Below, one piece after another: positions 1 to 64,000 of a stretch of 64,000 nucleotides of DNA; the first letter of the stretch is position 1, and each line of letters starts with the position of its first letter. The DNA lies in contig CALYAY010000003.1 of NCBI GenBank assembly GCA_944393695.1, positions 1 to 64,000 on the forward strand, read 5' to 3'. The notes beneath the pieces are model-generated. The model saw nothing but the letters and a program-made list of their open reading frames with translations. It was not told where the DNA came from and did not search any database. Source of the stretch: an uncultured Alphaproteobacteria bacterium (GTDB lineage: Bacteria > Pseudomonadota > Alphaproteobacteria > RF32 > CAG-239). The position numbers were made by a program, and so were the translations under genes.

Positions 1-1542
1 GCAGCGTGTTTTGTGACCGACACTAGTGGTTGTTCGGGCAATGAATTCGGAGGCAATAATGCCGATGAGGATGACGGCGGGGTACCTCCCGGAGGCGATG
101 ACTACGACCTCGACAATGCCGAACGCTGCCGCCAGGAAGGCTATACCCAGACATCCTGTCCCGAAGGTCAGGAACCTTCCAACACCTGCCCCTACGACAG
201 CAATTATTTCGAAAAATGCGTTTCCTCCTGTCCGAGTAATTACGTCACCTGTGAAGTCCCCTACTATGGCGTCGGTGAAGACTGTGACGGGAAATATGCC
301 TCCTGTGAAAAAGATACCGAACGCGCCTGCAAAGAATTAAATCCAAACTATACAAATACCTGCGGCACCGGCCAGCAATTAAGCTCCGACCGTTGCTCGT
401 ACGACAATACTTACGGCACCTGCTGCAACACCTGCGCCGGTTATGACAACACCACCATTCCCGACGGTTACGTTCAAGACGGCGAAGCCTGTGTGGATTG
501 CAACGGACAAACAAAATATAAAATCAAACCCAATCCTTGCAACGGATATATGGATTGCGGCAGCATGGGGCCCGAAATCGGTGCAAAATCCTGCCAATCA
601 GGAAATCAGATAAAATACGATAACTGCAAAGCCTGCCCCAATCTCGGCAGCCTCACCTACTGTCCCGCACCCTTCACCTGCTCCTACGAGGATTGTTCCG
701 GTCTTTATTATAAAACCGGCTGTCAACCCGGCTACGACTGGAATGAAAGTACCAAGACTTGCACAAAGCAATGCGATTACAAGTGTAGTCTGTCATCTTG
801 CCCGGCTAACGCCGAATGCGATTATGAAAGTTGTTCTAAAAAATATTGCTTCAAATATTGTTCGGGCAATTATGAAGAAAGCAACGGAAAATGTGTTTGT
901 CCTGCTGACTATAATCTATCTTCCTGTCCGACTAACGCTTTTTGTTCTTCCTGTGAAGGAAAATATTCTTTTAACGGCTGCCAATCCGGCTGGGATCAAG
1001 AAGGAGATAAATGTGTTTGCAAAAATAAGGGGACATATACTACATGTCCTACCGGATATGTATGTAAATATGAAACTTGCTCAAAAAAATATTATAAAAT
1101 TGACGGCTGTCAATCCGGATATGACGAAGTTGGAAATGAATGTATTCTTCATGTTCACAATTATATTTGCAAGGACGGCTACCAGAAAGACAATTTATGG
1201 GAAAATCAGGCTTTAAAAAGTAATACCGTATGCAGCTGTGGCAAAATAAATACTAGTGAATATTGCTATAAGTGTCCGGCTATGTTAACTTATTCAGGAA
1301 ACCTTGTCAGAACTTTTTTTGCGTGCACTCATTGTTCTCTTTATTCCGGCAAATATATTGCATACGCCTCTAAAACTGAAGTATGTATTACTAAGGATGG
1401 TATTGAAGAAGAATTATTTTCACAAACTATGGCCTATGAATTTGATACATTAGAAGAATGCAACGCTCATTGTGCAACTATACAAAAGAAAGTTGAAGAC
1501 GGAGGAACTTGTGAATTTTCAAGAGCTTGTGAACAAAATTAG
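1..1542 (+). CDS. Cys-rich secreted repeat protein (5' truncated by window edge)
   Basis: The frame is open from base 1 (A-A-C-F-V-T-D-T), so the start codon and signal peptide lie outside the window; the GTG at 13 is only an internal Val. The visible part opens with the CFVTDT block that begins the mature domain in four paralogues (9607, 17036, 40382, 45437). The shared conserved domain follows (ERC, SCPSNYVTC, YASCEKDTERAC, CCNTCAGYDNTTIPDGY), then about four units of 35-40 residues built on C-x-L-x-SCP....C-x-YE-x-CS-K-Y..GCQSGYDW, and a unique Cys-rich tail with CTHCSLYSGKY. The paired cysteines suggest a disulfide-rich EGF/furin-like exported protein. I recognise no named family and infer no specific function. 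A strong terminator follows immediately. Confidence 0.8.
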   Translation, partial: AACFVTDTSGCSGNEFGGNNADEDDGGVPPGGDDYDLDNAERCRQEGYTQTSCPEGQEPSNTCPYDSNYFEKCVSSCPSNYVTCEVPYYGVGEDCDGKYASCEKDTERACKELNPNYTNTCGTGQQLSSDRCSYDNTYGTCCNTCAGYDNTTIPDGYVQDGEACVDCNGQTKYKIKPNPCNGYMDCGSMGPEIGAKSCQSGNQIKYDNCKACPNLGSLTYCPAPFTCSYEDCSGLYYKTGCQPGYDWNESTKTCTKQCDYKCSLSSCPANAECDYESCSKKYCFKYCSGNYEESNGKCVCPADYNLSSCPTNAFCSSCEGKYSFNGCQSGWDQEGDKCVCKNKGTYTTCPTGYVCKYETCSKKYYKIDGCQSGYDEVGNECILHVHNYICKDGYQKDNLWENQALKSNTVCSCGKINTSEYCYKCPAMLTYSGNLVRTFFACTHCSLYSGKYIAYASKTEVCITKDGIEEELFSQTMAYEFDTLEECNAHCATIQKKVEDGGTCEFSRACEQN

Positions 1543-1549
1543 ACTCCAA

Positions 1550-1589
1550 CCAACCTCCCGGAAGTTTGGACTTCCGGGAGGTTGGTTTT
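1550..1589. terminator. Strong terminator between convergent genes
   Basis: A perfect 16-bp inverted repeat (1550-1565 and 1570-1585) with a TTGG loop is followed by TTTT on the + strand. It lies between the Cys-rich gene (stop 1542) and valS (stop 1599). On the - strand the T-run is poor, so it mainly serves the + gene. Confidence 0.9.
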
Positions 1590-1598
1590 GGAATTTGT

Positions 1599-4235
1599 TT
1601 AGAAATTGGCGATGCGCTGAAGTGCAGCCTCTACTTTAGCCTTGTTTTCCAAAGCCTCGTTTTGGCGGCGTTTTTCCTCTGCAACAACGGCTGCCGGCGC
1701 ACGTTCGACAAAGTTCGGATTACCCAGCTTGCGGGCATAGCCTTCCAGGTTTTTGTTCAGGCTTTCCAATTCTTTGCTTAAACGTTCTTTTTCGGCGGCA
1801 AAATCAATCACGCCCTTTAACGGCATCAACAGGGTGCATTCACGGAAAACACTCTGCGCCATGTCGGAAGTGACTTCGCCGGTGTAAACTTCAAGTTTTT
1901 CCAGACGAGCCAGGGGGCAGATAATTTTGTTAAAGCGGGAAACGTATTCCGCACTTTGTGAACCGGCATCTTTTAAGTAAACAACCGGCTTGGCCGACGC
2001 GGGAAGATTCATCTCTGAACGGAGAGAACGAATCGCCGAAATCAAATCAATCGTCCAGTCAAGGTCATTCATGGCGCTGCGGTCGATGGTTTCATCTTTG
2101 GGCCAGGCGGCATGAATCAGCTTGACATCACGCTGTGCCGTGTTGTTCCACAATTCGGTGGTCACAAAAGGCATAAACGGATGCAAAATTACCAGTATCC
2201 GGTCAAGCGTCCAGGCAAACGAAGCTCTGGTTTCGGCCTTTTCAGCTTCATTATCGCCATAAAGCAGAGGCTTAATCATTTCGATATACCAGTCGCAGAA
2301 GGAGCCCCAGATAAACTGATAAACAGTGTTGGCGGCATCGGAGAAACGATAATTGTCAAGGTAAGAAGTTACCTCGCGGGAGGTTTCCTTGGCTTTGGCA
2401 ATAATCCACTTGTTGACCGGCAGTTTTACGGAATTTTCATCAAAATCCGCCGGCTTGCGGCATTCGTTCATTTCGCCGAAGCGGGCAGCGTTCCACAGCT
2501 TGGTGGCAAAATTGCGATAGCCGGCAATGCGGGATTCCGACAAATTGATGTCTCGTCCCTGGGTTTCCATGGATGCCATGAAAAAGCGCAGAGCATCTGC
2601 CCCGTATTTTTCAATGGTTTCAATCGGGTCAACGGTGTTGCCTTTGGACTTGGACATTTTCTGGCCTTTTTCATCGCGAACCAGGCCATGGATATAACAT
2701 TTGCGGAAAGGAACCTGCTTCATCATATACATGCTCATCATCATCATGCGGGCGACCCAGAAGAAGATGATGTCAAAACCGGTGACCAAAACCGAAGTGG
2801 GATAAAAAGTTTCCAGATATTCGGTTTTATCCGGCCAGCCCAGGGTTGAAAAAGCCCACAAACCGGATGAGAACCAAGTGTCCAGCACATCGGTTTCGCG
2901 GCGGAGTTCGACATGATGTCCGTAATGTTTGTCGGCAGCGGCCTGAGCCTCAGCTTCGTTTTCTTCGCAGAAAATGGTTTCGTCAGGACCATACCAGATG
3001 GGCATCTGGTGTCCCCACCACAATTGGCGGGAAATACACCACGGCTGAATGTTGCGCATCCATTCGTAATATGTTTTTTCATAAGACTTCGGAACAAACT
3101 GCATTTCACCGTTTTCAACCACACGTAAAGCCTCTTTGGCCAAAACCGGCGCATCAACAAACCACTGGTCGGTCATCAGAGGCTCAATAACCACGCCGGA
3201 ACGGTCACCGTAAGGAATAACCATCGGATGGTCTTCAATCTTGTCCATCAATCCCATTTCGGTTAAAGCGGCAATTGTCTTTTCACGGGCTTCTTTGGTG
3301 GACATGCCGGGATAAGGCGTGTTCTCATTCAAAGTAGCATCAGGATTGAGGATGTTGACCTGAGGCAGATTGTGGCGTTTGCCGACTTCAAAGTCGTTAA
3401 AGTCATGCGCCGGGGTAATTTTAACCGCTCCGGTTCCTTTTTCGGGATCGGCATGGTCATCGGCAATAATCGGAATAACCTTGTTGATTATCGGAATAAT
3501 GCAGTTTTTGCCGATCAGGTGCTTTAACTTTTCATTGTCTTTGGAAACAGCAACCGCCGTATCGCCAAACATGGTTTCGGGACGCGTGGTGGCAATATGG
3601 ATATATTCATCTTTGCTGCCTTCAATGGGGTATTTGTAATAATACATCTTGCCCAGGGTTTCTTTCTGGACAACCTCCAAATCGGAAACGGCGGTTCCCA
3701 GTTTGGGATCCCAGTTGACAAGTTTTTTGGCTTTATAAATCAGACCGTCTTTATAAAGACTGACAAAGATTTTGCGGACGGCACGGGACAAGCCTTCATC
3801 CATGGTAAAACGCTCGCGCGACCAATCGCAGGAAGCGCCCAGACGACGCAGTTGACGGGTAATGGTGCCGCCGGAATGTTCTTTCCACTTCCAAACGGTT
3901 TCAATGAATTTTTCACGCCCCAAATCATGTTTGGTCAGGCCTTCTTTGGCCAGATTGCGCTCGACCACCATCTGGGTGGCAATTCCGGCATGATCGGTTC
4001 CCGGCTGCCATAAAACCTTTTTGCCCAACATGCGGTTGTATCTGACCAGAATATCCTGCAGGGTATCATCAAGAGCATGGCCCATGTGCAGATATCCGGT
4101 CACGTTAGGCGGCGGAATAACAATGGAAAAAGCCTCGTTTTTTGAACGCATGTCGGGTTTAAAATCACCGGAGGCTTCCCAATCGGCATAAATTTTTTCT
4201 TCAAAATCTTTCGGAGTATAATTTTTGTTTAACAT
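1599..4235 (-). CDS. valS: Valine--tRNA ligase
   Basis: Class I aminoacyl-tRNA synthetase that charges tRNA-Val in the cytoplasm and edits misactivated Thr. The HIGH-type signature is HMGH at residues 50-53, within PPPNVTGYLHMGHAL; KMSKS is at 526-530. Between them sits the connective editing domain (TTRPETMFGDTAVAV region). The C-terminus has the anticodon-binding region and a Lys/Glu-rich coiled coil (FAAEKERLSKELESLNKNLEGYARKLG) typical of bacterial ValRS. At 878 residues it is slightly short for the family but complete. It is the last gene of a tolC-popZ-valS series on the - strand, separated from popZ by a 140-bp gap with a candidate popZ terminator, so it may have its own promoter there. 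Confidence 0.98.
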   Translation of the reverse strand: MLNKNYTPKDFEEKIYADWEASGDFKPDMRSKNEAFSIVIPPPNVTGYLHMGHALDDTLQDILVRYNRMLGKKVLWQPGTDHAGIATQMVVERNLAKEGLTKHDLGREKFIETVWKWKEHSGGTITRQLRRLGASCDWSRERFTMDEGLSRAVRKIFVSLYKDGLIYKAKKLVNWDPKLGTAVSDLEVVQKETLGKMYYYKYPIEGSKDEYIHIATTRPETMFGDTAVAVSKDNEKLKHLIGKNCIIPIINKVIPIIADDHADPEKGTGAVKITPAHDFNDFEVGKRHNLPQVNILNPDATLNENTPYPGMSTKEAREKTIAALTEMGLMDKIEDHPMVIPYGDRSGVVIEPLMTDQWFVDAPVLAKEALRVVENGEMQFVPKSYEKTYYEWMRNIQPWCISRQLWWGHQMPIWYGPDETIFCEENEAEAQAAADKHYGHHVELRRETDVLDTWFSSGLWAFSTLGWPDKTEYLETFYPTSVLVTGFDIIFFWVARMMMMSMYMMKQVPFRKCYIHGLVRDEKGQKMSKSKGNTVDPIETIEKYGADALRFFMASMETQGRDINLSESRIAGYRNFATKLWNAARFGEMNECRKPADFDENSVKLPVNKWIIAKAKETSREVTSYLDNYRFSDAANTVYQFIWGSFCDWYIEMIKPLLYGDNEAEKAETRASFAWTLDRILVILHPFMPFVTTELWNNTAQRDVKLIHAAWPKDETIDRSAMNDLDWTIDLISAIRSLRSEMNLPASAKPVVYLKDAGSQSAEYVSRFNKIICPLARLEKLEVYTGEVTSDMAQSVFRECTLLMPLKGVIDFAAEKERLSKELESLNKNLEGYARKLGNPNFVERAPAAVVAEEKRRQNEALENKAKVEAALQRIANF

Positions 4236-4308
4236 TTTTTATTCCATTGCTTTAAGTTTTGATTGTCAATTGTTTGTTTCTTAGCATTATTTTCAAGATA
4301 TGTAAATC

Positions 4309-4345
4309 GAAAAATGCCCCCAAGACTTAAAGTTTTGAGAGCATT
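4309..4345 (-). terminator. Candidate popZ terminator
   Basis: An imperfect inverted repeat (4313-4327 pairing with 4331-4345, two mismatches) is followed on the - strand by TTTTT. It lies 31 bp downstream of the popZ stop and upstream of valS. Confidence 0.5.
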
Positions 4346-4375
4346 GTCAATAAAGGTCGGTTCAGGCACTCAGCT

Positions 4376-5380
4376 TCAGGAACCAACCTTTGCCATCACT
4401 CGTCTGACTTCTTCACGGACAACTTCTTCAACCACCCGGGTCAGATTGGCATCTATCCAGGCCTTTGCCTGTGTTTTAACTTCGTCGCGGGCATAAGAAA
4501 GGATGTCATTTTCAACCGACGACGCGGCTTTGGCAACAACCGGCTGGAGACTTTCGGCAATAACGGACTTAACCAAATCTTCCAGAGTCTGGCTGCCGTT
4601 GCCAATCCCGGTTTCCGGAGTTGCGGCGGGAACGGGTTCCGTTTTTTGGTTTTCAGAAAACATGCGGGCAAAATTATCAATAATGTCCTCGGAAACATCG
4701 GCTACGGGTTTTGTCGGGGTATCAGGAACCGTGATTTCCGGTTCGGGAGCCGGGGCGGCCGGTTCTTCGGCCGATACGGAAGCGGTTTCTCCGGCAACTT
4801 GTTTTTCTTCCGCGAGCGGCTCTTCGATTTCCGGCAGAGCATCAGTTTCAGACGAATCCGCTATTGACGTCTGCGCCCGAATTTCCGGTTCCGGAGCGAT
4901 ATCTTCAGGCTGTGAAATTTCCGCGGCATTATCTGCTTCAATGACGGGAAGAGCTTCTTCCTGAATTTCGGGCAGCCCGACATTGATTTCGCCAGTGCCG
5001 ACATCAACATCAGGCTGCGCCGAAATCTCTTCTTCCGGATCGTAAATCGGCTCGGCATCAATGTCTATTTCGGAATTATCCCGTACGTCAGGCAGCTTTA
5101 CACTATCCAGGGAGATATCATCCAGACCGAGATCAATATCGGTTTCCCCGGCGTTTTCAGGCTCTCCGGAATGAAGCGTGTTGGAAGGATCAACAATCAT
5201 GGAAGATGACAGATTAAAAACATCGTCATCCTCGTTTTTGGAAGCAGGCAAAGTCTCTTGGGTTTCAGGCACAGAAGGCTTTTCTCCGTTTGTTTTTTCG
5301 TTTTCGGCGAGAATACCCTTGATAGATGACAAGATATCCTCCATTGATAGATTTTCCTGATCCTGAATATTTTCTGCCAT
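4376..5380 (-). CDS. popZ: PopZ-like polar organizing protein (DUF2497)
   Basis: Alphaproteobacterial cell-pole scaffold; in Caulobacter it forms a polar matrix that tethers ParB and recruits cell-cycle regulators. Two conserved ends are visible: an N-terminal helix (SMEDILSSIKGILAE) and the C-terminal oligomerisation region (LEDLVKSVIAESLQPVVAK ... WIDANLTRVVEEVVREEVRRVM). Between them lies a long, low-complexity, very acidic Pro/Glu-rich segment, as expected for PopZ. I start at the ATG at 5380, which has AAGGAAG about 8 nt upstream; a longer frame would need a TTG at 5398, only 3 nt past the tolC stop. It sits between tolC and valS, a neighbourhood I recall from alphaproteobacteria. Confidence 0.88.
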   Translation of the reverse strand: MAENIQDQENLSMEDILSSIKGILAENEKTNGEKPSVPETQETLPASKNEDDDVFNLSSSMIVDPSNTLHSGEPENAGETDIDLGLDDISLDSVKLPDVRDNSEIDIDAEPIYDPEEEISAQPDVDVGTGEINVGLPEIQEEALPVIEADNAAEISQPEDIAPEPEIRAQTSIADSSETDALPEIEEPLAEEKQVAGETASVSAEEPAAPAPEPEITVPDTPTKPVADVSEDIIDNFARMFSENQKTEPVPAATPETGIGNGSQTLEDLVKSVIAESLQPVVAKAASSVENDILSYARDEVKTQAKAWIDANLTRVVEEVVREEVRRVMAKVGS

Positions 5381-5401
5381 ACTTCGGTCTTCCTTCAAGT
5401 T

Positions 5402-6763
5402 TTATTTGTCAACGGATAATGACAACCACTTACCACGTGTCTCTTTATAATGCTTTTTGGCATCATAGATGTCAACGTTTAATTTTAAGTCTTTCGCCGT
5501 TAACTTGCCCATCCCCATCAACAGCTGCAGAGAAGAAACATAGTAGTCACGCTTGGCCTTGACCTCTTCCACATTGGAATTCAGCAATTCCTGATAGGCA
5601 TTCAACACATCCAAAATGGTGCGGTTGCCAAGAGCTTCTTCCTTTTGCACACCGTCAAGGGCCACTTCATTGGCTTTAACTTGCTCTTTAATGGATTCAA
5701 TCCGGGCGCGGTTGGAATTTACATATTCCCAAGCGCTTTTAATATCGTAGCGAACCTGACGCTCAGCCTCCAAAACTTTTTCCTGAGCCTGCCATTTGAG
5801 GTATTTGCTCTGGCGAATCTGTGCTCGATCAGATCCGGCACTGTATAAAGGAACGGTGAGATTTACCCCCCATTCAACATCATTGATTGTGGCTTTTCCG
5901 ATGGCGCTGTCGGGGTCAGTCTTGGTTCTTGAGGCCGAGCCGTTCAGGCTGAGGCTGGGCAACAGGGCTCCGGTTTTGGCCGCAACGTCATAAGACTGAG
6001 CATCAAGCGTGTGACGGGCTTCACTAACGGCGTAATTGCCGTTTTTGGCTTGTTCATAAGCTTCACGAAAAGTTTTGGGCAAGAAGTTCGAAATATTTTC
6101 GGGTTCGGTCAGTTTGTCGGCTTTTTGCCCGACGATGCGGACATATTCGGCCTGAGAAGCCTCCAAATCTCCTTCGGAACTGATACGTTCGGCCATAGCA
6201 TTGGCATGACGGGCCCGTGCCTGAGACACGTCGGTACGGGTTACCTCCCCCACCTTAAAACGCTCAAGCGTTTCATCAAGCTCCTTTTTCAAAAGCTTTT
6301 CATTATTTTTCTGCAGATCAACGATTGCCGCGTTTTGCAAAACATTCAAATAGGCTGTGGCGGCACTGAGCAGCGTACTTTGTTCAACATCCATCAGGTT
6401 GTCCTGAGCGGCACGAACGGCACTGTCGGCAGAACGGACACTGTTTACCGTGCTGAAGCCGTTAAATAACGGCTGATTGATAGTAGCGGCAATATTCTTG
6501 GTTACACCGCTTTCGTCAACAACGCCGGGTTCGCTGTTGTTGCTGTTGCTATCGTTATAGCTGCCGGTCAGGGCAATTGTCGGCCGGTAGCCTGAATTGG
6601 CGATGGCAACATTTTCATCCAACGAACGCAGATAAGCCCGTTCGGCCTGCAGGGTCGGATTATTTTCATAGGCCATTTCCATTGCCTCAAAAATGCTGGC
6701 GGCCTGAGCCGTCCCCGACAATGCCGTGGCAAATAACAATGCCGGCAAAAGAATTCTTTTCAT
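5402..6763 (-). CDS. tolC: TolC-family outer-membrane efflux/secretion channel
   Basis: Outer-membrane trimeric channel for type I secretion and RND/ABC efflux. The N-terminal signal peptide (MKRILLPALLFATALSGTAQA) is followed by two OEP-type repeats: the first with AMEMAYENNPTLQAERA, the second with AYEQAKNGNYAVSEARHTLDAQ. Both have long heptad helices and strand segments such as ALTGSYND and SLNGSASRTKTDP. At 453 residues it matches the family. The ATG at 6763 is chosen because GAGGTGA lies 7 nt upstream; the GTG at 6772 would place that Shine-Dalgarno inside the start region. No transporter or membrane-fusion gene adjoins it. popZ follows 21 bp downstream and may be co-transcribed. Confidence 0.95.
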   Translation of the reverse strand: MKRILLPALLFATALSGTAQAASIFEAMEMAYENNPTLQAERAYLRSLDENVAIANSGYRPTIALTGSYNDSNSNNSEPGVVDESGVTKNIAATINQPLFNGFSTVNSVRSADSAVRAAQDNLMDVEQSTLLSAATAYLNVLQNAAIVDLQKNNEKLLKKELDETLERFKVGEVTRTDVSQARARHANAMAERISSEGDLEASQAEYVRIVGQKADKLTEPENISNFLPKTFREAYEQAKNGNYAVSEARHTLDAQSYDVAAKTGALLPSLSLNGSASRTKTDPDSAIGKATINDVEWGVNLTVPLYSAGSDRAQIRQSKYLKWQAQEKVLEAERQVRYDIKSAWEYVNSNRARIESIKEQVKANEVALDGVQKEEALGNRTILDVLNAYQELLNSNVEEVKAKRDYYVSSLQLLMGMGKLTAKDLKLNVDIYDAKKHYKETRGKWLSLSVDK

Positions 6764-6962
6764 TAAGTTCACCTCAAATAGTTATTTTTTGATGCAGTAT
6801 ATAAATTTGTGTTAATTATGCAATGATATTTCTAAATATTTTCTAAAAAAATATAATAAAAATCTTTTCATAATAAAAATAGTTAACCATTAACCATATT
6901 TCAAACAATTCCCTTTTATTCTTGGGATAAATCTGCATGTAACAAATTCAGGAGAATGATCG

Positions 6963-9449
6963 GTGAAAAAGAAAAATGTGACTGCGCAAAATGAAGACAG
7001 CTGTAAGATTTTCAATGAGATAGATCAGGCCAGGCTGAAGCTTTCCATTGAGCATTACATTAAATATTTTATCGGCAAACGAACCTGCGAAATAAATAAA
7101 GACGAAGCGCTGGAAGCCATTGCCCTGGCGGTCAGGGAATTTGCCATGGACCGGATGTATGACACGATTGCCCGTTACAACAAGAAAAATTCAAAGCGAA
7201 TCTATTATCTTTCCATTGAATATCTTATCGGGCGGTCGCTGGAAAACAATCTGCACAACCTCGGATTATTTGACATTTTGAAAAATATTAAAATCGAGGG
7301 ATTTCCGGATATTTCGCTGGCTGAAATTTTTGATACCGAATATGATCCGGCGCTGGGCAACGGCGGGCTTGGACGTCTGGCCGCCTGTTATCTGGACTCG
7401 ATGGCTTCGCTCGGAATTCCCGGGTTCGGCTATGGCATCAACTATCAGTTCGGTTTGTTTAAGCAAAAATTTGAAAACGGTTACCAGGTCGAACAGGCCG
7501 ACAGCTGGCAGGGGGAAGATTCCCCCTGGCAGTTTGCCAGGCTCGACCGCAAAGTGACCATTCCGATTTACGGCAATGTCGAAGTTATCAAAGACGACAA
7601 AGGACAGGATACCTATATCTGGATGAACACCCGTCATTTTTACGGTGTGCCGTATGACTTTCCGATTGTCGGTTATAAAGGAAAGTCGGTTAACTATCTG
7701 CGCCTGTTTTCTGCCAAAACCGACGATGAGCTGGATATTAACATCTTTAATGAAGGCGGCTATATGGAGGCCGTTAAAGAAAAAATCGGAACGGAAACCA
7801 TTTCCAAAGTGTTGTATCCTTCGGATGCCGTCGAATCGGGAAAAGAGCTGCGCCTGATTCAGCAATACTTTTTTGTTTCCTGCGCCATTCAGGATATTAT
7901 CCGCCGCTTTTTGGAAAAGAGCAATGATTTTCACAAGCTTCCGGATTATGTCTGCATCCAGCTGAACGATACGCATCCGGCGCTGGCCATTGTGGAGATG
8001 ATGCGGCTGCTGCTGGACGTGTACGGACAGGAATGGGATACGTCATGGGATATCGTGACCAAGATTTTTGCCTATACCAATCACACGCTGCTGCCGGAAG
8101 CTCTGGAAACATGGCCTTCACGCATTCTGGGACGTATTCTGCCGCGGCATCTGCAGATTATTTATGAAATCAACCGGCGCTTTATTAATTTTGCCAAGAG
8201 CAAAGTCGGAGACGATAACGGAAAATTGAGCAGGATGTCGATTGTGGTCGGCGACGGAGACAATCAAATTATCCGCATGGCCAATCTTTCAATCGTCGGG
8301 TCATTTTCGGTCAACGGCGTGGCCAAAATTCACTCCGAACTGATTAAGACCAATCTGGTTCCCGATTTCTATGAATTATGGCCGGAAAAATTTATCAATG
8401 TAACCAACGGCATTACGCCGCGGCGCTGGCTGCTGCATGCCAACACCGGATTATCAAACCTGATTGATTCCAGAATCGGTAAAGGCTGGGTGACCGACCT
8501 GCCCGAGCTGGCCAAGCTTGAAAAATATGTCAATGACAAAGAGTTTATCGACGAATTCAGACGGGTTAAAAGAGAAAATAAAAAGCGTCTGATAAAGGTT
8601 ATTTCCAAAACCAACGGCATTTTGATTGATCCGGACAGTTTGTTTATCGTTCATGCCAAGCGTATTCACGAGTATAAACGTCAGCTGATGACGATTTTGC
8701 AGGTTATCGGCGATTATCTGGCAATCATCAAAGACAATAAAAAACCGGCGTCCGCCAAGACTTATATCTTTGCCGGAAAGGCCGCTCCGTCGTATAATTT
8801 TGCAAAACTCATCATCAAGCTTATCAATAACGTGGCCGATGTGGTCAATAATGATCCGCGGGTTAACGATATGCTGAAGGTGGTGTTTATTCCCGATTAT
8901 AAAGTATCGCTGGCCGAGGTTTTGATTCCTGCTGCCGATGTCAGTTTGCAGATTTCAACCGCCGGGTTTGAGGCTTCGGGAACGGGAAACATGAAGTTTG
9001 CCCTGAATGCCGCGCTGACCGTCGGAACACTGGACGGCGCCAATATAGAAATCCGCGATAATGTCGGACATGATAATTTTTATCTGTTCGGCCTGACGGA
9101 ACAGGAAATTCAGGAACGCCGTCCGACATATAATCCGCGCGAAATTTATGAAAACAATGATTATATCAAACGAATTCTGAATGCGGTTAATTCCAATATG
9201 TTCTGCGAAAAAGATTATATGCTGCTGTTTAAGCCTATCTTTGAGGAACTGGTTAATCGCGATTATTTCTTTGTTCTGGCTGACTTGGAGGCTTTTGACA
9301 AGACCATTAAACAAACGGAACAAGATTTCAGAGACAGAGACAGCTGGGCAAAGAAAGCTTTGTATAACGTGGCCAGAATCGGATATTTTTCATCCGACCG
9401 GGCAGTTATGGAATATGCCAAGAATATCTGGCATATCAAACCGGTTTAG
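6963..9449 (+). CDS. glgP: Glycogen/alpha-glucan phosphorylase
   Basis: PLP-dependent GT35 enzyme releasing glucose-1-phosphate from glycogen or maltodextrin by phosphorolysis. The family signature EASGTGNMKFALNAALT surrounds the PLP-binding Lys678. The N-terminal block RMYDTIARYNKKNSKRIYYLSIEYLIGRSL and the ITPRRWL and HEYKRQLM motifs are also present. At 828 residues it is full length. The start is GTG at 6963 with AGGAG 8 nt upstream; an ATG at 6956 is in another frame and stops within 13 codons. It stands alone, divergent from tolC across 200 bp of AT-rich DNA, with its own terminator. No other glycogen genes are nearby. Confidence 0.97.
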   Translation: MKKKNVTAQNEDSCKIFNEIDQARLKLSIEHYIKYFIGKRTCEINKDEALEAIALAVREFAMDRMYDTIARYNKKNSKRIYYLSIEYLIGRSLENNLHNLGLFDILKNIKIEGFPDISLAEIFDTEYDPALGNGGLGRLAACYLDSMASLGIPGFGYGINYQFGLFKQKFENGYQVEQADSWQGEDSPWQFARLDRKVTIPIYGNVEVIKDDKGQDTYIWMNTRHFYGVPYDFPIVGYKGKSVNYLRLFSAKTDDELDINIFNEGGYMEAVKEKIGTETISKVLYPSDAVESGKELRLIQQYFFVSCAIQDIIRRFLEKSNDFHKLPDYVCIQLNDTHPALAIVEMMRLLLDVYGQEWDTSWDIVTKIFAYTNHTLLPEALETWPSRILGRILPRHLQIIYEINRRFINFAKSKVGDDNGKLSRMSIVVGDGDNQIIRMANLSIVGSFSVNGVAKIHSELIKTNLVPDFYELWPEKFINVTNGITPRRWLLHANTGLSNLIDSRIGKGWVTDLPELAKLEKYVNDKEFIDEFRRVKRENKKRLIKVISKTNGILIDPDSLFIVHAKRIHEYKRQLMTILQVIGDYLAIIKDNKKPASAKTYIFAGKAAPSYNFAKLIIKLINNVADVVNNDPRVNDMLKVVFIPDYKVSLAEVLIPAADVSLQISTAGFEASGTGNMKFALNAALTVGTLDGANIEIRDNVGHDNFYLFGLTEQEIQERRPTYNPREIYENNDYIKRILNAVNSNMFCEKDYMLLFKPIFEELVNRDYFFVLADLEAFDKTIKQTEQDFRDRDSWAKKALYNVARIGYFSSDRAVMEYAKNIWHIKPV

Positions 9450-9477
9450 TTTTTGAAGTACGTTATCCTGTAAGAGA

Positions 9478-9507
9478 ATACCTGCCTGATTGGCGGGTAT
9501 TTTTTTG
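9478..9507 (+). terminator. glgP terminator
   Basis: Stem of 9 bp with one G-T wobble (ATACCTGCC with GGCGGGTAT) followed by seven T residues. The T-run merges into the block shared with 16937 and 40277, upstream of the Cys-rich genes. Confidence 0.88.
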
Positions 9508-9539
9508 TTTAAATTATGGTCTTTTGATTAAAATAGTGA

Positions 9540-9568
9540 TTTACACCTGCGAATTTTTCTGTTAATAT
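9540..9568 (+). promoter_or_regulatory. Shared sigma-70-like promoter of Cys-rich gene family (copy 1)
   Basis: TTTACA, 17-bp spacer, TAATAT. The downstream leader (GATTCGTGAAGACAACAAC then AAGGTGATATT and ATGATG) is almost invariant in the four family members whose upstream regions are visible. The predicted transcript start is about 7 bp after the -10 box. Confidence 0.65.
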
Positions 9569-9606
9569 AAGATTCGTGAAGACAACAACAAGACGAAGGT
9601 GATATT

Positions 9607-10629
9607 ATGATGAACAGTAACAAAGCATTATTGCTTATTTCAGCATCAGGGCTGCTGCTTATGCCCTGCGGCATATCTTTGGCAGCTTATTTCCCTCGGT
9701 CATCTCTTCCGGATGCGATTACATCTGTCTACACACACTTCACACACACCTCTCATCCGAAAGAGACGTTGTTGTCTTCTGCCTTTTATCCTCTCCCTGA
9801 AAACTCAGGGAGGGGCTGGGGAGGGTTTCACAACACCCCTCTTCCCCAACTCGCAGCGACTTGTTTTGTCACCGACACTTCGGCCTGTTCCGGCAATGAG
9901 TTTAGCGGTAACAATGCCGATGATGACGGACACGGAGCTCCCGGTGGGCCAGGCAACGGTGATGACTATGACCTCGACAATGCCGAGCGCTGCCGTCAGG
10001 AAGGATATAACCAAACCTCCTGTCCCGAAGGTCAGGAAGGTTCTAACTTCTGTCCTTACGACAGCACTTATTTCGAAAAATGTGTTTCTTCCTGTCCCTC
10101 AAATTATGTGACTTGTGAGTTGCCCTATTACGGGGTTGGTGAAGCTTGTAACGGAAAATACGCTTCTTGTGAAAAAGACACCGAACGTGCCTGTCAGGAA
10201 TTAAACCCCGATTATGTTGACGAGTGCGGCACCGGACAGCAATTAAGCGATGACAGATGTTCTTACGACAATACTTACGGCACCTGCTGCAATACTTGTG
10301 CCGGATATGACAACACCACCATCCCCGAAGGCTACATTCAGGACGGGGAAAGCTGCACCGGCTGCGACGGTCAGGAACATTACAAAATCAAACCCAATCC
10401 CTGTGACGGATATATGGACTGTGGCTCCATGGGTGGTGAGGCAGGGGCAAAGACCTGCCTGTCGGGGACAACGACCATGTATGACAATTGTAAGGTCTGT
10501 CCGAACTTAGGAGAATACACGATCTGCCCGAACTGCACGATTTGCCAGTATGAGGAGTGCTCCGGCCTGTGGTATGCCACCGGCTGTGCAACGAATTGTA
10601 CGGATTATTGTGACTTCTGCGGCGGATAG
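9607..10629 (+). CDS. Short Cys-rich secreted protein
   Basis: N-terminal signal peptide (MMNSNKALLLISASGLLLM then PCGISLAA) followed by a Ser/Thr/His linker (SVYTHFTHTSHPKETLLSS). An insert encoded by a palindromic repeat comes next (about 9788-9832), then the mature domain from CFVTDTSACSGNEF. The conserved core has the paralogue motifs SCPSNYVTC, YASCEKDTERAC and CCNTCAGYDNTTIPEGY. Only one C-terminal repeat unit is present before the end CTDYCDFCGG, so this is a short version compared with 17036 and 45437. ATGATG at 9607/9610 follows AAGGTGAT. The lectin-like gene lies 483 bp downstream in the same duplicated cassette. Probably exported and disulfide bonded; function unknown. The LMPC stretch is a poor lipobox. 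Confidence 0.82.
   Translation: MMNSNKALLLISASGLLLMPCGISLAAYFPRSSLPDAITSVYTHFTHTSHPKETLLSSAFYPLPENSGRGWGGFHNTPLPQLAATCFVTDTSACSGNEFSGNNADDDGHGAPGGPGNGDDYDLDNAERCRQEGYNQTSCPEGQEGSNFCPYDSTYFEKCVSSCPSNYVTCELPYYGVGEACNGKYASCEKDTERACQELNPDYVDECGTGQQLSDDRCSYDNTYGTCCNTCAGYDNTTIPEGYIQDGESCTGCDGQEHYKIKPNPCDGYMDCGSMGGEAGAKTCLSGTTTMYDNCKVCPNLGEYTICPNCTICQYEECSGLWYATGCATNCTDYCDFCGG
9788..9832 (+). repeat. Palindromic repeat inserted in-frame in a CDS
   Basis: CTCCCTGAAAACTCAGGGAG hairpin followed by a CTGGGGAGGG tract, translated as PLPENSGRGWGG. The same hairpin family occurs at 47332-47405 inside the 45437 gene, and related versions at 11040-11063 and 47846-47865 are intergenic. Confidence 0.75.
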
Positions 10630-10639
10630 GGGATTGCTG

Positions 10640-11075
10640 CTTATTCCCTCGCCCTTGAGGGGAGAGGGTTAGGGTGAGGGTGGAATGGAGAATGTAAGTC
10701 CGATGAATGAAGCGGCAGGTATTTGACCCCTCCGGCTCCCCTTTTGAAAGGGGAGAGGGCAATAAGGAAGATCCCTTGACGTTCAGACTGGCGCTGAACG
10801 AGGGATGACAGTTTATTTTATCACCCTCACCCGCCCTTGACAGGGCGACCTCTCCCCTCGGAGGGAGAGGTAAGGAAGGAGGAAAAGTAAACACTGTCAT
10901 ACTCCAACTTGATTGGAGTATCCAGGTCAGGTAAAGCAGCTTCTTTCCTACCTGGATCCTCGGGTCAAGCCCGAGGATGACAGAGAAGAGGGGGCCAAGG
11001 ATGACATAAAAAAAAGGGACTAAAAGAAACCCTCTCTAACTCTCCCTAAGGTTTTAGGGAGAGAATATAAGGAGA
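10640..11075. repeat. Intergenic array of palindromic repeats
   Basis: This 483-bp gap contains no gene but several repeat units: a CCCTCGCCCTTGAGGGGAGAG tract with GGTTAGGGTGAGGG (10647-10683); the R1 element (10722-10811); a CACCCTCACCCGCCCTTGAC tract (10822-10872); a composite with GTCATACTCC...GGAGTATCCAGGTCAG and CCTGGATCCTCGG...CCGAGGATGACAG (10898-10983); and a CTCCCTAAGGTTTTAGGGAG hairpin (11040-11063). The same units recur inside coding regions elsewhere in the window. Confidence 0.8.
10722..10811 (+). repeat. R1 repeat, copy 1 of 4
   Basis: About 90 bp: CCCCTCCGGCTCCCCTTTT, a GAAAGGGGAGAGGG arm, AATAAGGAA, then GATCCCTTGACGTTCAGAC facing GCGCTGAACGAGGGATGACA. It contains two nested inverted repeats and is nearly identical to copies at 41513, 47721 and 47917. 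Confidence 0.85.
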
Positions 11076-11112
11076 AAAAATATTATTAACAACTAATATA
11101 AGGAGAAAGGTT

Positions 11113-11934
11113 ATGAGAAAGATATTATTAGCGAGTGTGGGGGTAATGGTGATGAGCGCCGGGACGGGGTATGCGTCTTGTATCCCGACGCCGAGTTGTT
11201 CAAGTTTAGGCTATGAAAGTTCCTCATCATGTGAAGGCGGGATTAAGTGCCCGTTCGGAAATGCCTGGAACTGCACACTGGCAGATAAAATTACCGAAAT
11301 CATCACTGAAATCACGGAAATTAAAAAAGTAATTGAAGAAGGCGGTGTCGGAGGAGGTGGAAATACCAAAGATTGCGCCATAGGTTCAATTTTTTATTCT
11401 GATATAAGTTGTTCTTATGGTAAGGTTGTCGATGGTAAAACACCGATTGGTGTGGTTGTTTATGTTGACGGCACAGGCGGCGGTCAGGTGATGGCGCTGA
11501 AGTCAATAGGCGATTATCAATGGTCATCCGGTTATACGGATATTCCGGGGTTAAATAACTTCATCAGTGATTCCAGCGCTTCAACTGATTTGCAAAGTTG
11601 TAGTAATACGGTTCTTATTACGACTGCAGGTGATAAGAGTACTTATCCGGCAGCCTGGGCAGCCCACGAGTATAAAACCGTTGGAACCAACGCCGGTGAC
11701 TGGTGCTTACCGGCAGCCGGTATTATGTTTAGCATCAAGAAGAGCATGTCGGCGATTAACGCCGGGTTTGTATTGGCCGGTGGTGATCAGTTAGGAACAA
11801 GTTCCTACCTCTGGTCGTCTTCCGAGGGCGATAGCGCCAGCGCGTGGAACTCGACTTTCAGCGGCGACTACGGGTTGCGCAACTACTACCGTAAGACTAA
11901 CAGCTACGAGGTCCGGCCCGTCCTCGAGTTTTAG
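11113..11934 (+). CDS. Secreted C-type-lectin-like (DUF1566-type) protein with DGR-like 3' end
   Basis: The signal peptide (MRKILLASVGVMVMSAGTGYA) leads into a Cys-rich N-terminus (CIPTPSCSSLGYESSSSCEG, CPFGNAWNC), a short heptad-like segment at about 57-77 (ITEIITEITEIKKVIEEGG), and a domain with YPAAWAAHEYKT, DWCLPAAGIM (Asp196) and a C-terminus YLWSSSEGD...AW...VRPVLEF. That C-terminal pattern is typical of DUF1566/Fib_succ_major proteins, which adopt a C-type-lectin/FGE-like fold. Codon use in the last 43 codons shifts sharply (see 11803-11931). It pairs with the upstream short Cys-rich gene in a duplicated cassette; the paralogue is 41709-42536. AAGGAGAAAGGTT precedes the ATG. Probably a surface or periplasmic binding protein; the ligand is unknown. 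Confidence 0.75.
   Translation: MRKILLASVGVMVMSAGTGYASCIPTPSCSSLGYESSSSCEGGIKCPFGNAWNCTLADKITEIITEITEIKKVIEEGGVGGGGNTKDCAIGSIFYSDISCSYGKVVDGKTPIGVVVYVDGTGGGQVMALKSIGDYQWSSGYTDIPGLNNFISDSSASTDLQSCSNTVLITTAGDKSTYPAAWAAHEYKTVGTNAGDWCLPAAGIMFSIKKSMSAINAGFVLAGGDQLGTSSYLWSSSEGDSASAWNSTFSGDYGLRNYYRKTNSYEVRPVLEF
11803..11931 (+). other. Candidate DGR variable region (VR-like)
   Basis: 37 of 43 codons end in G or C and none in A, against 25 of 45 in the preceding stretch. The segment is rich in NNC codons (AGC, GGC, GAC, TAC, AAC, CGC) at loop positions, as expected when AAC codons of a template repeat are adenine-mutagenised. It ends in the GC-rich GTCCGGCCCGTCCTCGAG, where an IMH-like sequence would lie, followed by a hairpin. 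No template repeat or reverse transcriptase is in the window, so this is inference. Confidence 0.45.
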
Positions 11935-11940
11935 TTAAAA

Positions 11941-11973
11941 AATTCCCCGGGTGCTGCGCGTCCGGGGAAATGT
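11941..11973. terminator. Bidirectional terminator
   Basis: TTCCCCGG (11943-11950) pairs with CCGGGGAA (11962-11969). On the - strand the stem is followed by a T-run, serving mrp; on the + strand by ATGTTTTAT. The CCCGGGTGCTGCG core recurs in the hairpin after the paralogue (42554-42581). Confidence 0.8.
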
Positions 11974-11974
11974 T

Positions 11975-12973
11975 TTATATGCCCAAGCGGGTGATGATTT
12001 TTTCGGCAATCTGATTGTAAGCCTGCGCGTAGGGACTGTCAGGCTCGGCATAGACTATCGGGGTGCCGTTGTCGGCATTTTGACGGATAGAATAATGCAA
12101 AGGGATTTCGCCAAGAAAAGTTTCGCCCATATTTTCAGCTGTTTTCCGGGCGCCGTCATGACCGAAAATATCTGCCCGGTGGCCGCATTTTTCGCAAATA
12201 TAATAGCTCATGTTTTCTACCAGGCCGAGGATGGGTACGTTAACGCGTTTAAACATGTTAATTCCCTTAACCGCATCAATCAGGGCAATATCCTGCGGGG
12301 TGGAGACAATAACCGCCCCATCCATTTTGACCTTTTGCGAAAGGGTAATCTGGATGTCGCCCGTTCCCGGGGGCATGTCAATGACCATGACATCAATATC
12401 GCCCCAGTTCGTATCGCACAAAAGCTGCTGCAAAGCGCCGCAGGCTTTGGCCCCGCGCCAGATGAGCGGCTGGGTCTTGTCAATCAGGGTGCCGACAGAC
12501 ATGGAACGGATATCCATATCGGTAAAAGGTTCAAAAGTTTTGCCGTCCAGAGAAGCCGGGGGCATGCCTTCGTATCCCAGCATGGCAGGTACGGAAGGGC
12601 CGTAAATATCAGCATCAAACAAAGCCACTTTTTTATCATGATTGGCAATGGCCAACGCCAGGTTAACCGCAGTGGTCGACTTGCCGACGCCGCCTTTACC
12701 GGAAGCCACGGCAATAATTTTTTTAACACCGGGAACCATCCACATATCATCAGGCTGACGCAGGCCGCTAAAAGCTTTTGACGCAGTAAAAATTATGCTG
12801 GCGCGGGCAATACCGTCCAGATTTTCGACCTGCCGGCGGAGTTCGGCGGTTTTTTCCGGAATATCCGTTACATTGACCAAAGTGATTATGGCGCGGCCGT
12901 TGATGATTTTGACGCCGTCAACCGATGAGGAGCCGTAAACCGCGGCGGCCAACTGTTTTACCAATTCTTCCAT
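11975..12973 (-). CDS. apbC: Mrp/ApbC family Fe-S cluster carrier ATPase
   Basis: P-loop ATPase that carries [4Fe-4S] clusters to apoproteins in the cytoplasm. An N-terminal MIP18-like domain (residues 1-70) is followed by a deviant Walker A SGKGGVGKST (91-100), DADIYGPSVPAML, DMPPGTGD, and the cluster-binding CxxC pair Cys260/Cys263 (YYICEKCGH). At 332 residues it is the usual two-domain form. It is divergent from hflK, with about 90 bp between the starts. Cluster delivery fits a genome that also encodes the Fe-S proteins HydE and the GltD-like oxidoreductase. Confidence 0.96.
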   Translation of the reverse strand: MEELVKQLAAAVYGSSSVDGVKIINGRAIITLVNVTDIPEKTAELRRQVENLDGIARASIIFTASKAFSGLRQPDDMWMVPGVKKIIAVASGKGGVGKSTTAVNLALAIANHDKKVALFDADIYGPSVPAMLGYEGMPPASLDGKTFEPFTDMDIRSMSVGTLIDKTQPLIWRGAKACGALQQLLCDTNWGDIDVMVIDMPPGTGDIQITLSQKVKMDGAVIVSTPQDIALIDAVKGINMFKRVNVPILGLVENMSYYICEKCGHRADIFGHDGARKTAENMGETFLGEIPLHYSIRQNADNGTPIVYAEPDSPYAQAYNQIAEKIITRLGI

Positions 12974-13060
12974 GTTGATATCATCTCTTATGTAATTGTG
13001 TTTTCATTATCTTTATATTATATATGTTTTTATTGCAACATTAATTTAAGAGGAGCAGAG

Positions 13061-14173
13061 ATGTCCGACATTAAAAATCCCTGGGATAACGGCGGCGGCA
13101 ATCAAACACAGGCCGGGCCATGGGGAGAAAACGTTTCCGGAAGCAAAGTGGTTAACATAAATACGGTTAAAACCGGTGAAAAAGCGCAAATTCCGGAATT
13201 TAATCCCTGGTGGGTTGTGGTCGCGATTGTTTTTATCTGGCTGCTGAGCGGTATTTATCAGGTTCAGCCCAATGAGCAGGGTGTGGTGCTGCGGTTTGGA
13301 AAATATGTTGATACAACAGATGCCGGGTTGCATTATCACCTGCCCTACCCGATTGAAACGGTCAAAAAAGTCAGCACAACGCAGGAACGCAGCATTAATC
13401 TCGGCGAGGCAGCGGCTTATACGGCATCAAATACGGCCGCACTGCGCAACGCGCCCGATAATAATCTGCGCTCATTCACCGAAAGCCATATGCTGACCGG
13501 GGATGAAAATATCGTGGATATTAACCTGACGGTGGTATGGAAAATAAAAAGCGCCAAAGATTATCTGTTTAACGTCCGCAGTCCGGATGAAACGGTGAGA
13601 GTGGCGGCGCAGTCTGTTTTGAGAGAGATTGTCGGACAATCGGAAATGCAGTCGATTATCACCGGTGACCGCGGCAAGGTTGAAGATGACACCAAGTCGG
13701 AATTGCAGAGCCTGCTGGACAGTTTCGGTTCCGGGGTTGAGATTGTGCGCGTCAAGCTGCAAAAGGCCGATCCTCCCAAACAGGTTGTTGATGCCTTTAA
13801 CGAGGTTCAACGGGCCAAGGCAGATTTGGAACGCTTCAAAAACGAGGCCGAAGCCTATCGGAACGAGATTTTGCCCAAAGCACGCGGGGAAGCCTCCAAA
13901 ATTTTGCAGGATGCCGAAGCATATAAGTCTGCAGTTATCAATCAGGCCAAAGGTGACACCGAAAGATTTTTGTCTGTTTATAATGCTTATCGGGCAGGCA
14001 AAGATGTGACGGCCAAGCGCCTGTATCTAGAAACAATTGAAAACGTGTTGTCCAATTCCAACAAGGTTATTCTTGATCCGTCGGCAAAAGGGGGAAATGT
14101 TCTGCCCTATCTGCCGCTGGACAGACTGGGAAACCGAATGCCGCAGAATAATAATGCCAAGGAGGGAAAATAA
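13061..14173 (+). CDS. hflK: FtsH protease modulator HflK
   Basis: SPFH/prohibitin-family inner-membrane protein that assembles with HflC around FtsH and modulates membrane-protein degradation. From the ATG at 13061 it has a Gly/Asn/Gln-rich cytoplasmic N-terminus (NPWDNGGGNQTQAG), one membrane segment at about 50-67 (WWVVVAIVFIWLLSGIYQV), then the band-7 domain starting NEQGVVLRFGKYV, with a long coiled region QRAKADLERFKNEAEAYRNE. AGGAG lies about 7 nt upstream of this ATG. The frame extends upstream to 12998, but that part is AT-rich and codes an unrelated hydrophobic stretch. First gene of hflK-hflC-degP-holC. Confidence 0.97.
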   Translation: MSDIKNPWDNGGGNQTQAGPWGENVSGSKVVNINTVKTGEKAQIPEFNPWWVVVAIVFIWLLSGIYQVQPNEQGVVLRFGKYVDTTDAGLHYHLPYPIETVKKVSTTQERSINLGEAAAYTASNTAALRNAPDNNLRSFTESHMLTGDENIVDINLTVVWKIKSAKDYLFNVRSPDETVRVAAQSVLREIVGQSEMQSIITGDRGKVEDDTKSELQSLLDSFGSGVEIVRVKLQKADPPKQVVDAFNEVQRAKADLERFKNEAEAYRNEILPKARGEASKILQDAEAYKSAVINQAKGDTERFLSVYNAYRAGKDVTAKRLYLETIENVLSNSNKVILDPSAKGGNVLPYLPLDRLGNRMPQNNNAKEGK

Positions 14174-15040
14174 ATGAGTAAAGCCAAAATTTATCTGCTG
14201 AGCATTGCAGCTGTCGTGGTTTTTGTTTTGGCCAATTCCCTGTATGTGGTCAGCCAGGCGGAACAAGCCATTGTCTTGCAATTCGGCGAACCGGTGCGGC
14301 TGGTGAAAGAACCGGGGCTGAAAGCCAAGGTTCCCTTTATTCAGAAAGTGGTGCTGTATGACACTCGTCTGCTAAATCTTGACCCTCCGGCTCAGGAAGT
14401 GGTGCTGAACGATAAAAAACGTCTGGATGTGGACAGCTTTACCCGTTATCGCATTGTCGATCCGCTGAAGTTTTATCAGACGGTGAGAACCGAATATCAG
14501 GCTGAAAGCAAGCTGAAAGAAATCGTCAACTCTTCGGTGCGCAAAATTCTGGGACGGATTACGCTGACCGAACTGCTGTCAAAACAACGCACACAGATTA
14601 TGGCGGATATCAGCAGTGCGGTTAAAGCAGATGCCGAGCAAATCGGAGTGAGCGTGGCTGATGTGAGAATCCGGCGGGCCGATTTGCCGATTGAGGTTTT
14701 GCAGGCGATTAACGCCCGGATGAAAACCGAACGCGAGCGCGATGCCAAGGAATTCCGTGCCGAAGGTCAGCAGCAGGCACAACAAATCAGAGCCAAAGCC
14801 GACAAAGAACGCACCATTATTCTGGCCGAAGCCAATAAACAGGCCCAGATTATCCGCGGCGAAGGAGACAAAGAGGCTATTGACCTGTGGAATAAGGCCG
14901 CAGGACGCGACTCCCGGTTTTATGCCTTTTACCGTTCGTTGGAGGCCTATCGCAAAGCTCTGGCAAACAAGGACACGTCGTTTGTGGTGGGGCCGGATTC
15001 CGAATTTTTTAAATATCTGAAGAATCCGTTGCGGCCGTAA
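14174..15040 (+). CDS. hflC: FtsH protease modulator HflC
   Basis: Partner of HflK in the SPFH complex at the inner membrane, with its bulk in the periplasm. The N-terminal membrane anchor (KIYLLSIAAVVVFVLANSLYV) precedes the band-7 domain (EQAIVLQFGEPVRLVKEPG), the conserved DRRL-equivalent region (YDTRLLNLDPP), and a charged C-terminal coiled coil (ERERDAKEFRAEGQQQAQQI). It begins directly after the hflK stop with GGAGGGAAAA as ribosome-binding site. At 288 residues it matches the family. degP starts one base after the hflC stop, which points to tight co-expression of membrane quality-control genes. Confidence 0.97.
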   Translation: MSKAKIYLLSIAAVVVFVLANSLYVVSQAEQAIVLQFGEPVRLVKEPGLKAKVPFIQKVVLYDTRLLNLDPPAQEVVLNDKKRLDVDSFTRYRIVDPLKFYQTVRTEYQAESKLKEIVNSSVRKILGRITLTELLSKQRTQIMADISSAVKADAEQIGVSVADVRIRRADLPIEVLQAINARMKTERERDAKEFRAEGQQQAQQIRAKADKERTIILAEANKQAQIIRGEGDKEAIDLWNKAAGRDSRFYAFYRSLEAYRKALANKDTSFVVGPDSEFFKYLKNPLRP

Positions 15041-15041
15041 A

Positions 15042-16421
15042 ATGAAAAGAAGAGTCATTATTTGTCTGGCAGCGGTCATTGCCGTTTGGGGAGGCATAAC
15101 GGGAAACGTCCGGGCAGCGTCGCCGGCGCTGCAGGCAGCGGTTATGCCCTCCTTTGCCGATTTAATCGACTCGCTGATGCCTTCGGTGGTGAATATTTCA
15201 ACCATTACCAAGCCTGACAGCAATAATGCGGAAGAAAGCATTATTGACAGTGCCGAACCGGAGTTCCGCCGTTATTTTGAAAACGGACGAAAAGAAGAGG
15301 CTCTGGGATCTGGTTTTATTATTGACAAGGAAGGCTATATCATCACCAATGCCCATGTTATTAATGACGCCGAAATTATCAACGTGACACTGTGGGATGA
15401 TACATTGCTGGAAGCCAAAGTGGTGGGGAAAGACCCGAAAACGGACATTGCCCTGATTAAAATCAATACCGATAAAGAGCTTAAGCCGGCGGTTTTCGGC
15501 GACTCGGATAAAGCCCGGGTGGGCGACTGGATTTTGGCCATCGGTAATCCCTTCGGGCTGGGAGGCAGTGTTACCGCCGGAATTATCTCGGCCAAATCAC
15601 GGGATATCGAATCGGGACAGTATGATAATTTTTTGCAAACGGATGCCTCCATCAATCAGGGAAGCTCCGGCGGGCCGATGTTTAACATGGCGGGAGAAGT
15701 TATCGGGATTAACAGCGTTATCTTTTCAACCAACGGTGCCAGCATGGGCATCGGCTTTGCCATTCCGATAAATCTGGCGGACTGGGTGGTCGGACAGTTG
15801 AAGCAATTCGGCGAAATACGCCGCGGCTGGATCGGGATAAAAATTCAGCCCAATGACGGGGGAAAAGGTGTTTTGGTGTCGGACGTTACAGCCGATGCGC
15901 CGGCGCAAAAAGCCGGATTGACGGCAGGAGACGTGCTGTTGGAAGTCAACGGTCAAGAAATTGAAAACACAAAGTTCTTTTCAACATTTATTGCGGAAAC
16001 CCCGGTGGGAAACAGCATTGACATTAAGGTTGAGAATGCCGGTAAAATCAGAACCGCAATAGTGATTGTTCAAGAATTAAAAGAAAAAACAACGCCCAAA
16101 ACAGTTTCACCCGATATCAGAAAAACCGGTGAAAACGAATATGAAATCAGCGAACTTGGCTTAAAGGTTATGCCGGCGACAGGAAAGATTCCGGGATTGA
16201 AAGTTATTGCCGTGGCGCCGCAGAGTGAGGCCGAAACAAAGGGCTTGAAAGCCGGGGACATCATTGTTAAAATAGATAAAAAAGATGTACCGGACATTAA
16301 AGCCGCCGAAGCCGTTATTTATGAAGCCAAGATAGAACACAACCGTCCGGTATTGCTTCTGCTGCAAACGGGAGAAGAAATGCATTTTGCGGCATTAAAA
16401 CTGATTAAGGAAAAACAATAA
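15042..16421 (+). CDS. degP: DegP/HtrA-type periplasmic serine protease
   Basis: Envelope protease-chaperone. The signal peptide (about residues 1-26, ending VRAAS) is followed by a trypsin-like domain with catalytic His105 (TNAHV), Asp135 (TDIAL) and Ser209 (NQGSSGGP). Two PDZ domains follow: one with GWIGIKIQPND and AQKAGLTAGDVLLEVNG, the second with GLKAGDIIVKIDKKDVPD. At 459 residues this is the DegP/DegQ layout. It begins one base after hflC and its stop overlaps the holC start (TAATG). The hflKC-degP order is recurrent in proteobacteria and suggests a membrane quality-control operon. Confidence 0.96.
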   Translation: MKRRVIICLAAVIAVWGGITGNVRAASPALQAAVMPSFADLIDSLMPSVVNISTITKPDSNNAEESIIDSAEPEFRRYFENGRKEEALGSGFIIDKEGYIITNAHVINDAEIINVTLWDDTLLEAKVVGKDPKTDIALIKINTDKELKPAVFGDSDKARVGDWILAIGNPFGLGGSVTAGIISAKSRDIESGQYDNFLQTDASINQGSSGGPMFNMAGEVIGINSVIFSTNGASMGIGFAIPINLADWVVGQLKQFGEIRRGWIGIKIQPNDGGKGVLVSDVTADAPAQKAGLTAGDVLLEVNGQEIENTKFFSTFIAETPVGNSIDIKVENAGKIRTAIVIVQELKEKTTPKTVSPDIRKTGENEYEISELGLKVMPATGKIPGLKVIAVAPQSEAETKGLKAGDIIVKIDKKDVPDIKAAEAVIYEAKIEHNRPVLLLLQTGEEMHFAALKLIKEKQ

Positions 16422-16876
16422 TGCCTCAGGCCGATTTTTATCACTTGCAAAAACAAACACTGGAAAATGTTTTGCCCAAGCTGCTGGAAAAAGCCTATGC
16501 GACCGGCAAGCGGATAAAGGTGAAAATCGGAAACGAGGAGCGCGTCGAGTTTATCAACGGTATTTTGTGGACTTATGACGACCAGTCGTTTATTCCCCAT
16601 GGCAGCAAAAAGGACGGTTTTGCCGAAGACCAGCCTGTCTGGCTGACGGCCGGAGACGATAATCCCAATAATGCCGAGTTTCTGTTTTTGGTCGACGGAG
16701 CGTTGGTAGCAGCGGAAGAAGCCGCAAAATATGAGCGCGTTTTTAATATTTTTGACGGGAATATGCAATCTGCCGTCGAGCAGGCCCGTGCTTTTTGGAA
16801 AGAGCTGAAAGCCGCCGGCTTTACCATAAATTACTGGCAGCAAAACGATGCCGGCCGCTGGCAGCAAAAGGCCTGA
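16421..16876 (+). CDS. holC: DNA polymerase III chi subunit
   Basis: Clamp-loader accessory subunit that contacts SSB and helps the replisome at lagging-strand handoff. The sequence has the HolC pattern: ADFYHL near the start, KLLEKAYATGKRIKVKIGNEERVEFINGILWTYDDQSFIPHG, and VFNIFDGN near residue 107. At 151 residues it matches the family. The start codon overlaps the degP stop as TAATG, so it is translationally coupled as the last gene of the hflK operon. The link to the protease genes is positional only. Confidence 0.93.
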   Translation: MPQADFYHLQKQTLENVLPKLLEKAYATGKRIKVKIGNEERVEFINGILWTYDDQSFIPHGSKKDGFAEDQPVWLTAGDDNPNNAEFLFLVDGALVAAEEAAKYERVFNIFDGNMQSAVEQARAFWKELKAAGFTINYWQQNDAGRWQQKA

Positions 16877-16903
16877 TACGGTTTAAATAATCAAATTTTC
16901 AAA

Positions 16904-16938
16904 TATCTGCCCTGTTTTTTACACGGCAGGTATTTTTT
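16904..16938 (+). terminator. holC operon terminator
   Basis: A 7-bp stem (ATCTGCC with GGCAGGT) around a long loop is followed by six T residues, then TTTAAATTATGGTCTT, which begins the block shared by the Cys-rich genes. Confidence 0.75.
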
Positions 16939-16971
16939 GTTTAAATTATGGTCTTAACTGAAAATTAACTA

Positions 16972-17000
16972 TTTACAACCTTTTCAAAATTTGTTAATAT
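16972..17000 (+). promoter_or_regulatory. Shared promoter of Cys-rich gene family (copy 2)
   Basis: TTTACA, 17-bp spacer, TAATAT, then AAGATTCGTGAAGACAACAA and the AGGTGATATT Shine-Dalgarno. Upstream bases match copies 1 and 3 back to the preceding T-run, with more differences in the spacer. Confidence 0.65.
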
Positions 17001-17035
17001 AAGATTCGTGAAGACAACAACAGACAGGTGATATT

Positions 17036-19048
17036 ATGATGAAATTATCCAAAGCATTAATGCTGTCGGTTTCCGGACTGATTATTACGTCCGGCGGTAG
17101 TTCCGCTTCAATTCATAATCTAACATCTCTCAACTCTCCGGGTGCAGTTACATTTGTCCACACACCTTATACACACACCTCTCATCCGGAGGAAGTGTTG
17201 TTGTCTTCTCTTGAAAAATTCAATAAGGATGATTTATTGATCACCCTCACCCGGAGCTTACGCTCCGACCTCTCCCCTCAAGGGCGAGGTGGAAAAGGGG
17301 CTTTGTCATCCTCGGACTTGATCCGAGGATCCAGGTGGAATGAAGAAGCAAATTTATCTGACCTAGATACTCCAATCAAGTTGGAGTATGACCGGTCAAC
17401 CTCTCCCTTGAGGGGAGAGGGTCAGGGTGAGGGTGATAAAAATAACCTCATCCAACTCGCAGCCACCTGTTTTGTAACCGATACTTCGGCCTGTTCGGGG
17501 AATGAATTTGCCGGCAACAATGCCGATGATGACGGGCATGGGGCTCCCGGCGGGCCGAGCGACGGTGATGACTATGATTTGGATAACGAAGAACGCTGCA
17601 ACAAAGAGGGGTATTATCTGACCTCATGTCCGGACGGACAAGAGGGGGCGGGATTTTGTCCTTATGACAGCAATTATTTCGAAAAATGCGTTTCCTCCTG
17701 CCCCTCAAATTATGTGACTTGCGAGAAACCCTATTACGGAGTTGGAGAAGCTTGCGACGAAAAATATGCCTCTTGCGAAAAAGACACCGAGCGTGCCTGT
17801 CAGGAATTAAACCCCGGTTATATCGATAAATGCGGCACGGGCCAACAGCTGAGCGACGACCGTTGCTCATATGACAGCTCTTATGGTACTTGCTGCAACA
17901 CCTGCGCCGGGTATGACACCACCAGCATTCCGGATGGCTATGTTCAGGACGGCGAAGCCTGCACCGGCTGCGACGGACAGGAACATTACAAGATAAAACC
18001 TAATCCCTGTGACGGGTTTATGGACTGCGGCAGCATGGGTGGGGAAGCCGGGGCGAAGACCTGCCTCTCAGGCACTACCACCAAGTATGACAACTGCAAG
18101 GCCTGTCCTAATCTCGGCACCCTCACCAGCTGCCCAAGTCCTTACACCTGCACTTATGAAGAATGCTCCGGCCTCTGGTATAAAACAGGTTGTCAATCCG
18201 GGTACGACTGGGACAAAAACGCCCAAACCTGTACGCAACAATGTAACAACGAGTGTACTCTCTCTAGCTGCCCCTCGCCTTTCACCTGCCGTTATGAGGA
18301 CTGCTCTGGAAAATACTGCAAAACCGGCTGTCAGTCCGGTTATGATTGGGATGCCGGCTCTCAGACTTGTACCGAACAATGTGATTATGATTGTAACTTA
18401 GATTCTTGTCCGGATAATGCTGAATGTTATTATGAAAGTTGTTCCGGAAAATATTGTTTTGATAACTGTAATGAGAGCTATGAATATTCAAACGGACAAT
18501 GTATTTGTCCTAATCAAGGGACGCTTTCTTCTTATCAAGATTGTCCTTTCGGCCATGCATGCAGACTTGAACAATGTTCCGGCAAATATGTTGACCCGGG
18601 CGTCTGTGATGAGGAAAACGGCTTTGAATTTAACAACAGCCTAAACGGATGTCAATGCACCGATGAACCAAAATATCATCATGCACGTTACTTCATATAC
18701 GGCGTTGAAGATTGCGACGGTTTCTATAAAGAAAGTTACAGAGGATGCGGAAAAACACTTTATGCCTGCGCAGAAGGAAAATCTGCTCATGCTGAGACTG
18801 GTAAATATTGTGAATTTATAGAAAGCAGAAATCTATATTGGATTCAATATGAAAATAACTATTATCATGCCTGCGTCAATGAAAATAATCAGGTAATAGC
18901 TACTACCGGGGGAGAATATTGTGAATTTTCCGGATACACTTCTGATCAGTATAAAACATTGGAAGAATGTGAAGAAGCTCTTGCAACAGCTCCGGATCCA
19001 GCCATCGGCGGATTACGGCAATGCGGAGAACCGTGTAAAGGAGATTAA
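17036..19048 (+). CDS. Long Cys-rich secreted repeat protein with in-frame palindromic repeats
   Basis: Signal peptide MMKLSKALMLSVSGLIITSG, the linker VHTPYTHTSHPEEVLLSS, then about 80 residues encoded by palindromic repeats (TLTRSLRSDLSPQGRGGKG ... SPLRGEGQGEG). The mature domain starts at CFVTDTSACSGNEF. The conserved core is followed by at least three units of the CPSPYTCTYEECSGLWYKTG / CQSGYDW type, and a longer unique C-terminus without clear repeats (about residues 510-670) ending AIGGLRQCGEPCKGD. At 670 residues it is much longer than the 340-346 residue paralogues. AGGTG lies just upstream of ATGATG. Likely a surface or outer-membrane-associated disulfide-rich protein; function unknown. 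Confidence 0.82.
   Translation: MMKLSKALMLSVSGLIITSGGSSASIHNLTSLNSPGAVTFVHTPYTHTSHPEEVLLSSLEKFNKDDLLITLTRSLRSDLSPQGRGGKGALSSSDLIRGSRWNEEANLSDLDTPIKLEYDRSTSPLRGEGQGEGDKNNLIQLAATCFVTDTSACSGNEFAGNNADDDGHGAPGGPSDGDDYDLDNEERCNKEGYYLTSCPDGQEGAGFCPYDSNYFEKCVSSCPSNYVTCEKPYYGVGEACDEKYASCEKDTERACQELNPGYIDKCGTGQQLSDDRCSYDSSYGTCCNTCAGYDTTSIPDGYVQDGEACTGCDGQEHYKIKPNPCDGFMDCGSMGGEAGAKTCLSGTTTKYDNCKACPNLGTLTSCPSPYTCTYEECSGLWYKTGCQSGYDWDKNAQTCTQQCNNECTLSSCPSPFTCRYEDCSGKYCKTGCQSGYDWDAGSQTCTEQCDYDCNLDSCPDNAECYYESCSGKYCFDNCNESYEYSNGQCICPNQGTLSSYQDCPFGHACRLEQCSGKYVDPGVCDEENGFEFNNSLNGCQCTDEPKYHHARYFIYGVEDCDGFYKESYRGCGKTLYACAEGKSAHAETGKYCEFIESRNLYWIQYENNYYHACVNENNQVIATTGGEYCEFSGYTSDQYKTLEECEEALATAPDPAIGGLRQCGEPCKGD
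17241..17445 (+). repeat. Composite palindromic repeats inside a CDS
   Basis: Ordered units: CACCCTCACCCGGAGCTTAC facing GCTCCGACCTCTCCCCTCAA (17243-17291); TCATCCTCGGACTTGATCCG with AGGATCCAGG (17308-17337); GACCTAGATACTCCAATCAA with GTTGGAGTATGAC (17360-17392); and CCTCTCCCTTGAGGGGAGAG with GGTCAGGGTGAGGG (17398-17436). All stay in the host reading frame. Confidence 0.8.
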
Positions 19049-19080
19049 TCTTCCGTGAACTTAGTTCTTTCTTATAATAG

Positions 19081-19110
19081 AAAATCCCGGAATTTTTATC
19101 CGGGATTTTT
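19081..19110. terminator. Bidirectional terminator between convergent genes
   Basis: AAATCCCGGA (19082-19091) pairs with TCCGGGATTT (19099-19108), with T-runs on both strands. It serves the Cys-rich gene (stop 19048) and the TPR gene (stop 19112). Confidence 0.9.
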
Positions 19111-19111
19111 A

Positions 19112-20080
19112 TTAAGCTTCGGAAGAAGGAGCGGCAGGAGCTTCGGTGCTGCCGGCAACCGTCGGCGGGGTTAAGGTGCCGATGGCCTTTTTGCGTTTTA
19201 ATTTATTAACAAATTTAATCGAACGTTGGGCATCCCATTTCTTTTTGCCCTCTTCACGCTGAAAGATTTGTTTGTAAACCTCTATGGCCTGGTCAAACTC
19301 GGAAAGCTTGGTCAGGCAGCTGGCCAAGCCGTCATAAAGTTTGTGATGATAACGGTTGTTGATGACCATCTGAGCCTTTTTATAACATTTGAGTGCATCA
19401 TTAAACTTGCCGACTTTTTGATAAACAAAGCCGATGCTTATCCAAGCCTGAATCTCGTGACTGTTAATGTTCAGAATTTTGGTAAAACATTTTAAGGCAG
19501 AATTGTTGTCGCCCATCAGCTGATAAGTGACACCGACGCCGTTCCATGCCTTAATATTGGAACGGTCATTGGAAAGAACCTTTTTGAAAAACGAAATGGC
19601 CCGTTCATATTGTTTCAGCTTTTGCAGGGTTACGGCAATGCTAAGCAAAGTCTGCGTGTGATGCGGGTCAATTTTCATGGCCTGTTCAAGCACGTCAAGG
19701 GCTTCTTTGTAAGAAAACATATGTTGCAGGGCAATGGCCTTGCCGTTTAAGGCCTCAAGAGAAGTCGGGTCGGCGGCAATGGCTAAATCAAAACAAGTTA
19801 TGGCATCTTTGTATAATCCGCGCATGCTCAGGGTTACGCCTTTGTTATTCAGCACTTCCACTGACTGCGGATTAATGGCCAAAGCTTTATCAAAACATTC
19901 CACGGCATCGGTATAGCGGCTCATCTTTTGATAAGCAAAGCCTTTGCTGTTGAGTGTTTTCCATGAATCAGGCTGTTCCTTAAGCGCTTCGTCAAATTGT
20001 TGAACCGCTTCATTATACAAGCCCTGATCTAATAATTCCTGTCCTCTTTTATAGGCACTGTTGTCGTTTGATTTCACCAT
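19112..20080 (-). CDS. Tetratricopeptide repeat protein
   Basis: Soluble protein made of about eight TPR units of 34 residues, starting at AYKRGQELLDQGLYNEAVQQFDEALKEQPDS and repeating with the A-x-x-F-x-x-A-L-x-x-x-P spacing (ECFDKALAINPQS, TCFDLAIAADPTS, KCFTKILNINSHE). A basic stretch (KFVNKLKRKK) and an Ala/Pro/Ser tail close it. There is no signal peptide. TPR arrays are protein-interaction scaffolds; the partner is not evident. It is downstream of the DUF58 gene on the same strand but has candidate promoters of its own (TTGACA-N17-TACTTT at 20126-20154, and TATAAT at 20098-20103). Confidence 0.85.
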   Translation of the reverse strand: MVKSNDNSAYKRGQELLDQGLYNEAVQQFDEALKEQPDSWKTLNSKGFAYQKMSRYTDAVECFDKALAINPQSVEVLNNKGVTLSMRGLYKDAITCFDLAIAADPTSLEALNGKAIALQHMFSYKEALDVLEQAMKIDPHHTQTLLSIAVTLQKLKQYERAISFFKKVLSNDRSNIKAWNGVGVTYQLMGDNNSALKCFTKILNINSHEIQAWISIGFVYQKVGKFNDALKCYKKAQMVINNRYHHKLYDGLASCLTKLSEFDQAIEVYKQIFQREEGKKKWDAQRSIKFVNKLKRKKAIGTLTPPTVAGSTEAPAAPSSEA

Positions 20081-20125
20081 GATATTCTCTTTCCCGAATT
20101 ATAGTTACAGAATAATTACCATGAA

Positions 20126-20154
20126 AAAGTAACACCTTTACATGAAAATGTCAA
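20126..20154 (-). promoter_or_regulatory. Candidate promoter of the TPR gene
   Basis: TTGACA (20149-20154), 17-bp spacer, TACTTT (20126-20131) on the - strand, 46 bp upstream of the ATG. An exact TATAAT at 20098-20103 without a good -35 box is an alternative. Confidence 0.4.
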
Positions 20155-20173
20155 GATTAGCCTTTGCTAAAAC

Positions 20174-21121
20174 TCAAAATATTTTTAACTGGGCGTATAA
20201 ATCCTCACCGGTGCAAACAGCGGCATATCCGGCACCAAATTTCCGGCAAAAAGCCTGCAATTCATCACGACGGGCAGCAAAATAAGCGTGATATTCGCCG
20301 CGGAACAATTTTCCGCTTTCAAAAACCAGCCGTTGACCGCCGTCAATTGCCATATATTCACCGGCAGGCGGCGCTTTGTCTTCCAAAACATCATAAACAT
20401 CTATGCAAAAAACGCTGAAACGACGGGACAACTGAGCCAAACTCTTTTGAATATCCGGATTGAAATCATTAAAATCGCTGACAACAAAAACCGTTGCCCG
20501 GTTTTTCAGGTAATTTTCCATCATTTTCAAGGCCTTGTTCAGATTTTCGTTTTGAACGGAGGCCGGCTTCAGCAGTCTTTGGGTGACGGTGGAGATTTTT
20601 TTGAGTATCGCCAGTATTCCCGCCCGGCTGCTTCCCGGCTTGAAAAAGCTGATATTCTGCCCATTAAACAACAGCAGGCCGAATCGGTCTTTGTTTTCGA
20701 GACATAACCAGCCGATGAGCGCCGCTATCTTGGCCGCAGTCACGGATTTGAGCTCGCGGCGGGTGCCAAAAGCCATGTAGGGGGACAAATCAAGCAAGAC
20801 ATAAACTTCCCGGTCTTTTTCTTCGGCATAGAGACGGGTATAGGGAGTTTGCCTGCGGGCGGTGACGCGCCAATCAATGTCGCGCACATCATCGCCATAA
20901 GCATAGGCCCGGATTTCTTCCATTTCAATGCCCCTGCCCTTCAGCGCCGAACGGACATTGCCGGCCATGGACGAAACCACCATCCGGCGGTGAAAATTTT
21001 TCAGGCTGGAAATATACTGTTTCTGGGCAATCAGTTCCTCCGGCGTGGCAAAGAGGCCGTTGCCGCTTTTGTCATCGGAAACCGTGCCAAAAATTTTGTT
21101 TTTAAGCGATTTCAGCTTCAT
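20174..21121 (-). CDS. DUF58 domain protein
   Basis: The DUF58 signature is visible as GRGIEMEEIRAYAYGDDVRDIDWRVTARRQTPYTR, followed by YAEEKDREVYVLLDLSPYMAFGT, which resembles the start of a von Willebrand factor A fold with a degenerate MIDAS (DLSPYM). At 315 residues it is typical and lacks the N-terminal membrane helices seen in some DUF58 proteins. It lies 21 bp downstream of a MoxR ATPase, the usual partner; such pairs act in envelope or metal-insertion chaperone functions. No separate membrane-anchored VWA gene is present here. Confidence 0.88.
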   Translation of the reverse strand: MKLKSLKNKIFGTVSDDKSGNGLFATPEELIAQKQYISSLKNFHRRMVVSSMAGNVRSALKGRGIEMEEIRAYAYGDDVRDIDWRVTARRQTPYTRLYAEEKDREVYVLLDLSPYMAFGTRRELKSVTAAKIAALIGWLCLENKDRFGLLLFNGQNISFFKPGSSRAGILAILKKISTVTQRLLKPASVQNENLNKALKMMENYLKNRATVFVVSDFNDFNPDIQKSLAQLSRRFSVFCIDVYDVLEDKAPPAGEYMAIDGGQRLVFESGKLFRGEYHAYFAARRDELQAFCRKFGAGYAAVCTGEDLYAQLKIF

Positions 21122-21142
21122 CTGCCCCTCCCGGAGAAAAGC

Positions 21143-22108
21143 TTACGGCAGAGGGACAAGACTGAGCAGAGAGCCGATGACATCGTCCGGGGTCAGTCCT
21201 TCGGCCTGGGCCTCAAAGCTCAAAATGATACGGTGGCGCAAAACGTCATACACAATGGCCTGAATATCCTCAGGCGTGACAAAATCGCGTCCTTCAAGCC
21301 AGGCATTAATCTTGGAGGCCCGGTCAAGCGCCAGCGTGGCACGCGGGCTGGCTCCGTATAAAACCAAGCCGGCAAGTTTTTTGTCGTATTTTTCGGGATG
21401 GCGGGTGGCCACAACCAGTTGGACAAGATATTCTTCAACGCCTTCGCTCATGTGAATGTTTAAAACCTCGCGCCGGGCAGACAGGATATCGGCAATTTCC
21501 AGGCGGGAGGCAGGCTGCTGCGGTTCGGATCCGTCAGTTTCACCCCGGACAAGTTTAAGTATCCGGCGTTCGGCCGCGGCATCGGGCTGGTCAATTTTTA
21601 TATACAGCAGAAAACGGTCAAGCTGAGCCTCCGGCAGATTATAGGTTCCTTCCTGTTCAATCGGGTTTTGCGTGGCCATTACCATAAACAGGGGCGGAAG
21701 TTCATAACGTTTGCCGCCAACGCTTACCTGACGTTCGGCCATGGCTTCCAGCAGAGCCGACTGCACCTTGGCCGGAGCTCGGTTGATTTCATCAGCTAAA
21801 ACCAGGTTGGCAAAAACCGGCCCGGGGCGAAACTCAAATTCACCTTTGGCCGCCAAGTAAATCTCGCTGCCGATAATATCGGAAGGCAGCAAATCCGGTG
21901 TGAACTGAATCCGGTTGTAGGCAGCGTTAATTGACCGGGACAGGGTTTTGATTGCCTTGGTTTTGGCCAGACCGGGCGCCCCTTCAACCAGTGCATGACC
22001 GTCGGCCAGCAAAGTGATTATCAGTTTTTTTACCAAATCTTCCTGACCGATGATTTTGGTTTCCATGTATTTTTTCAGGCCAATGATTTTATCGCGGATT
22101 TCTGACAT
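21143..22108 (-). CDS. MoxR-family AAA+ ATPase
   Basis: AAA+ chaperone-like ATPase. Walker A is GAPGLAKT (43-50), Walker B ADEIN (105-109), sensor I ATQNPIEQEGTY, and a lid domain ends the protein at 321 residues. MoxR ATPases work with VWA or DUF58 proteins to mature or insert cofactors in other complexes; the substrate here is unknown. The gene sits between an upstream TPR gene (12 bp) and the DUF58 gene downstream, so TPR-MoxR-DUF58 forms one probable operon. Confidence 0.93.
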   Translation of the reverse strand: MSEIRDKIIGLKKYMETKIIGQEDLVKKLIITLLADGHALVEGAPGLAKTKAIKTLSRSINAAYNRIQFTPDLLPSDIIGSEIYLAAKGEFEFRPGPVFANLVLADEINRAPAKVQSALLEAMAERQVSVGGKRYELPPLFMVMATQNPIEQEGTYNLPEAQLDRFLLYIKIDQPDAAAERRILKLVRGETDGSEPQQPASRLEIADILSARREVLNIHMSEGVEEYLVQLVVATRHPEKYDKKLAGLVLYGASPRATLALDRASKINAWLEGRDFVTPEDIQAIVYDVLRHRIILSFEAQAEGLTPDDVIGSLLSLVPLP

Positions 22109-22120
22109 TTTTATCCCTTT

Positions 22121-23062
22121 CTAACCAAGCATTTCACGTTTGAGAAAATTGTCATATTCTTCCAAAACGGCTTTTTTCATGACATCGTTCTGAACAAAAT
22201 CGTATAATTCGACGGAGCGTTTGTAGTGAGCTTTGGCCCGCTCAAAATCGCCTTTGCCGTCAGGGGTTGATTCAACCCGGGCCAGATAAAGCAAAGCTTC
22301 GGCCTCGGCCGTATGGTGAGCCACTTTGCCATAAAGATATACCGACTTCATCAGAGCTTTGCGAGCGTTTTCAATATCGCCGATCAGATAACGCAGCGTC
22401 CCCAGCGCCGACAAGGAGCTTGCCTCGCCCAGGATATCACCGTTTTCACGATAAAGAGCCCGGCAGTTTTCCAAAAGCTCATGCGCTTCATCATAATTTT
22501 TGCGGCGCATTTCAATCCGGGCCATGGCCCGCAGAACCGACGCTTCTTTTAAGGTGATTTTTTCGGCTTCAAAGGTTTTGGCCGCAGCCCGATATGCTGC
22601 CAGCGCCCTCTCTTCCTGGCCGTCAAGCATATGGATGTAGGCTTCCTGATCATAGGCATCGCCCAGAAGATTGCGGCTGCCGTCATCACGCAGTACGTCT
22701 TCAGCCTGTTTGATGATTTCCAGCGCCTTGCCCAACTGATATTGCGCCGTGTAGAGTTTGGCCAGTTTTATCAGCCCCTCGCCATAGGTGCTTTCGGCAT
22801 CGGGAACATCACGCACCAGTTCTCCGGCCGCCCGCAGAGCTTTTTCAGCGGCTTCGTAATTATCAAGACTGAGTTCCATTTCGCCCAGACGCCCCAAAAC
22901 CTGAGCTTCTCCCTGATAGTCCTCGTTAATATCGTACAGTTTTGCCGCCTCGCCGTAACGGGTGCGGGCTTCGTCATAATCACCCCGGCGCCAGGCGTTG
23001 TCCCCTTCCTGAGCCGTTTTGGCCGGAATATCCACGTATTTTTCAGCATTTGTAACAGACAT
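22121..23062 (-). CDS. Tetratricopeptide repeat protein
   Basis: 313-residue soluble TPR protein with about seven helix-turn-helix repeats of the longer Rapsyn/kinesin-light-chain style (GDYDEARTRYGEAAKLYDINED, DNYEAAEKALRAAGELVRD, GDIENARKALMKSVYLYGK). No signal peptide. It is the first gene of the TPR-MoxR-DUF58 operon, with AAAGGAG upstream of its ATG, and is divergent from the helicase gene across 50-80 bp. It is probably an adaptor for the MoxR/DUF58 pair; this rests on gene order only. Confidence 0.85.
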   Translation of the reverse strand: MSVTNAEKYVDIPAKTAQEGDNAWRRGDYDEARTRYGEAAKLYDINEDYQGEAQVLGRLGEMELSLDNYEAAEKALRAAGELVRDVPDAESTYGEGLIKLAKLYTAQYQLGKALEIIKQAEDVLRDDGSRNLLGDAYDQEAYIHMLDGQEERALAAYRAAAKTFEAEKITLKEASVLRAMARIEMRRKNYDEAHELLENCRALYRENGDILGEASSLSALGTLRYLIGDIENARKALMKSVYLYGKVAHHTAEAEALLYLARVESTPDGKGDFERAKAHYKRSVELYDFVQNDVMKKAVLEEYDNFLKREMLG

Positions 23063-23075
23063 GAAAAAAACTCCT

Positions 23076-23104
23076 TTGCATTAAGTCCCGATATATATTA
23101 TATA
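23076..23104 (+). promoter_or_regulatory. Candidate uvrD/pcrA promoter
   Basis: TTGCAT (23076-23081), 17-bp spacer, TATATA (23099-23104). A transcript start near 23111 would leave almost no leader for the GTG at 23115, which favours the in-frame ATG at 23142. Confidence 0.4.
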
Positions 23105-23114
23105 TAGTCAGAGA

Positions 23115-25514
23115 GTGAAAAAGACAAGAAGTAATACCGAAATGGAAGATATCTTTGATTTAAGTTTTTATGACAACATGCCCAAAAGCGAAGCCCCCGT
23201 TTATGACAACACCAGCGCGCTGATGCCTTCTTTTCCGTGGCTGGAAGGGCTTAACCCGGAACAAAAAGAAGCGGTTACCACAACGGAGGGACCGGTTTTG
23301 GTGCTGTCCGGCGCGGGAACGGGCAAAACCCGGGTGCTGACAACCCGGCTGGCTTATATTCTGGCCTCGCACAAAGCCAATCCCTGGGAATGTCTGGTGG
23401 TGACTTTTACCAACCGGGCGGCCAAGGAAATGAAAGAGCGGGTGCAAAACCTTATCGGTGATATGGCGGCGTCCGTCTGGCTGGGAACTTTTCACTCGGT
23501 GTGCGTCAAAATTTTGCGCAGTCATGCGGAACTGGTCGGGTTGCACAGTAATTTTACCATTTTGAACGAAGATGACCAGAAACGTCTTATCAAACAAATT
23601 TCAGAGGCAGAGGGAATTGATGACAAGAAATATCCGCCGCAAAGCGTGGTGGAATGTATTCAGCGGTGGAAAGACAAAGGTCTGACCGTTGATAAAATCC
23701 AGACAGAATACAAATCCAACGTTATTACTTTTTTGTATGAAAAATATCAGGCTCGGCTGATTGAACTTAATTGCGTGGACTTCGGCGATATTATCCTGCA
23801 CGCATTGACAATTCTGCTGTCTAATCCTGATGTATTGCAACGCTATCAGACCAGATTTAAATATATTATGGTGGATGAGTATCAAGATACAAACGTCAGT
23901 CAGTATCTGCTGCTGCGTCTGTTGTCGCAAAAATATCGTAATCTGTGCTGCGTCGGGGATGATGACCAATCCATTTATTCATGGCGGGGCGCCGAAATCG
24001 AAAATATTTTGCGTTTTAACAAAGATTTTACCGATGCCAAAGTCATCCGGCTGGAACGCAACTATCGCTCCAGCGCCAATATCCTGGCCGCGGCTTCGGC
24101 GCTTATCAGCCATAATCAGGGCCGGCTCGGGAAAACACTGAAAGTGGCTGAAAACAGCCCTGCCCTTGCCTGCGACAATGCCAAAATCAAAGTGGTCAGC
24201 AATTACAGCGGCGAGGAAGAAGCCCGCTATGTGGCCGGGGAAATTGAAAACCTGCACCGCAGCGGTGTTAACTATTCTCAGATGGCCGTTTTGGTGAGAA
24301 CAGCTTTTCAGACCCGTGAATTTGAAGAAAAATTTATTTCGGAATCCATTCCCTACCAGGTTGTGGGAGGGCCGAAGTTTTATGAAAGAGCCGAAATCCG
24401 CGATGCCATTGCCTATTTCCGAATTGTCATGCAGCCGCATGATGATCTGGCTCTGGAAAGAATCATCAACAAACCGGCGCGGGGCGTGGGTGCCAAATCG
24501 GTTGAAAAATTTCATCAGACGGCGCGGGCGGAACATATCTCTCTGTATATGGCAATTGAAAAGATGCTGGCCGAAGGAAGCATCAGCGGCAAAGCCAAAA
24601 ATTCGCTGAACGTCTTGATGGGAAATTTCGAGGAATGGCGGAAATCCATGCAGGCGCTGACACCCGACGACCTGGCCAGCCTGATTTTGGAAGATTCCGG
24701 TTATCTGGAAAGCCTGAAAAACGACAAATCACCCGAAGCACCGGGACGAATTGAAAACCTGAAAGAATTAATCAGCGTGATGAGTGATCATGAAAAATTC
24801 CCGACGCTGAATGATTTTATGGAACATGTCAGCCTGGTGATGGACAACGATGATGAAACCGATCCGAATCGTATCAGCCTTATGACGCTTCATGCCGCCA
24901 AGGGTCTGGAATTTGACGTGGTGTTTCTGCCCGGCTGGGAAGAAGGGCTTTTTCCGCATCAGCGCAGTCTGGACGAAGGCGGGAGCAATTCGCTTGAGGA
25001 AGAACGGCGTCTGGCTTACGTGGCCATTACCCGTGCAAAAAAACAGCTTTATATTCTGACGGCACTCAACCGCCGGGTTTATGGACAATGGCAAAATAAT
25101 CTGCCATCACGCTTTATTAATGAGCTGCCGCCGCAAAATATCGAGCTAATTAACAATGCTTCCAATTATTTTCAGCGCAGCGATGTTTCTTCTTCCGGCA
25201 GTTATTGGGGCGCCAAAGATTATCAACGCAGTGAACCGGACGAATTCGGCGAATATGAGTACAGCGACGGCGGCGGTTATACCTATACCCGGGAATATAA
25301 CAACAGTTATCAGGGATATAACTCCTGGGCAAATATGAACAAAGCCCGGCAGGCGGCCAAAAATGCAACCTCGGATATTGCCATCGGCAGCCGGGTGTAT
25401 CATGAAAGCTTCGGATACGGGCGGGTTAAAAATGTGGAAGGCCGCAAGCTGGAAATCATATTTGACAAAGCGGGGTATAAACGCCTGATGAAAGACTATG
25501 TCAAAGCCGTTTGA
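23115..25514 (+). CDS. uvrD: UvrD/PcrA-type superfamily 1 DNA helicase
   Basis: 3'-5' helicase for nucleotide-excision and mismatch repair and for removing recombinase or stalled polymerases. SF1 motifs appear in order: Q motif GLNPEQKEAV, Walker A SGAGTGKT (65-72), Ia FTNRAAKEM, II VDEYQDTN, III GDDDQSIYSWRGA, IV LERNYRS, V TLHAAKGLEFD, VI VAITRAKK. The C-terminus has a Tyr/Gly-rich linker and a PcrA-like tudor domain (IGSRVYHESFGYGRVKNVEG). At about 800 residues it is full length. The GTG at 23115 gives the longest frame; the ATG at 23142 (residue 10) may be the true start. Confidence 0.96.
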   Translation: MKKTRSNTEMEDIFDLSFYDNMPKSEAPVYDNTSALMPSFPWLEGLNPEQKEAVTTTEGPVLVLSGAGTGKTRVLTTRLAYILASHKANPWECLVVTFTNRAAKEMKERVQNLIGDMAASVWLGTFHSVCVKILRSHAELVGLHSNFTILNEDDQKRLIKQISEAEGIDDKKYPPQSVVECIQRWKDKGLTVDKIQTEYKSNVITFLYEKYQARLIELNCVDFGDIILHALTILLSNPDVLQRYQTRFKYIMVDEYQDTNVSQYLLLRLLSQKYRNLCCVGDDDQSIYSWRGAEIENILRFNKDFTDAKVIRLERNYRSSANILAAASALISHNQGRLGKTLKVAENSPALACDNAKIKVVSNYSGEEEARYVAGEIENLHRSGVNYSQMAVLVRTAFQTREFEEKFISESIPYQVVGGPKFYERAEIRDAIAYFRIVMQPHDDLALERIINKPARGVGAKSVEKFHQTARAEHISLYMAIEKMLAEGSISGKAKNSLNVLMGNFEEWRKSMQALTPDDLASLILEDSGYLESLKNDKSPEAPGRIENLKELISVMSDHEKFPTLNDFMEHVSLVMDNDDETDPNRISLMTLHAAKGLEFDVVFLPGWEEGLFPHQRSLDEGGSNSLEEERRLAYVAITRAKKQLYILTALNRRVYGQWQNNLPSRFINELPPQNIELINNASNYFQRSDVSSSGSYWGAKDYQRSEPDEFGEYEYSDGGGYTYTREYNNSYQGYNSWANMNKARQAAKNATSDIAIGSRVYHESFGYGRVKNVEGRKLEIIFDKAGYKRLMKDYVKAV

Positions 25515-25522
25515 ACAAAATA

Positions 25523-25552
25523 AAAGCCTCTCCGAAAAGAGAGGCTTTATAT
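25523..25552 (+). terminator. uvrD terminator
   Basis: AAAGCCTCTC (25523-25532) pairs perfectly with GAGAGGCTTT (25539-25548) around a CGAAAA loop. It lies just before the 3' end of the oppositely oriented tRNA-Lys. Confidence 0.85.
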
Positions 25553-25557
25553 TATAA

Positions 25558-25633
25558 TGGTGAGCGCGTCGGGATTCGAACCCGAGACCCTTTGATTAAA
25601 AGTCAAATGCTCTACCAGCTGAGCTACGCACCC
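25558..25633 (-). tRNA. tRNA-Lys (anticodon TTT)
   Basis: The reverse strand gives a complete cloverleaf: acceptor GGGTGCG with CGCGCTC (two G-T wobbles), D arm GCTCAGCTGGTAGAGC, anticodon arm TTTGA-CTTTTAA-TCAAA with TTT anticodon, T arm CGGGTTCGAATCCCG, discriminator A. The CCA end is encoded at 25558-25560. Confidence 0.97.
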
Positions 25634-25673
25634 ATGACAAACAAAACACAACTATTTGACAATGTCGAAGTGA

Positions 25674-25702
25674 TTTATAAAAGATAAAACAGGGTTAGTC
25701 AA
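25674..25702 (-). promoter_or_regulatory. tRNA-Lys promoter
   Basis: TTGACT (25697-25702), 17-bp spacer, TATAAA (25674-25679) on the - strand, about 40 bp upstream of the mature tRNA. Confidence 0.6.
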
Positions 25703-25814
25703 CAAAAAAAATTCAAATTTTTTTAAATTTTTTGATTTTTATAATTTATTTATTAATAATTATATGGTAATATCTTTTTCAGATTTTGATTTTAATCATT
25801 GTAATAGGTGCAAA

Positions 25815-26135
25815 ATGGATAAAAATAACAATGCAAGTCAGGATGAAGGACAGTATGATATTCTGCAGAATTCTGCCGGTGAAATCCTTATTATAATCAA
25901 ATATCGTGCCGGCGGCCCTGAAAATCCCCGCCTGGTCTATGACGGCGGAGCGCAGGCTTTGTTGTATCGCAGCCGTGAAAGTGCCGTTATGCTGGATGCC
26001 ATTAATGAAGAAGCCAGACTACCGTTAAAGTCTGTCAATGAAGTTTTAATGGTTGAGCTTGATAATGATGATGTTGCCCGTGAATATCGTGTTCCGGTAC
26101 GGCCGGTTAAAAATCTTGAGGCTTTAATGAAATAA
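25815..26135 (+). CDS. Small hypothetical protein
   Basis: 106 residues, no signal peptide or membrane segment, no family I recognise. The N-terminus is polar (MDKNNNASQDEGQYDIL); the rest alternates beta-like stretches (EILIIIKYRAGG, ARLPLKSVNEVLMVELDND) and ends PVRPVKNLEALMK. The ATG at 25815 is chosen because AGGTG lies 4 nt upstream; the frame extends to 25764 but that part is AT-rich and lacks a ribosome-binding site. It is monocistronic with its own terminator, between tRNA-Lys and nuoL. Coding is supported by normal codon use and the clean terminator. Confidence 0.65.
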   Translation: MDKNNNASQDEGQYDILQNSAGEILIIIKYRAGGPENPRLVYDGGAQALLYRSRESAVMLDAINEEARLPLKSVNEVLMVELDNDDVAREYRVPVRPVKNLEALMK

Positions 26136-26160
26136 AAAAACTTATACACAATCAGTTAAG

Positions 26161-26188
26161 AATAAGGGCTTTAAATGCCCTTATTTTT
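26161..26188 (+). terminator. Terminator of the small hypothetical gene
   Basis: AATAAGGGC pairs with GCCCTTATT around a TTTAAAT loop, followed by a run of T. Confidence 0.88.
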
Positions 26189-26229
26189 TGTTATATTAGC
26201 CTAAATATTAATAACGGGTATTTTTATTT

Positions 26230-27882
26230 ATGTTTGCATGGGCTGTTTTAAAAATTGCGGGATGCGGTGTTTTGGCCGAGCTTTTTCAGCGTAACCGGCT
26301 TGTCCGGACCTGGGCCTTTCTGTTGTTTGCCGCGGTTGCTTCCGTAATGGTGGTCTTTTTCCTGGCCAACGGCATGTCGGCAAGCGCCGGCTTTATTTAC
26401 AAATGGTTTGATAATCAGGCCATAAAAACAAGCATTATCCTGGGACTGTCTGTCCAAAACATCCCGATAGTTGTCTTCTTTGCGGCTGTATTATGTATCA
26501 GTTTGTATTATAACATTTTTTATCCCAAGGAATTACGCCGTCTGCGCAGCGGCGGATTCTATGCCCTGATTTTTACAGCAATGATGTTGTTGGTTGCCTC
26601 AACAAATATAATGCAGCTTTTGGTAAGTGTGTTTTTTATTGATTTAATGACCTTTTATTTGCTGTGGACCGATAAAATAAAGCGAAAATTTTTATTTTAC
26701 AATTTTATATCCGATGTCTTGCTGATGCTTTTGTTGGCGGCGGTCTGGGGAATCGGTCATAAAACGCAGTTAAACCAGTTGCTTCGTATCGGCGCGAATG
26801 ATAATCGCCTTCTGCTGGGCATAATCTGGCTGACGGCCGTGTTTTTGAAATCCGGATTGTTTTTGTTTCATAATTATATTCTTGATTGGCAGGAAAACGG
26901 TTTTGTCCGTTCGTTGTATCTTTTTTACGGAGCGACTCCGCTGGCCGGGTTGATAATTATGCTCAAAACCGCAGCTGTCGGTCATTATCATAATTTTTTG
27001 TGGCCGGCATTGGATATTTTTGCCGCTCTGACCATGCTGGGCAGTTTTGCCGGCAGCATTCGGGCAGACAATCTCAAAGCCAAGATGCTGTATTGGAATC
27101 TTATGCTTTTGGGATTAATGTTCGCTTTGTTGTCTTTGGGACAGAAAGAATTATTAAGAGTTTTTCCTTTATTACCGCTTTGCGGAGTCTTGATAAGTTC
27201 GGTAATATTGCTGCCGATGGTTGGCGCGGCTTATGAAACTTCCATTTCTAAAATGGGCGGTTTTGCCGGAAAGATGAAATTGTCGCTGGGATTGACTTTT
27301 ATCGCACTGGCCGGAGAGCTTCATCTTTTGATTAATTTAATCAATGAAAAAAATTATTGGTGGATTATGGGATTTGCCATACTGCATCTTCTGAGCCTGA
27401 CCTTTGTCATCGGACGCATCTATTTCGGACAAAGCGGTGCCGGTGAACGTGTTTGGGTCGAGCTGAAGAATCCTCATTTGTTATATTGGTTTGTACCGTT
27501 GCTGCTCATTGCCGCCATCTGGTTTGCTTATCCTTCCCCGGATATTAAATTGGCTCTGTTTCTGCCTTTGTGCATTTTCTTAAGCTGGTGCTTTTCAAAA
27601 GATATGTTCAATCGTTTTGCCATAAGAAAAGATGCTTCCGGCGAATATGCGGTTACGCTTTTTAACCTGCTGCTGATTGAGCCGTTAAAGGTTTTGGGGC
27701 GGGTGCTGTGGCTGCTGATAGATTTTGTTTTGCTTGAAAAAGTCCTTTACAGCCTGGCAGGAAAATCAATAAATCTGTGTATTGCCATTTCCATGCGGTT
27801 GCACGGTAATACCCGATTCGCCGGAGCCGTATTTTTCATGTCGGGTCTGATGGCGCTGGCTGCCGTGTATTATTTTAAATAG
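26230..27882 (+). CDS. nuoL: Divergent NuoL-like (complex I / antiporter-type) membrane subunit
   Basis: 550 residues with many membrane helices; identified as NuoL mainly by position before nuoM-nuoN-birA-rnj. Lys207 in FLKSGLFLFHNYILDWQ matches the canonical TM7 lysine region (GKSAQLPLQTWL in E. coli), but the TM5 Glu region reads SVFFIDLMTFYLLW with Asp138. The usual TM12 block (PPxxGFxSKDxI) has no clear counterpart; ALAGELHLLINLI appears instead. It is shorter than typical NuoL (about 610-640), though the C-terminus keeps a long lateral-helix-like end. It probably remains part of a complex I membrane arm, or of another Mrp/hydrogenase-type complex. nuoA-K are not in the window. Confidence 0.75.
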   Translation: MFAWAVLKIAGCGVLAELFQRNRLVRTWAFLLFAAVASVMVVFFLANGMSASAGFIYKWFDNQAIKTSIILGLSVQNIPIVVFFAAVLCISLYYNIFYPKELRRLRSGGFYALIFTAMMLLVASTNIMQLLVSVFFIDLMTFYLLWTDKIKRKFLFYNFISDVLLMLLLAAVWGIGHKTQLNQLLRIGANDNRLLLGIIWLTAVFLKSGLFLFHNYILDWQENGFVRSLYLFYGATPLAGLIIMLKTAAVGHYHNFLWPALDIFAALTMLGSFAGSIRADNLKAKMLYWNLMLLGLMFALLSLGQKELLRVFPLLPLCGVLISSVILLPMVGAAYETSISKMGGFAGKMKLSLGLTFIALAGELHLLINLINEKNYWWIMGFAILHLLSLTFVIGRIYFGQSGAGERVWVELKNPHLLYWFVPLLLIAAIWFAYPSPDIKLALFLPLCIFLSWCFSKDMFNRFAIRKDASGEYAVTLFNLLLIEPLKVLGRVLWLLIDFVLLEKVLYSLAGKSINLCIAISMRLHGNTRFAGAVFFMSGLMALAAVYYFK

Positions 27883-27897
27883 GGAAGGATGTAAAAA

Positions 27898-29331
27898 ATG
27901 GTGCCTTACTTGTTATTGATAACAATAATGCCGCTGGTGGGAATGATTTTTGTATTCACGGCCAAAGATAACGAAAAGACCAAAGGCCGCAATGTGTTAA
28001 ACGTGGCCATTCTGACCGTTGGCATGAATTTGTTTTTGATTGTCAGGGCGCTGAATCTGATAAAACCCGGATACGGCAATTTGCAACTGAGTGAAAGCTA
28101 CAATTGGATAAACACGCCGCAGATAAACTTGTCTTTCGGAGCCGACAGTTTTGCCATGCTGCTGATTTTCGGTGTCCATTTGGCTGTTTTAATCGGCATG
28201 TGGGGCGTACGCAATGCCGCCCGGGGACAAAAACCCCGCATGGTGTTTGTCTTGTTGTTTCTGAGCATGATAAACGGTTTTTTCATGGCGGCCGATATTT
28301 TTTCCTTTTTTATCTTTTTCGAGGCATTATTGCTGCCTCTTTACATGATGGTCGGGATGTTTGGCGAGGCCCGGAGACGCAACAATTTGTTCCGATTCAT
28401 GCTCTATAACCTGTGCGGTGCGTTTTTATTGTTTGCCGCGATTGTCGTTTTATACAATCACGGCGAAAAAAATCTTCTCTTGGGAGGTATAAAAAATCTG
28501 CATCTGGGCAGTGCCGGTGAGACAGCGGTCTGGACGGCGATTTTTATTGCATTCATGTCCCGGATTCCCATCTGGCCGTTTCATTCCTGGATTGCCTCGG
28601 TCAATTCCGGCATTAAAGATCCTCTGGTTTTTATTTCTGCCAATATCATGCCCCTGACCGGAATTTACGGCTTTATGCGTTTTTGGCCGAAAACCGTTCC
28701 TGACACCATCGTTCTTCAGGTGGCCGTCCTGGAGGTTATCAGTGTGATTACCATGTTGTTTATTGCTCTGATTGCCTGGGTTAACCGGGATATTCGTTAC
28801 AAAATTTTTTCATTTGCCAGTATCTATTATATTTTCTTCTTACTGGGTGTTTTTCTGCCCACGGATCAGATTTTGCTGAACGTCGGTTATTCCCTGTTTG
28901 CCTGTCTGCTGATTTTTGCGTCAATGGAGGTTCTCGTCAGTTATCAACTTTCTGAGCAGAGTTCTAAAAACCTGAGTGCCGGAGGTATTTTGAGCAGCAT
29001 GCCCAAAATGAGTAAAGCTTTTTCTTTCATGATGCTGGCCGGCGCCGGTTTTCCTCTCTCGGCAATGTTTATCAACAATTTTGTCATCATGGCCGGATTA
29101 ATGAACTACAGCCTGGTTTCGGCCCTTGCCGCCGCTGCTGCGCTGCTTCTGATTTCCGTCACTTTGCTGCAGGAGCTGTACCGGCGTAAAGACGAGATTA
29201 ATCCCGTATCGGCTCTTTCGCTGAAAGACAAGGCCAAAGATATTTCCGGCGGCGATTTGTTCTTTATGACGGCGGTAGGTGTCATTCTGCTGTTGTCTTT
29301 GTTTAATCCGGTATGGTTTATGAAAGGCTGA
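27898..29331 (+). CDS. nuoM: NADH:quinone oxidoreductase subunit M (divergent)
   Basis: Proton-antiporter-like membrane subunit, 477 residues. TM5 has the expected Glu142 in IFFEALLLPLYMMVGMFG. The TM7 motif (V/A)KIPxxPFHxWL reads SRIPIWPFHSWI, with Arg222 in place of the key Lys. The TM8 block LAGVLLKLGGYGFLRF reads SANIMPLTGIYGFMRF, with Pro252/Leu253 near the usual Lys. The ribosome-binding site GGGAAGGA precedes the ATG, 15 bp after nuoL; nuoN starts 3 bp after the stop. Family assignment is firm. The changed lysines raise doubt about normal proton pumping. Confidence 0.9.
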   Translation: MVPYLLLITIMPLVGMIFVFTAKDNEKTKGRNVLNVAILTVGMNLFLIVRALNLIKPGYGNLQLSESYNWINTPQINLSFGADSFAMLLIFGVHLAVLIGMWGVRNAARGQKPRMVFVLLFLSMINGFFMAADIFSFFIFFEALLLPLYMMVGMFGEARRRNNLFRFMLYNLCGAFLLFAAIVVLYNHGEKNLLLGGIKNLHLGSAGETAVWTAIFIAFMSRIPIWPFHSWIASVNSGIKDPLVFISANIMPLTGIYGFMRFWPKTVPDTIVLQVAVLEVISVITMLFIALIAWVNRDIRYKIFSFASIYYIFFLLGVFLPTDQILLNVGYSLFACLLIFASMEVLVSYQLSEQSSKNLSAGGILSSMPKMSKAFSFMMLAGAGFPLSAMFINNFVIMAGLMNYSLVSALAAAAALLLISVTLLQELYRRKDEINPVSALSLKDKAKDISGGDLFFMTAVGVILLLSLFNPVWFMKG

Positions 29332-29334
29332 ATA

Positions 29335-30738
29335 ATGAAATATAATATTGCGGCATTTCTTCCCGAATTTTTTCTCCTGCTGACGGTCATAACGGCCATA
29401 TTGGCGGAGTTGTTTCGCAGCCGAGCCACCCCGAAAACTTTTTACACCATAGCCAAAACCGGGATGATTGCCGCTTTTTTGGCATCCGTTGTCTTTTACA
29501 ATCAAACCCCGTTGCCCGGATATTATGAAAACAATGCCCACATCACTTTGTTTAAAGGCGTTGTTTATGTTCTGTCGGGCAGCTGTATGTATTTGTCGCT
29601 GAAATGGTTTTTAGGACTGGACCGGCCGAGTTTTGCCTTTTATTTATTGGTTTTGCTTTCCGTCTTATTTCTGACGGCGGCGCTTTCGGCCGTAAATCTG
29701 GCCGTAATGTTTGCTTTTCTGACGGCCGCTTTTGCCTTGAATATTTTCTTTATGTGTCTGGATGAAGAAAGCTTTACTGCCGCCCGCCGTCTGGTCGGAA
29801 CGGTTTTGGCCGTAATTGTTCTGGTCATTTTCGGTCTGACGGAGATTTATATGCAGACGGGAAGCCTGAATTTTGATAAAGTTGCCGCAATGTATGTTTC
29901 TTCGCCCCTGAACGGACGTGCTTATTCTGCCGGAGCTGCTTTGCTGGCTGTGGTTTTCCTGATGTTGGGAGCCGCACCGTTTCATTTATGGCAGTATGAA
30001 ACGGCCGAAAAGGGTATTCTGCCGGCAGTATGTTTTATCAATACGGTACCGGTGTTTATTTATTTTGCCGTTTTGGTAAAATTAGCCGGAAGCCTGTTGG
30101 CTCCGGTTTACATGACCATGTATCCGGCCGTTCTGGGATTTGCCTTGTTATCTGTAGCCGTCGGCGCCCTGAGTGCCAATGGCGAAAGCAATCTACGCCG
30201 GTTGTTTGTCTGTATCCGGGTTTTTGTCGTCGGCGTTGTTTTGGCGGCTTTGGGCAAATATAGTCTTAACAATGTATTCGGCAGCTTTGTTTACCTTTTG
30301 GTCAGTCTGCTGGCGCTTATCGGTATTCATACGGTTTTTTACGGACTGAAAAGCAAAGGCGTTTATCTGAAACAGCTGCAAAGCATTTCCGGTGTGGCGG
30401 AGAGCAAACCGTATTTGGCGGCGGCCATGCTGTTTTTTATGGTTTCTCTGTTGGGAATGCCGCCTTTGCTTGGATTTTTGGGCATTTTATCAGTAACCAA
30501 TGTCTTGGTTTCAACCGGTGCTTATGCGGTAATTGCCGCCGTTCTATTCGGATTTTTGGTCATGGCGGCGGCTTACCTGCGGGTAATCAGGGTGATGTAT
30601 TTTGACGGAAGAAGCGTGTTGTTTGACCGCACCGACCGCGGCATCTATCTGATGTTGGCTATAAACATTATACTGGTGTTGATTTTGCTGATTAATCCGC
30701 GCTTTCTTCTGACTGATATTGAAAAATTGTTGTTTTAG
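29335..30738 (+). CDS. nuoN: NADH:quinone oxidoreductase subunit N (divergent)
   Basis: 467-residue antiporter-like subunit. The TM7 motif AFKLxxxPFHxW reads VFLMLGAAPFHLW, with Leu209/Met210 where Lys is expected; the TM12 motif GxPPxxGFxGKxxxF reads GMPPLLGFLGILSV, with Ile in place of Lys. It has about 14 predicted helices and ends after a short polar tail. Gene order nuoN-birA-rnj is conserved in alphaproteobacteria, which supports the call. birA follows 8 bp downstream. Confidence 0.88.
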   Translation: MKYNIAAFLPEFFLLLTVITAILAELFRSRATPKTFYTIAKTGMIAAFLASVVFYNQTPLPGYYENNAHITLFKGVVYVLSGSCMYLSLKWFLGLDRPSFAFYLLVLLSVLFLTAALSAVNLAVMFAFLTAAFALNIFFMCLDEESFTAARRLVGTVLAVIVLVIFGLTEIYMQTGSLNFDKVAAMYVSSPLNGRAYSAGAALLAVVFLMLGAAPFHLWQYETAEKGILPAVCFINTVPVFIYFAVLVKLAGSLLAPVYMTMYPAVLGFALLSVAVGALSANGESNLRRLFVCIRVFVVGVVLAALGKYSLNNVFGSFVYLLVSLLALIGIHTVFYGLKSKGVYLKQLQSISGVAESKPYLAAAMLFFMVSLLGMPPLLGFLGILSVTNVLVSTGAYAVIAAVLFGFLVMAAAYLRVIRVMYFDGRSVLFDRTDRGIYLMLAINIILVLILLINPRFLLTDIEKLLF

Positions 30739-30746
30739 GAAAATAG

Positions 30747-31487
30747 ATGAGTTACATTAACGACTGGCAATGGATTGATTTGGCCGAAACCGGCAGCACC
30801 AATGACGAAGCCGTTTCCCGAAGCCGGCAGCTTGACGGCCGGCAGAAACTGGTCATAACCGCACAAAGCCAGACTGCCGGCCGCGGCCGCCGCGGAAGAA
30901 TGTGGATTGGCTGTGAGGGAAATTTGTTCATGTCTCAGGCCGTTCCTGTTGAATTGCGTTTTTTGGGACAGATTGTTCTGCTGTCATCTTTGGCTCTGAT
31001 AAGGACTATTGATGATATAAAAGGCCATGCCGGAGTTAAAACCGAGTTGAAATGGCCCAACGATGTGCTGGTTAACGGCAAAAAAGCCTCAGGTATGCTG
31101 TTGGAAAAAGGAGCCGGCGATTATCTGGTTATCGGCATCGGTGTAAATATTGCCGCGGCTCCCCAAATCGACAATCCGGTTTATCCGGTCACTTCCCTGC
31201 GGGCCGAAGGCATAATCAGCGACAGAATCATTTTTTTGCAAAAATATCTTGCAGAATGGAACAAATGGTTTAGTCTTTGGGAAGAAAACGGAATTGGCGA
31301 AATCCGCCGTCTCTGGCTGTCAAAAGTCAGAGGGCTGAATTCGCCCATAGAAATAAACTGCGGCGATACATGCCAAAAAGGAATTTTCTCCGGCGTGGAT
31401 GACAATGGTGCTCTGCTCCTGAAGCAAAACGGGGTAATGACAAAGATTATGGCCGGAGATGTATTTTACATAGAGGAAGAAAAATGA
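30747..31487 (+). CDS. birA: Biotin--[acetyl-CoA carboxylase] ligase
   Basis: Transfers biotin to the carboxyl-carrier protein of biotin-dependent carboxylases via biotinyl-5'-AMP. The catalytic signature GRGRRGR (45-51) in TAGRGRRGRMW, KWPNDV and GKKASGMLLE are present. At 246 residues it lacks the N-terminal winged-helix of E. coli BirA, so it is a mono-functional ligase, as usual in alphaproteobacteria. AGGAAAA precedes the ATG; its stop overlaps the rnj start (ATGA), so the two are translationally coupled. Confidence 0.95.
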   Translation: MSYINDWQWIDLAETGSTNDEAVSRSRQLDGRQKLVITAQSQTAGRGRRGRMWIGCEGNLFMSQAVPVELRFLGQIVLLSSLALIRTIDDIKGHAGVKTELKWPNDVLVNGKKASGMLLEKGAGDYLVIGIGVNIAAAPQIDNPVYPVTSLRAEGIISDRIIFLQKYLAEWNKWFSLWEENGIGEIRRLWLSKVRGLNSPIEINCGDTCQKGIFSGVDDNGALLLKQNGVMTKIMAGDVFYIEEEK

Positions 31488-33208
31488 GTATTTTGGATAA
31501 CGACGGATTATATTTTCTGCCTTTGGGCGGAGCAGACGGCATCGGCATGAACATGTACGCTTATGCCTCCAACGGCCGCCTGATTGTGGTCGATTGCGGC
31601 TACACGTTCTTAAACGATGATTATCCCGGCATGGATTTGGCCTTTGCCGATCCCTCGTTTTTGGAAAACTATGCCGACCGGATTGACGGGTTGTTTATCA
31701 CGCATGCTCATGAAGATCATTTTGGCGCTATTGCCCATGTCTGGCCAAAATTAAAATGTAAGGTTTATGCCATGCGCTTTACCGCCGGACTGATGCGCGA
31801 AAGATTAAAAGAATTTCACCTGGATACGGAAGTGCCGATAATTGAGGTTAATGATGAACCACATGTCAGCCTGCCGGAATTTGATGTCCGGTTCATTCCC
31901 ATGACCCATTCCGTTCCCGAAACCTGTGCCCTGTTTGTCAAAACCGCTCATGGCAATGTTTTTCATGCCACGGACTGGCGTTTTGACGATTCCAAGACCG
32001 AAATTATCAAAGCCGATTATCCCGGACTTGAACAGGCAGCCAAAGAGGGCGTTGATATTTTGGTTTGCGATTCGACCAATGTTTTGGTAGACCGGACGCA
32101 ATACAGCGAATATGACGTGCGCGAAAGCCTGATGAAACTTGTCCCGCTTTATAAAAACGGACTGATAGCCACTTGTTTTGCCTCTAACCTGATGCGGCTG
32201 GAAAGCCTGATTCTGGCAGCTGACAAGGCCGGAAGGACGCCGGTTCTGGTAGGGCGCACGCTTATCAAAAACATGAAAATTGCCAGGGATTGCGGTTATT
32301 TTACCAATTTGCCGCCGGTTTATGAGATTAAAGATGCCGCCGATATTCCTTCCGACAAGGTCATGTACATCTGCACCGGCTCTCAGGGTAATTACCGCAG
32401 CGCCCTGAGCTCTATCGTCAAGGGAGAACATAAGAACGTCAAACTGGGAAAGGGCGACACGATTATTTTTTCTTCCAAAATCATTCCCGGTAATGAGGAA
32501 AAAATCGAACGCATGCAGGAAAATCTGATGGATCAGGGCGTACAGGTTATCCGGGAAGAGGAATTTCTGGTTCATACTTCCGGCCATGCCAACCGGGATG
32601 ATTTGAAAAAAATGTATGAAGTCCTGAAGCCCAAAATCGTTATGCCGGTGCACGGTGACAAGCGTTTTGTCCGTGAACACCAGCGTTTTGCTTATGCCCT
32701 GGGCATCAAACAGGCGGAAACCTCGCGTGACGGTGATTTGTTCCGTTATGCCGACGGCCGGATGACCCTGTTGGAGAATATTCCGGTGGATACGCTGGCC
32801 GTAGACCGCAAACATGTAATTGCCCTTAATTCGCAGGTCGTGCGCAACCGCCGGCGTATTGCCTATAATTGCAGTGTGTTTATCAGCGTTGTGTTTGACC
32901 GCAAATGGAATTTGAAGGATTTGCAGATATCTTCGATTGATATTTTGGACGAAGCTGATTTTGAAGCTCTGGCTGCCCGGATAAAGGAGGAAGTTGCCGA
33001 ACAGCTGCCCGAAGAACTGCCTCGTCTGAATTATAAGGAAACAGCCATCGCCGATTTTATCCGCGGCCGCATCCGCCGCAAAATATATAATGCCACCGAT
33101 ATTAAGCCGGTGACCTTCTTCCATATGTATGTCATGGGCGGCAAAAGCGTGGGTGAAATAGAAACTCCGGAAGAAGAAGCCGGGGTGAAAATTCTGGCTG
33201 ATAGTTAA
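31484..33208 (+). CDS. rnj: Ribonuclease J
   Basis: Metallo-beta-lactamase/beta-CASP nuclease with 5'-3' exonuclease and endonuclease activity in RNA maturation and decay. The metal-binding HAHEDH is at 74-79; the beta-CASP region includes VCDSTN and the later SGHANRDDLKKMYEVLKPK and MPVHGDKRF motifs. 574 residues, close to the usual 550-560. The ATG overlaps the birA stop by 4 bp. Last gene of the nuoL-M-N-birA-rnj string. Confidence 0.95.
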   Translation: MSILDNDGLYFLPLGGADGIGMNMYAYASNGRLIVVDCGYTFLNDDYPGMDLAFADPSFLENYADRIDGLFITHAHEDHFGAIAHVWPKLKCKVYAMRFTAGLMRERLKEFHLDTEVPIIEVNDEPHVSLPEFDVRFIPMTHSVPETCALFVKTAHGNVFHATDWRFDDSKTEIIKADYPGLEQAAKEGVDILVCDSTNVLVDRTQYSEYDVRESLMKLVPLYKNGLIATCFASNLMRLESLILAADKAGRTPVLVGRTLIKNMKIARDCGYFTNLPPVYEIKDAADIPSDKVMYICTGSQGNYRSALSSIVKGEHKNVKLGKGDTIIFSSKIIPGNEEKIERMQENLMDQGVQVIREEEFLVHTSGHANRDDLKKMYEVLKPKIVMPVHGDKRFVREHQRFAYALGIKQAETSRDGDLFRYADGRMTLLENIPVDTLAVDRKHVIALNSQVVRNRRRIAYNCSVFISVVFDRKWNLKDLQISSIDILDEADFEALAARIKEEVAEQLPEELPRLNYKETAIADFIRGRIRRKIYNATDIKPVTFFHMYVMGGKSVGEIETPEEEAGVKILADS

Positions 33209-33325
33209 AAATACACAATATCAACAGGGTATTGTAAAAATATTTTATGCTTGATTAAAAAGACAAAATGAATATAATAATTGATGAAATTATATTATTT
33301 TTTGTCTTATTTAATTTATATATTT

Positions 33326-34060
33326 ATGAACGAACCAATATTTTCAGAGAAAATTTACGCCAGCGCCAACATGAAGACCATTGTTAACGATCTTCGCGCT
33401 TACATGCTGCGCCAATACTTGACGACGAAAAGGCAGACGCTTTGTTTTTCCGAAATCGGCGAACGGCGTTACTATGACACCGGCGAAGTTGAAGAAATTC
33501 CGCTTGATCTCGGTAAAAAACACAGCGTTCAACGAAATGATTTTGCCTTTTTGGTGGATAGAAAGCTTTTGTCTTACGAAGAAGTCGATGAACTTCCCGC
33601 AGACAAACAGGAACTTTTTTGTTCGCCGATAATGTATCTGCACCGGCTTATAATGCCGGCTAATCCGACGATATTGGCCAATGCTGCAAAATTGCAGATA
33701 AAAGGTATCAGTCAGCATGGTGGTATTGAAATCAACCGACAGCATTTTTGTGTCGGCGGGAGCTTTGTCTGTCGAAAGGAACGGCTGTCTTTGTACATTC
33801 GGGACGGTTTGTCGGTTTATTCAGCGGAGGAAGCGCTTGGGCATTCTCTTCCCCATTATCGAAAAGCCGTGAAAAAAGCTGCCGGACGAGGACAAGAAAG
33901 TTTTCTGGTGGATAAACAGGGAGACGTCATTATTCCCGACGGCCGTTTTTGTCTTGTGCCCCGCAGCACATATAAAGCCTGGGCAAAACACGCTGTCAGA
34001 CAAAGAAGCTGGTGGAGCCGCAATTGGCGGTATCTCGTGGCTGGCGATATCTCGTGGTAA
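33326..34060 (+). CDS. Hypothetical protein, orphan
   Basis: 244 residues from the ATG at 33326. The frame opens earlier (TTG 33281, ATG 33284), but the extra part is AT-rich and codes only Tyr/Phe/Leu/Ile; no candidate start has a clear Shine-Dalgarno. No signal peptide in the chosen form and no recognised domain. Features are SEKIYASANMKTIVNDLRAYM, a stretch with ELFCSPIMYLHRLIMPANPTI, and a basic Trp-rich C-terminus (WAKHAVRQRSWWSRNWRYL). It lies in a run of unrecognised genes between rnj and mnmA that differ in composition from their neighbours. A sequence element 15-50 bp after its stop resembles one after 34459-35331. Confidence 0.6.
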   Translation: MNEPIFSEKIYASANMKTIVNDLRAYMLRQYLTTKRQTLCFSEIGERRYYDTGEVEEIPLDLGKKHSVQRNDFAFLVDRKLLSYEEVDELPADKQELFCSPIMYLHRLIMPANPTILANAAKLQIKGISQHGGIEINRQHFCVGGSFVCRKERLSLYIRDGLSVYSAEEALGHSLPHYRKAVKKAAGRGQESFLVDKQGDVIIPDGRFCLVPRSTYKAWAKHAVRQRSWWSRNWRYLVAGDISW

Positions 34061-34458
34061 AATGGTTAATGTAAAAGCCTCTCTTGAATGAACCATTCCC
34101 CGTAAATTGGACAATAAAGCTCCGAAGAAGGGATAAATCAAGCAGAGATGTTAAGCAAATGACACCGGCCGCCGGTGTCATTTTGTTTAGGATCCACATT
34201 TATTATTCTGATAACAGATATAATTTCAATTTTAAATTTTATTCCTTCAAAGTTGCTGCCGTTTTTGAAAAATTAAACAATATGATGCCGGAATTTTCAG
34301 CACTATGGCCTTTTGATTTTACTTGAAAAAATATTTTAATGTGTTAAAAGACGGTTAATAAAAGTATAATTATGGAGTTATTAAGCTGAAAATCTTCATA
34401 ATGGGTACTTTTGCGGAGATGTTTTTTTATTTATTCATCCATAAAAAATTTATTTCAT
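34061..34458. other. 398-bp intergenic region
   Basis: Contains the terminator at 34157-34187 and, at 34091-34113, a sequence matching 17 of 23 positions of the loop segment inside the terminator at 35350. The rest, 34200-34458, is AT-rich with no convincing gene; it probably holds the promoter for 34459. Confidence 0.5.
34157..34187 (+). terminator. Terminator
   Basis: AATGACACCGGC (34158-34169) pairs with GCCGGTGTCATT (34171-34182), followed by T residues. It ends transcription from the orphan at 33326. Confidence 0.88.
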
Positions 34459-35331
34459 ATGAAGAAAGTTATTTTGGATGCCGCATCAAACGCATATTTG
34501 TTTGACGGCACGAGAATGGAAGCAATGGGAAAAGCTGAAAAGCTTCAGGATGTTTACAATGGAATGATTTTTGCCATTGGCAGGGATCTTTATCTGAAGA
34601 AAGGTGACGAATACAGTCTGTTGGCTGTGGATGCCGAACTTTTTGCTTTTGGCGCGGGTGATCCTTTTGCTGAAAAGCAGTTTGAAATTATCAAGGGCGA
34701 ATGTCTGTATGTTGAGCCGGGAATTCCTGGTATCTTGAGATTTCCGAATAATCCGGCATATGCTTCACTATATGCTCCTGAGATTTCAGATCTTCCGGAA
34801 AAAGGTTTTGTCATTCACTCCAAAGCAAATAAAGACCATGTCTACTTGCTGAATGATGAAAAAATGGTTGTATGTTCTGAAATACCTGCTTTTTTTTGTA
34901 ATAATGCATTATTTTGGAACGGTCACGGTTATGTTTTAGAGAATGGTAAATTTATTCGCCAGCCTTGGAAACTGTGTTATCAGAAAGATGCTTATCTGTT
35001 GATGGAACTTGGTTGTGTTCTTTGGGTTCTGTATGCAAACGGAAAAATTGACACCCTGGGATGGCTGATAGAAAAAGTTCCAACTCGAAACGGGGACATT
35101 CTGGTTACGAAAAATAACCACTGTGAAAGCTGTTATTATTTAGGCGAAAACGGGCCGCAACATGTTGTTTCCGTTCATGATGAGGAACAAAGTTACCGTA
35201 TCAACCAAGATGGAAGCATTGAGTACAGTTACATTTTTAGAATGAGTGCGTATGATTCGGATACACAAGTATCTGAAACTTATCAGCTCAAAGATGGCCG
35301 GTATCAATGTATACATCATGAAGATCAGTAA
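34459..35331 (+). CDS. Hypothetical protein with beta-rich repeats
   Basis: 290 residues from the ATG at 34459 (MKKVILDAASNAYLFDG); an earlier TTG/ATG frame from 34411 codes an unconvincing AT-rich extension. No signal peptide or membrane helix. Short repeated strands such as LFDGTRMEAMGKAEKLQD, LYLKKGDEYSLLAVDAELF, YVLENGKFIRQPWKLCYQKD and LWVLYANGKIDTLGWLI resemble WG/Kelch-like beta-propeller text, but I cannot assign a family. Ends QLKDGRYQCIHHEDQ. A hairpin terminator follows 19 bp downstream. Confidence 0.6.
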   Translation: MKKVILDAASNAYLFDGTRMEAMGKAEKLQDVYNGMIFAIGRDLYLKKGDEYSLLAVDAELFAFGAGDPFAEKQFEIIKGECLYVEPGIPGILRFPNNPAYASLYAPEISDLPEKGFVIHSKANKDHVYLLNDEKMVVCSEIPAFFCNNALFWNGHGYVLENGKFIRQPWKLCYQKDAYLLMELGCVLWVLYANGKIDTLGWLIEKVPTRNGDILVTKNNHCESCYYLGENGPQHVVSVHDEEQSYRINQDGSIEYSYIFRMSAYDSDTQVSETYQLKDGRYQCIHHEDQ

Positions 35332-35349
35332 CATCAATGAAAAAGAAAG

Positions 35350-35408
35350 CCCCGGAGATGGAACTATTCCTTCGAATTTGGACGGTTCAAACATCTCCGG
35401 GGTATTTT
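35350..35408 (+). terminator. Terminator with large structured loop
   Basis: CCCCGGAGATG (35350-35360) pairs with CATCTCCGGGG (35392-35402), then ATTTTTT. The 31-nt loop contains GAACTATTCC...TTTGGACGGTTC, related to the sequence at 34091-34113. Confidence 0.8.
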
Positions 35409-35455
35409 TTGTGATATAAATCAAAAACTTTTCTGTCGTTCTGTGTCATATTCAG

Positions 35456-35493
35456 CGCAAAAAGCGGTTGCTCCCAAAGGAACAACCGCTTTG
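35456..35493 (-). terminator. Terminator of the repeat-protein gene
   Basis: AAAGCGGTTG and CAACCGCTTT arms around a 12-nt loop, with a T-run on the - strand. It lies 54 bp past the stop at 35547. Confidence 0.8.
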
Positions 35494-35546
35494 TCTAAAT
35501 CAGTCGTAAAAGAAATTTACTCGTATTTTTCATACTTTAGATTCCT

Positions 35547-36452
35547 TTATGATCTCATTCTCACATACTCTTCTATCATAGCTACGCCGAATGAAAACTT
35601 AATAAGCTCCTTTTTGACATTTTCTGACAGGATTTCCCCTGATCTGATATATGCCCACATAATTTTTTCGGCATTTTTCAACTTAAGAATCGTGGGACAC
35701 GCCGTGTGCCAACAAGTTTTTCTCTCTATCATCGTCAAAAAAATACTCTCGGCATTTGGCAAAGTTAAGATTTTATCCCAATCTCTTTTATCAATCCAGC
35801 CGCCATATTCAGCATACATTTGCATAATTTGCGGCGCATTGGATAATTTAAGGATTTTCTTAACCAAGTCGGACATCTTCATGTCTCCAGGGTAAACATT
35901 TCTTTTATTACTTTCTCCTAAAGGGTCTTCTCTTGGGGCCTTTCCATGATATTCAAAACAGGTTTGTATCACAGATTCCACATTGGCTATGTGCCTATCT
36001 ATCAGTGTACCCAATATCTCTGCATCCGGAAGCTCATAATTCTTTTCAGCTAAGGCTATCGCAATGTCGCTCAGGTTCGGATAATCCAGAACTATTTTTC
36101 TGGATTCACGAGAAATCCATCCACCGTTTTTAACATGTGCCAAAACAAGTTTCGGCGCACTTTGCAATTTTGTTACAACATCCAAAGCGCTATCACAAAA
36201 CACTCCGCCTTGCCGGACATATTCCCAGCATTTTTTCTCAAAATCTGGATACTCAGAAACAACGTCCTTCCAATGGTAAAACTTTTTATCATCTCCGAGT
36301 GCACCATCCAAAACCGAAGTTTCGGTTGGTTTTGACGGAACTGAGCTTTCAGTCGGTTTTGAAGCAACTGAAGATACATGAGAACTCTCTGCTTTTTGCG
36401 TTGATTCGGATACTCTCTTTTTTCCAAACCATCTTTGAAATAATTTTTTCAT
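35547..36452 (-). CDS. Hypothetical alpha-helical repeat protein
   Basis: 301 residues. A basic N-terminus (MKKLFQRWFGKKRVSE) and a Ser/Thr/Pro-rich linker with a repeated SKPTE(S/T)SV motif lead into about six units of 30-35 residues following the pattern K-I-L-x-L-x-N-A-x-x-I-M-x-x-Y-x-x-x-G-G-W-I (TKLQSAPKLVLAHVKNGGWI, LKLSNAPQIMQMYAEYGGWI, LKLKNAEKIMWAYIRSGEI). This looks like an alpha-solenoid. I do not recognise the family. It is the only - strand gene between rnj and the second cassette and is more AT-rich than the housekeeping genes. Confidence 0.65.
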   Translation of the reverse strand: MKKLFQRWFGKKRVSESTQKAESSHVSSVASKPTESSVPSKPTETSVLDGALGDDKKFYHWKDVVSEYPDFEKKCWEYVRQGGVFCDSALDVVTKLQSAPKLVLAHVKNGGWISRESRKIVLDYPNLSDIAIALAEKNYELPDAEILGTLIDRHIANVESVIQTCFEYHGKAPREDPLGESNKRNVYPGDMKMSDLVKKILKLSNAPQIMQMYAEYGGWIDKRDWDKILTLPNAESIFLTMIERKTCWHTACPTILKLKNAEKIMWAYIRSGEILSENVKKELIKFSFGVAMIEEYVRMRS

Positions 36453-36760
36453 AATTTAGGGTTTTAATTAATAATTAACATAATATTTATTCATCACTAG
36501 ATAGTATATAACATATCTTTCTGTTAATTTCAATAACTTTTTACATATTTGTCAAAAAAAGTGCCAAAAAAAATTATTTTTTCAGACAAGTTCTTTTTAT
36601 TTTTGACGCAGTTCACAATTTCGGACAGTCTTATTTTTCCTGTTAAATGTAAATCGGAGGTATAGTTTTAAATATGCGTCAGGATGCATTTGTAACCATT
36701 AATTAGTTTTTTGCCTTTATGATAAAAAAAATTGATATTATGTTGTTAATTTAATAGCGA
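36453..36760. other. 308-bp AT-rich intergenic region
   Basis: Divergent promoter space between the repeat protein and the ELM1-like gene. I see no RNA gene or repeat. A ten-codon frame at 36674 follows CGGAGG but is too short and poorly spaced to call. Confidence 0.5.
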
Positions 36761-38041
36761 ATGATAATGAAAAAAATTAATTTGTTTGCTTTTGCACTCG
36801 GAACGGCAGATGCCGGGTACCGTAATCAGCTTTTAGGAGCTCTGGATGCTTTGCGGCACGGCTCCACGACTTCATTTTCCTCTGAAAAATGTTTTTTGCT
36901 GCCCGAGGAAGTTCCGACTATTTGGGATATGCATGATTCTTTTTGTTATGCAAAATTCAGCTCTTACGGAAAATTTCGCCAGGAAATGTTTGCCATGATG
37001 GACAAATGGATGGCTCAGGCTCCGGAAACACCACGGGTTTTTGTTACGGCTTACAATTTTACAGAAAGCAATGTTCCGGAGAAAAATGCCGACATGGCCT
37101 GTCGGGCAGTTAAGGAATATTATAAAAAACATCAGCTAGGAAAGATATTTACCGTCGTTCTGTCCAGCAAGCTGCATAATTATAAATATGTTGATTTGAT
37201 TAATGTTCCCAAACATCTTCTGACTTTTTACTCACGCATCAGGCTGGTGCAAAACAAAAAGCTGAGAAAAAAGACTTTAATAACCATCGGGACAATTCAC
37301 AAATTTAATCAGGAAGCCGTTTTTGTTCAAAAGAAAACTCTGGATAAAGTCATGGAAATGCCGGCGGCCAACTCTTTGGCCCAAAAGCATATCGGCAAAC
37401 TGGCGAAGATTCTGCATAAAGACAAGAAGGTCGTTATCTGCCTCGGCGGACGGGTGGAAGGACGCGAAATTATCTTCGGCATTAACTACGCCCGGGATCT
37501 TTTGGAAAAATGTACAGCCCTGACTTACCGGGGATATGGCATTGTTATTGTCAACGGACCGAGAACTCCGAATGATGTTACGGATTATCTGTATGAAAAT
37601 ACGCTCCAAAATCCGGACATAATTTTTCATAACTGCAAAAAGATTGCTTCTTTCGCCGGAGAAGTAAAGCAATGGCGTCTGTATTCGGGAAAATTTGAAA
37701 AAGATTTTTCAATGCTCCGGGATATCGGCAATATTTATCCGGCCGTTTTGGGATACGGAAATACGCTGGCGGTTCACACCATTGACTCTTATGCCTGCTG
37801 CGAAACAATTACGGCCGGTATACCGACAGCCATAAGCGGTGAAGGTATTTATATCGACAAGACCGTGCGAGGAGATTGTCTCAATATGTTTCAACTGCTT
37901 ACGCCCAAATATGCCCTTAGCCTGGAAGACTTTATAAATCTGGCCTGTTATATGAAAATAGAACCCAGAGACCTCAGGCCGGCACCGCTGTCAAATCTGT
38001 TAAATGTTTTTGCCGAGGCGGTTCGCAGCCGGATAAATTAA
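36761..38041 (+). CDS. Putative ELM1/GtrOC1-like (DUF1022-type) glycosyltransferase-like protein
   Basis: 426 residues, cytoplasmic, no signal peptide. Family resemblance rests on a Rossmann-like block VVICLGGRVEGREI, the segment GIVIVNGPRTPNDVTDYL (comparable to the SRRTP motif), and a C-terminal block YPAVLGYGNTLAVHTIDSYACCETITAGIPTAI resembling the ELM1 pattern for an acceptor or nucleotide-sugar site (DSVSMxSEAxxTGKPV). DUF1022 proteins are suspected glycosyltransferases of the alphaproteobacterial envelope. The match is distant. It sits alone before mnmA. ATG at 36761 or 36767; no Shine-Dalgarno is evident. Confidence 0.5.
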   Translation: MIMKKINLFAFALGTADAGYRNQLLGALDALRHGSTTSFSSEKCFLLPEEVPTIWDMHDSFCYAKFSSYGKFRQEMFAMMDKWMAQAPETPRVFVTAYNFTESNVPEKNADMACRAVKEYYKKHQLGKIFTVVLSSKLHNYKYVDLINVPKHLLTFYSRIRLVQNKKLRKKTLITIGTIHKFNQEAVFVQKKTLDKVMEMPAANSLAQKHIGKLAKILHKDKKVVICLGGRVEGREIIFGINYARDLLEKCTALTYRGYGIVIVNGPRTPNDVTDYLYENTLQNPDIIFHNCKKIASFAGEVKQWRLYSGKFEKDFSMLRDIGNIYPAVLGYGNTLAVHTIDSYACCETITAGIPTAISGEGIYIDKTVRGDCLNMFQLLTPKYALSLEDFINLACYMKIEPRDLRPAPLSNLLNVFAEAVRSRIN

Positions 38042-38167
38042 AGAAATTACAACAAAATTGTTGCGCTGAGAGAAATCTTTTTTATACTGTCAGCAATCAA
38101 AGAAAGTAAAAACTTTGAATTTTTATGTTTCTTTGGTGGAAATTGTTTGTGATTTCACTAAGGAGAA

Positions 38168-39253
38168 ATGATGAAAGTATTAGTCGGAATGAGCGGCGGT
38201 GTGGATTCATCGGTGGCGGCCTGTCTTTTGAAAGAAGCCGGGCATGAGGTTATCGGCGCGACGATGTCTATCTGGGACAAAAGCGCGCTGTTGAATATCT
38301 ACACACAGAAAGAGGGATGCTTTTCGCCGCATGAGGAACAGGATATCGAAGCGGCCCGCAGCATATGCGATAAACTTGATATTCCCTACTATGTCGTGGA
38401 TTGCACGCAGCAATACAAAAAACTGGTGCTGGAAAATTTTAAGCAGGAATATTTATCCGGACGAACGCCTAATCCCTGTGTCTGGTGCAACGCGGGCATA
38501 AAATTTGAAGCGCTGCCCCGGGGAGCAAAAGCGGCCGGGATTGAGTTTGACAAGTTTGCCACCGGGCATTATGCCTGTTTGTCTTATAATGAGAATCTAA
38601 AAAGATATCAGCTGAAACAGGCTGTCGACCTCAGGAAAGATCAGACTTATTTTCTGTACCGGCTGAGTCAGGAGCAGTTGTCGCGTATTTTGCTGCCGCT
38701 GGGCAATTACAGCAAGGAACAGGTGCGGGAGATGGCGCGTAAATACGGACTGGAAGTGAGTGACAAACCAGACAGTCAGGACTTTTATTCCGGGGATATT
38801 AACGATATTTTGCAGACATCTCCCTTGCCCGGTAATTTTGTGGATAAGCATGGGAAAGTGCTCGGCAGACATCAGGGAATATGGAATTTTACCATCGGCC
38901 AGCGCAAAGGACTGGGTATCAGTGCCGACCGGCCGCTTTATGTTATCGCGTTGAACAAAGACAAAAACGAAGTTGTTCTGGGCTATGACGAAGACTGTTA
39001 TAAGCAATCGCTGGTGGCCGTAAACTGGGCCTGGCTGTCTATTCTGCCCCCGGAGCAGACAACCGCGGTTAAAATAAAACTGCGTTCATCGCAGGCTCCC
39101 ATTGAAGCGGAATATCAACCGTTGACTGACGGTAAAGGACGGCTGGCATTCCGGGAAAAGCAAAAGGCGGTGGCTGCCGGGCAATCGGTTGTGCTGTATG
39201 ATAACGACGGATTGGTTCTGGGCGGCGGAATCATTGAAAAAACAGAGGATTAA
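38168..39253 (+). CDS. mnmA: MnmA/TRMU-family tRNA 2-thiouridylase-like protein
   Basis: PP-loop ATPase of the family that 2-thiolates U34 of tRNA. Counting from the ATG at 38171, the PP-loop SGGVDSS is at 8-14, the first catalytic region is NPCVWCN (Cys103, Cys106), ATGHYA is at 130-135, and GQRKGLGI is present. The second catalytic Cys, normally in a D-S-x-x-I-C-F context, is missing: the sequence reads PDSQDFYSGD with Tyr206. The CxxC version of the first motif is known from Fe-S-dependent thiouridylases. AAGGAGAAATG gives the ribosome-binding site. hydE starts 1 bp after the stop, so they are co-expressed. It could be the genome's only MnmA or a specialised paralogue. Confidence 0.8.
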   Translation: MMKVLVGMSGGVDSSVAACLLKEAGHEVIGATMSIWDKSALLNIYTQKEGCFSPHEEQDIEAARSICDKLDIPYYVVDCTQQYKKLVLENFKQEYLSGRTPNPCVWCNAGIKFEALPRGAKAAGIEFDKFATGHYACLSYNENLKRYQLKQAVDLRKDQTYFLYRLSQEQLSRILLPLGNYSKEQVREMARKYGLEVSDKPDSQDFYSGDINDILQTSPLPGNFVDKHGKVLGRHQGIWNFTIGQRKGLGISADRPLYVIALNKDKNEVVLGYDEDCYKQSLVAVNWAWLSILPPEQTTAVKIKLRSSQAPIEAEYQPLTDGKGRLAFREKQKAVAAGQSVVLYDNDGLVLGGGIIEKTED

Positions 39254-39254
39254 A

Positions 39255-40250
39255 ATGGAAAAGGACGAAATTATCCGCCTGTTAAGCGATGAAGCCGGAG
39301 AAAAAGAGCTGTTTGACCGGGCTGATGCCGTCCGGAAAAAATATGTGGATGATGAAATTCATCTGCGCGGGTTGATTGAATTTTCAAATATCTGTCGGAA
39401 TAACTGCCTTTATTGCGGTATACGCCGGGGCAATGATAAAGCCGCCCGTTATCATATGCCGGAGGAAGAAATTATAGAAACAGCCCGCCGCGCCGCGGAT
39501 ATGGGATTTAAGACCATCGTGCTGCAATCGGGCGAAGATATGTTTTATACCCGGGAGAGAATGAGCCGGATTATTGCCGCCATCAAAAAATTTGATGTGG
39601 CCGTTACGCTCAGCATCGGGGAAAGGGAATTTGACGATTACAAGGCCTTCCGGGAAGCCGGCGCCGACAGGTATCTGATGAGGATTGAGACAACAGACAA
39701 AGAGCTTTATCACCGGCTGGATCCGGGAATGAGCTGGCAGTACCGTTATGAATGTCTGCTGATGCTAAAAGAGCTGGGATATGAACTGGGTTCGGGTATT
39801 ATGGTCGGGCTGCCGGGACAGAGCATTGAATCCATTGCCGAGGATTTGATTTTTTTGCGCAACCTGCCGGTGGATATGGCCGGGATCGGCCCGTTTATTC
39901 CGCATCCGGACACACCGCTGGCCCGGACTTCCGGCGGAAATCTGCACCTGGCTTTGCGGACAATGGCGGTTATGCGGCTTTTGCTGCCCGATATTAACAT
40001 TCCGGCAACAACTGCTATGGAAAGCCTGCATCCCCAAGGGCGAATTATGGCGTTGCAATGCGGGGCAAATGTGGTTATGCCGAATGTAACCGACAGTGAA
40101 TATAAAAAATTGTATCAGCTTTATCCGGGAAAAACAGATGTTGACAAAGCTCCGATGCATGGTTTCGGAAAAATCGGGAAGCTTATTACGGATATCGGCC
40201 GTACAATCGGCACCGGATACGGCAGTCATAAATCTAATCTTTCTGTTTGA
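39255..40250 (+). CDS. hydE: [FeFe]-hydrogenase H-cluster radical SAM maturase HydE
   Basis: Radical-SAM enzyme that, with HydF and HydG, builds the organometallic diiron subcluster of [FeFe]-hydrogenase. The radical-SAM CxxxCxxC is Cys47/Cys51/Cys54 in IEFSNICRNNCLYCGIRRGN; later motifs LQSGED, GIMVGLPGQ and GPFIPHPDTPL match HydE. 331 residues from the ATG at 39255, preceded by AGAGGA. The longer frame from 39189 lies within the mnmA gene. HydF, HydG and the hydrogenase are not in the window. It implies fermentative or anaerobic hydrogen metabolism. Confidence 0.93.
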   Translation: MEKDEIIRLLSDEAGEKELFDRADAVRKKYVDDEIHLRGLIEFSNICRNNCLYCGIRRGNDKAARYHMPEEEIIETARRAADMGFKTIVLQSGEDMFYTRERMSRIIAAIKKFDVAVTLSIGEREFDDYKAFREAGADRYLMRIETTDKELYHRLDPGMSWQYRYECLLMLKELGYELGSGIMVGLPGQSIESIAEDLIFLRNLPVDMAGIGPFIPHPDTPLARTSGGNLHLALRTMAVMRLLLPDINIPATTAMESLHPQGRIMALQCGANVVMPNVTDSEYKKLYQLYPGKTDVDKAPMHGFGKIGKLITDIGRTIGTGYGSHKSNLSV

Positions 40251-40253
40251 AAA

Positions 40254-40281
40254 AGCGCTTCTTCGGAAGCGTCTTTTTTTT
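40254..40281 (+). terminator. mnmA-hydE terminator
   Basis: GCGCTTC with a TTCG loop and GAAGCGT, then eight T residues leading directly into the block shared with other Cys-rich genes. Confidence 0.82.
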
Positions 40282-40314
40282 GTTTAAATTATGGTCTTTT
40301 GATTAAAATAGTGG

Positions 40315-40343
40315 TTTACACTTGTAAGATTTTCTGTTATTAT
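40315..40343 (+). promoter_or_regulatory. Shared promoter of Cys-rich gene family (copy 3)
   Basis: TTTACA, 17-bp spacer, TATTAT (the closest of the four to consensus), then AAGATTCGTGAAGACAACAA and AAAGGTGATATTATGATG. Confidence 0.68.
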
Positions 40344-40381
40344 AAGATTCGTGAAGACAACAACAAGACAAAGGTGATATT

Positions 40382-41422
40382 ATGATGAACAGTAACAAAG
40401 CATTATTGCTTATTTCAGCATCAGGGTTGCTGCTTATGCCCTGCGGCATATCTTTGGCGGCTTATTCCACTCAGTCATCTCTTCCGGATGCGATTACATC
40501 TGTCTACACACACTTCACACACACCTCTCATCCGGAGGAAGTGTTGTTGTCTTCATCTGAAGATTTTAATTTTGTCACCCTCACCCGGAGCTTACGCTCC
40601 GACCTCTCCCCTCAAGGGCGAGGTAAAAAAGATAAAATAAAAACAGCCGCCACCTGTTTTGTAACCGACACTTCGGCTTGTTCGGGGAATGAATTTTCCG
40701 GCAATAATGCTGATGATGACGGGCATGGGGCTCCCGGCGGGCCGGGAGACGGCGATGACTATGACCTCGACAATGCCGAGCGCTGCAATAAAGAGGGCTA
40801 TTATCTGACTTCATGCCCGGACGGACAAGAGGGTTCGGGTTTCTGCCCCTATGACAGCACTTATTTCGAAGAATGTGTTTCTTCCTGCCCCTCAAATTAT
40901 GTGACCTGTGAAGTCCCTTACTATGGTGTGGGAGAAGCTTGTGACGGCAAATATGCCTCATGTGAAAAAGACACCGAGCGCGCCTGTCAGGAGCTTAATC
41001 CCGGTTATGTTAATGAATGCGGCACCGGCCAACAATTAAGCGATGACCGCTGTTCTTACGACAATACTTACGGCACCTGCTGCAACACCTGTGCCGGCTA
41101 TGACAACACCACTATTCCCGAGGGCTATGTGCAAGACGGCGAGGCCTGTACCGGTTGTGACGGACAGGAACATTACAAGATTAAGCCCAATCCGTGTGAC
41201 GGTTTTATGGATTGTGGCAGCATGGGCGGTGAGGCCGGCGCAAAGACCTGCCTCTCGGGGACAACGACCATGTATGACAATTGTAAGGCCTGTCCGAACT
41301 TGGGAGAATATACCACCTGTCCGAGCTGTACCATATGTCAGTATGAGGAATGTTCGGGTCTGTGGTATGCCACCGGATGTGCGACGAATTGTACAGATTA
41401 TTGTGACTTCTGCGGCGGATAG
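40382..41422 (+). CDS. Short Cys-rich secreted protein
   Basis: Close paralogue of 9607-10629. Signal peptide MMNSNKALLLISASGLLLM then PCGISLAA, linker SVYTHFTHTSHPEEVLLSS, an insert from a palindromic repeat (TLTRSLRSDLSPQGRG), then the mature domain from CFVTDTSACSGNEF to CTDYCDFCGG. At 346 residues it has the conserved core and one terminal repeat unit. The insert differs from that of its cassette partner at 9607 but is the same type as in 17036. The lectin-like gene lies 286 bp downstream. Function unknown; likely exported and disulfide bonded. Confidence 0.82.
   Translation: MMNSNKALLLISASGLLLMPCGISLAAYSTQSSLPDAITSVYTHFTHTSHPEEVLLSSSEDFNFVTLTRSLRSDLSPQGRGKKDKIKTAATCFVTDTSACSGNEFSGNNADDDGHGAPGGPGDGDDYDLDNAERCNKEGYYLTSCPDGQEGSGFCPYDSTYFEECVSSCPSNYVTCEVPYYGVGEACDGKYASCEKDTERACQELNPGYVNECGTGQQLSDDRCSYDNTYGTCCNTCAGYDNTTIPEGYVQDGEACTGCDGQEHYKIKPNPCDGFMDCGSMGGEAGAKTCLSGTTTMYDNCKACPNLGEYTTCPSCTICQYEECSGLWYATGCATNCTDYCDFCGG
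40575..40626 (+). repeat. Palindromic repeat inserted in-frame in a CDS
   Basis: CACCCTCACCCGGAGCTTAC facing GCTCCGACCTCTCCCCTCAA, then GGGCGAGGT. It matches 17243-17291 almost base for base and is read in the same frame, giving TRSLRSDLSPQGRG in both proteins. Confidence 0.8.
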
Positions 41423-41427
41423 GGGAT

Positions 41428-41660
41428 TGCTGCTTATTCCCTCGCCCTTGAGGGGAGAGGGTTAGGGTGAGGGTGGAATGGAGAATGTAAGTCCGATGAA
41501 TGAAGCGGCAGGTATTTGACCCCTCCGGCTCCCCTTTTGAAAGGGGAGAGGGCAATAAGGAAGATCCCTTGACGTTCAGGCTGGCGCTGAACGAGGGATG
41601 ACATAGTCACCCTCACCCGCCCTTGGCAGGGCGACCTCTCCCCTCAAGGGAGAGGTAAAA
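41428..41660. repeat. Intergenic array of palindromic repeats
   Basis: The gap 41423-41708 has no gene. It contains the CCCTCGCCCTTGAGGGGAGAG unit (41438-41476), R1 copy 2, and a CACCCTCACCCGCCCTTGGC unit (41608-41657). The first half looks identical to the corresponding region at 10630. Confidence 0.8.
41513..41603 (+). repeat. R1 repeat, copy 2 of 4
   Basis: Same structure as 10722-10811, with a G/A difference in the TTCAGRCTGG segment and a changed 3' end (GATGACATAG). Confidence 0.85.
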
Positions 41661-41708
41661 AGGGGAGAGATAAATATTATTAACAACTAATATAAAAGGA
41701 GAAAGGTT

Positions 41709-42536
41709 ATGAAAAAGATATTATTGGCAAGTGCAGGGGTAATGGTGATGAGTGCGGGGACGGGATATGCTGCCTGTATCCCGACGCCGGATTGTGCAAG
41801 CCTGGGGTATGAAAGCTCGTCATCCTGTGAAGGCGGAATTAAGTGCCCCTTCGGCAATGCCTGGAACTGCACCGTCATAAACAAAGTTAACGAAATCACC
41901 AACAAAGTGACTGAACTTGAAAAAGTGATTGAAGAAGGCGGCGGTGATACTTCAAACTGTATTTTAGGATCTATTTTTTATTCCGATCACACATGTTCAT
42001 ATGGCGCTGTATTGCCGACCAAAACCCCGATTGGTGTTGTGGTTTATGTTGACGGTCAGGGACACGGGCAAGTGATGGCTTTGAATGGTATCGGTAGTTA
42101 TATTTGGAGCAGAAAACATACGAATATTTCGACACTTCAGGATTTTGCATCAGATTCAGCTGCGTCTCAAGATTTGGCAAGTTGCGAGAATACAGAAAAG
42201 ATTATTGCAGAAGGTGATAAGGACCAGTACCCTGCTGCCTGGGCTGTTCACGAGTATAAAACCGAAGGTACTAATGCAGGCGACTGGTGCCTGCCGGCAG
42301 CCGGTATTATGACGAGTATAAATAATGGGATGGAATTAATTAATATCGGATATAGTTTAGTTAAAGGTACTAAAATAGAAACAAGTTCTTCTTATTGGAC
42401 GTCTTCCGAGTACAACGGCAATCGTGTATGGACTTCGGCATTTCTTTCCGACTACGGGGTAAATATCAACTTTAGCAATAGTTACGAGAACACTAAGGAG
42501 CAAGACTACGATGTCCGACCCGTTTTAGAATTCTGA
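41709..42536 (+). CDS. Secreted C-type-lectin-like (DUF1566-type) protein
   Basis: Paralogue of 11113-11934. Signal peptide MKKILLASAGVMVMSAGTGYA, N-terminal CIPTPDCASLGYESSSSCEG and CPFGNAWNC, a heptad-like segment NKVNEITNKVTELEKVIEEGG, then the domain with YPAAWAVHEYKT, DWCLPAAGIM (Asp192) and C-terminus SYWTSSEYNGNRVW...YDVRPVLEF. The last loop is several codons longer than in 11113. Codon use here is ordinary (26 of 48 final codons end in G or C), unlike the paralogue. Likely exported binding protein of the lectin-like fold; ligand unknown. Confidence 0.75.
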   Translation: MKKILLASAGVMVMSAGTGYAACIPTPDCASLGYESSSSCEGGIKCPFGNAWNCTVINKVNEITNKVTELEKVIEEGGGDTSNCILGSIFYSDHTCSYGAVLPTKTPIGVVVYVDGQGHGQVMALNGIGSYIWSRKHTNISTLQDFASDSAASQDLASCENTEKIIAEGDKDQYPAAWAVHEYKTEGTNAGDWCLPAAGIMTSINNGMELINIGYSLVKGTKIETSSSYWTSSEYNGNRVWTSAFLSDYGVNINFSNSYENTKEQDYDVRPVLEF

Positions 42537-42553
42537 ATATAACAAAAATTGCC

Positions 42554-42581
42554 CGGGTGCTGCGGCATCCGGGCAAATCAG
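42554..42581. terminator. Bidirectional terminator
   Basis: TTGCCCGG pairs with CCGGGCAA, with an inner TGC/GCA pair around TGCG. It lies between convergent genes 41709 and 42595 and shares its CCCGGGTGCTGCG half with the hairpin at 11943-11969. Confidence 0.82.
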
Positions 42582-42594
42582 AAAAAATTAAAAA

Positions 42595-43359
42595 TTATTC
42601 CAGCCAATATTCAATGGTGGAAACGACTCTTACTTTTTTGTTTATCTGTTGCATTTCCATGGCTCCGGATGTTTGTTCCTGAGGCAAGATAGAAAAGACA
42701 CCCTGGCTGGCCCGGTGGATTTTGCCGACTTTGCTGCCGCTGCTCTTGGCAAATTCCAGAGCAGCTTCTTTGGCGTTTTTGGTGGCCTGTTCCAGCATCT
42801 GCGGCTTAATCTCGTTCAGTTTGGTGAAAATATATGACACCGGGGAACCATAGCTTTGATTATCAAAAATCACGCCCTGGGAAATTAAATCTCCCGTTTT
42901 GGTGAAAGACTGCTCAACCAATTCGACATTGGCGGTTCTGACTTTGATGGTCTGGTTCAGGATAAACCGGGCACCGCTGATGTCATTGCTGCGATACGGA
43001 TTGGCCATTAAGTCATTGGTTTCAATCCTGCCGTCAAAAATTTCTTCTGCCCTAAATCCCTGCTGCAACAAGAAACTGCGAATGGCAGAAGCCTGGCGGG
43101 CGATTTCGCGCTGCGCTACGGCCAAATCATTGCCGGTAACAACAAACTTCAAGTCCCATACGGCGAGGTCAGCTTTGACATCCATTTCAGCCAAGCCCTT
43201 AACCGTTACCGAGTTGCTGTTGATTTTGGACTGATAGTAATAATAACCGGGAAAGAATCCACCGCAGGCTATGCCCAGAGCCAAAACAACGGCGCCGGCC
43301 AGTTTGCAATATTTTCCGCAGCATTTGTTGCTGCAAGCCTGATTATCCTGTTCTGCCAT
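42595..43359 (-). CDS. SIMPL (DUF541) domain protein
   Basis: 254 residues. A Cys-rich cytoplasmic start (QACSNKCCGKYCKLAG) leads into one membrane helix (GAVVLALGIACGGFFPGYYYY), then a periplasmic SIMPL domain: VTVKGLAEMDVKADLAVWDLKF, the Gln-rich helix, and RFILNQTIKVRTANVELVEQ, ending VSTIEYWLE. DUF541 proteins are envelope-associated and of unclear biochemistry. TAGGAGAAAAAATATG gives a strong ribosome-binding site. The clustered N-terminal Cys (CSNKCCGKYC) is unusual and could bind metal; that is inference. Confidence 0.87.
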   Translation of the reverse strand: MAEQDNQACSNKCCGKYCKLAGAVVLALGIACGGFFPGYYYYQSKINSNSVTVKGLAEMDVKADLAVWDLKFVVTGNDLAVAQREIARQASAIRSFLLQQGFRAEEIFDGRIETNDLMANPYRSNDISGARFILNQTIKVRTANVELVEQSFTKTGDLISQGVIFDNQSYGSPVSYIFTKLNEIKPQMLEQATKNAKEAALEFAKSSGSKVGKIHRASQGVFSILPQEQTSGAMEMQQINKKVRVVSTIEYWLE

Positions 43360-43440
43360 ATTTTTTCTCCTAAATTGTAATAAAATACGGCATTGATTCT
43401 AATCTCCCGCCGGCAAAAGTCAAGCCGGATGGAATTTTAA

Positions 43441-44616
43441 TCAAGCACCTAAAATTTCGGCAGCAAGTTTTCGGGCTGCGTTAATCCCCGAGGCCATAGC
43501 CTCTACTGCCGTCGAGGCGCCGGTTTTGACATCACCGGCATAAAGAATCCGGGGCTTGTCTTCTGCCGGGTCGGCATAACTGCCGATGGCTCGGATAATC
43601 AAATCAAAATCCGGACGTTTTATTGAAGAATCCGGCAAAGGTTTCAAAATGCCGTTTTCAAAACGGTTTTTGCGGGTGAATAAAGACAGCCGGCCATTCT
43701 CGGAAACAATTTTTTCCGGACTGGTCATGGTGCTGACATCTATCCTCTGCTCTAAAAGCTCAAGGTATTCGGCGCGGGTGATTTTCATATCCGAAAGCTG
43801 GCGGCGAACAAACATTTCAACATGTTCCGCCCCGCCCGCTTTGGCAACCAACGCGCAGTCAACAGCTACCAAGCCGCCGCCGATAACGGCAACATTGCCG
43901 GTGGTTTGATATTTTTCGCTATGGCGCAGATATTCCATAAACGACAGGGAATGTTCTTCGCCTTCAATATTCAACGCCGTGCAAAAGGGTTCGCCACCGG
44001 CAGCAATAACCCCGTCGAACCCCTGTTGCAACAAAGCATCGCAATTTTCTATGCGGGTGTTAAGGTGAAGAGTCAGCCTTTCCGGGAGATAAATATAGTT
44101 CCAGTCTTTTTCAACGGCAGCATGCGGCAGACGGCTTTCAGGAATCAAATTTAACGCGCCGCCGATTTTGTCTCCGGCTTCAAAAACATCAAGAGTAAAA
44201 CCCTGTTTTAACAATATCCAGGCGGCAGCCATGCCGGCCGGTCCGGCTCCGATGATTGCAATCCGGCGGCCATTTGCCTCCGGCACCTCAAGTTTTTCAT
44301 CGGGTGAGCGGTAATATTCCATCAATGCGGCCTGAACAGCGGGAATATTAATGGCATAATCCAATAAACAACGGGTGCAGGCATGCATGCAGAATTTGTC
44401 CGGGCAAATCAATCCGCAGGTTTGTCCCAGGGGATTGTTACGATTTATGATTTTCACGGCGGCAGAAAAATCACCTTTGCGGGCGGCGGCGATAAATTCC
44501 TGAGGGCTACAGCTGACAGGACAGGCTCCGGTGCAGGGCATATTCCGGCATCCCAGGCATTTTTCGAGTTCGGCTTTCAGCTGAGGCTTGGTCAGATATA
44601 AATTTTTGTTACTCAT
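43441..44616 (-). CDS. GltD-like FAD/Fe-S NAD(P) oxidoreductase
   Basis: 391 residues. The N-terminal Fe-S domain shows Cys clusters CLGCRNMPCTGACPVSC and CGLICPDKFCMHACTRC, as in the glutamate synthase small subunit and the related PreT/SudA proteins. It is followed by the FAD-binding GAGPAGMAAA and a second dinucleotide motif GGGLVAVDCA. The C-terminus has LYAGDVKTGASTAVEAMASG, typical of the family. At under 400 residues it is shorter than GltD (about 470), and no GltB lies nearby, so the substrate is open: it may be an electron-bifurcation or dihydropyrimidine-type partner. SIMPL gene downstream, no clear operon. Confidence 0.82.
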   Translation of the reverse strand: MSNKNLYLTKPQLKAELEKCLGCRNMPCTGACPVSCSPQEFIAAARKGDFSAAVKIINRNNPLGQTCGLICPDKFCMHACTRCLLDYAINIPAVQAALMEYYRSPDEKLEVPEANGRRIAIIGAGPAGMAAAWILLKQGFTLDVFEAGDKIGGALNLIPESRLPHAAVEKDWNYIYLPERLTLHLNTRIENCDALLQQGFDGVIAAGGEPFCTALNIEGEEHSLSFMEYLRHSEKYQTTGNVAVIGGGLVAVDCALVAKAGGAEHVEMFVRRQLSDMKITRAEYLELLEQRIDVSTMTSPEKIVSENGRLSLFTRKNRFENGILKPLPDSSIKRPDFDLIIRAIGSYADPAEDKPRILYAGDVKTGASTAVEAMASGINAARKLAAEILGA

Positions 44617-44820
44617 CAGTCGTTTTCCGTTTTACTTGGATTTGTTAAAAATTTACTCCATATATCTTTCTGAAATCAAGTATTTTTTCAATCTCCCCCA
44701 AGTGTCAAGAAAAAAAGGCGGTTGATTTGTCCCGAGAGGATGTTAAAGGGCTTGCAGGTTAGAAGCAAATGGAATAAACTCCGGTGGTGTTGGGAATAAA
44801 TAACGGAAGGAAAATGGGTT

Positions 44821-45384
44821 ATGAACAAAACGTTACCGCTTTTATCCTTGCTCGGCTGCCTGATGCTGGTTTCGCCGCTGGCCGCCAAAAACAATACGGC
44901 CGAGGTTATCAAACAAATTCAGGAGAAAGATGCCATGGTTGCCAAAACCGTTGAGCTTGAATATAAAAAATTCGGCGACAAATATGTCATGCGGATTAAT
45001 CCGGATACGCCGCTGGTGGCTACGTTACAGGAATTTTGCGAAAGCCAAAAAATCGACTCGGCCGTTATCAGCGGTATCGGTTCGCTGAAATCGGCCACAT
45101 TGGGATTTTTTGATCCGGAAACCAAGAAATATCAGGAAAAGACTTTTTCCGAGCCTTTGGAGATGGCTTCGCTGAGCGGAAATGTCTCAATCAAGGACGG
45201 AAAGCCCCTGCCACATCTGCATGTTACTATTGCCGGCAGCAATTATAAAGCCTATGCCGGACATCTGGTTGAAGCTCAGGTGAGCCTGACGGCCGAAATT
45301 ATCATTGAACCCCTGCCCGGCAGCCTGCAAAAAACTTTTGACAAGAAAACGGGGCTGAACCTGTTTGACTTTAACCAAAAATAA
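44821..45384 (+). CDS. Secreted DUF296 (PPC/PCC) domain protein
   Basis: 187 residues. Signal peptide MNKTLPLLSLLGCLMLVSPL then AAK, followed by a PPC/DUF296 domain: YKKFGDKYVMRINPDTPLVA, SAVISGIGSLKSATLGFFD, SLSGNVS, PHLHVTIAG and GGHL-like YAGHLVEAQV with TAEIIIEPL. PPC domains form trimers and are usually cytoplasmic or joined to AT-hooks; an exported version is uncommon. GGAAGG lies upstream of the ATG. About 200 bp of non-coding DNA precedes it, with no recognised promoter. Role unknown. Confidence 0.85.
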   Translation: MNKTLPLLSLLGCLMLVSPLAAKNNTAEVIKQIQEKDAMVAKTVELEYKKFGDKYVMRINPDTPLVATLQEFCESQKIDSAVISGIGSLKSATLGFFDPETKKYQEKTFSEPLEMASLSGNVSIKDGKPLPHLHVTIAGSNYKAYAGHLVEAQVSLTAEIIIEPLPGSLQKTFDKKTGLNLFDFNQK

Positions 45385-45390
45385 GAAAAG

Positions 45391-45424
45391 AAAAACTCCG
45401 GGCGGAATGTCCGGAGTTTTTTTT
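45391..45424. terminator. Bidirectional terminator between convergent genes
   Basis: AAAACTCCGG (45392-45401) pairs with CCGGAGTTTT (45411-45420), with T-runs on both strands. It separates the DUF296 gene (stop 45384) from the Cys-rich gene (stop 45437). Confidence 0.9.
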
Positions 45425-45436
45425 GGGGAAGGAATA

Positions 45437-47590
45437 TTATCGACAACGTTCTCCTTTGCAATGAAATTCTTCGATAATCAGATTATTAGAGATATGGTTA
45501 TCCGGGTTTCCTCCCAAGTCAATTCCGCAGCCATCCATACAGACAACAGAATCTTCTTCCTGGCCGGTTGCCATGTTGAATGAACCAAATACATGCTGTC
45601 CTCCAAAACCTTCGCTGTTTGGTTTTTCATAGCTTGTATCACTAGAGCGGTAAGGATAATCCGTTGAAATTGTCTGATGTCTTGTTGCCGATAAAGCGGC
45701 ATTAATTTTTGAAAGATTATTATATATTGTCCGATACAGCGACTGAGGATGAAGAATTATATCCTGAGCATCGCAACGACATCTTATTCCAGTTTTCACT
45801 CCGGTGACCACCGTCAGGTCATAGGAACAATTTTTCTTGTCAATATTTGTGACGTCGACTATTGCACCTTTGGATTCCAGGGGAGCTCCTACTTGATGTT
45901 GATCCAGCAAACAAGCGCTGCACTTATACCGTGTCTGATAACATTCTTCGGCCGATCCGGATTCAGAATCAGAAGTACCGTAAGCGCAATCAGACGGGTC
46001 ATATGTCCAGCCTTCGGGTAGTTGTTTGTTCTGGCAAAGGTTGCATGCCCCGTCAAACCAACTGTATCCGCTTGAGCAAGAACATTCTTCATATTTGCCG
46101 TTACATGATTTTCCGCTGGGCGATTCATGACTTCCCGTACAGCTGTATGAATAGTAACTCGGGTCACAGACGCAGGACGATCCGTCCCACATATTGCCAT
46201 ATCCGCAGTCAATTTCGCAGCGGCTGCCGGTCCATGAGTAATTGCCGGAACAATAACAACGGGTGTATTTTCCGTTGCATGAGCTTCCATATCCGCCGGC
46301 GTAACCGGTGCCGGAACAGGTATAGCGATAATTACTGGGACAAGGAGATGTGCAGGTCTTAGTACTTCCGTTCCAGTCGTAGCCGGACTGGCAGCCGGAT
46401 TTATAGTATCTGCCTGAACATTCCTCATAAGTGCAAGTATAGGGGCTGGGGCAGCTGGTGAGGGTGCCTTTGTTAGGGCAGGGTTTGCAGTTGTCATACT
46501 TGGTGGTGGTACCCGACAGGCAGGTTGTGGCGCCGGTATCGGGGCCCATGGAGCCGCAGTCCAGGAAGCCGTCGCAGGGATTGGGTTTGATTTTATATTT
46601 TGGCTGACCGTTACAATCCACACAGGCTTCGCCGTCTTGAACATAGCCGTCGGGAATGGTGGTGTTGTCATAACCGGCGCAGGTGTTACAGCAGGTGCCG
46701 TAAGAACTGTCGTATGAGCAACGGTCGGAACTAAGCTGTTGTCCCGCGCCGCAGGTATTTGTATAGTTTGGATTTAATTCTTTGCAGGCGCGCTGAGTAT
46801 CTTTTTCACAAGAAGCATATTTATTGCCACAGGCGGTACCTATGCCGTAATACGGCGGCGTACAGGTTTTGTAACCGTCGGGGCAGACGCATTTTTCGAA
46901 ATAGTTGCTGTCATAAAGGCAGAAGTTTTCGGCTGTTTCGCCCGGCAGACAGGAGGTTTTGTTATAGCCTTCTTTTTTGCAGCGTTCGGCATTGTCAAGC
47001 TCGTAGTCATCCTGATTTCCGTTGTCGGCATCATTGCCGCCTGGCGCCCCATGTCCGTTATCTTCTCCTTCCGCGTTGGCAAACCTGTTCCCCGAACAGT
47101 CGTTGGTGTCAGTGACGAAACACACAGAGGCGAGTTGGATGAGTTTATTCTCACCCTGTTTTTCAGAGATTAACTTGTCATCCTCGGACCTGATCCGAGG
47201 ATCCAGGTTGAAAGAATCAGCTGTTTTGTCTGACCTGGATACTCCGGTTAAGCCGGAGTATGACTGGTTAACCTCGCCCTTGAGGGGAGAGGTCGCCCTG
47301 TTAAGGGCGGGTGAGGGTGGTATTGTGAAACCCTCCCTTGCCCTCCCTGAGTTTTCAGGGAGGGAATAGAATAGAGAGTTCCCTAAGGCTTTAGGGAGGG
47401 GATAAAAGGCAGAAGACAACAACATCTCTTTCGGATGAGAGGTGTATGTGAAGTGTGTGTTATAGACAGATGTAATCGCATCCGGAAGAGTTGGCAGAGG
47501 CAAAATATTTGCCTGAGCGTTGGGGCCGCAGGACATAATTACCAATCCCGAAGCCGACATTAACCATAAGGTTTTTCTTAGTCTCATCAT
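45437..47590 (-). CDS. Long Cys-rich secreted repeat protein with in-frame palindromic repeats
   Basis: 717 residues, the longest family member here. Signal peptide MMRLRKTLWLMSASGLVIMS then CGPNAQA; VIMSC is closer to a lipobox than in the paralogues, so a lipoprotein is possible. The linker YNTHFTYTSHPKEMLLSS is followed by about 95 residues read through palindromic repeats, then the mature domain from CFVTDTNDCSGNRF with the usual core. Two to three YTCTYEECSGRYYKSG / CQSGYDW units follow, then a distinct C-terminal half with CDPSYYSYSCTGSHESPSG-type segments and a non-repeat tail ending HCKGERCR. Same promoter and leader as the others. Function unknown. Confidence 0.82.
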   Translation of the reverse strand: MMRLRKTLWLMSASGLVIMSCGPNAQANILPLPTLPDAITSVYNTHFTYTSHPKEMLLSSAFYPLPKALGNSLFYSLPENSGRAREGFTIPPSPALNRATSPLKGEVNQSYSGLTGVSRSDKTADSFNLDPRIRSEDDKLISEKQGENKLIQLASVCFVTDTNDCSGNRFANAEGEDNGHGAPGGNDADNGNQDDYELDNAERCKKEGYNKTSCLPGETAENFCLYDSNYFEKCVCPDGYKTCTPPYYGIGTACGNKYASCEKDTQRACKELNPNYTNTCGAGQQLSSDRCSYDSSYGTCCNTCAGYDNTTIPDGYVQDGEACVDCNGQPKYKIKPNPCDGFLDCGSMGPDTGATTCLSGTTTKYDNCKPCPNKGTLTSCPSPYTCTYEECSGRYYKSGCQSGYDWNGSTKTCTSPCPSNYRYTCSGTGYAGGYGSSCNGKYTRCYCSGNYSWTGSRCEIDCGYGNMWDGSSCVCDPSYYSYSCTGSHESPSGKSCNGKYEECSCSSGYSWFDGACNLCQNKQLPEGWTYDPSDCAYGTSDSESGSAEECYQTRYKCSACLLDQHQVGAPLESKGAIVDVTNIDKKNCSYDLTVVTGVKTGIRCRCDAQDIILHPQSLYRTIYNNLSKINAALSATRHQTISTDYPYRSSDTSYEKPNSEGFGGQHVFGSFNMATGQEEDSVVCMDGCGIDLGGNPDNHISNNLIIEEFHCKGERCR
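47170..47405 (-). repeat. Composite palindromic repeats inside a CDS
   Basis: + strand order: TCATCCTCGGACCTGATCCG with AGGATCCAGG (47178-47208); GACCTGGATACTCCGGTTAA facing GCCGGAGTATGAC (47229-47262); CCTCGCCCTTGAGGGGAGAG with GTCGCCC...GGGCGGGTGAGGG (47270-47318); and two CCTCCCTGAGTTTTCAGGGA-type hairpins (47332-47405). The insert lies between the signal-peptide linker and CFVTDT, in frame. Confidence 0.8.
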
Positions 47591-47628
47591 AATATCACCT
47601 TTGTCTTGTTGTTGTCTTCACGAATCTT

Positions 47629-47657
47629 ATGATAACAGAAAGTTTGATTGTTGTAAA
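47629..47657 (-). promoter_or_regulatory. Shared promoter of Cys-rich gene family (copy 4)
   Basis: TTTACA (47652-47657), 17-bp spacer, TATCAT (47629-47634) on the - strand, then the invariant leader AAGATTCGTGAAGACAACAA and AAAGGTGATATTATGATG. Confidence 0.65.
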
Positions 47658-47720
47658 TAGTTAATTTTGAATTAAGACGAGAAAATGGACGAGGATGAGG
47701 GTAAGAAAGGTAAGGCTAAT

Positions 47721-47811
47721 ATTTAACCCCTCCGGCTCCCCTTTTGAAAGGGGAGAGGGCAATAAGGAAGATCCCTTGACGTTCAGACTGGCGCTGAACG
47801 AGGGATGACAG
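47721..47811 (+). repeat. R1 repeat, copy 3 of 4
   Basis: Same two nested inverted repeats as 10722-10811, one base different at the left end (TTTAACCCC). Confidence 0.85.
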
Positions 47812-47916
47812 CTTTATTTGAATATGAAACCCTCCCCAGCCCTCCCTAAGTCTTTAGGGAGGGTAGAACTCGAAGAACGGCGTGATGCGGGTGAAGGTGA
47901 GAAAGGTATGGCTGGT

Positions 47917-48006
47917 ATTTGACCCCTCCGGCTCCCCTTTAGAAAGGGGAGAGGACAATAAGGAAGATCCCTTGACGTTCAGACTGGCGCTGAACGAGGG
48001 ATGACA
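47917..48006 (+). repeat. R1 repeat, copy 4 of 4
   Basis: Same structure, with small differences (CCCTTTAGAAAGGGG, GAGGACAATAAGG). It ends GATGACATTG. Confidence 0.85.
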
Positions 48007-48111
48007 TTGCCATACCCCCTCCGGCTCCCCCTATAAGGGTGGTTTTAGGGTTAAAGCTTTAGGGAGGGGATAAGTGTGGGGGTAAGTTTTTAGGGGAAGG
48101 AGAAGGAGTAA

Positions 48112-48142
48112 AAAAATTCCCGCTTTGCAGCGGGAGTTTTTT
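48112..48142 (-). terminator. marC-family gene terminator
   Basis: TTCCCGCT and AGCGGGAG arms around TTGC; on the - strand the stem is followed by seven T residues. It lies directly after the stop at 48144. Confidence 0.88.
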
Positions 48143-48143
48143 C

Positions 48144-48752
48144 TTATTTGGTAACGTGTAAAATATTTTCGATAATAAACGTCAGGTTGGTGGTGAACAA
48201 TTTTACGGAAATGGCCAGCAAGATGATTCCGAAAAACTTTTTCAGCATATAGATACCACCGGCGCCCAGAACTTTTTCAAGATTTTTGGTGATTTTCAGA
48301 CCGATGTAAATTACCAGGCAGTTCATTAAAATGGCGCCCAAAATGTTGATGCTGGCATATTGTGCGCGAATCGACAGCATGGTGGTCAAAGCCCCTGCCC
48401 CGGCAAACAACGGAAATACCACGGGGAAGAAGCTGCTGTCTTTCGGAGCCTCGGCATCACTCTTAAATATTTCAATATCCAAAATCATTTCCAGCGCCAT
48501 GACGAAAATAATCAGCGAACCGGCAACGGCAAACGAGGATATGTCAACACCGAACAAAGCCAGAAAAGCTTCTCCGACATAGAAAAAAATTAAAAACATT
48601 ACCAGAGTTAAAAGCGCTGTCTTGGCCGGAATAACTCTTTTGCCTTTTTTGCGAAGATTTAAGATAATCGGAATGGAACCCGGCATATCAATAATCGCGA
48701 ACAAAACAAAAAAAGCACTGATCAAGTCCTGAAAATTAAAACTCCCTAACAT
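48144..48752 (-). CDS. MarC-family (UPF0056) inner-membrane protein
   Basis: About 202 residues with six predicted helices: LISAFFVLFAIIDMPGSIPIIL (the MarC-type start), the stretch FAVAGSLIIFVMALEMIL, PLFAGAGALTTMLS, and a C-terminal pair. The family has been suspected of transport but the substrate is not established. I place the start at the ATG at 48752, because AAGGAAG sits 6 nt upstream; the ATG at 48758 would lie directly against that ribosome-binding site. The ArsC-like gene ends 16 bp upstream of the longest frame, so the two are probably one operon. Confidence 0.92.
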   Translation of the reverse strand: MLGSFNFQDLISAFFVLFAIIDMPGSIPIILNLRKKGKRVIPAKTALLTLVMFLIFFYVGEAFLALFGVDISSFAVAGSLIIFVMALEMILDIEIFKSDAEAPKDSSFFPVVFPLFAGAGALTTMLSIRAQYASINILGAILMNCLVIYIGLKITKNLEKVLGAGGIYMLKKFFGIILLAISVKLFTTNLTFIIENILHVTK

Positions 48753-48774
48753 TTGCATCTTCCTTATAAACGAA

Positions 48775-49137
48775 TCATTCTTTTATTTTTTCCCATTCTT
48801 CCGGATGAAAGCCGACAAGAACAACATCTTCACCGATCAACAGCGGACGCCGCACCAACATGCCGTCCTGAGCCAGAAGGCGATATTGTTCGGCTTCACT
48901 CATGGAGGGAAGTTTGTCTTTCAGGGCCAGATTTTTATAAACCAGTCCGCTGGTATTGAAAAAACGCCGCAGGGGCAGACCGCTCTTTTTGTGCCAAAGC
49001 TTTAACTCCGAGGCAGAAGGCGGATTATCCACGATATGGCGGCAGGTGAAATCAATGCTGTTATCCCGCAGCCAGGCTGCCGCTTTCTGACAGGTGGAAC
49101 ATTTGGGATAGGCGACAAATAAAAATTTTTTAGACAT
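48775..49137 (-). CDS. ArsC/Spx-family thioredoxin-fold protein
   Basis: 120 residues. N-terminal YPKCSTCQKAAAWL has a CxxC at the position of the Spx/ArsC active site; FNTSGLVYKNLALKD and LVRRPLLIGEDVVLVGF match the ArsC-family core. The pattern is closer to the uncharacterised Spx/YffB-type reductases of proteobacteria than to true arsenate reductase, as no ars genes adjoin it. First gene of a likely pair with the MarC-family gene. Confidence 0.9.
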   Translation of the reverse strand: MSKKFLFVAYPKCSTCQKAAAWLRDNSIDFTCRHIVDNPPSASELKLWHKKSGLPLRRFFNTSGLVYKNLALKDKLPSMSEAEQYRLLAQDGMLVRRPLLIGEDVVLVGFHPEEWEKIKE

Positions 49138-49238
49138 TATTTTTTCTCTGCTTCTTGCTATTTGGTATTGTTGTGCACTATATTAAAAGGGACTGGTAAA
49201 TTTTTCTTTTATAAAACAGAAAGGGAGTAAAATTTTTC

Positions 49239-49517
49239 ATGAACAACGTCAACGGACTTTTTTCCTGGCTGATCTTTGCCGCAGTCAGCATTCTGGCGCT
49301 CATTGCTTCCCTTTATATTTTTGCCTTTCTTTTGCCGCTGGTTGTTTTTTTGATTATCGCCGGAGCGGCGATTAATGTGTTTTCATTCTGGAGAGCCAAA
49401 CAAAACAGCGTGAGGATGAAAAAAGTTTTTCATTCGCAGCAGAAAAAAAACGGCATCATTATTGATGCCGATTATGAGATTATTGATGACAATTACAAGT
49501 CAAACAAATCAGAATAA
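49239..49517 (+). CDS. Small hypothetical membrane protein
   Basis: 92 residues. A long hydrophobic segment, probably two close helices (LFSWLIFAAVSILALIASLY and FLLPLVVFLIIAGAAINVF), is followed by a basic-then-acidic cytoplasmic tail (RMKKVFHSQQKKNGIIIDADYEIIDDNYKSNKSE). AGGGAG lies about 11 nt upstream of the ATG. Its 3' end overlaps the end of the convergent 49493 gene by 25 bp. I recognise no family; the IIDADYEIIDD tail resembles those of other small alphaproteobacterial membrane proteins. Confidence 0.7.
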   Translation: MNNVNGLFSWLIFAAVSILALIASLYIFAFLLPLVVFLIIAGAAINVFSFWRAKQNSVRMKKVFHSQQKKNGIIIDADYEIIDDNYKSNKSE

Positions 49518-50365
49518 GCCAGCGACAGCCCTATCATAAAGTTACTGCCGGCGTCTTCAGCCGCACGGGACTGTGCCAGACGGTAAGAGACAAACGGAGC
49601 TAAAGATAAGGTATCGTTTAGTTTTACATCCATCCGGGAAACAATGTTTAAGTCATATTTTAAATCCGTTCCCTGATAGTGACTGAAGCTTAAATAATCG
49701 CGGAAATAACCTTCCACCTGAAATTTGACGCCATCCCGAAGCGGATATTCGTAAGTTCCGCCGATTTCCCAAGCTGTTTTGTTTACCGCCTGGGCATAAG
49801 TCAAATCAGACTCACCAACCGCCGCAATGTAAAAATCTTTGGTATAAATACCGTTGAAAAGTTTAATACCGCCCTTGCCTCGAATTATCTTCCGGCGGGG
49901 AGAATCGTCATTATCGGTAAATTCGGTATCATAAGAAAGAGAGCCGAAAGGCCCGACATCGGCTTCTTTGTATTTCCATAACTTGTGCGTATAATCCGAA
50001 GTAAACAAAATCTGGTCTGTGTTTTCGTTGGTGGTTGACGCCCCCTCAGCCGGGCGGAGTTTGGTTCGTCCGTATTGCATTAACAAGCTGTTTTCCCACA
50101 TGGAGCGGCTTGTTTCCCTTTCCAAAGCAAAATCAAACACGCCCTTGATAACGGTTTCGCTGTCAGCACTTAACTGGGTCACGGGAGAATCCTGATATTG
50201 ATCGGCGTTTTTGACCTCGGTGCTCGACATTTCCAAAGCAACCCGCTTAAAATTTGCCCGCCAGGAAACAGCATTCCCTGTCTGATTTGTATTTTCTGCT
50301 GCCTGTGCCAAATTTGAAAATATGACGGTCAAAGCAACAAAGAACAGCCCGGATAATTTTTTCAT
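49493..50365 (-). CDS. Putative outer-membrane beta-barrel protein (DUF481-like)
   Basis: 290 residues. Signal peptide MKKLSGLFFVALTVIFSNLA then QA. The rest is alternating amphipathic strands with aromatic girdles, for example VIKGVFDFALERETSRSMWE, PFGSLSYDTEFTDND, WEIGGTYEYPLRDGVKFQVE and SLAPFVSYRLAQS, ending SLAYSDLFDL. Repeats and spacing suggest a 10-14-strand barrel of the DUF481/salt-induced OM-protein kind, but the family match is uncertain. Monocistronic and divergent from the redox operon at 50537. Confidence 0.65.
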   Translation of the reverse strand: MKKLSGLFFVALTVIFSNLAQAAENTNQTGNAVSWRANFKRVALEMSSTEVKNADQYQDSPVTQLSADSETVIKGVFDFALERETSRSMWENSLLMQYGRTKLRPAEGASTTNENTDQILFTSDYTHKLWKYKEADVGPFGSLSYDTEFTDNDDSPRRKIIRGKGGIKLFNGIYTKDFYIAAVGESDLTYAQAVNKTAWEIGGTYEYPLRDGVKFQVEGYFRDYLSFSHYQGTDLKYDLNIVSRMDVKLNDTLSLAPFVSYRLAQSRAAEDAGSNFMIGLSLAYSDLFDL

Positions 50366-50469
50366 GATAAATATTCTCTTGGTGAGTAAAATAAAAAATA
50401 CAAATGAATGTTAAACAGATTAACTGTTGGCCGCAACTTCAAATTGTTAAAAATAAACATGTTTTAAAC

Positions 50470-50506
50470 TTGACATTTTAAATATGTATCATTTATACTA
50501 CATATG
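50470..50506 (+). promoter_or_regulatory. Promoter and near-palindromic operator of the redox operon
   Basis: TTGACA (50470-50475), 18-bp spacer, TATACT (50494-50499). Overlapping it at 50481-50506 is a near-palindrome with AATATGTAT and ACATATG arms, closely matching the element at 52257-52282 upstream of the membrane-protein gene. It is probably the binding site of the regulator encoded at 51512. Confidence 0.7.
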
Positions 50507-50536
50507 ATTTGTAAAACATATTATGGAGTGAATGTT

Positions 50537-51118
50537 ATGAAAAAAGCGGCGAATCTGAAAGAATTTGTTGAGCGCATTGACAGCAGCAAAAAAGTCAATC
50601 CCAAAGATTTGTCTTCCGACCAAGATTTGACAATTGCCATTATGAACCTTATCAGCATTGAGGAACATCTGGTGTTCAGCGGCGCCAAAACCGGAAAAAC
50701 ATCTTTTTACGACCTGATTGAAGATGTTCGCGAAACCAGAAAAAAACTTATGCAAAAAATTATTCCCAGCTATGAAGGCGAAGTGTGGTGCATTTCAAAA
50801 CATCTGCTGGCATCATCCATGCGGCTGATGGAAGTGGGAACAAAGCAGCAATCTCTGGGACATAAAGAAGAAGCCTATAACCTGTTTAATCAGGCTTATG
50901 AACTGTATTGCCTGTTTTGGGGCTTAAACATGAACATGCTGAATGTTGATGATGTCAAGTGGATTGAAGACAGTAATAAGGACATCAAAAAAATTACAGA
51001 CAAGCTGAATGAAAACAATATTGTTCCGCAGGCGGAAAAAGAACCGGCTGCACCGCAAGGCAAGCTGGCCAAAATGAAAGCTTTTGTGCGCAAGGCAGTT
51101 GACTGCTGCATAGAATAG
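50537..51118 (+). CDS. Hypothetical helical protein of the redox operon
   Basis: 193 residues from the ATG at 50537 with GGAG 8 nt upstream; the frame also opens at 50504, inside the operator, which I reject. Mainly helical, no signal peptide. Features: LKEFVERIDSSKKVNPKD, DLTIAIMNLISIEEHLVFSG, LIEDVRETRKKLMQKIIPSY, GEVWCISKHLLASSMRLMEVG, KEEAYNLFNQAYELYCLFWGL (TPR-like), and a basic C-terminus with CC near the end (AVDCCIE). The WCxxKHLLA motif looks like a conserved-family signature, but I cannot name the family. First gene of the operon with 51133 and 51512. Confidence 0.7.
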   Translation: MKKAANLKEFVERIDSSKKVNPKDLSSDQDLTIAIMNLISIEEHLVFSGAKTGKTSFYDLIEDVRETRKKLMQKIIPSYEGEVWCISKHLLASSMRLMEVGTKQQSLGHKEEAYNLFNQAYELYCLFWGLNMNMLNVDDVKWIEDSNKDIKKITDKLNENNIVPQAEKEPAAPQGKLAKMKAFVRKAVDCCIE

Positions 51119-51132
51119 GCGGAGAAAATAAA

Positions 51133-51501
51133 ATGAAAAGATTTTGGTGTCTTTTTACACTGGTTGTCGTGCTGTTTACAGCTGCCTGCGGAAAGGCCGA
51201 AGAAGAAAGCAACACTCAGCTTCTGGAAGCCGGAAAAATTTATTTTTTCTATTCCAACGGTTGTCCGCACTGTCATGATGCCCTGGAATATATCAACAAA
51301 AAATATCCGGACCTGAAAATGACTATGGTTAATGTGGAAAATCCGGCAGGCTATGAGCTGCTTTTTGACTGTGCCGAAAAGTTTAAGCTGGGCTCCCGGG
51401 TGGGAACACCGCTGTTTTGCATGGATGACAAACATCTTATGGGATGGGCACCGGAATATGAAAAACAGTTTGACGAACTTGTTAAACCCTATCTGAAGTA
51501 G
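51133..51501 (+). CDS. Thioredoxin-fold lipoprotein (CPHC)
   Basis: 122 residues. Signal peptide with lipobox-like LFTAAC (Cys19), so probably a membrane-anchored periplasmic lipoprotein. The thioredoxin-like core has IYFFYSNGCPHCHDALEYI, a CPHC active site typical of DsbA/thioredoxin-type disulfide proteins, and VGTPLFCMDDK, where the Thr-Pro matches the conserved cis-Pro. The C-terminus ends PEYEKQFDELVKPYLK. Likely oxidises or reduces thiols in the periplasm. Same operon as the helical protein (14 bp) and the regulator (10 bp). Confidence 0.85.
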   Translation: MKRFWCLFTLVVVLFTAACGKAEEESNTQLLEAGKIYFFYSNGCPHCHDALEYINKKYPDLKMTMVNVENPAGYELLFDCAEKFKLGSRVGTPLFCMDDKHLMGWAPEYEKQFDELVKPYLK

Positions 51502-51511
51502 AGAGAAAAAA

Positions 51512-52156
51512 ATGACCGGACAACTGCCCCCCGACATTATGGAAAAAGCGGCCAAAGGAATAAGCTATATCGCTCATCCGCTGAGGCTGCGTATTTTGGA
51601 ATTTTTGGATGTTAACGGCAAGGCTTCGGTTTCGGAAATTACCCGCGCCGTGGGTGAAGAACAGATTATCGTTTCACAGCACCTGAAAAAGCTGCGAGAT
51701 GCCAATCTGGTTAAAGCCGAACGGCGCGGGCTGTTTATTTATTACCGGATATGCGAGGAGTATCCGGCGAGTATTTTTGTGTGCATACGCAAGTTGTTTG
51801 GTTATATGACCGATGATTTCCGTTTTCTGGCTGATGATTATAAGGCCATTCTGCCGCATGACTATACAACAATGGTGGCAAACAGAATCAAGCTTTTTGC
51901 CAATTATGACAAGATGCGCATTCTGGAATATCTGACCGTTTTCGGGCCAAACAACGTAAGTTCGATTACCGCTGCCGTCGGAAACAGCCGGCTGACAGTT
52001 TCACAATATCTGAAAAGGCTGCGCGACGACGGTTTTGTCACCTGCCAGCGTAAAGGACGTTTTATTTTTTATGACATAACCAAGGGTGTGCATAAAACAG
52101 CAATTCAATGCATTCACAAACGTTATGATTCCCTGAGCAACAAAAAAGATTTCTAA
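51512..52156 (+). CDS. ArsR-type regulator with two tandem winged-helix domains
   Basis: 214 residues. Two ArsR-like winged-helix domains in one chain: residues about 10-85 (IAHPLRLRILEFLDV...QIIVSQHLKKLRDANLVKAERRGLFIYYRI) and about 120-200 (YDKMRILEYLTVF...RLTVSQYLKRLRDDGFVTCQRKGRFIFYDI). ArsR proteins normally act as dimers of a single domain; the tandem copy suggests a monomer that can contact a palindrome. Cysteines are few, so the signal may be redox or another ligand. It probably controls its own operon and 52310 through the shared operators. Confidence 0.88.
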   Translation: MTGQLPPDIMEKAAKGISYIAHPLRLRILEFLDVNGKASVSEITRAVGEEQIIVSQHLKKLRDANLVKAERRGLFIYYRICEEYPASIFVCIRKLFGYMTDDFRFLADDYKAILPHDYTTMVANRIKLFANYDKMRILEYLTVFGPNNVSSITAAVGNSRLTVSQYLKRLRDDGFVTCQRKGRFIFYDITKGVHKTAIQCIHKRYDSLSNKKDF

Positions 52157-52245
52157 GAATTTTTTGCCGTAGTTTTTTATCTGTCGTTATTTGCATATAT
52201 TTATATATGTTTTTTGATATGTATTAAAAATTATATATTTTATTG

Positions 52246-52282
52246 TTGACAATATTAATATGTATTATTTATAATATATATT
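52246..52282 (+). promoter_or_regulatory. Consensus promoter and near-palindromic operator of the CPVC membrane-protein gene
   Basis: TTGACA (52246-52251), 18-bp spacer, TATAAT (52270-52275), both boxes matching consensus exactly. A 26-bp near-palindrome at 52257-52282 (arms AATATGTAT and ATATATATT, symmetrical at 22 of 26 positions) spans the -10 box, so a bound regulator would block polymerase. Confidence 0.72.
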
Positions 52283-52309
52283 AATATTGATACATAAGGA
52301 GACAAAAAA

Positions 52310-52816
52310 ATGAAAAAGTTTTTCCTATTTTCGGCCGCCGTTCTGGCTTTTCCGGTAAAGGCACTGGCTAATCCGGCCTGTCCCGTTTGCACCGTAGCTA
52401 TCGGCGCATCATTGGGATTAGCTCGTGAACTTGGTATGGAAGATGCAGTGGTAGGGTTGTGGGCCGGAGCATTATTGACGCTGCTCGGATATTGGACAAT
52501 CCTTTTCTTTGAGCGCCGAAACTGGAATTTTTTCGGACGCAACGCTTTGTTAATGTTAATATCGTTCGGAATGATCGGATTTATTTATATCAGCGAAGTT
52601 GTTTATACACCGATTATTATCTGGCATGTTTTTTATCTGGATCCGATTTTGTTCAGCGCTATTTTGGGAATGTTATTGTTTATTTATTCGCAAAAATTTT
52701 ATCAGTGGATGAAACAACGAAATAACGGACACGCCCATTTTCCATTTGAAAAAGTGGTATTGCCGGTTGCCGGGCTGCTGATCGCAAGCATCTGGCTGAC
52801 CTATTTTCCCTTATAA
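52310..52816 (+). CDS. Membrane protein with N-terminal CPVC motif
   Basis: 168 residues. A cleavable or anchoring first helix (MKKFFLFSAAVLAFPVKALA) is followed by NPACPVCTVAIGASLGLARELG, where CPVC has active-site-like spacing, then about four membrane helices (LWAGALLTLLGYWTILFF, ALLMLISFGMIGFIYISE, IIIWHVFYLDPILFSAIL, VVLPVAGLLIASIWLTYF) and a His-containing loop (RNNGHAHFPFE). I recall similar CPVC membrane proteins in scattered bacteria but no assigned function. It is separately transcribed from a consensus promoter with the operator shared with the redox operon; an electron-transfer or thiol-relay role is inferred. Confidence 0.75.
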   Translation: MKKFFLFSAAVLAFPVKALANPACPVCTVAIGASLGLARELGMEDAVVGLWAGALLTLLGYWTILFFERRNWNFFGRNALLMLISFGMIGFIYISEVVYTPIIIWHVFYLDPILFSAILGMLLFIYSQKFYQWMKQRNNGHAHFPFEKVVLPVAGLLIASIWLTYFPL

Positions 52817-52828
52817 AAAGCACATAAC

Positions 52829-52862
52829 AAAAAAAGCTCCCGGAGCCCAGGAGCTTTTTTTT
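52829..52862 (+). terminator. Terminator of the CPVC membrane-protein gene
   Basis: AAAAAGCTCC pairs with GGAGCTTTTT around CGGAGCCCA, followed by T residues. Confidence 0.87.
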
Positions 52863-52877
52863 TACCGATTATAAACA

Positions 52878-52954
52878 TGGTAGCGAGGGGGGGATTCGAA
52901 CCCTCGACACAAGGATTATGATTCCTCTGCTCTAACCAACTGAGCTACCCCGCC
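52878..52954 (-). tRNA. tRNA-Met (anticodon CAT, elongator type)
   Basis: The reverse strand folds as a cloverleaf: acceptor GGCGGGG with CCTCGCT, D arm GCTCAGTTGGTTAGAGC, anticodon arm GAGGA-ATCATAA-TCCTT with CAT, T arm GAGGGTTCGAATCCCCC, discriminator A, encoded CCA at 52878-52880. The body resembles alphaproteobacterial elongator tRNA-Met rather than initiator. A lysidine-modified tRNA-Ile(CAT) cannot be fully excluded. Confidence 0.93.
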
Positions 52955-52970
52955 ATCCGGTCTGTGTAAT

Positions 52971-52999
52971 CTAATAATATGTATTGGCGGCATTGTCAA
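52971..52999 (-). promoter_or_regulatory. tRNA-Met promoter
   Basis: TTGACA (52994-52999), 17-bp spacer, TATTAG (52971-52976) on the - strand, 16 bp before the mature tRNA. Confidence 0.7.
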
Positions 53000-53097
53000 C
53001 ATATATTTTTATCCCGGTATAATTTTTTTCCATAAGCCGGCCTTGAAAACCAAAACAATAAAGGTTAGTTTAAATTTATTAAAAGAGGGAGGAAAGC

Positions 53098-53697
53098 ATG
53101 GATAAAAAATTTTATGATTTGCTGGTTAAACGTCGTTCCATATATGCTCTCAGCAATAAAATAACGCTCAGCGAAAAAGATGTGTCGGAACTGGTGAAAC
53201 ATGCCCTGAAATATGCGCCGACGGCTTTTAATTCGCAATCCGGGAGAATTATTGCCCTGTATAACAAAAATCACAAAAAATTCTGGGATATTACTTTGAC
53301 CGCTCTCGAAAAAGTTACGCCTCCCGAAAGATTTCCTTCTACCGTACAAAAAATTTCTTCTTTTGCAGCGGGGTTCGGAACACTTTTATTCTTTGAAGAC
53401 GAAAAAGCGGTGCTCAAACTTCAACAGGAATTTCCGCTTTATAAAGACAAATTTCCGGAGTGGTCCCTGGAATCAAACGGCATGCTGCAGTTTGCGGTAT
53501 GGTGCCTGTTGGCTGACAACGACATCGGAGCCTCGCTGCAACATTATTCGCCGCTGATAGATGATGAAGTAAGGCGGCAATGGAAGATTTCCGACAACTG
53601 GAAGCTGATTGCCCAAATGCCGTTCGGACATATTGAAAAGGAAGCGGACGAAAAAACTTTTCTGCCGCTTGACGAACGCATCAGATTTTACAATTAA
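53098..53697 (+). CDS. Nitroreductase family protein (Frm2/HBN1-like)
   Basis: 199-residue flavin-dependent oxidoreductase. Features: FYDLLVKRRSIYALSNK (FMN-contact Arg), YAPTAFNSQSGRIIAL, FGTLLFFEDE, and SNGMLQFAVWCLLADNDIGASLQHYSPLID near the C-terminus. This pattern fits the fungal Frm2/bacterial YdgI-like branch of the nitroreductase superfamily. GAGGGAGG lies just upstream of the ATG. Physiological substrate unknown. Monocistronic, with a terminator reaching into the end of flhG. Confidence 0.9.
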   Translation: MDKKFYDLLVKRRSIYALSNKITLSEKDVSELVKHALKYAPTAFNSQSGRIIALYNKNHKKFWDITLTALEKVTPPERFPSTVQKISSFAAGFGTLLFFEDEKAVLKLQQEFPLYKDKFPEWSLESNGMLQFAVWCLLADNDIGASLQHYSPLIDDEVRRQWKISDNWKLIAQMPFGHIEKEADEKTFLPLDERIRFYN

Positions 53698-53714
53698 GTT
53701 TTTGATTTTATCCC

Positions 53715-53741
53715 GAAGCCGGTCTTCTTCCGGCTTTTTTA
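53715..53741 (+). terminator. Nitroreductase gene terminator
   Basis: GAAGCCGG pairs with CCGGCTTT around TCTTCTT, then TTTTT. Its 3' end overlaps the last codon of flhG on the other strand. Confidence 0.8.
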
Positions 53742-54551
53742 TTGCTCCTGAAGCAGACGGCGGGCGATGCGGATAACATCTTCCGCAGCTTCGGAAGTCG
53801 GATAACGGCTGATGAGCGGCGCCTGATTGCGGATAGAATCGCGGACTCTGGTATCGCGGCGGATAATACCCAGCAACGGCGGCGTGATGTTGAGAAAATT
53901 ACGGCAGGCTTTGAGTAATGTATCGTAAGTTCGCTGCCCTTCCCTTTCGGAATTAACCTGATTGACAACAATGTTTATCCGGCAACCGGGATACTGCATG
54001 GTCATGATTTTGATGTAGGCATAGGCATCAGTCAGAGAAGTGGGCTCTTCGGTACAAATCACGATAATCTGTTCGGCCAGGCCGGAAAGGATGCGCACCG
54101 GTTTTTCAACTCCTGCACCCATATCAAGAATTACTTTGTCGTAATTGGAAGACAGAAGAGATAAATCCTCACCGAGAATCTGGAGGCGGCCAATCGGCAT
54201 GGAGGCCAGACCGGCCGAACCGGAACGTCCGGCAATGACATCAAAACGGCCTTTTTCGCTGCGGCTGACGACCTGATTCAGGGTCAGGCCTCCGGAGATG
54301 ACGCTGCCCAAGTCATATTTGACCATCAGGCCCAGCTGAATATCAATATTGGCCAGGCCCAAATCACCGTCAAAGACCAAAACCTTTTGCCGAAAACCGC
54401 TCAATGCCTGCGCCAGAGTGACGGAAAACCAGGTTTTGCCGACGCCGCCTTTGCCGGAAGCCACGGCAATCATGTTGTGCCCTTTTTGGGCCGTATGCAA
54501 AACAGCACCGCGAGCGGCGGTCTGAAGTTGTTCCGGGGTTGCGTTTTCCAT
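53739..54551 (-). CDS. flhG: Flagellar number regulator FlhG (MinD-like ATPase)
   Basis: ParA/MinD-type ATPase that limits flagellum number and works with FlhF. From the ATG at 54551 the deviant Walker A GKGGVGKT is at 33-40; DGDLGLANIDIQLGL, DMGAGV and the later TEEPTSLTDAYAYIK region match FlhG. 270 residues. AGAGGA 6 nt upstream supports this start over a TTG at 54569. It is the last gene of the flagellar series, 24 bp after flhF. Confidence 0.93.
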   Translation of the reverse strand: MENATPEQLQTAARGAVLHTAQKGHNMIAVASGKGGVGKTWFSVTLAQALSGFRQKVLVFDGDLGLANIDIQLGLMVKYDLGSVISGGLTLNQVVSRSEKGRFDVIAGRSGSAGLASMPIGRLQILGEDLSLLSSNYDKVILDMGAGVEKPVRILSGLAEQIIVICTEEPTSLTDAYAYIKIMTMQYPGCRINIVVNQVNSEREGQRTYDTLLKACRNFLNITPPLLGIIRRDTRVRDSIRNQAPLISRYPTSEAAEDVIRIARRLLQEQ

Positions 54552-54575
54552 GTTATCCTCTGCTTTCAAAGCCTT

Positions 54576-55529
54576 TTAAGCTAAAATAAGTTTGGTTAAA
54601 GAACGGCTGTCAACTTTTGACAAGCCCTGTACAATCGAAGCTCCCACTCCGGCGGCTCCCAAACGAAAACCGGTACAGCCCGGGACGGAAAGAACAGCCC
54701 CTGCCCGACGGGTTAAATCCAGACGCGAAGGCAACAGGCAATCGGCACCCAGGGAAGAAAAAATATCGGCGATTTCAACAGAATCGCTGACATTGCGTCC
54801 GCCGTCAAGCGTCATTATCATTTCGGCCTTTACGGCTTCAACATAAGGGCGCAGCCGGTCTATTTCTGCCGCGGAGAAAGGACTAATTCCCGGTGTGTCA
54901 ATCAAAATCAGGTCAAACTGCCCGCGCAGCTCTGATGTTTTCTGATAAAGTTTTTTGGCGGTGTCGCAAAAATAAAAGGGAATCTGCAGAATATCGGCAA
55001 AGGAACGCAGCTGTTCATTAGCGCCGGCGCGGATGTTATCTGTGCTGATAATGGCGCTTTGCAGCTTTTGAAAACGAGCCTGGGTGGCGGTTTTGGCAAT
55101 GGCGGTTGATTTGCCGCTGCCGGGAATTCCCATGAAAAGTTTGAGCGGCTTATGAGGCTCCAAAATGTCATAATAAGCAAACATCTCCCGGAAACAGTTT
55201 TCAACCAAGACTTGAATATCAGAGTTTCCCGTTTCGGTCCACAGGCGGCGAACCAAAGCTAATATACGCTCGCTGACAACAGGCAGAACACCGTGATAAT
55301 CAAGTTTTTCCCGCAGGAGCGAATCATCAAAATCACGCCGGCGCGGTTCGTCCACGATTTTTTCTTCTGCCGTAAAACTAAAATCATTTTCCTCGACACC
55401 AACCATTACCCTCACCCGGCCGTCGGGCAGATTTTCGGTATTCAAAATAACGGCATCGGCTCCCAGTTCATTCCGAACCAGAGCAAACGCTGAAGCAATA
55501 CTATCGGAAACAAAAGGCTTTAGGCGCAT
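54576..55529 (-). CDS. flhF: Flagellar SRP-type GTPase FlhF
   Basis: GTPase that sets the site of flagellar assembly at the pole. An N-terminal basic/acidic region (residues 1-120) precedes the SRP-GTPase core with G1 GIPGSGKST (134-142), the NG-domain element STDNIRAGANEQLRSFAD, G3 IDTPGISP and a C-terminal GASIVQGL. At 317 residues it is slightly short. A 15-bp gap from flhA and AAGGAG upstream point to operon transcription. Confidence 0.93.
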   Translation of the reverse strand: MRLKPFVSDSIASAFALVRNELGADAVILNTENLPDGRVRVMVGVEENDFSFTAEEKIVDEPRRRDFDDSLLREKLDYHGVLPVVSERILALVRRLWTETGNSDIQVLVENCFREMFAYYDILEPHKPLKLFMGIPGSGKSTAIAKTATQARFQKLQSAIISTDNIRAGANEQLRSFADILQIPFYFCDTAKKLYQKTSELRGQFDLILIDTPGISPFSAAEIDRLRPYVEAVKAEMIMTLDGGRNVSDSVEIADIFSSLGADCLLPSRLDLTRRAGAVLSVPGCTGFRLGAAGVGASIVQGLSKVDSRSLTKLILA

Positions 55530-55544
55530 CGTCGGGACAGCTCC

Positions 55545-57665
55545 TTATATCTGCCCGACGGTTTTGATTTTGGCTTTGGGATAAATTTCGTTTTGAGACA
55601 TGACTACCGTCATCGGGCGAAAACGTTCAATAATTGAACGGACAAAAGGACGGATATTCGGGCTGGTCAGAAGTACGCCGGTTTCGCCTTTGACGGCCAA
55701 ATCTTCAAGCACGGTACGGACTTTGGTGATGAAGCCCTGAAGCGCCGTTGGTGCCATGGCCAGCTGACGGTCATCACCCTCTCCGATAATGGATTCAGCA
55801 AAGGCCTGCTCCCAAGAGGGAGACAAAGTAACCAGAGGAATAATCCCCTGTTCGTTAGCATTGGCATTAGAAATCTGGCGAGCCAGGCGCGTACGGACAT
55901 GTTCGGTTATCATCATCAGGCTGCGGGTGGAGGACACGGCCTCGGAAATGCCTTCCAAAATGGTGGGCAGATCGCGGATGGAAACGCGCTCCTGCAACAA
56001 ATTTTGCAAAACGCGCTGGATGGCGCCGACGCTGACTTTTCCGGGGACAAGTTCTTTGACGAGCTTTTGCTGCTCTTTATCCAGCTCTTCAAGCAGCTTC
56101 TGAGTTTCGGCGTAAGACAGCAATTCGGGCATGTTGTCTTTAACCAGTTCGGTAATATGAGTGGTGACGACGGTTGCCGGATCGACGACGGTATAGCCGC
56201 GGAACATGGCCTCTTCACGATAAGACGGATCTATCCACATAGCTTTCAGGCCGAATGTGGGTTCAAAGGTGTTTTCGCCCGGCAGATTAATCTGTTCGCC
56301 GCGGGGATCCATAACCAACAGCTGGGTGGGACGCAATTCGCCTTTGCCGGATTTGACCTCTTTGATATAAATATTATATTCGTTGGGCTGCAGCTGCATA
56401 TTATCCTGAATGCGAATCGACGGCATAACAAAACCCAGCTCCACCGCCAGGGAACGGCGGAGCGCTTTTATCTGATCGGTCAGCTTACGGTTGTTCTGCT
56501 CATTTATCAACGGCAACAGGCCATAGCCGATTTCCAGACGGATGAGATCAATTTTAAGGGCATTGGCAATGGGTTCGTCGGCAGCCTTGGTAACTTTGCC
56601 TTTTTGCTCTTCTTCCTTGATGGCGGCAACCCGGGCCTGGGCTTCCTGCTGCTGGCGATTAAGATAATAGGCACTGGCACCGGTAAGAACGGCCAGCAAA
56701 ACAAAGGGAATGGCCGGGGTTCCGGGCAGCATACCCAGACACAGCGCCATGAACGAGCTCATGCCCAGAGCTTTCGGATAATTTGAAACCTGGGCAAACA
56801 AAACTTTGTCGGTGGCATCGGTCATACCGGCTTTGGAAACCAGAATACCGGCGGAAACAGAAATAATCAACGCCGGAACCTGAGAAACCAGGCCATCACC
56901 GACAGTCAGCCAGGTGTAGGTTTCGGCCGCGGCGGCAAAGGTCATGTGATTTTGCACCATACCGATAATAATGCCGGCAATGATGTTGATAAAAGTGATA
57001 ATCAAGCCGGCAATAGCATCACCGCGGACAAATTTGGAAGCACCGTCCATGGCTCCGTAAAAAGAGCTTTCTTTTGACAAATCTTCACGGCGGGCACGGG
57101 CTTCATCCTCGGTAATTAATCCGGAAGACAAGTCGGCGTCAATGGCCATCTGTTTGCCGGGCATGGCATCCAAAGCAAAGCGGGCGGCAACTTCGGCAAT
57201 ACGTCCGGAACCTTTGGTGATGACCACAAAATTAACAATGACCAGAATGGCAAAGACAATTACACCGATAATGAAATTATTACCCATGATAAATCCGCCG
57301 AAAGCCTTAATGACTTCACCGGCGGCTCCGGGCCCCTGATAACCATGAGACAAGATCAGACGGGTGGAAGCCAGATTAAGTGACAGACGATACATGGTGG
57401 TAATCAGCAACACCAGGGGAAATGCACTGAATTCGTTGGGCTTTTCAATAAAAATGGCGGTCATCAAAACCAGGCAGGATATGGTGATGGAAAAAGCCAA
57501 GGCAATATCAAGCAGCCAGGCCGGCATGGGCATGATGAGAATAACCAGCATCAGGATGATGGCAAAGGCAAAGAACAAATCTCCGCGGTGCGTGGAGGAT
57601 ATCAGCAAATCTTTAAAAGATTTGCCCCCGAACATACCCGGCGTATTCTGTGTTTTTTTGGCCAT
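55545..57665 (-). CDS. flhA: Flagellar type III export protein FlhA
   Basis: Inner-membrane export-gate component that binds substrate-chaperone complexes and couples to proton motive force. Eight predicted N-terminal helices; the FHIPEP-family signature lies at RFALDAMPGKQMAIDADLSS ... REDLSKESSFYGAMDGASKF; the long cytoplasmic domain is complete, to ...YPKAKIKTVGQI. At 706 residues it matches the family. The start overlaps the flbD stop (TAATG), so the two are translationally coupled. Confidence 0.96.
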   Translation of the reverse strand: MAKKTQNTPGMFGGKSFKDLLISSTHRGDLFFAFAIILMLVILIMPMPAWLLDIALAFSITISCLVLMTAIFIEKPNEFSAFPLVLLITTMYRLSLNLASTRLILSHGYQGPGAAGEVIKAFGGFIMGNNFIIGVIVFAILVIVNFVVITKGSGRIAEVAARFALDAMPGKQMAIDADLSSGLITEDEARARREDLSKESSFYGAMDGASKFVRGDAIAGLIITFINIIAGIIIGMVQNHMTFAAAAETYTWLTVGDGLVSQVPALIISVSAGILVSKAGMTDATDKVLFAQVSNYPKALGMSSFMALCLGMLPGTPAIPFVLLAVLTGASAYYLNRQQQEAQARVAAIKEEEQKGKVTKAADEPIANALKIDLIRLEIGYGLLPLINEQNNRKLTDQIKALRRSLAVELGFVMPSIRIQDNMQLQPNEYNIYIKEVKSGKGELRPTQLLVMDPRGEQINLPGENTFEPTFGLKAMWIDPSYREEAMFRGYTVVDPATVVTTHITELVKDNMPELLSYAETQKLLEELDKEQQKLVKELVPGKVSVGAIQRVLQNLLQERVSIRDLPTILEGISEAVSSTRSLMMITEHVRTRLARQISNANANEQGIIPLVTLSPSWEQAFAESIIGEGDDRQLAMAPTALQGFITKVRTVLEDLAVKGETGVLLTSPNIRPFVRSIIERFRPMTVVMSQNEIYPKAKIKTVGQI

Positions 57666-58990
57666 TAATCACTACTTCCCGGAAGGTCAAAGCCTTCTTG
57701 TTCATATTGTTTGAGTTTGTTGCGCAGGGTGCGGATGGAAATGCCCAGAATATTGGCCGCAACGGAACGATTGCCCAGCGTGTGTTTTAACGTATCGATA
57801 ATCAGGGTGCGTTCCATGCTGGCCACCGTGCGTCCGACGAATTCACCGCCGCTCATAACTTCATCGGTTTTGGGAGCGGAAATGATTGAATCCGGATCAT
57901 CCAGAATAACCGCATCGGCATCAATATGATCGCCGGCAGAAAGCAAGACCGCCCGGTGAACCGTGTTTTCAAGTTCGCGGACATTGCCCGGCCAGCGGTA
58001 ATTCATCAATTTGGCTTCAGCTTCCGCAGACAAAGGCTTCAACGGAAGATCATTAAGCTCGGAATATTTTTTTACAAAATGTTTGCTGAGAACAATAATG
58101 TCTTCCGGACGCTCGCGCAACGGCGGAATATTAATATTTACCACATTCAGACGATAGTACAAATCCTGCCGGAAAGTGCCGTTTTTGACTGCTTCGGCCA
58201 GGTTGCGGTTGGAAGTGGCGATAATGCGGGTGTTGACTTTTACCGGAGCTTTGCCGCCGATGCGGTCAATTTCTTTTTCCTGAATGGCGCGTAAAAGTTT
58301 GGACTGGATTTTGATGTCCATCTCGGAAATTTCATCCAGCAAAAGGGTTCCGTCCGAAGCCTCCTCAAATTTGCCGATACGGCGGGAAACGGCTCCGGTG
58401 AAGGCGCCTTTTTCATAACCGAAAAGTTCGGACTCGAGCAAGGTTTCGGGAATGGCGGCACAGTTAACCGCCACGAATTTTTTATTGGCCCGTTTGGAAT
58501 TGTCATGAATAAAACGGGAAAAAATCTCCTTACCGGTTCCGGACTCGCCGGTGAGCAGAATGCTGGCTTCGGAGGGGGCAACCTGTTTGGCCATTTTCAA
58601 AACGGCTTCGGTTTTTTTGTCGCCGTAAATCAGGGCATGATTTTCACGCGTGGCAGCCGCCAAAACTGCACCAATCAACTCCGGATCCGGCGGCAGAGGG
58701 ATATATTCCCGGGCACCGGCCTTGATGGCCCGGACGGCAAGTTCCGGATCATTGGCCACACCGCAGGCAACGACCAAAACATTAATCCGTTCGGTTTCCA
58801 GAGAACTGATAAACTTATGGATATCAAGCTTGACATCAATCATCACCAGCTCAATGGCTTTGCCCGAGCGCAGAATTTCCATCGCCGGTTCCAAATCATC
58901 GGCAATAGAAACATGACCGCCCTGCGCCAGCGCAATTTTGCTGGCGGCGCCGATTTGACCTTCCAATGTTCCGACAATGAGTAATTCCAT
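57665..58990 (-). CDS. flbD: Sigma-54-dependent flagellar regulator FlbD
   Basis: Transcription activator of class III/IV flagellar genes in alphaproteobacteria. The N-terminal receiver-like domain has Asp52 (IDVKLDI); the AAA+ domain has Walker A GESGTGKE (148-155) and the sigma-54 contact loop GAFTGA (195-200); the C-terminal Fis-type HTH reads SVAANILGISIRTLRNKLKQY. At 441 residues it matches FlbD in length. Position between fliN and flhA matches the Caulobacter-type order. I did not find a clear sigma-54 site in the window. Confidence 0.93.
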   Translation of the reverse strand: MELLIVGTLEGQIGAASKIALAQGGHVSIADDLEPAMEILRSGKAIELVMIDVKLDIHKFISSLETERINVLVVACGVANDPELAVRAIKAGAREYIPLPPDPELIGAVLAAATRENHALIYGDKKTEAVLKMAKQVAPSEASILLTGESGTGKEIFSRFIHDNSKRANKKFVAVNCAAIPETLLESELFGYEKGAFTGAVSRRIGKFEEASDGTLLLDEISEMDIKIQSKLLRAIQEKEIDRIGGKAPVKVNTRIIATSNRNLAEAVKNGTFRQDLYYRLNVVNINIPPLRERPEDIIVLSKHFVKKYSELNDLPLKPLSAEAEAKLMNYRWPGNVRELENTVHRAVLLSAGDHIDADAVILDDPDSIISAPKTDEVMSGGEFVGRTVASMERTLIIDTLKHTLGNRSVAANILGISIRTLRNKLKQYEQEGFDLPGSSD

Positions 58991-59001
58991 TGTTTAACCT
59001 C

Positions 59002-59355
59002 TTATTTGGCTGCCGACTTGACCACTTCGGTCATGGTAATGCCCAGTTTGTCATCAACGACAACAACTTCGCCTCTGGCGACCAGATTGTTGTTGACGTA
59101 AATGTCTATCGCCTCGCCGACTTTGCGGTCAAGCTCAATCACCGCCCCTTTGTTCAGCTTGAGCAACTGATTGACGGTCATGTGCGCCTTGCCCAAAATG
59201 GCCGAGACTTTTACAGGGATTTCATAAACCGGTTCCAAATCGGCAGACGAACTGGGAATATCAAAATTATCCATATTGTTTTCTTTTTTCAAGATGGGTT
59301 CGTCGCCGCCGGCCGGGCTGTCATTTACTTCATCCAAATTCAATTCATCACTCAT
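59002..59355 (-). CDS. fliN: Flagellar motor switch protein FliN
   Basis: C-ring component that controls rotation direction and export. An acidic N-terminal extension is followed by the SpoA-type domain: VYEIPVKVSAILGKAHMTVNQLLKLNKGAVIELDRKVGEAIDIYVNNNLVARGEVVVVDDKLGITMT in outline, with VARGEVVVV and the C-terminal VKSAAK. 117 residues from the ATG at 59355 with GGAGA 8 nt upstream; a TTG at 59373 would extend it by six residues over the fliH stop. flbD follows 11 bp downstream. Confidence 0.94.
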   Translation of the reverse strand: MSDELNLDEVNDSPAGGDEPILKKENNMDNFDIPSSSADLEPVYEIPVKVSAILGKAHMTVNQLLKLNKGAVIELDRKVGEAIDIYVNNNLVARGEVVVVDDKLGITMTEVVKSAAK

Positions 59356-59373
59356 CCGTTGTTCTCCACTCAA

Positions 59374-60117
59374 TTAACTTTGTATTCCCAATAATTGTTC
59401 GGCTTTTTCCTGCATTTGCTCCTGCGAGCGGATGACTCCCCCGCCGTCCCATTCCACCCGGCAATCGGCCGGCCCCAGAGCGGCATCTTTATGCAGGGTG
59501 ATTTTCCCTTCAAAATCGTTACTGTGAGCCAAACGGGAAATCATCTGCTGAGCCTGGGCAATTATAGCAGGGTTAAAATAAAAAGACAACTTGGCAACAT
59601 GAGAAAAGTTTTTAAAATTTTCTTCCAAAAAGCTTTTTACCAATTCTTCCGCATGCTGCCCGGTCAGCGTCGGAATAAAACGACGCAGCAAAACCTTGGC
59701 AAAATCGCGAAACTGCTGTTCAAATCCGGCCTGAAGCACAGACGAATCGTTCAGTAAACGATTAACGGCGGCATCAATATTTTGCAAAAGCTGCAGATTT
59801 TGTTCGCCTTCTGCCGTTTTGGCGGCTTCCAGCCCTTTGGAATATGCTTCGTCTGCAGCAATTTTCACCTTTGCATTAACCTCATCTTCGGTAAAAGTTA
59901 TGACTTCCGGCTCAGGCGGCACGGGTTCAAACTCAATTTCAGGTTCGGGCTGAACTTCAACCGGCTCTTCTTCGGAAACGGGAAGGACAAGGGTGTCTCC
60001 GGGCTGAGTATCTTCCTGAGATTCCCCTGCCGGCTCCGTTTCAGACGCTTCAGCTTCGGGCTTTGTTTCCTCGTCAACAACAAAGTTGTCAAACAGATAT
60101 TTCCGGTATTTCTCCAT
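59374..60117 (-). CDS. fliH: Flagellar assembly protein FliH (FlbE-like)
   Basis: Negative regulator of the FliI export ATPase and stator-like linker to the C-ring. 247 residues from the ATG at 60117. An acidic Pro/Glu-rich N-terminal half (residues about 20-80) is followed by a helical region with the FliH C-terminal pattern (FAKVLLRRFIPTLTGQHAEEL, LHKDAALGPADCRVEWDGGG). It is divergent but lies in the fliH slot between fliG and fliN, matching FlbE in Caulobacter. fliI is not in the window. Confidence 0.85.
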   Translation of the reverse strand: MEKYRKYLFDNFVVDEETKPEAEASETEPAGESQEDTQPGDTLVLPVSEEEPVEVQPEPEIEFEPVPPEPEVITFTEDEVNAKVKIAADEAYSKGLEAAKTAEGEQNLQLLQNIDAAVNRLLNDSSVLQAGFEQQFRDFAKVLLRRFIPTLTGQHAEELVKSFLEENFKNFSHVAKLSFYFNPAIIAQAQQMISRLAHSNDFEGKITLHKDAALGPADCRVEWDGGGVIRSQEQMQEKAEQLLGIQS

Positions 60118-60134
60118 TCTTTCCAATACCTATT

Positions 60135-61157
60135 CTAATAAACAAGCTCGTCATTGTCTTTGCCTTCGCTGATGACAATCTCGCCCGAATTTGACAACTC
60201 CTTGGTTACGTTAACAATATAAAGCTGGGCTTCTTCGACATCGCGCAGGCGGACAGGCCCCATGGCCTCCATATCTTCCTTGATGATTTTTCCGGCACGG
60301 GAAGACATGTTGCTGAAAAACAGTTCCTTGATGGTTTCGGAAGTTCCCTTGAGAGCTATGGCCAGCTTGTCTTTATCTATATTACGCAACAAAATCTGAA
60401 TGCCCTGCGAATCGACACGAACCAAGTCCTCAAAGGTAAACATAAGAGATTTGACGCGGTTGGCCGATTCCGGATTGCGGTCTTCCAAAGCATCCATAAA
60501 ACGGGCTTCGGTATTGCGATCCAGAGAATTGAAAATATCGGCAATCAATTCGTGGGAATCGCGACGGGTGGATTTTGAAAGATTGCTCATAAACTCTTTG
60601 CGCAGTGTTTTTTCCAGGCCGTCCAGAACCTCTTTCTGAACCGAATCCATACGCAGCATGCGCATAACGATTTCCATGGCAAAATTTTCAGGTAAAAGAG
60701 CAATCACTTTGGCGGCATGCTCGGGTTTGATTTTAGATAAAATCACGGCAATTGTCTGGGGATATTCGTTTTTGAGATAATTGGCCAGAACATGTTCATT
60801 GACATTGCCCAACTTGTCCCACATCGTACGACCGGCCGGCCCGCGGATTTCTTCCATGATGGAAGCAACACGCTCTTTATCCATGGTTTTGGCCAGCAGA
60901 CGTTCGGTTGATTCATAGGTTCCGATGAGAACATCATTATTGGAAATCTTGTCATTAAATTCGGCAAACAGCTGCTCAACCACATTGGAATTTACTTTTC
61001 CCAGGCTGGCCATGATGACGGAAAGTTCTTTGATCTCCTCATCATCCATCAAGGCAAACAAGGCGGCGGATTTGTCCTCATCTAGCGACATCATCAAAAT
61101 GGCGGCTTTTTGTTGTCCGGAAAGAAGATTATAATCGTCTATTACATTTTGCTTCAT
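60135..61157 (-). CDS. fliG: Flagellar motor switch protein FliG
   Basis: C-ring torque-generating protein that binds FliF and interacts with the stator. 340 residues. N-terminal LSGQQKAAILMMSLDEDKSA; the central EHPQTIA-type motif reads EYPQTIAVILSKIKPEHAAKV; the C-terminal region has LMFTFEDLVRVDSQGIQILL and charged residues KDKLAIALKG of the torque helix. Starts 12 bp after fliF. Confidence 0.95.
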   Translation of the reverse strand: MKQNVIDDYNLLSGQQKAAILMMSLDEDKSAALFALMDDEEIKELSVIMASLGKVNSNVVEQLFAEFNDKISNNDVLIGTYESTERLLAKTMDKERVASIMEEIRGPAGRTMWDKLGNVNEHVLANYLKNEYPQTIAVILSKIKPEHAAKVIALLPENFAMEIVMRMLRMDSVQKEVLDGLEKTLRKEFMSNLSKSTRRDSHELIADIFNSLDRNTEARFMDALEDRNPESANRVKSLMFTFEDLVRVDSQGIQILLRNIDKDKLAIALKGTSETIKELFFSNMSSRAGKIIKEDMEAMGPVRLRDVEEAQLYIVNVTKELSNSGEIVISEGKDNDELVY

Positions 61158-61169
61158 GGTATGCTTCCT

Positions 61170-62801
61170 TTAACTGTTGCTGTCATTTTGATACAGCCAG
61201 CCGCGGATGATGTTAACGGCCGCATCGGGATTTTTCTCAACAATATCGTTAATATGTTTCAGTGACGAAACTTTTATGCGTCCGTCAATCTTATTCATAT
61301 TGATGAGCTCATTCACATCGTCGGCTTCATCATTCAGGAAATTGGACAGCAGCAAACTGTCTTCATCGGCATTGTCGCCCAAAAGCCGGGTATCTCCGCC
61401 TTTGTTGTTGGAAATATCAAAGGCATTGTTAATAAGCGGACGAATGACCAGCAAAATAACCAGGATAGCGACAATAGCCACACCGATGCCTTCTGCCATG
61501 CGGATAACCTCCTCTTTGGTGAAACCCAAAATAAGAATTTCTTCTTTTTTCTGAGTATCCGGTTCCAGGGATACAAAGCGCAGATTTTCAACTTTAACCA
61601 TATCGCCGCGGTCGGCATTGAAACCGACAGCCGATTTGACCAAATCGGTCAGCTGCTGCATTTCCTCTTCGCTGCGGGGACGATATACTTTGTTGCCGTT
61701 GTCATCGGTTTCATAAATGCCGTCGACAACAACAGCTGCCGTCAGACGTTTAATCGTGCCGGTGTTTTTAACTTTATTGCGGACGACCTTGGAAATTTCA
61801 TAATTGATTGTCGACTCGCTTTTAGAGGTCTGGGTATAAGAGCCGGTATCCTGATTTTGCAGGACATTATCCCCGTTGGGAATATTCTGGGCCACGGTTA
61901 CCGGTGAACCTTCGTTTTCGGTTGTGGAAGAATCATCACTGCTGGAAGCCTGGGAACGAACAACCTGACTTTCGGGATCAAAAATTTCTTCATTGGTGAC
62001 AACCTGGTCAAAATCCATTTCAAGATTAACCTGTGCCCGGACTTTTCCCGGCCCGACAGTGCGCTCCAACAAATTCTGCACCTGTTGGGACATTTTGCGT
62101 TCCTGCTCCTGGTGCATGCGGGCATTGCGGTTGGAGATAACCACCGTGTCATTTTCTTCCCGGGTCAGAAGATTGCCGTTGCTGTCAACAATAGCCACAT
62201 TTTTCACGTCAAGTTTGGGAACGGATGCCGCCACCAGTTTTTGCACGGCCTGGACGCTTTGCGCCGACAACGGTCCGTCAACCGTACGAATAACCACCGA
62301 GGCACTCGGTGCCTGTTCTTCTTTGGAAAACATTTCACGTTTGGGCAAGACGAGGTGAACTCTTGCACTTTTAATGTTATCAACACTGCGGATGGTGCGC
62401 GCCAATTCGCCTTCAAGGGCACGCAGGAGATTAACATTCTGAACAAAATTGGTGGATCCCAGAGCATCCGTATTGTCAAAAAGTTCATAGCCGACATTGG
62501 AACCTTTGGAGGCCAGAGCCAATTCGGCCGTTTCGACACGCATTTTATTAACCTGGTCAACGGGAACCATGATTTCAGTTCCGTTGCGGGTCAGTTTGTA
62601 TTCAACATTCGAGCTTTCCAGCCGAGCAACAATCTGCTTGGCATCCTCAAGTTCCAAGTCTGTATATAAAACGGCATAGTCCGTCGAATTGAGCTTTGTC
62701 GCCAGATAAACAAAAAAACTGATTAAAAACAAAATAACAGCCCCGAGCGAAATCAGGCGTCCCGGCGACATGTTTTTTATGCTCTGAATAAAACTATTCA
62801 C
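61170..62801 (-). CDS. fliF: Flagellar MS-ring protein FliF
   Basis: Transmembrane ring on which the basal body is built. 543 residues from GTG at 62801, or 547 from TTG at 62813. First helix LISLGAVILFLISFFVYLA; ring-building motifs with YAVLYTDLELEDA and ARVHLVLPKREMFSKEEQAPSASV; the linker with a Ser/Thr-rich stretch (SSSDDSSTTENEG); a second helix IGVAIVAILVILLVIRPLI; and a C-terminal FliG-binding end ending WLYQNDSNS. No ATG lies near the start; GGGGAA sits 5 nt before GTG 62801. First gene of the flagellar series. Confidence 0.95.
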   Translation of the reverse strand: MNSFIQSIKNMSPGRLISLGAVILFLISFFVYLATKLNSTDYAVLYTDLELEDAKQIVARLESSNVEYKLTRNGTEIMVPVDQVNKMRVETAELALASKGSNVGYELFDNTDALGSTNFVQNVNLLRALEGELARTIRSVDNIKSARVHLVLPKREMFSKEEQAPSASVVIRTVDGPLSAQSVQAVQKLVAASVPKLDVKNVAIVDSNGNLLTREENDTVVISNRNARMHQEQERKMSQQVQNLLERTVGPGKVRAQVNLEMDFDQVVTNEEIFDPESQVVRSQASSSDDSSTTENEGSPVTVAQNIPNGDNVLQNQDTGSYTQTSKSESTINYEISKVVRNKVKNTGTIKRLTAAVVVDGIYETDDNGNKVYRPRSEEEMQQLTDLVKSAVGFNADRGDMVKVENLRFVSLEPDTQKKEEILILGFTKEEVIRMAEGIGVAIVAILVILLVIRPLINNAFDISNNKGGDTRLLGDNADEDSLLLSNFLNDEADDVNELINMNKIDGRIKVSSLKHINDIVEKNPDAAVNIIRGWLYQNDSNS

Positions 62802-62924
62802 AAGTTTCCCCAATCTATATTTATAAAGTTCCCCTTTCCTTCTAAATAAAACATTATTTTTTATAAGTTAAATATTATTATCAGAATATCCCCACAAAAA
62901 CACACTTCCGGCTTTTTTTCCGGA

Positions 62925-62952
62925 ATAAAAAAGCAGGTTATGAAACCTGCTC
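62925..62952 (-). terminator. Terminator of the nitroreductase gene
   Basis: AGCAGGTT and AACCTGCT arms (8 bp) around TATG, followed on the - strand by a run of T. A second short hairpin TTCCGG-CTTTTTTT-CCGGAA lies just beyond. Confidence 0.88.
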
Positions 62953-62961
62953 TTAAAAACT

Positions 62962-63486
62962 TTACCATTTTTCCCAATGAATGCGGGAAGCATCAAAGCG
63001 TTCCGGCTGTTTGGGCGTCTCGGCGGGATACCCCAGTACAACGATGGAAAAGGGCCGGACATTTTCCGGAAGTTTGAAATATTCTTTCAAAGCCGCTATC
63101 GGGCCGCTCATCGGCGCCGCACCGCACCAGCAGGCTCCAAGTCCAAGGGCATGAGCCGCCAGAATAACATTTTCGGTGGCGGCGGCACAGTCAATATCAA
63201 TATAGCTCCAGCCTTCTTTTTCACGGCTGAAGGAAAGGTCTTCACGGCCGCAAACCAAAATAACCGCCGCCGCATTTTCGGCAAAAAGCGCCGAACGCTG
63301 AACAACGCGGAAATGTTTGAGGATATCTTTGTTTTGCAGCACCAGAAACTCCCACGGACGCGTATTGTGGGCCGACGGGGCATATTCCCCGGCTTTAACC
63401 AGTTGTTCCAAAATCTCTTTCGGAACGGGCTTGTCTTCAAACTTTCTGACTGAACGCCTTGTCAGCAGGCCTTCCATTAATTCCAT
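62962..63486 (-). CDS. Nitroreductase family oxidoreductase
   Basis: 174-residue FMN-dependent enzyme. GLLTRRSVRKFEDKPVP gives the FMN-phosphate contact; YAPSAHNTRPWEFLVLQNKD and DCAAATENVILAAHALGLGACWCGA are typical; IVVLGYPAETPKQPERFDASRIHWEKW closes it. Minimal length for the family. AAAAGGAGACTTT upstream of the ATG is a good ribosome-binding site. Electron acceptor unknown. The upstream gene ends 19 bp before it and may be co-transcribed. Confidence 0.93.
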   Translation of the reverse strand: MELMEGLLTRRSVRKFEDKPVPKEILEQLVKAGEYAPSAHNTRPWEFLVLQNKDILKHFRVVQRSALFAENAAAVILVCGREDLSFSREKEGWSYIDIDCAAATENVILAAHALGLGACWCGAAPMSGPIAALKEYFKLPENVRPFSIVVLGYPAETPKQPERFDASRIHWEKW

Positions 63487-63504
63487 GATTAAAGTCTCCT
63501 TTTG

Positions 63505-63999
63505 TTAATTTACGCTCCGTTTCAGGTTTTCAATACGGGGCAGAACCGAATTTTCAATAATAAAATTAATCGCTTTTTCCGCCATGCGGTCGGTATGATG
63601 CACGGCCTCAAGTGCCGTGTCGATATTTTCAACCGCATCCAGTTTGTTTACCAAACTGCCGTAAACTCCTGCCAGATCGCTGAGAGAATCGATTATTTCC
63701 GCAATATACGCCGGAAGCTTTAAATTTTTCTTACCGCCCCAGAAACCCTCGACATAGCCGGCCTCAACCTCTTCATAACGCAGGCGGCATAAAAGTTTCA
63801 GTTCGTCTTTGGATGAAGCCTTTACCGGCGACAATCTGATGTCGTTTTGCCTGACCTTTTCAAAAATATTGTCCCACAAGCCCATGAAAAACTTAAAGAA
63901 AAGTTCGGCTTCGTTTTTGGTTTCAAGGCGGGGGCTCTGCCCTTCCGGCCAGAACGAAGAAATGACCTCGGCCGGACGCAGGTCAAGGTTCGGACTGCA
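63505..63999 (-). CDS. Hypothetical protein (5' truncated by window edge)
   Basis: The frame is open to the right edge: upstream of the ATG at 63885 it continues SPNLDLRPAEVISSFWPEG, QSPRLETKNEAELFFKFF, which reads as real coding sequence, so the ATG at 63885 is internal. The visible 165 residues are helical and charged (RYEEVEAGYVEGFWGGKKN, AGVYGSLVNKLDAVENIDTALEAVH), with no membrane segment. I do not recognise the family. It lies directly upstream of the nitroreductase on the same strand. Confidence 0.65.
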   Translation of the reverse strand, partial: CSPNLDLRPAEVISSFWPEGQSPRLETKNEAELFFKFFMGLWDNIFEKVRQNDIRLSPVKASSKDELKLLCRLRYEEVEAGYVEGFWGGKKNLKLPAYIAEIIDSLSDLAGVYGSLVNKLDAVENIDTALEAVHHTDRMAEKAINFIIENSVLPRIENLKRSVN

Positions 64000-64000
64000 A

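Follow-up and report, generated by a model that had tools for sequence, protein, structure and literature searches.

A lectin-like gene in an alphaproteobacterial draft genome as a very probable remote target of a diversity-generating retroelement

Results

A lectin-like gene with an NNC-rich 3' end

The window analyzed here is a stretch of 64,000 nucleotides on contig C3 of a 1.75 Mb genome in 38 contigs, a draft that is probably a MAG. The gene starting at 11113 (Table 1) encodes a protein of 273 aa, in which a Sec-type signal sequence is followed by a Cys-rich N-terminal segment, a short coiled-coil/Gly linker and a C-type-lectin-like (Lcl_C/DUF1566) domain; signal sequence and linker were called by reading the sequence. 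Lcl_C is the current name of the family formerly called DUF1566. An earlier reading of the DNA (hereafter the sequence-only reading) had labeled the protein as DUF1566-type and C-type-lectin-like, and of this label the fold stood, whereas the Pfam score did not reach the gathering cut-off: the match to Lcl_C (PF07603) is weak with E=0.0012 and 19.5 bits versus a cut-off of 34.9. An AlphaFold model of residues 86-273, based on a 19-sequence alignment, reached a mean pLDDT of 93.3 and a pTM of 0.90, compared with a pLDDT of only 30 for a single-sequence structure prediction of the target. Using Foldseek, this model matched the C-terminal domain of Legionella Lcl in the PDB (8q4e, E=1.4e-4) as well as a fimbrial protein of Bacteroides (4eps, E=9.8e-6). 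A phmmer search of the target protein against the PDB gave no match. The 8q4e match of the model supports kinship of the predicted fold with Lcl, despite the sub-cut-off Pfam score.

A recount of the codon usage at the 3' end gave figures identical to those of the sequence-only reading: 37 of the 43 codons at 11803-11931 end in G or C and none in A, versus 25 of 45 immediately before. The GC content of this tail is 0.59 versus about 0.45.

Table 1. Features of the window and of the retroelement core; positions refer to the window unless contig C17 is given.
Feature	Position	Strand	Remarks
Cys-rich partner protein gene	9607..10629	+	homologues precede or are fused to 48/56 family domains
20-nt leader element ATATTATTAACAACTAATAT	11080..11099	+	invariant; genome-wide exact-copy search
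Variable protein gene, putative remote DGR target	11113..11934	+	273 aa; Pfam, model, Foldseek
Variable region (VR)	11810..11924	+	compared with the C17 TR in the text
IMH-like 3' end GTCCGGCCCGTCCT	11911..11924	+	same in TR and VR
8-bp inverted repeat, 11-nt loop, 3' of stop codon	11943..11969	+	terminator-like
Cys-rich partner homologue	40382..41419	+	86% identity with 9607-10626; located 5' of the second family member
20-nt leader before the second family member	41674..41693	+	exact copy
Second family member	41709..42536	+	tail drifted from TR: 19/71 non-A, 16/39 A
Avd	C17:8199-8567	minus	122 aa; bAvd PF22296
TR	C17:7960-8073	minus	between Avd and RT
RT	C17:6631-7947	minus	438 aa; RVT_1

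Reverse transcriptase, Avd and template on another contig

A profile search of the whole genome identified a single RVT_1 protein, which is located on C17, and none in the window, so that the lack of a local reverse transcriptase (RT) noted before was borne out. The RT contains the motifs IGNLTSQ and YVDD, and its closest solved relative is 8ub7 (E=1.5e-31), which we take to be the RT complex of the BPP-1 diversity-generating retroelement (DGR). The order on the core strand is Avd, TR and RT. The 122-aa gene matches bAvd PF22296 with E=4.9e-16, above the Pfam cut-off, and the NCBIfam Avd model with E=1.6e-17, yet under the NCBIfam cut-off. Both RT and Avd have open reading frames. A genome-wide search for a DGR-type RT therefore ended on C17, where Avd and TR adjoin the RT gene. 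In principle, C17 could be misbinned from another organism, although the contig itself bears a paralogue of the target family.

The near-identical template that the sequence-only reading had envisaged is the C17 TR. An ungapped comparison over 114 bases (11811-11924) revealed no mismatch at the 75 non-adenine positions of the TR and 17 mismatches at its 39 adenines, i.e., 17 of 17 differences fall on template adenines (hypergeometric p=6.9e-10). As the adenines of the TR occupy codon positions 1 and 2 only, the tail is rich in NNC codons, just as had been proposed from mutated AAC codons of a template. The variable region does lie in the interval 11803-11931 pointed out before; the exact bounds changed, as the VR proper is slightly shorter and its 3' end is 7 bases short of the stop codon. 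The invariant-looking GC-rich end turned out to be identical in TR and VR, and past GTCCGGCCCGTCCT the homology ends, with AGCTTT in the TR and CGAGTT in the VR. A GC-rich stretch followed by divergence is the pattern expected of an IMH end, and we consider it IMH-like. In the VR of contig C15 (L042, C15:1696-1818) the match to the TR runs a few bases past the IMH end (CCTAGCTTTTT); most other VRs are without this extension, and the VRs of the congener G006 have that ending.

The hairpin just after the stop codon, which had been listed as a further DGR feature, exists, but its connection to the DGR was not supported. We did not find a conserved hairpin or cruciform of the BPP-1 type behind the VRs: position and sequence vary, and none was found at several of the freshest VRs, and we therefore rejected the hairpin as a DGR cruciform. 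A BPP-1-type hairpin or cruciform after the VR is not universal among DGRs, and the inverted repeat in the window is probably an ordinary terminator.

The target family in the genome

Searching the genome for the family yielded 65 protein matches; after merging, these correspond to about 56 domains of the C-type-lectin-like kind. Ten VRs, including that of the window, show 0-3 non-A mismatches to the TR with adenine-bias p-values from 8e-6 to 1e-10, and none of these ten is located on C17. The VRs of the window, C15 and C32 have 0/75 non-A changes, yet 16-17 adenine differences from the TR. A weaker adenine bias is retained in about 18 further targets, so that about 28 are traceable in total, and in many paralogues drift has introduced 7-20+ non-A changes. 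The bias reached p<1e-4 in sixteen VRs and p<0.05 in 28 of the 29 best-aligned VRs; the window VR and the C15 VR were each aligned to the TR without gaps, and in the gapped alignments the scoring favors adenine mismatches, so that the p-values of drifted VRs are indicative only. A search of the whole genome with a 5' pattern hit 18 places, the TR among them. In the 8 kb around the core no TR-like stretch besides the TR itself was present, and the tail of the family domain nearest to the core (C17:15529) is not TR-like. With no local target found, the sequence points to an all-remote layout of this DGR core. A scan of IMG/VR with the VR/TR pattern gave no match, and therefore there is no sign of a viral copy in IMG/VR. 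The family profile also matches variable proteins adjoining related DGR RTs in Bacteroidota.

A related RT is present in 7 of 10 congener genomes and the target family in all eleven genomes. In congener G006, two TRs (L152 1008-1114 and 1282-1391) accompany a single RT, and the two sets of VRs of this genome sort between the TRs with the same adenine bias; one VR lies near the RT. Two TRs beside one RT were also observed in congeners at L146 and L147/L079.

VRs that otherwise match the TR almost perfectly vary in length by -3, +3, +6, +9, +21, +24 and +33 nt. These differences are in frame and placed at or beside the TR run (AAC)4 AAT AAG. In the ten fresh VRs this tract almost always reads (NNC)n NNT AAG, with 70 C, 11 T, 10 G and 1 A as third bases, and therefore the extra codons look like adenine-mutated AAC, AAT or AGC. 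In the G006 VR at L246 a 15-nt template unit (AAT AAG AAT AAC AAC) is present twice with partly different substitutions, which suggests that the template was copied twice.

Partner genes, leader element and repeats

The pairing with Cys-rich genes (Table 1) means that a Cys-rich homologue lies upstream on the same strand or in the same reading frame; several exceptions are contig starts or second tandem copies. About fourteen family domains reside within open frames of 590-930 aa, which appear to join the Cys-rich and the lectin parts and therefore suggest that the Cys-rich protein and the variable lectin work together. The pairing is repeated in G006. Members of the secreted-type Cys-rich family are found in the window at 9607-10629, 17036-19048, 40382-41419, 46385-47590 and 1-780, usually immediately upstream of, or fused to, variable lectin domains, and the two members scanned against Pfam had no match.

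The leader ATATTATTAAYAACTAATAT occurs in 28 exact copies in the genome, each closely upstream of a family gene, and is near-absent in congeners. It contains 6-bp dyad arms (ATATTA...TAATAT) and is invariant although the family proteins downstream are only about 60-85% identical. It may represent an operator or an RNA element of the 5' leader. An Rfam search returned sub-threshold matches only. Furthermore, a dispersed palindromic repeat of the CCTCTCCCTTGAGGGG type was noticed in the window at 10647, 17269-17420, 40603, 41440-41655 and 47272. It sits near variable-protein genes, with an apparent in-frame read-through within ORF 17036-19048, and may belong to the MITE-like or palindromic repeat elements.

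Discussion

Taken together, we are highly confident that 11810-11924 is the VR of a remote (trans) target of the DGR on C17. The RT, the Avd gene, the TR and the adenine-only mismatches support the initial idea of a remote target without a local retroelement. By analogy with BPP-1, from which the chemistry is taken, the RT-Avd complex would copy the TR RNA and misincorporate opposite adenines, and any paralogue with a preserved GC-rich IMH end and sufficient homology would then have its corresponding 3' end replaced by the cDNA. This would yield a C-type-lectin-like protein, secreted or at the surface, with a randomized face that presumably binds a ligand. Signal sequence, Cys-rich segment and variable lectin-like tip suggest such secreted or surface ligand-binding proteins.

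Two explanations for the unusual tail dispense with a DGR, and we see virtually no chance for either of them. Gene conversion between paralogues could draw on the roughly 56 related domains of this genome, but it does not predict that mismatches are limited to the adenines of a non-coding repeat beside an RT and an Avd gene, and this TR-VR pattern refutes it. A shift in codon usage or a horizontally acquired tail unrelated to DGRs would fit the elevated GC content; it is equally refuted, as the tail matches the C17 TR base for base and a template rich in AAC, AGC and GAC accounts for the GC-ending codons. The core, the adenine bias between TR and VR and the paralogue family are directly readable from the DNA, the lectin-like domain is modeled with confidence, and we infer that diversification continues today. 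It is also conceivable, but unlikely, that the DGR made the VR formerly and is now inactive, so that the variation is frozen. The strongly drifted paralogues would be in line with such a fossil, whereas the three VRs with adenine changes exclusively, the open frames of RT and Avd and the retention of the RT in most congeners argue against it.

Beyond the remote-target assignment, we tentatively propose, with a little less than even confidence, that this DGR has no local target and serves solely to diversify, throughout the genome, a duplicated surface module of two genes, Cys-rich protein and variable lectin, under a shared leader, and that its RT slips on the template's AAC run and thereby varies loop length as well as residues. 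Slippage of a DGR RT in 3-nt steps on AAC repeats, giving in-frame indels, has already been proposed and is discussed in a study that cites earlier work (PMC12875486); the present data add natural length differences of up to +33 nt among the VRs of one genome. Possibly, the VR length differences go back to earlier changes in TR length instead of slippage.

DGRs with remote or with multiple targets have been described before. Remote targets have been on record since DiGReF (PMC3521204), and the TvpA DGR of Treponema denticola (Le Coq and Ghosh, 2011) serves up to seven targets with one TR (PMC4891356). As in the present genome, T. denticola has one RT, one TR and remote C-type-lectin paralogues chromosome-wide together with drifted extra copies, but its core cassette includes a target (PMC4891356), and here the targets are more numerous (10 near-perfect and about 28 traceable ones), the VRs vary in length and a Cys-rich partner gene accompanies the targets. 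The Thiohalocapsa PB-PSB1 DGRs have 15 targets at nine loci in four classes (PMC10907252), whereas here many targets share one TR. In cyanobacteria, 76 remote CLec targets were recognized via TR homology, and these variable proteins are mostly predicted to be cytosolic (PMC7517822), in contrast to the signal-sequence proteins with a Cys-rich partner described here. According to MetaCSST, some TRs have twelve or more VR copies, although the cited example is atypical and has no adenine bias (PMC6642488). The system resembles the DGR of Bordetella phage BPP-1 (RT/Avd/TR/Mtd) in its 8ub7-related RT, the Avd, the adenine-specific differences and the GC-rich IMH-like end, and differs in being cellular, with a target in trans, no consistent cruciform and an Lcl_C-type rather than Mtd target. 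In the literature searched we found no description of this DGR system, which is unusual in its all-remote layout, in how many clean targets share one TR, in the variable length of its VRs and in the pairing of its target genes with Cys-rich genes.

A signal within a window, the NNC-rich 3' end of a lectin gene, can therefore reveal a DGR target far from its machinery; one large metagenome survey states that its method would miss targets of this class (PMC8144416). The small genome appears to hold an unusually large repertoire of self-randomizing proteins, and with 1.75 Mb and about 56 paralogous domains, of which many can be traced to one template, it lends itself to studying how a DGR chooses its targets, how targets decay and whether template slippage adds length diversity.
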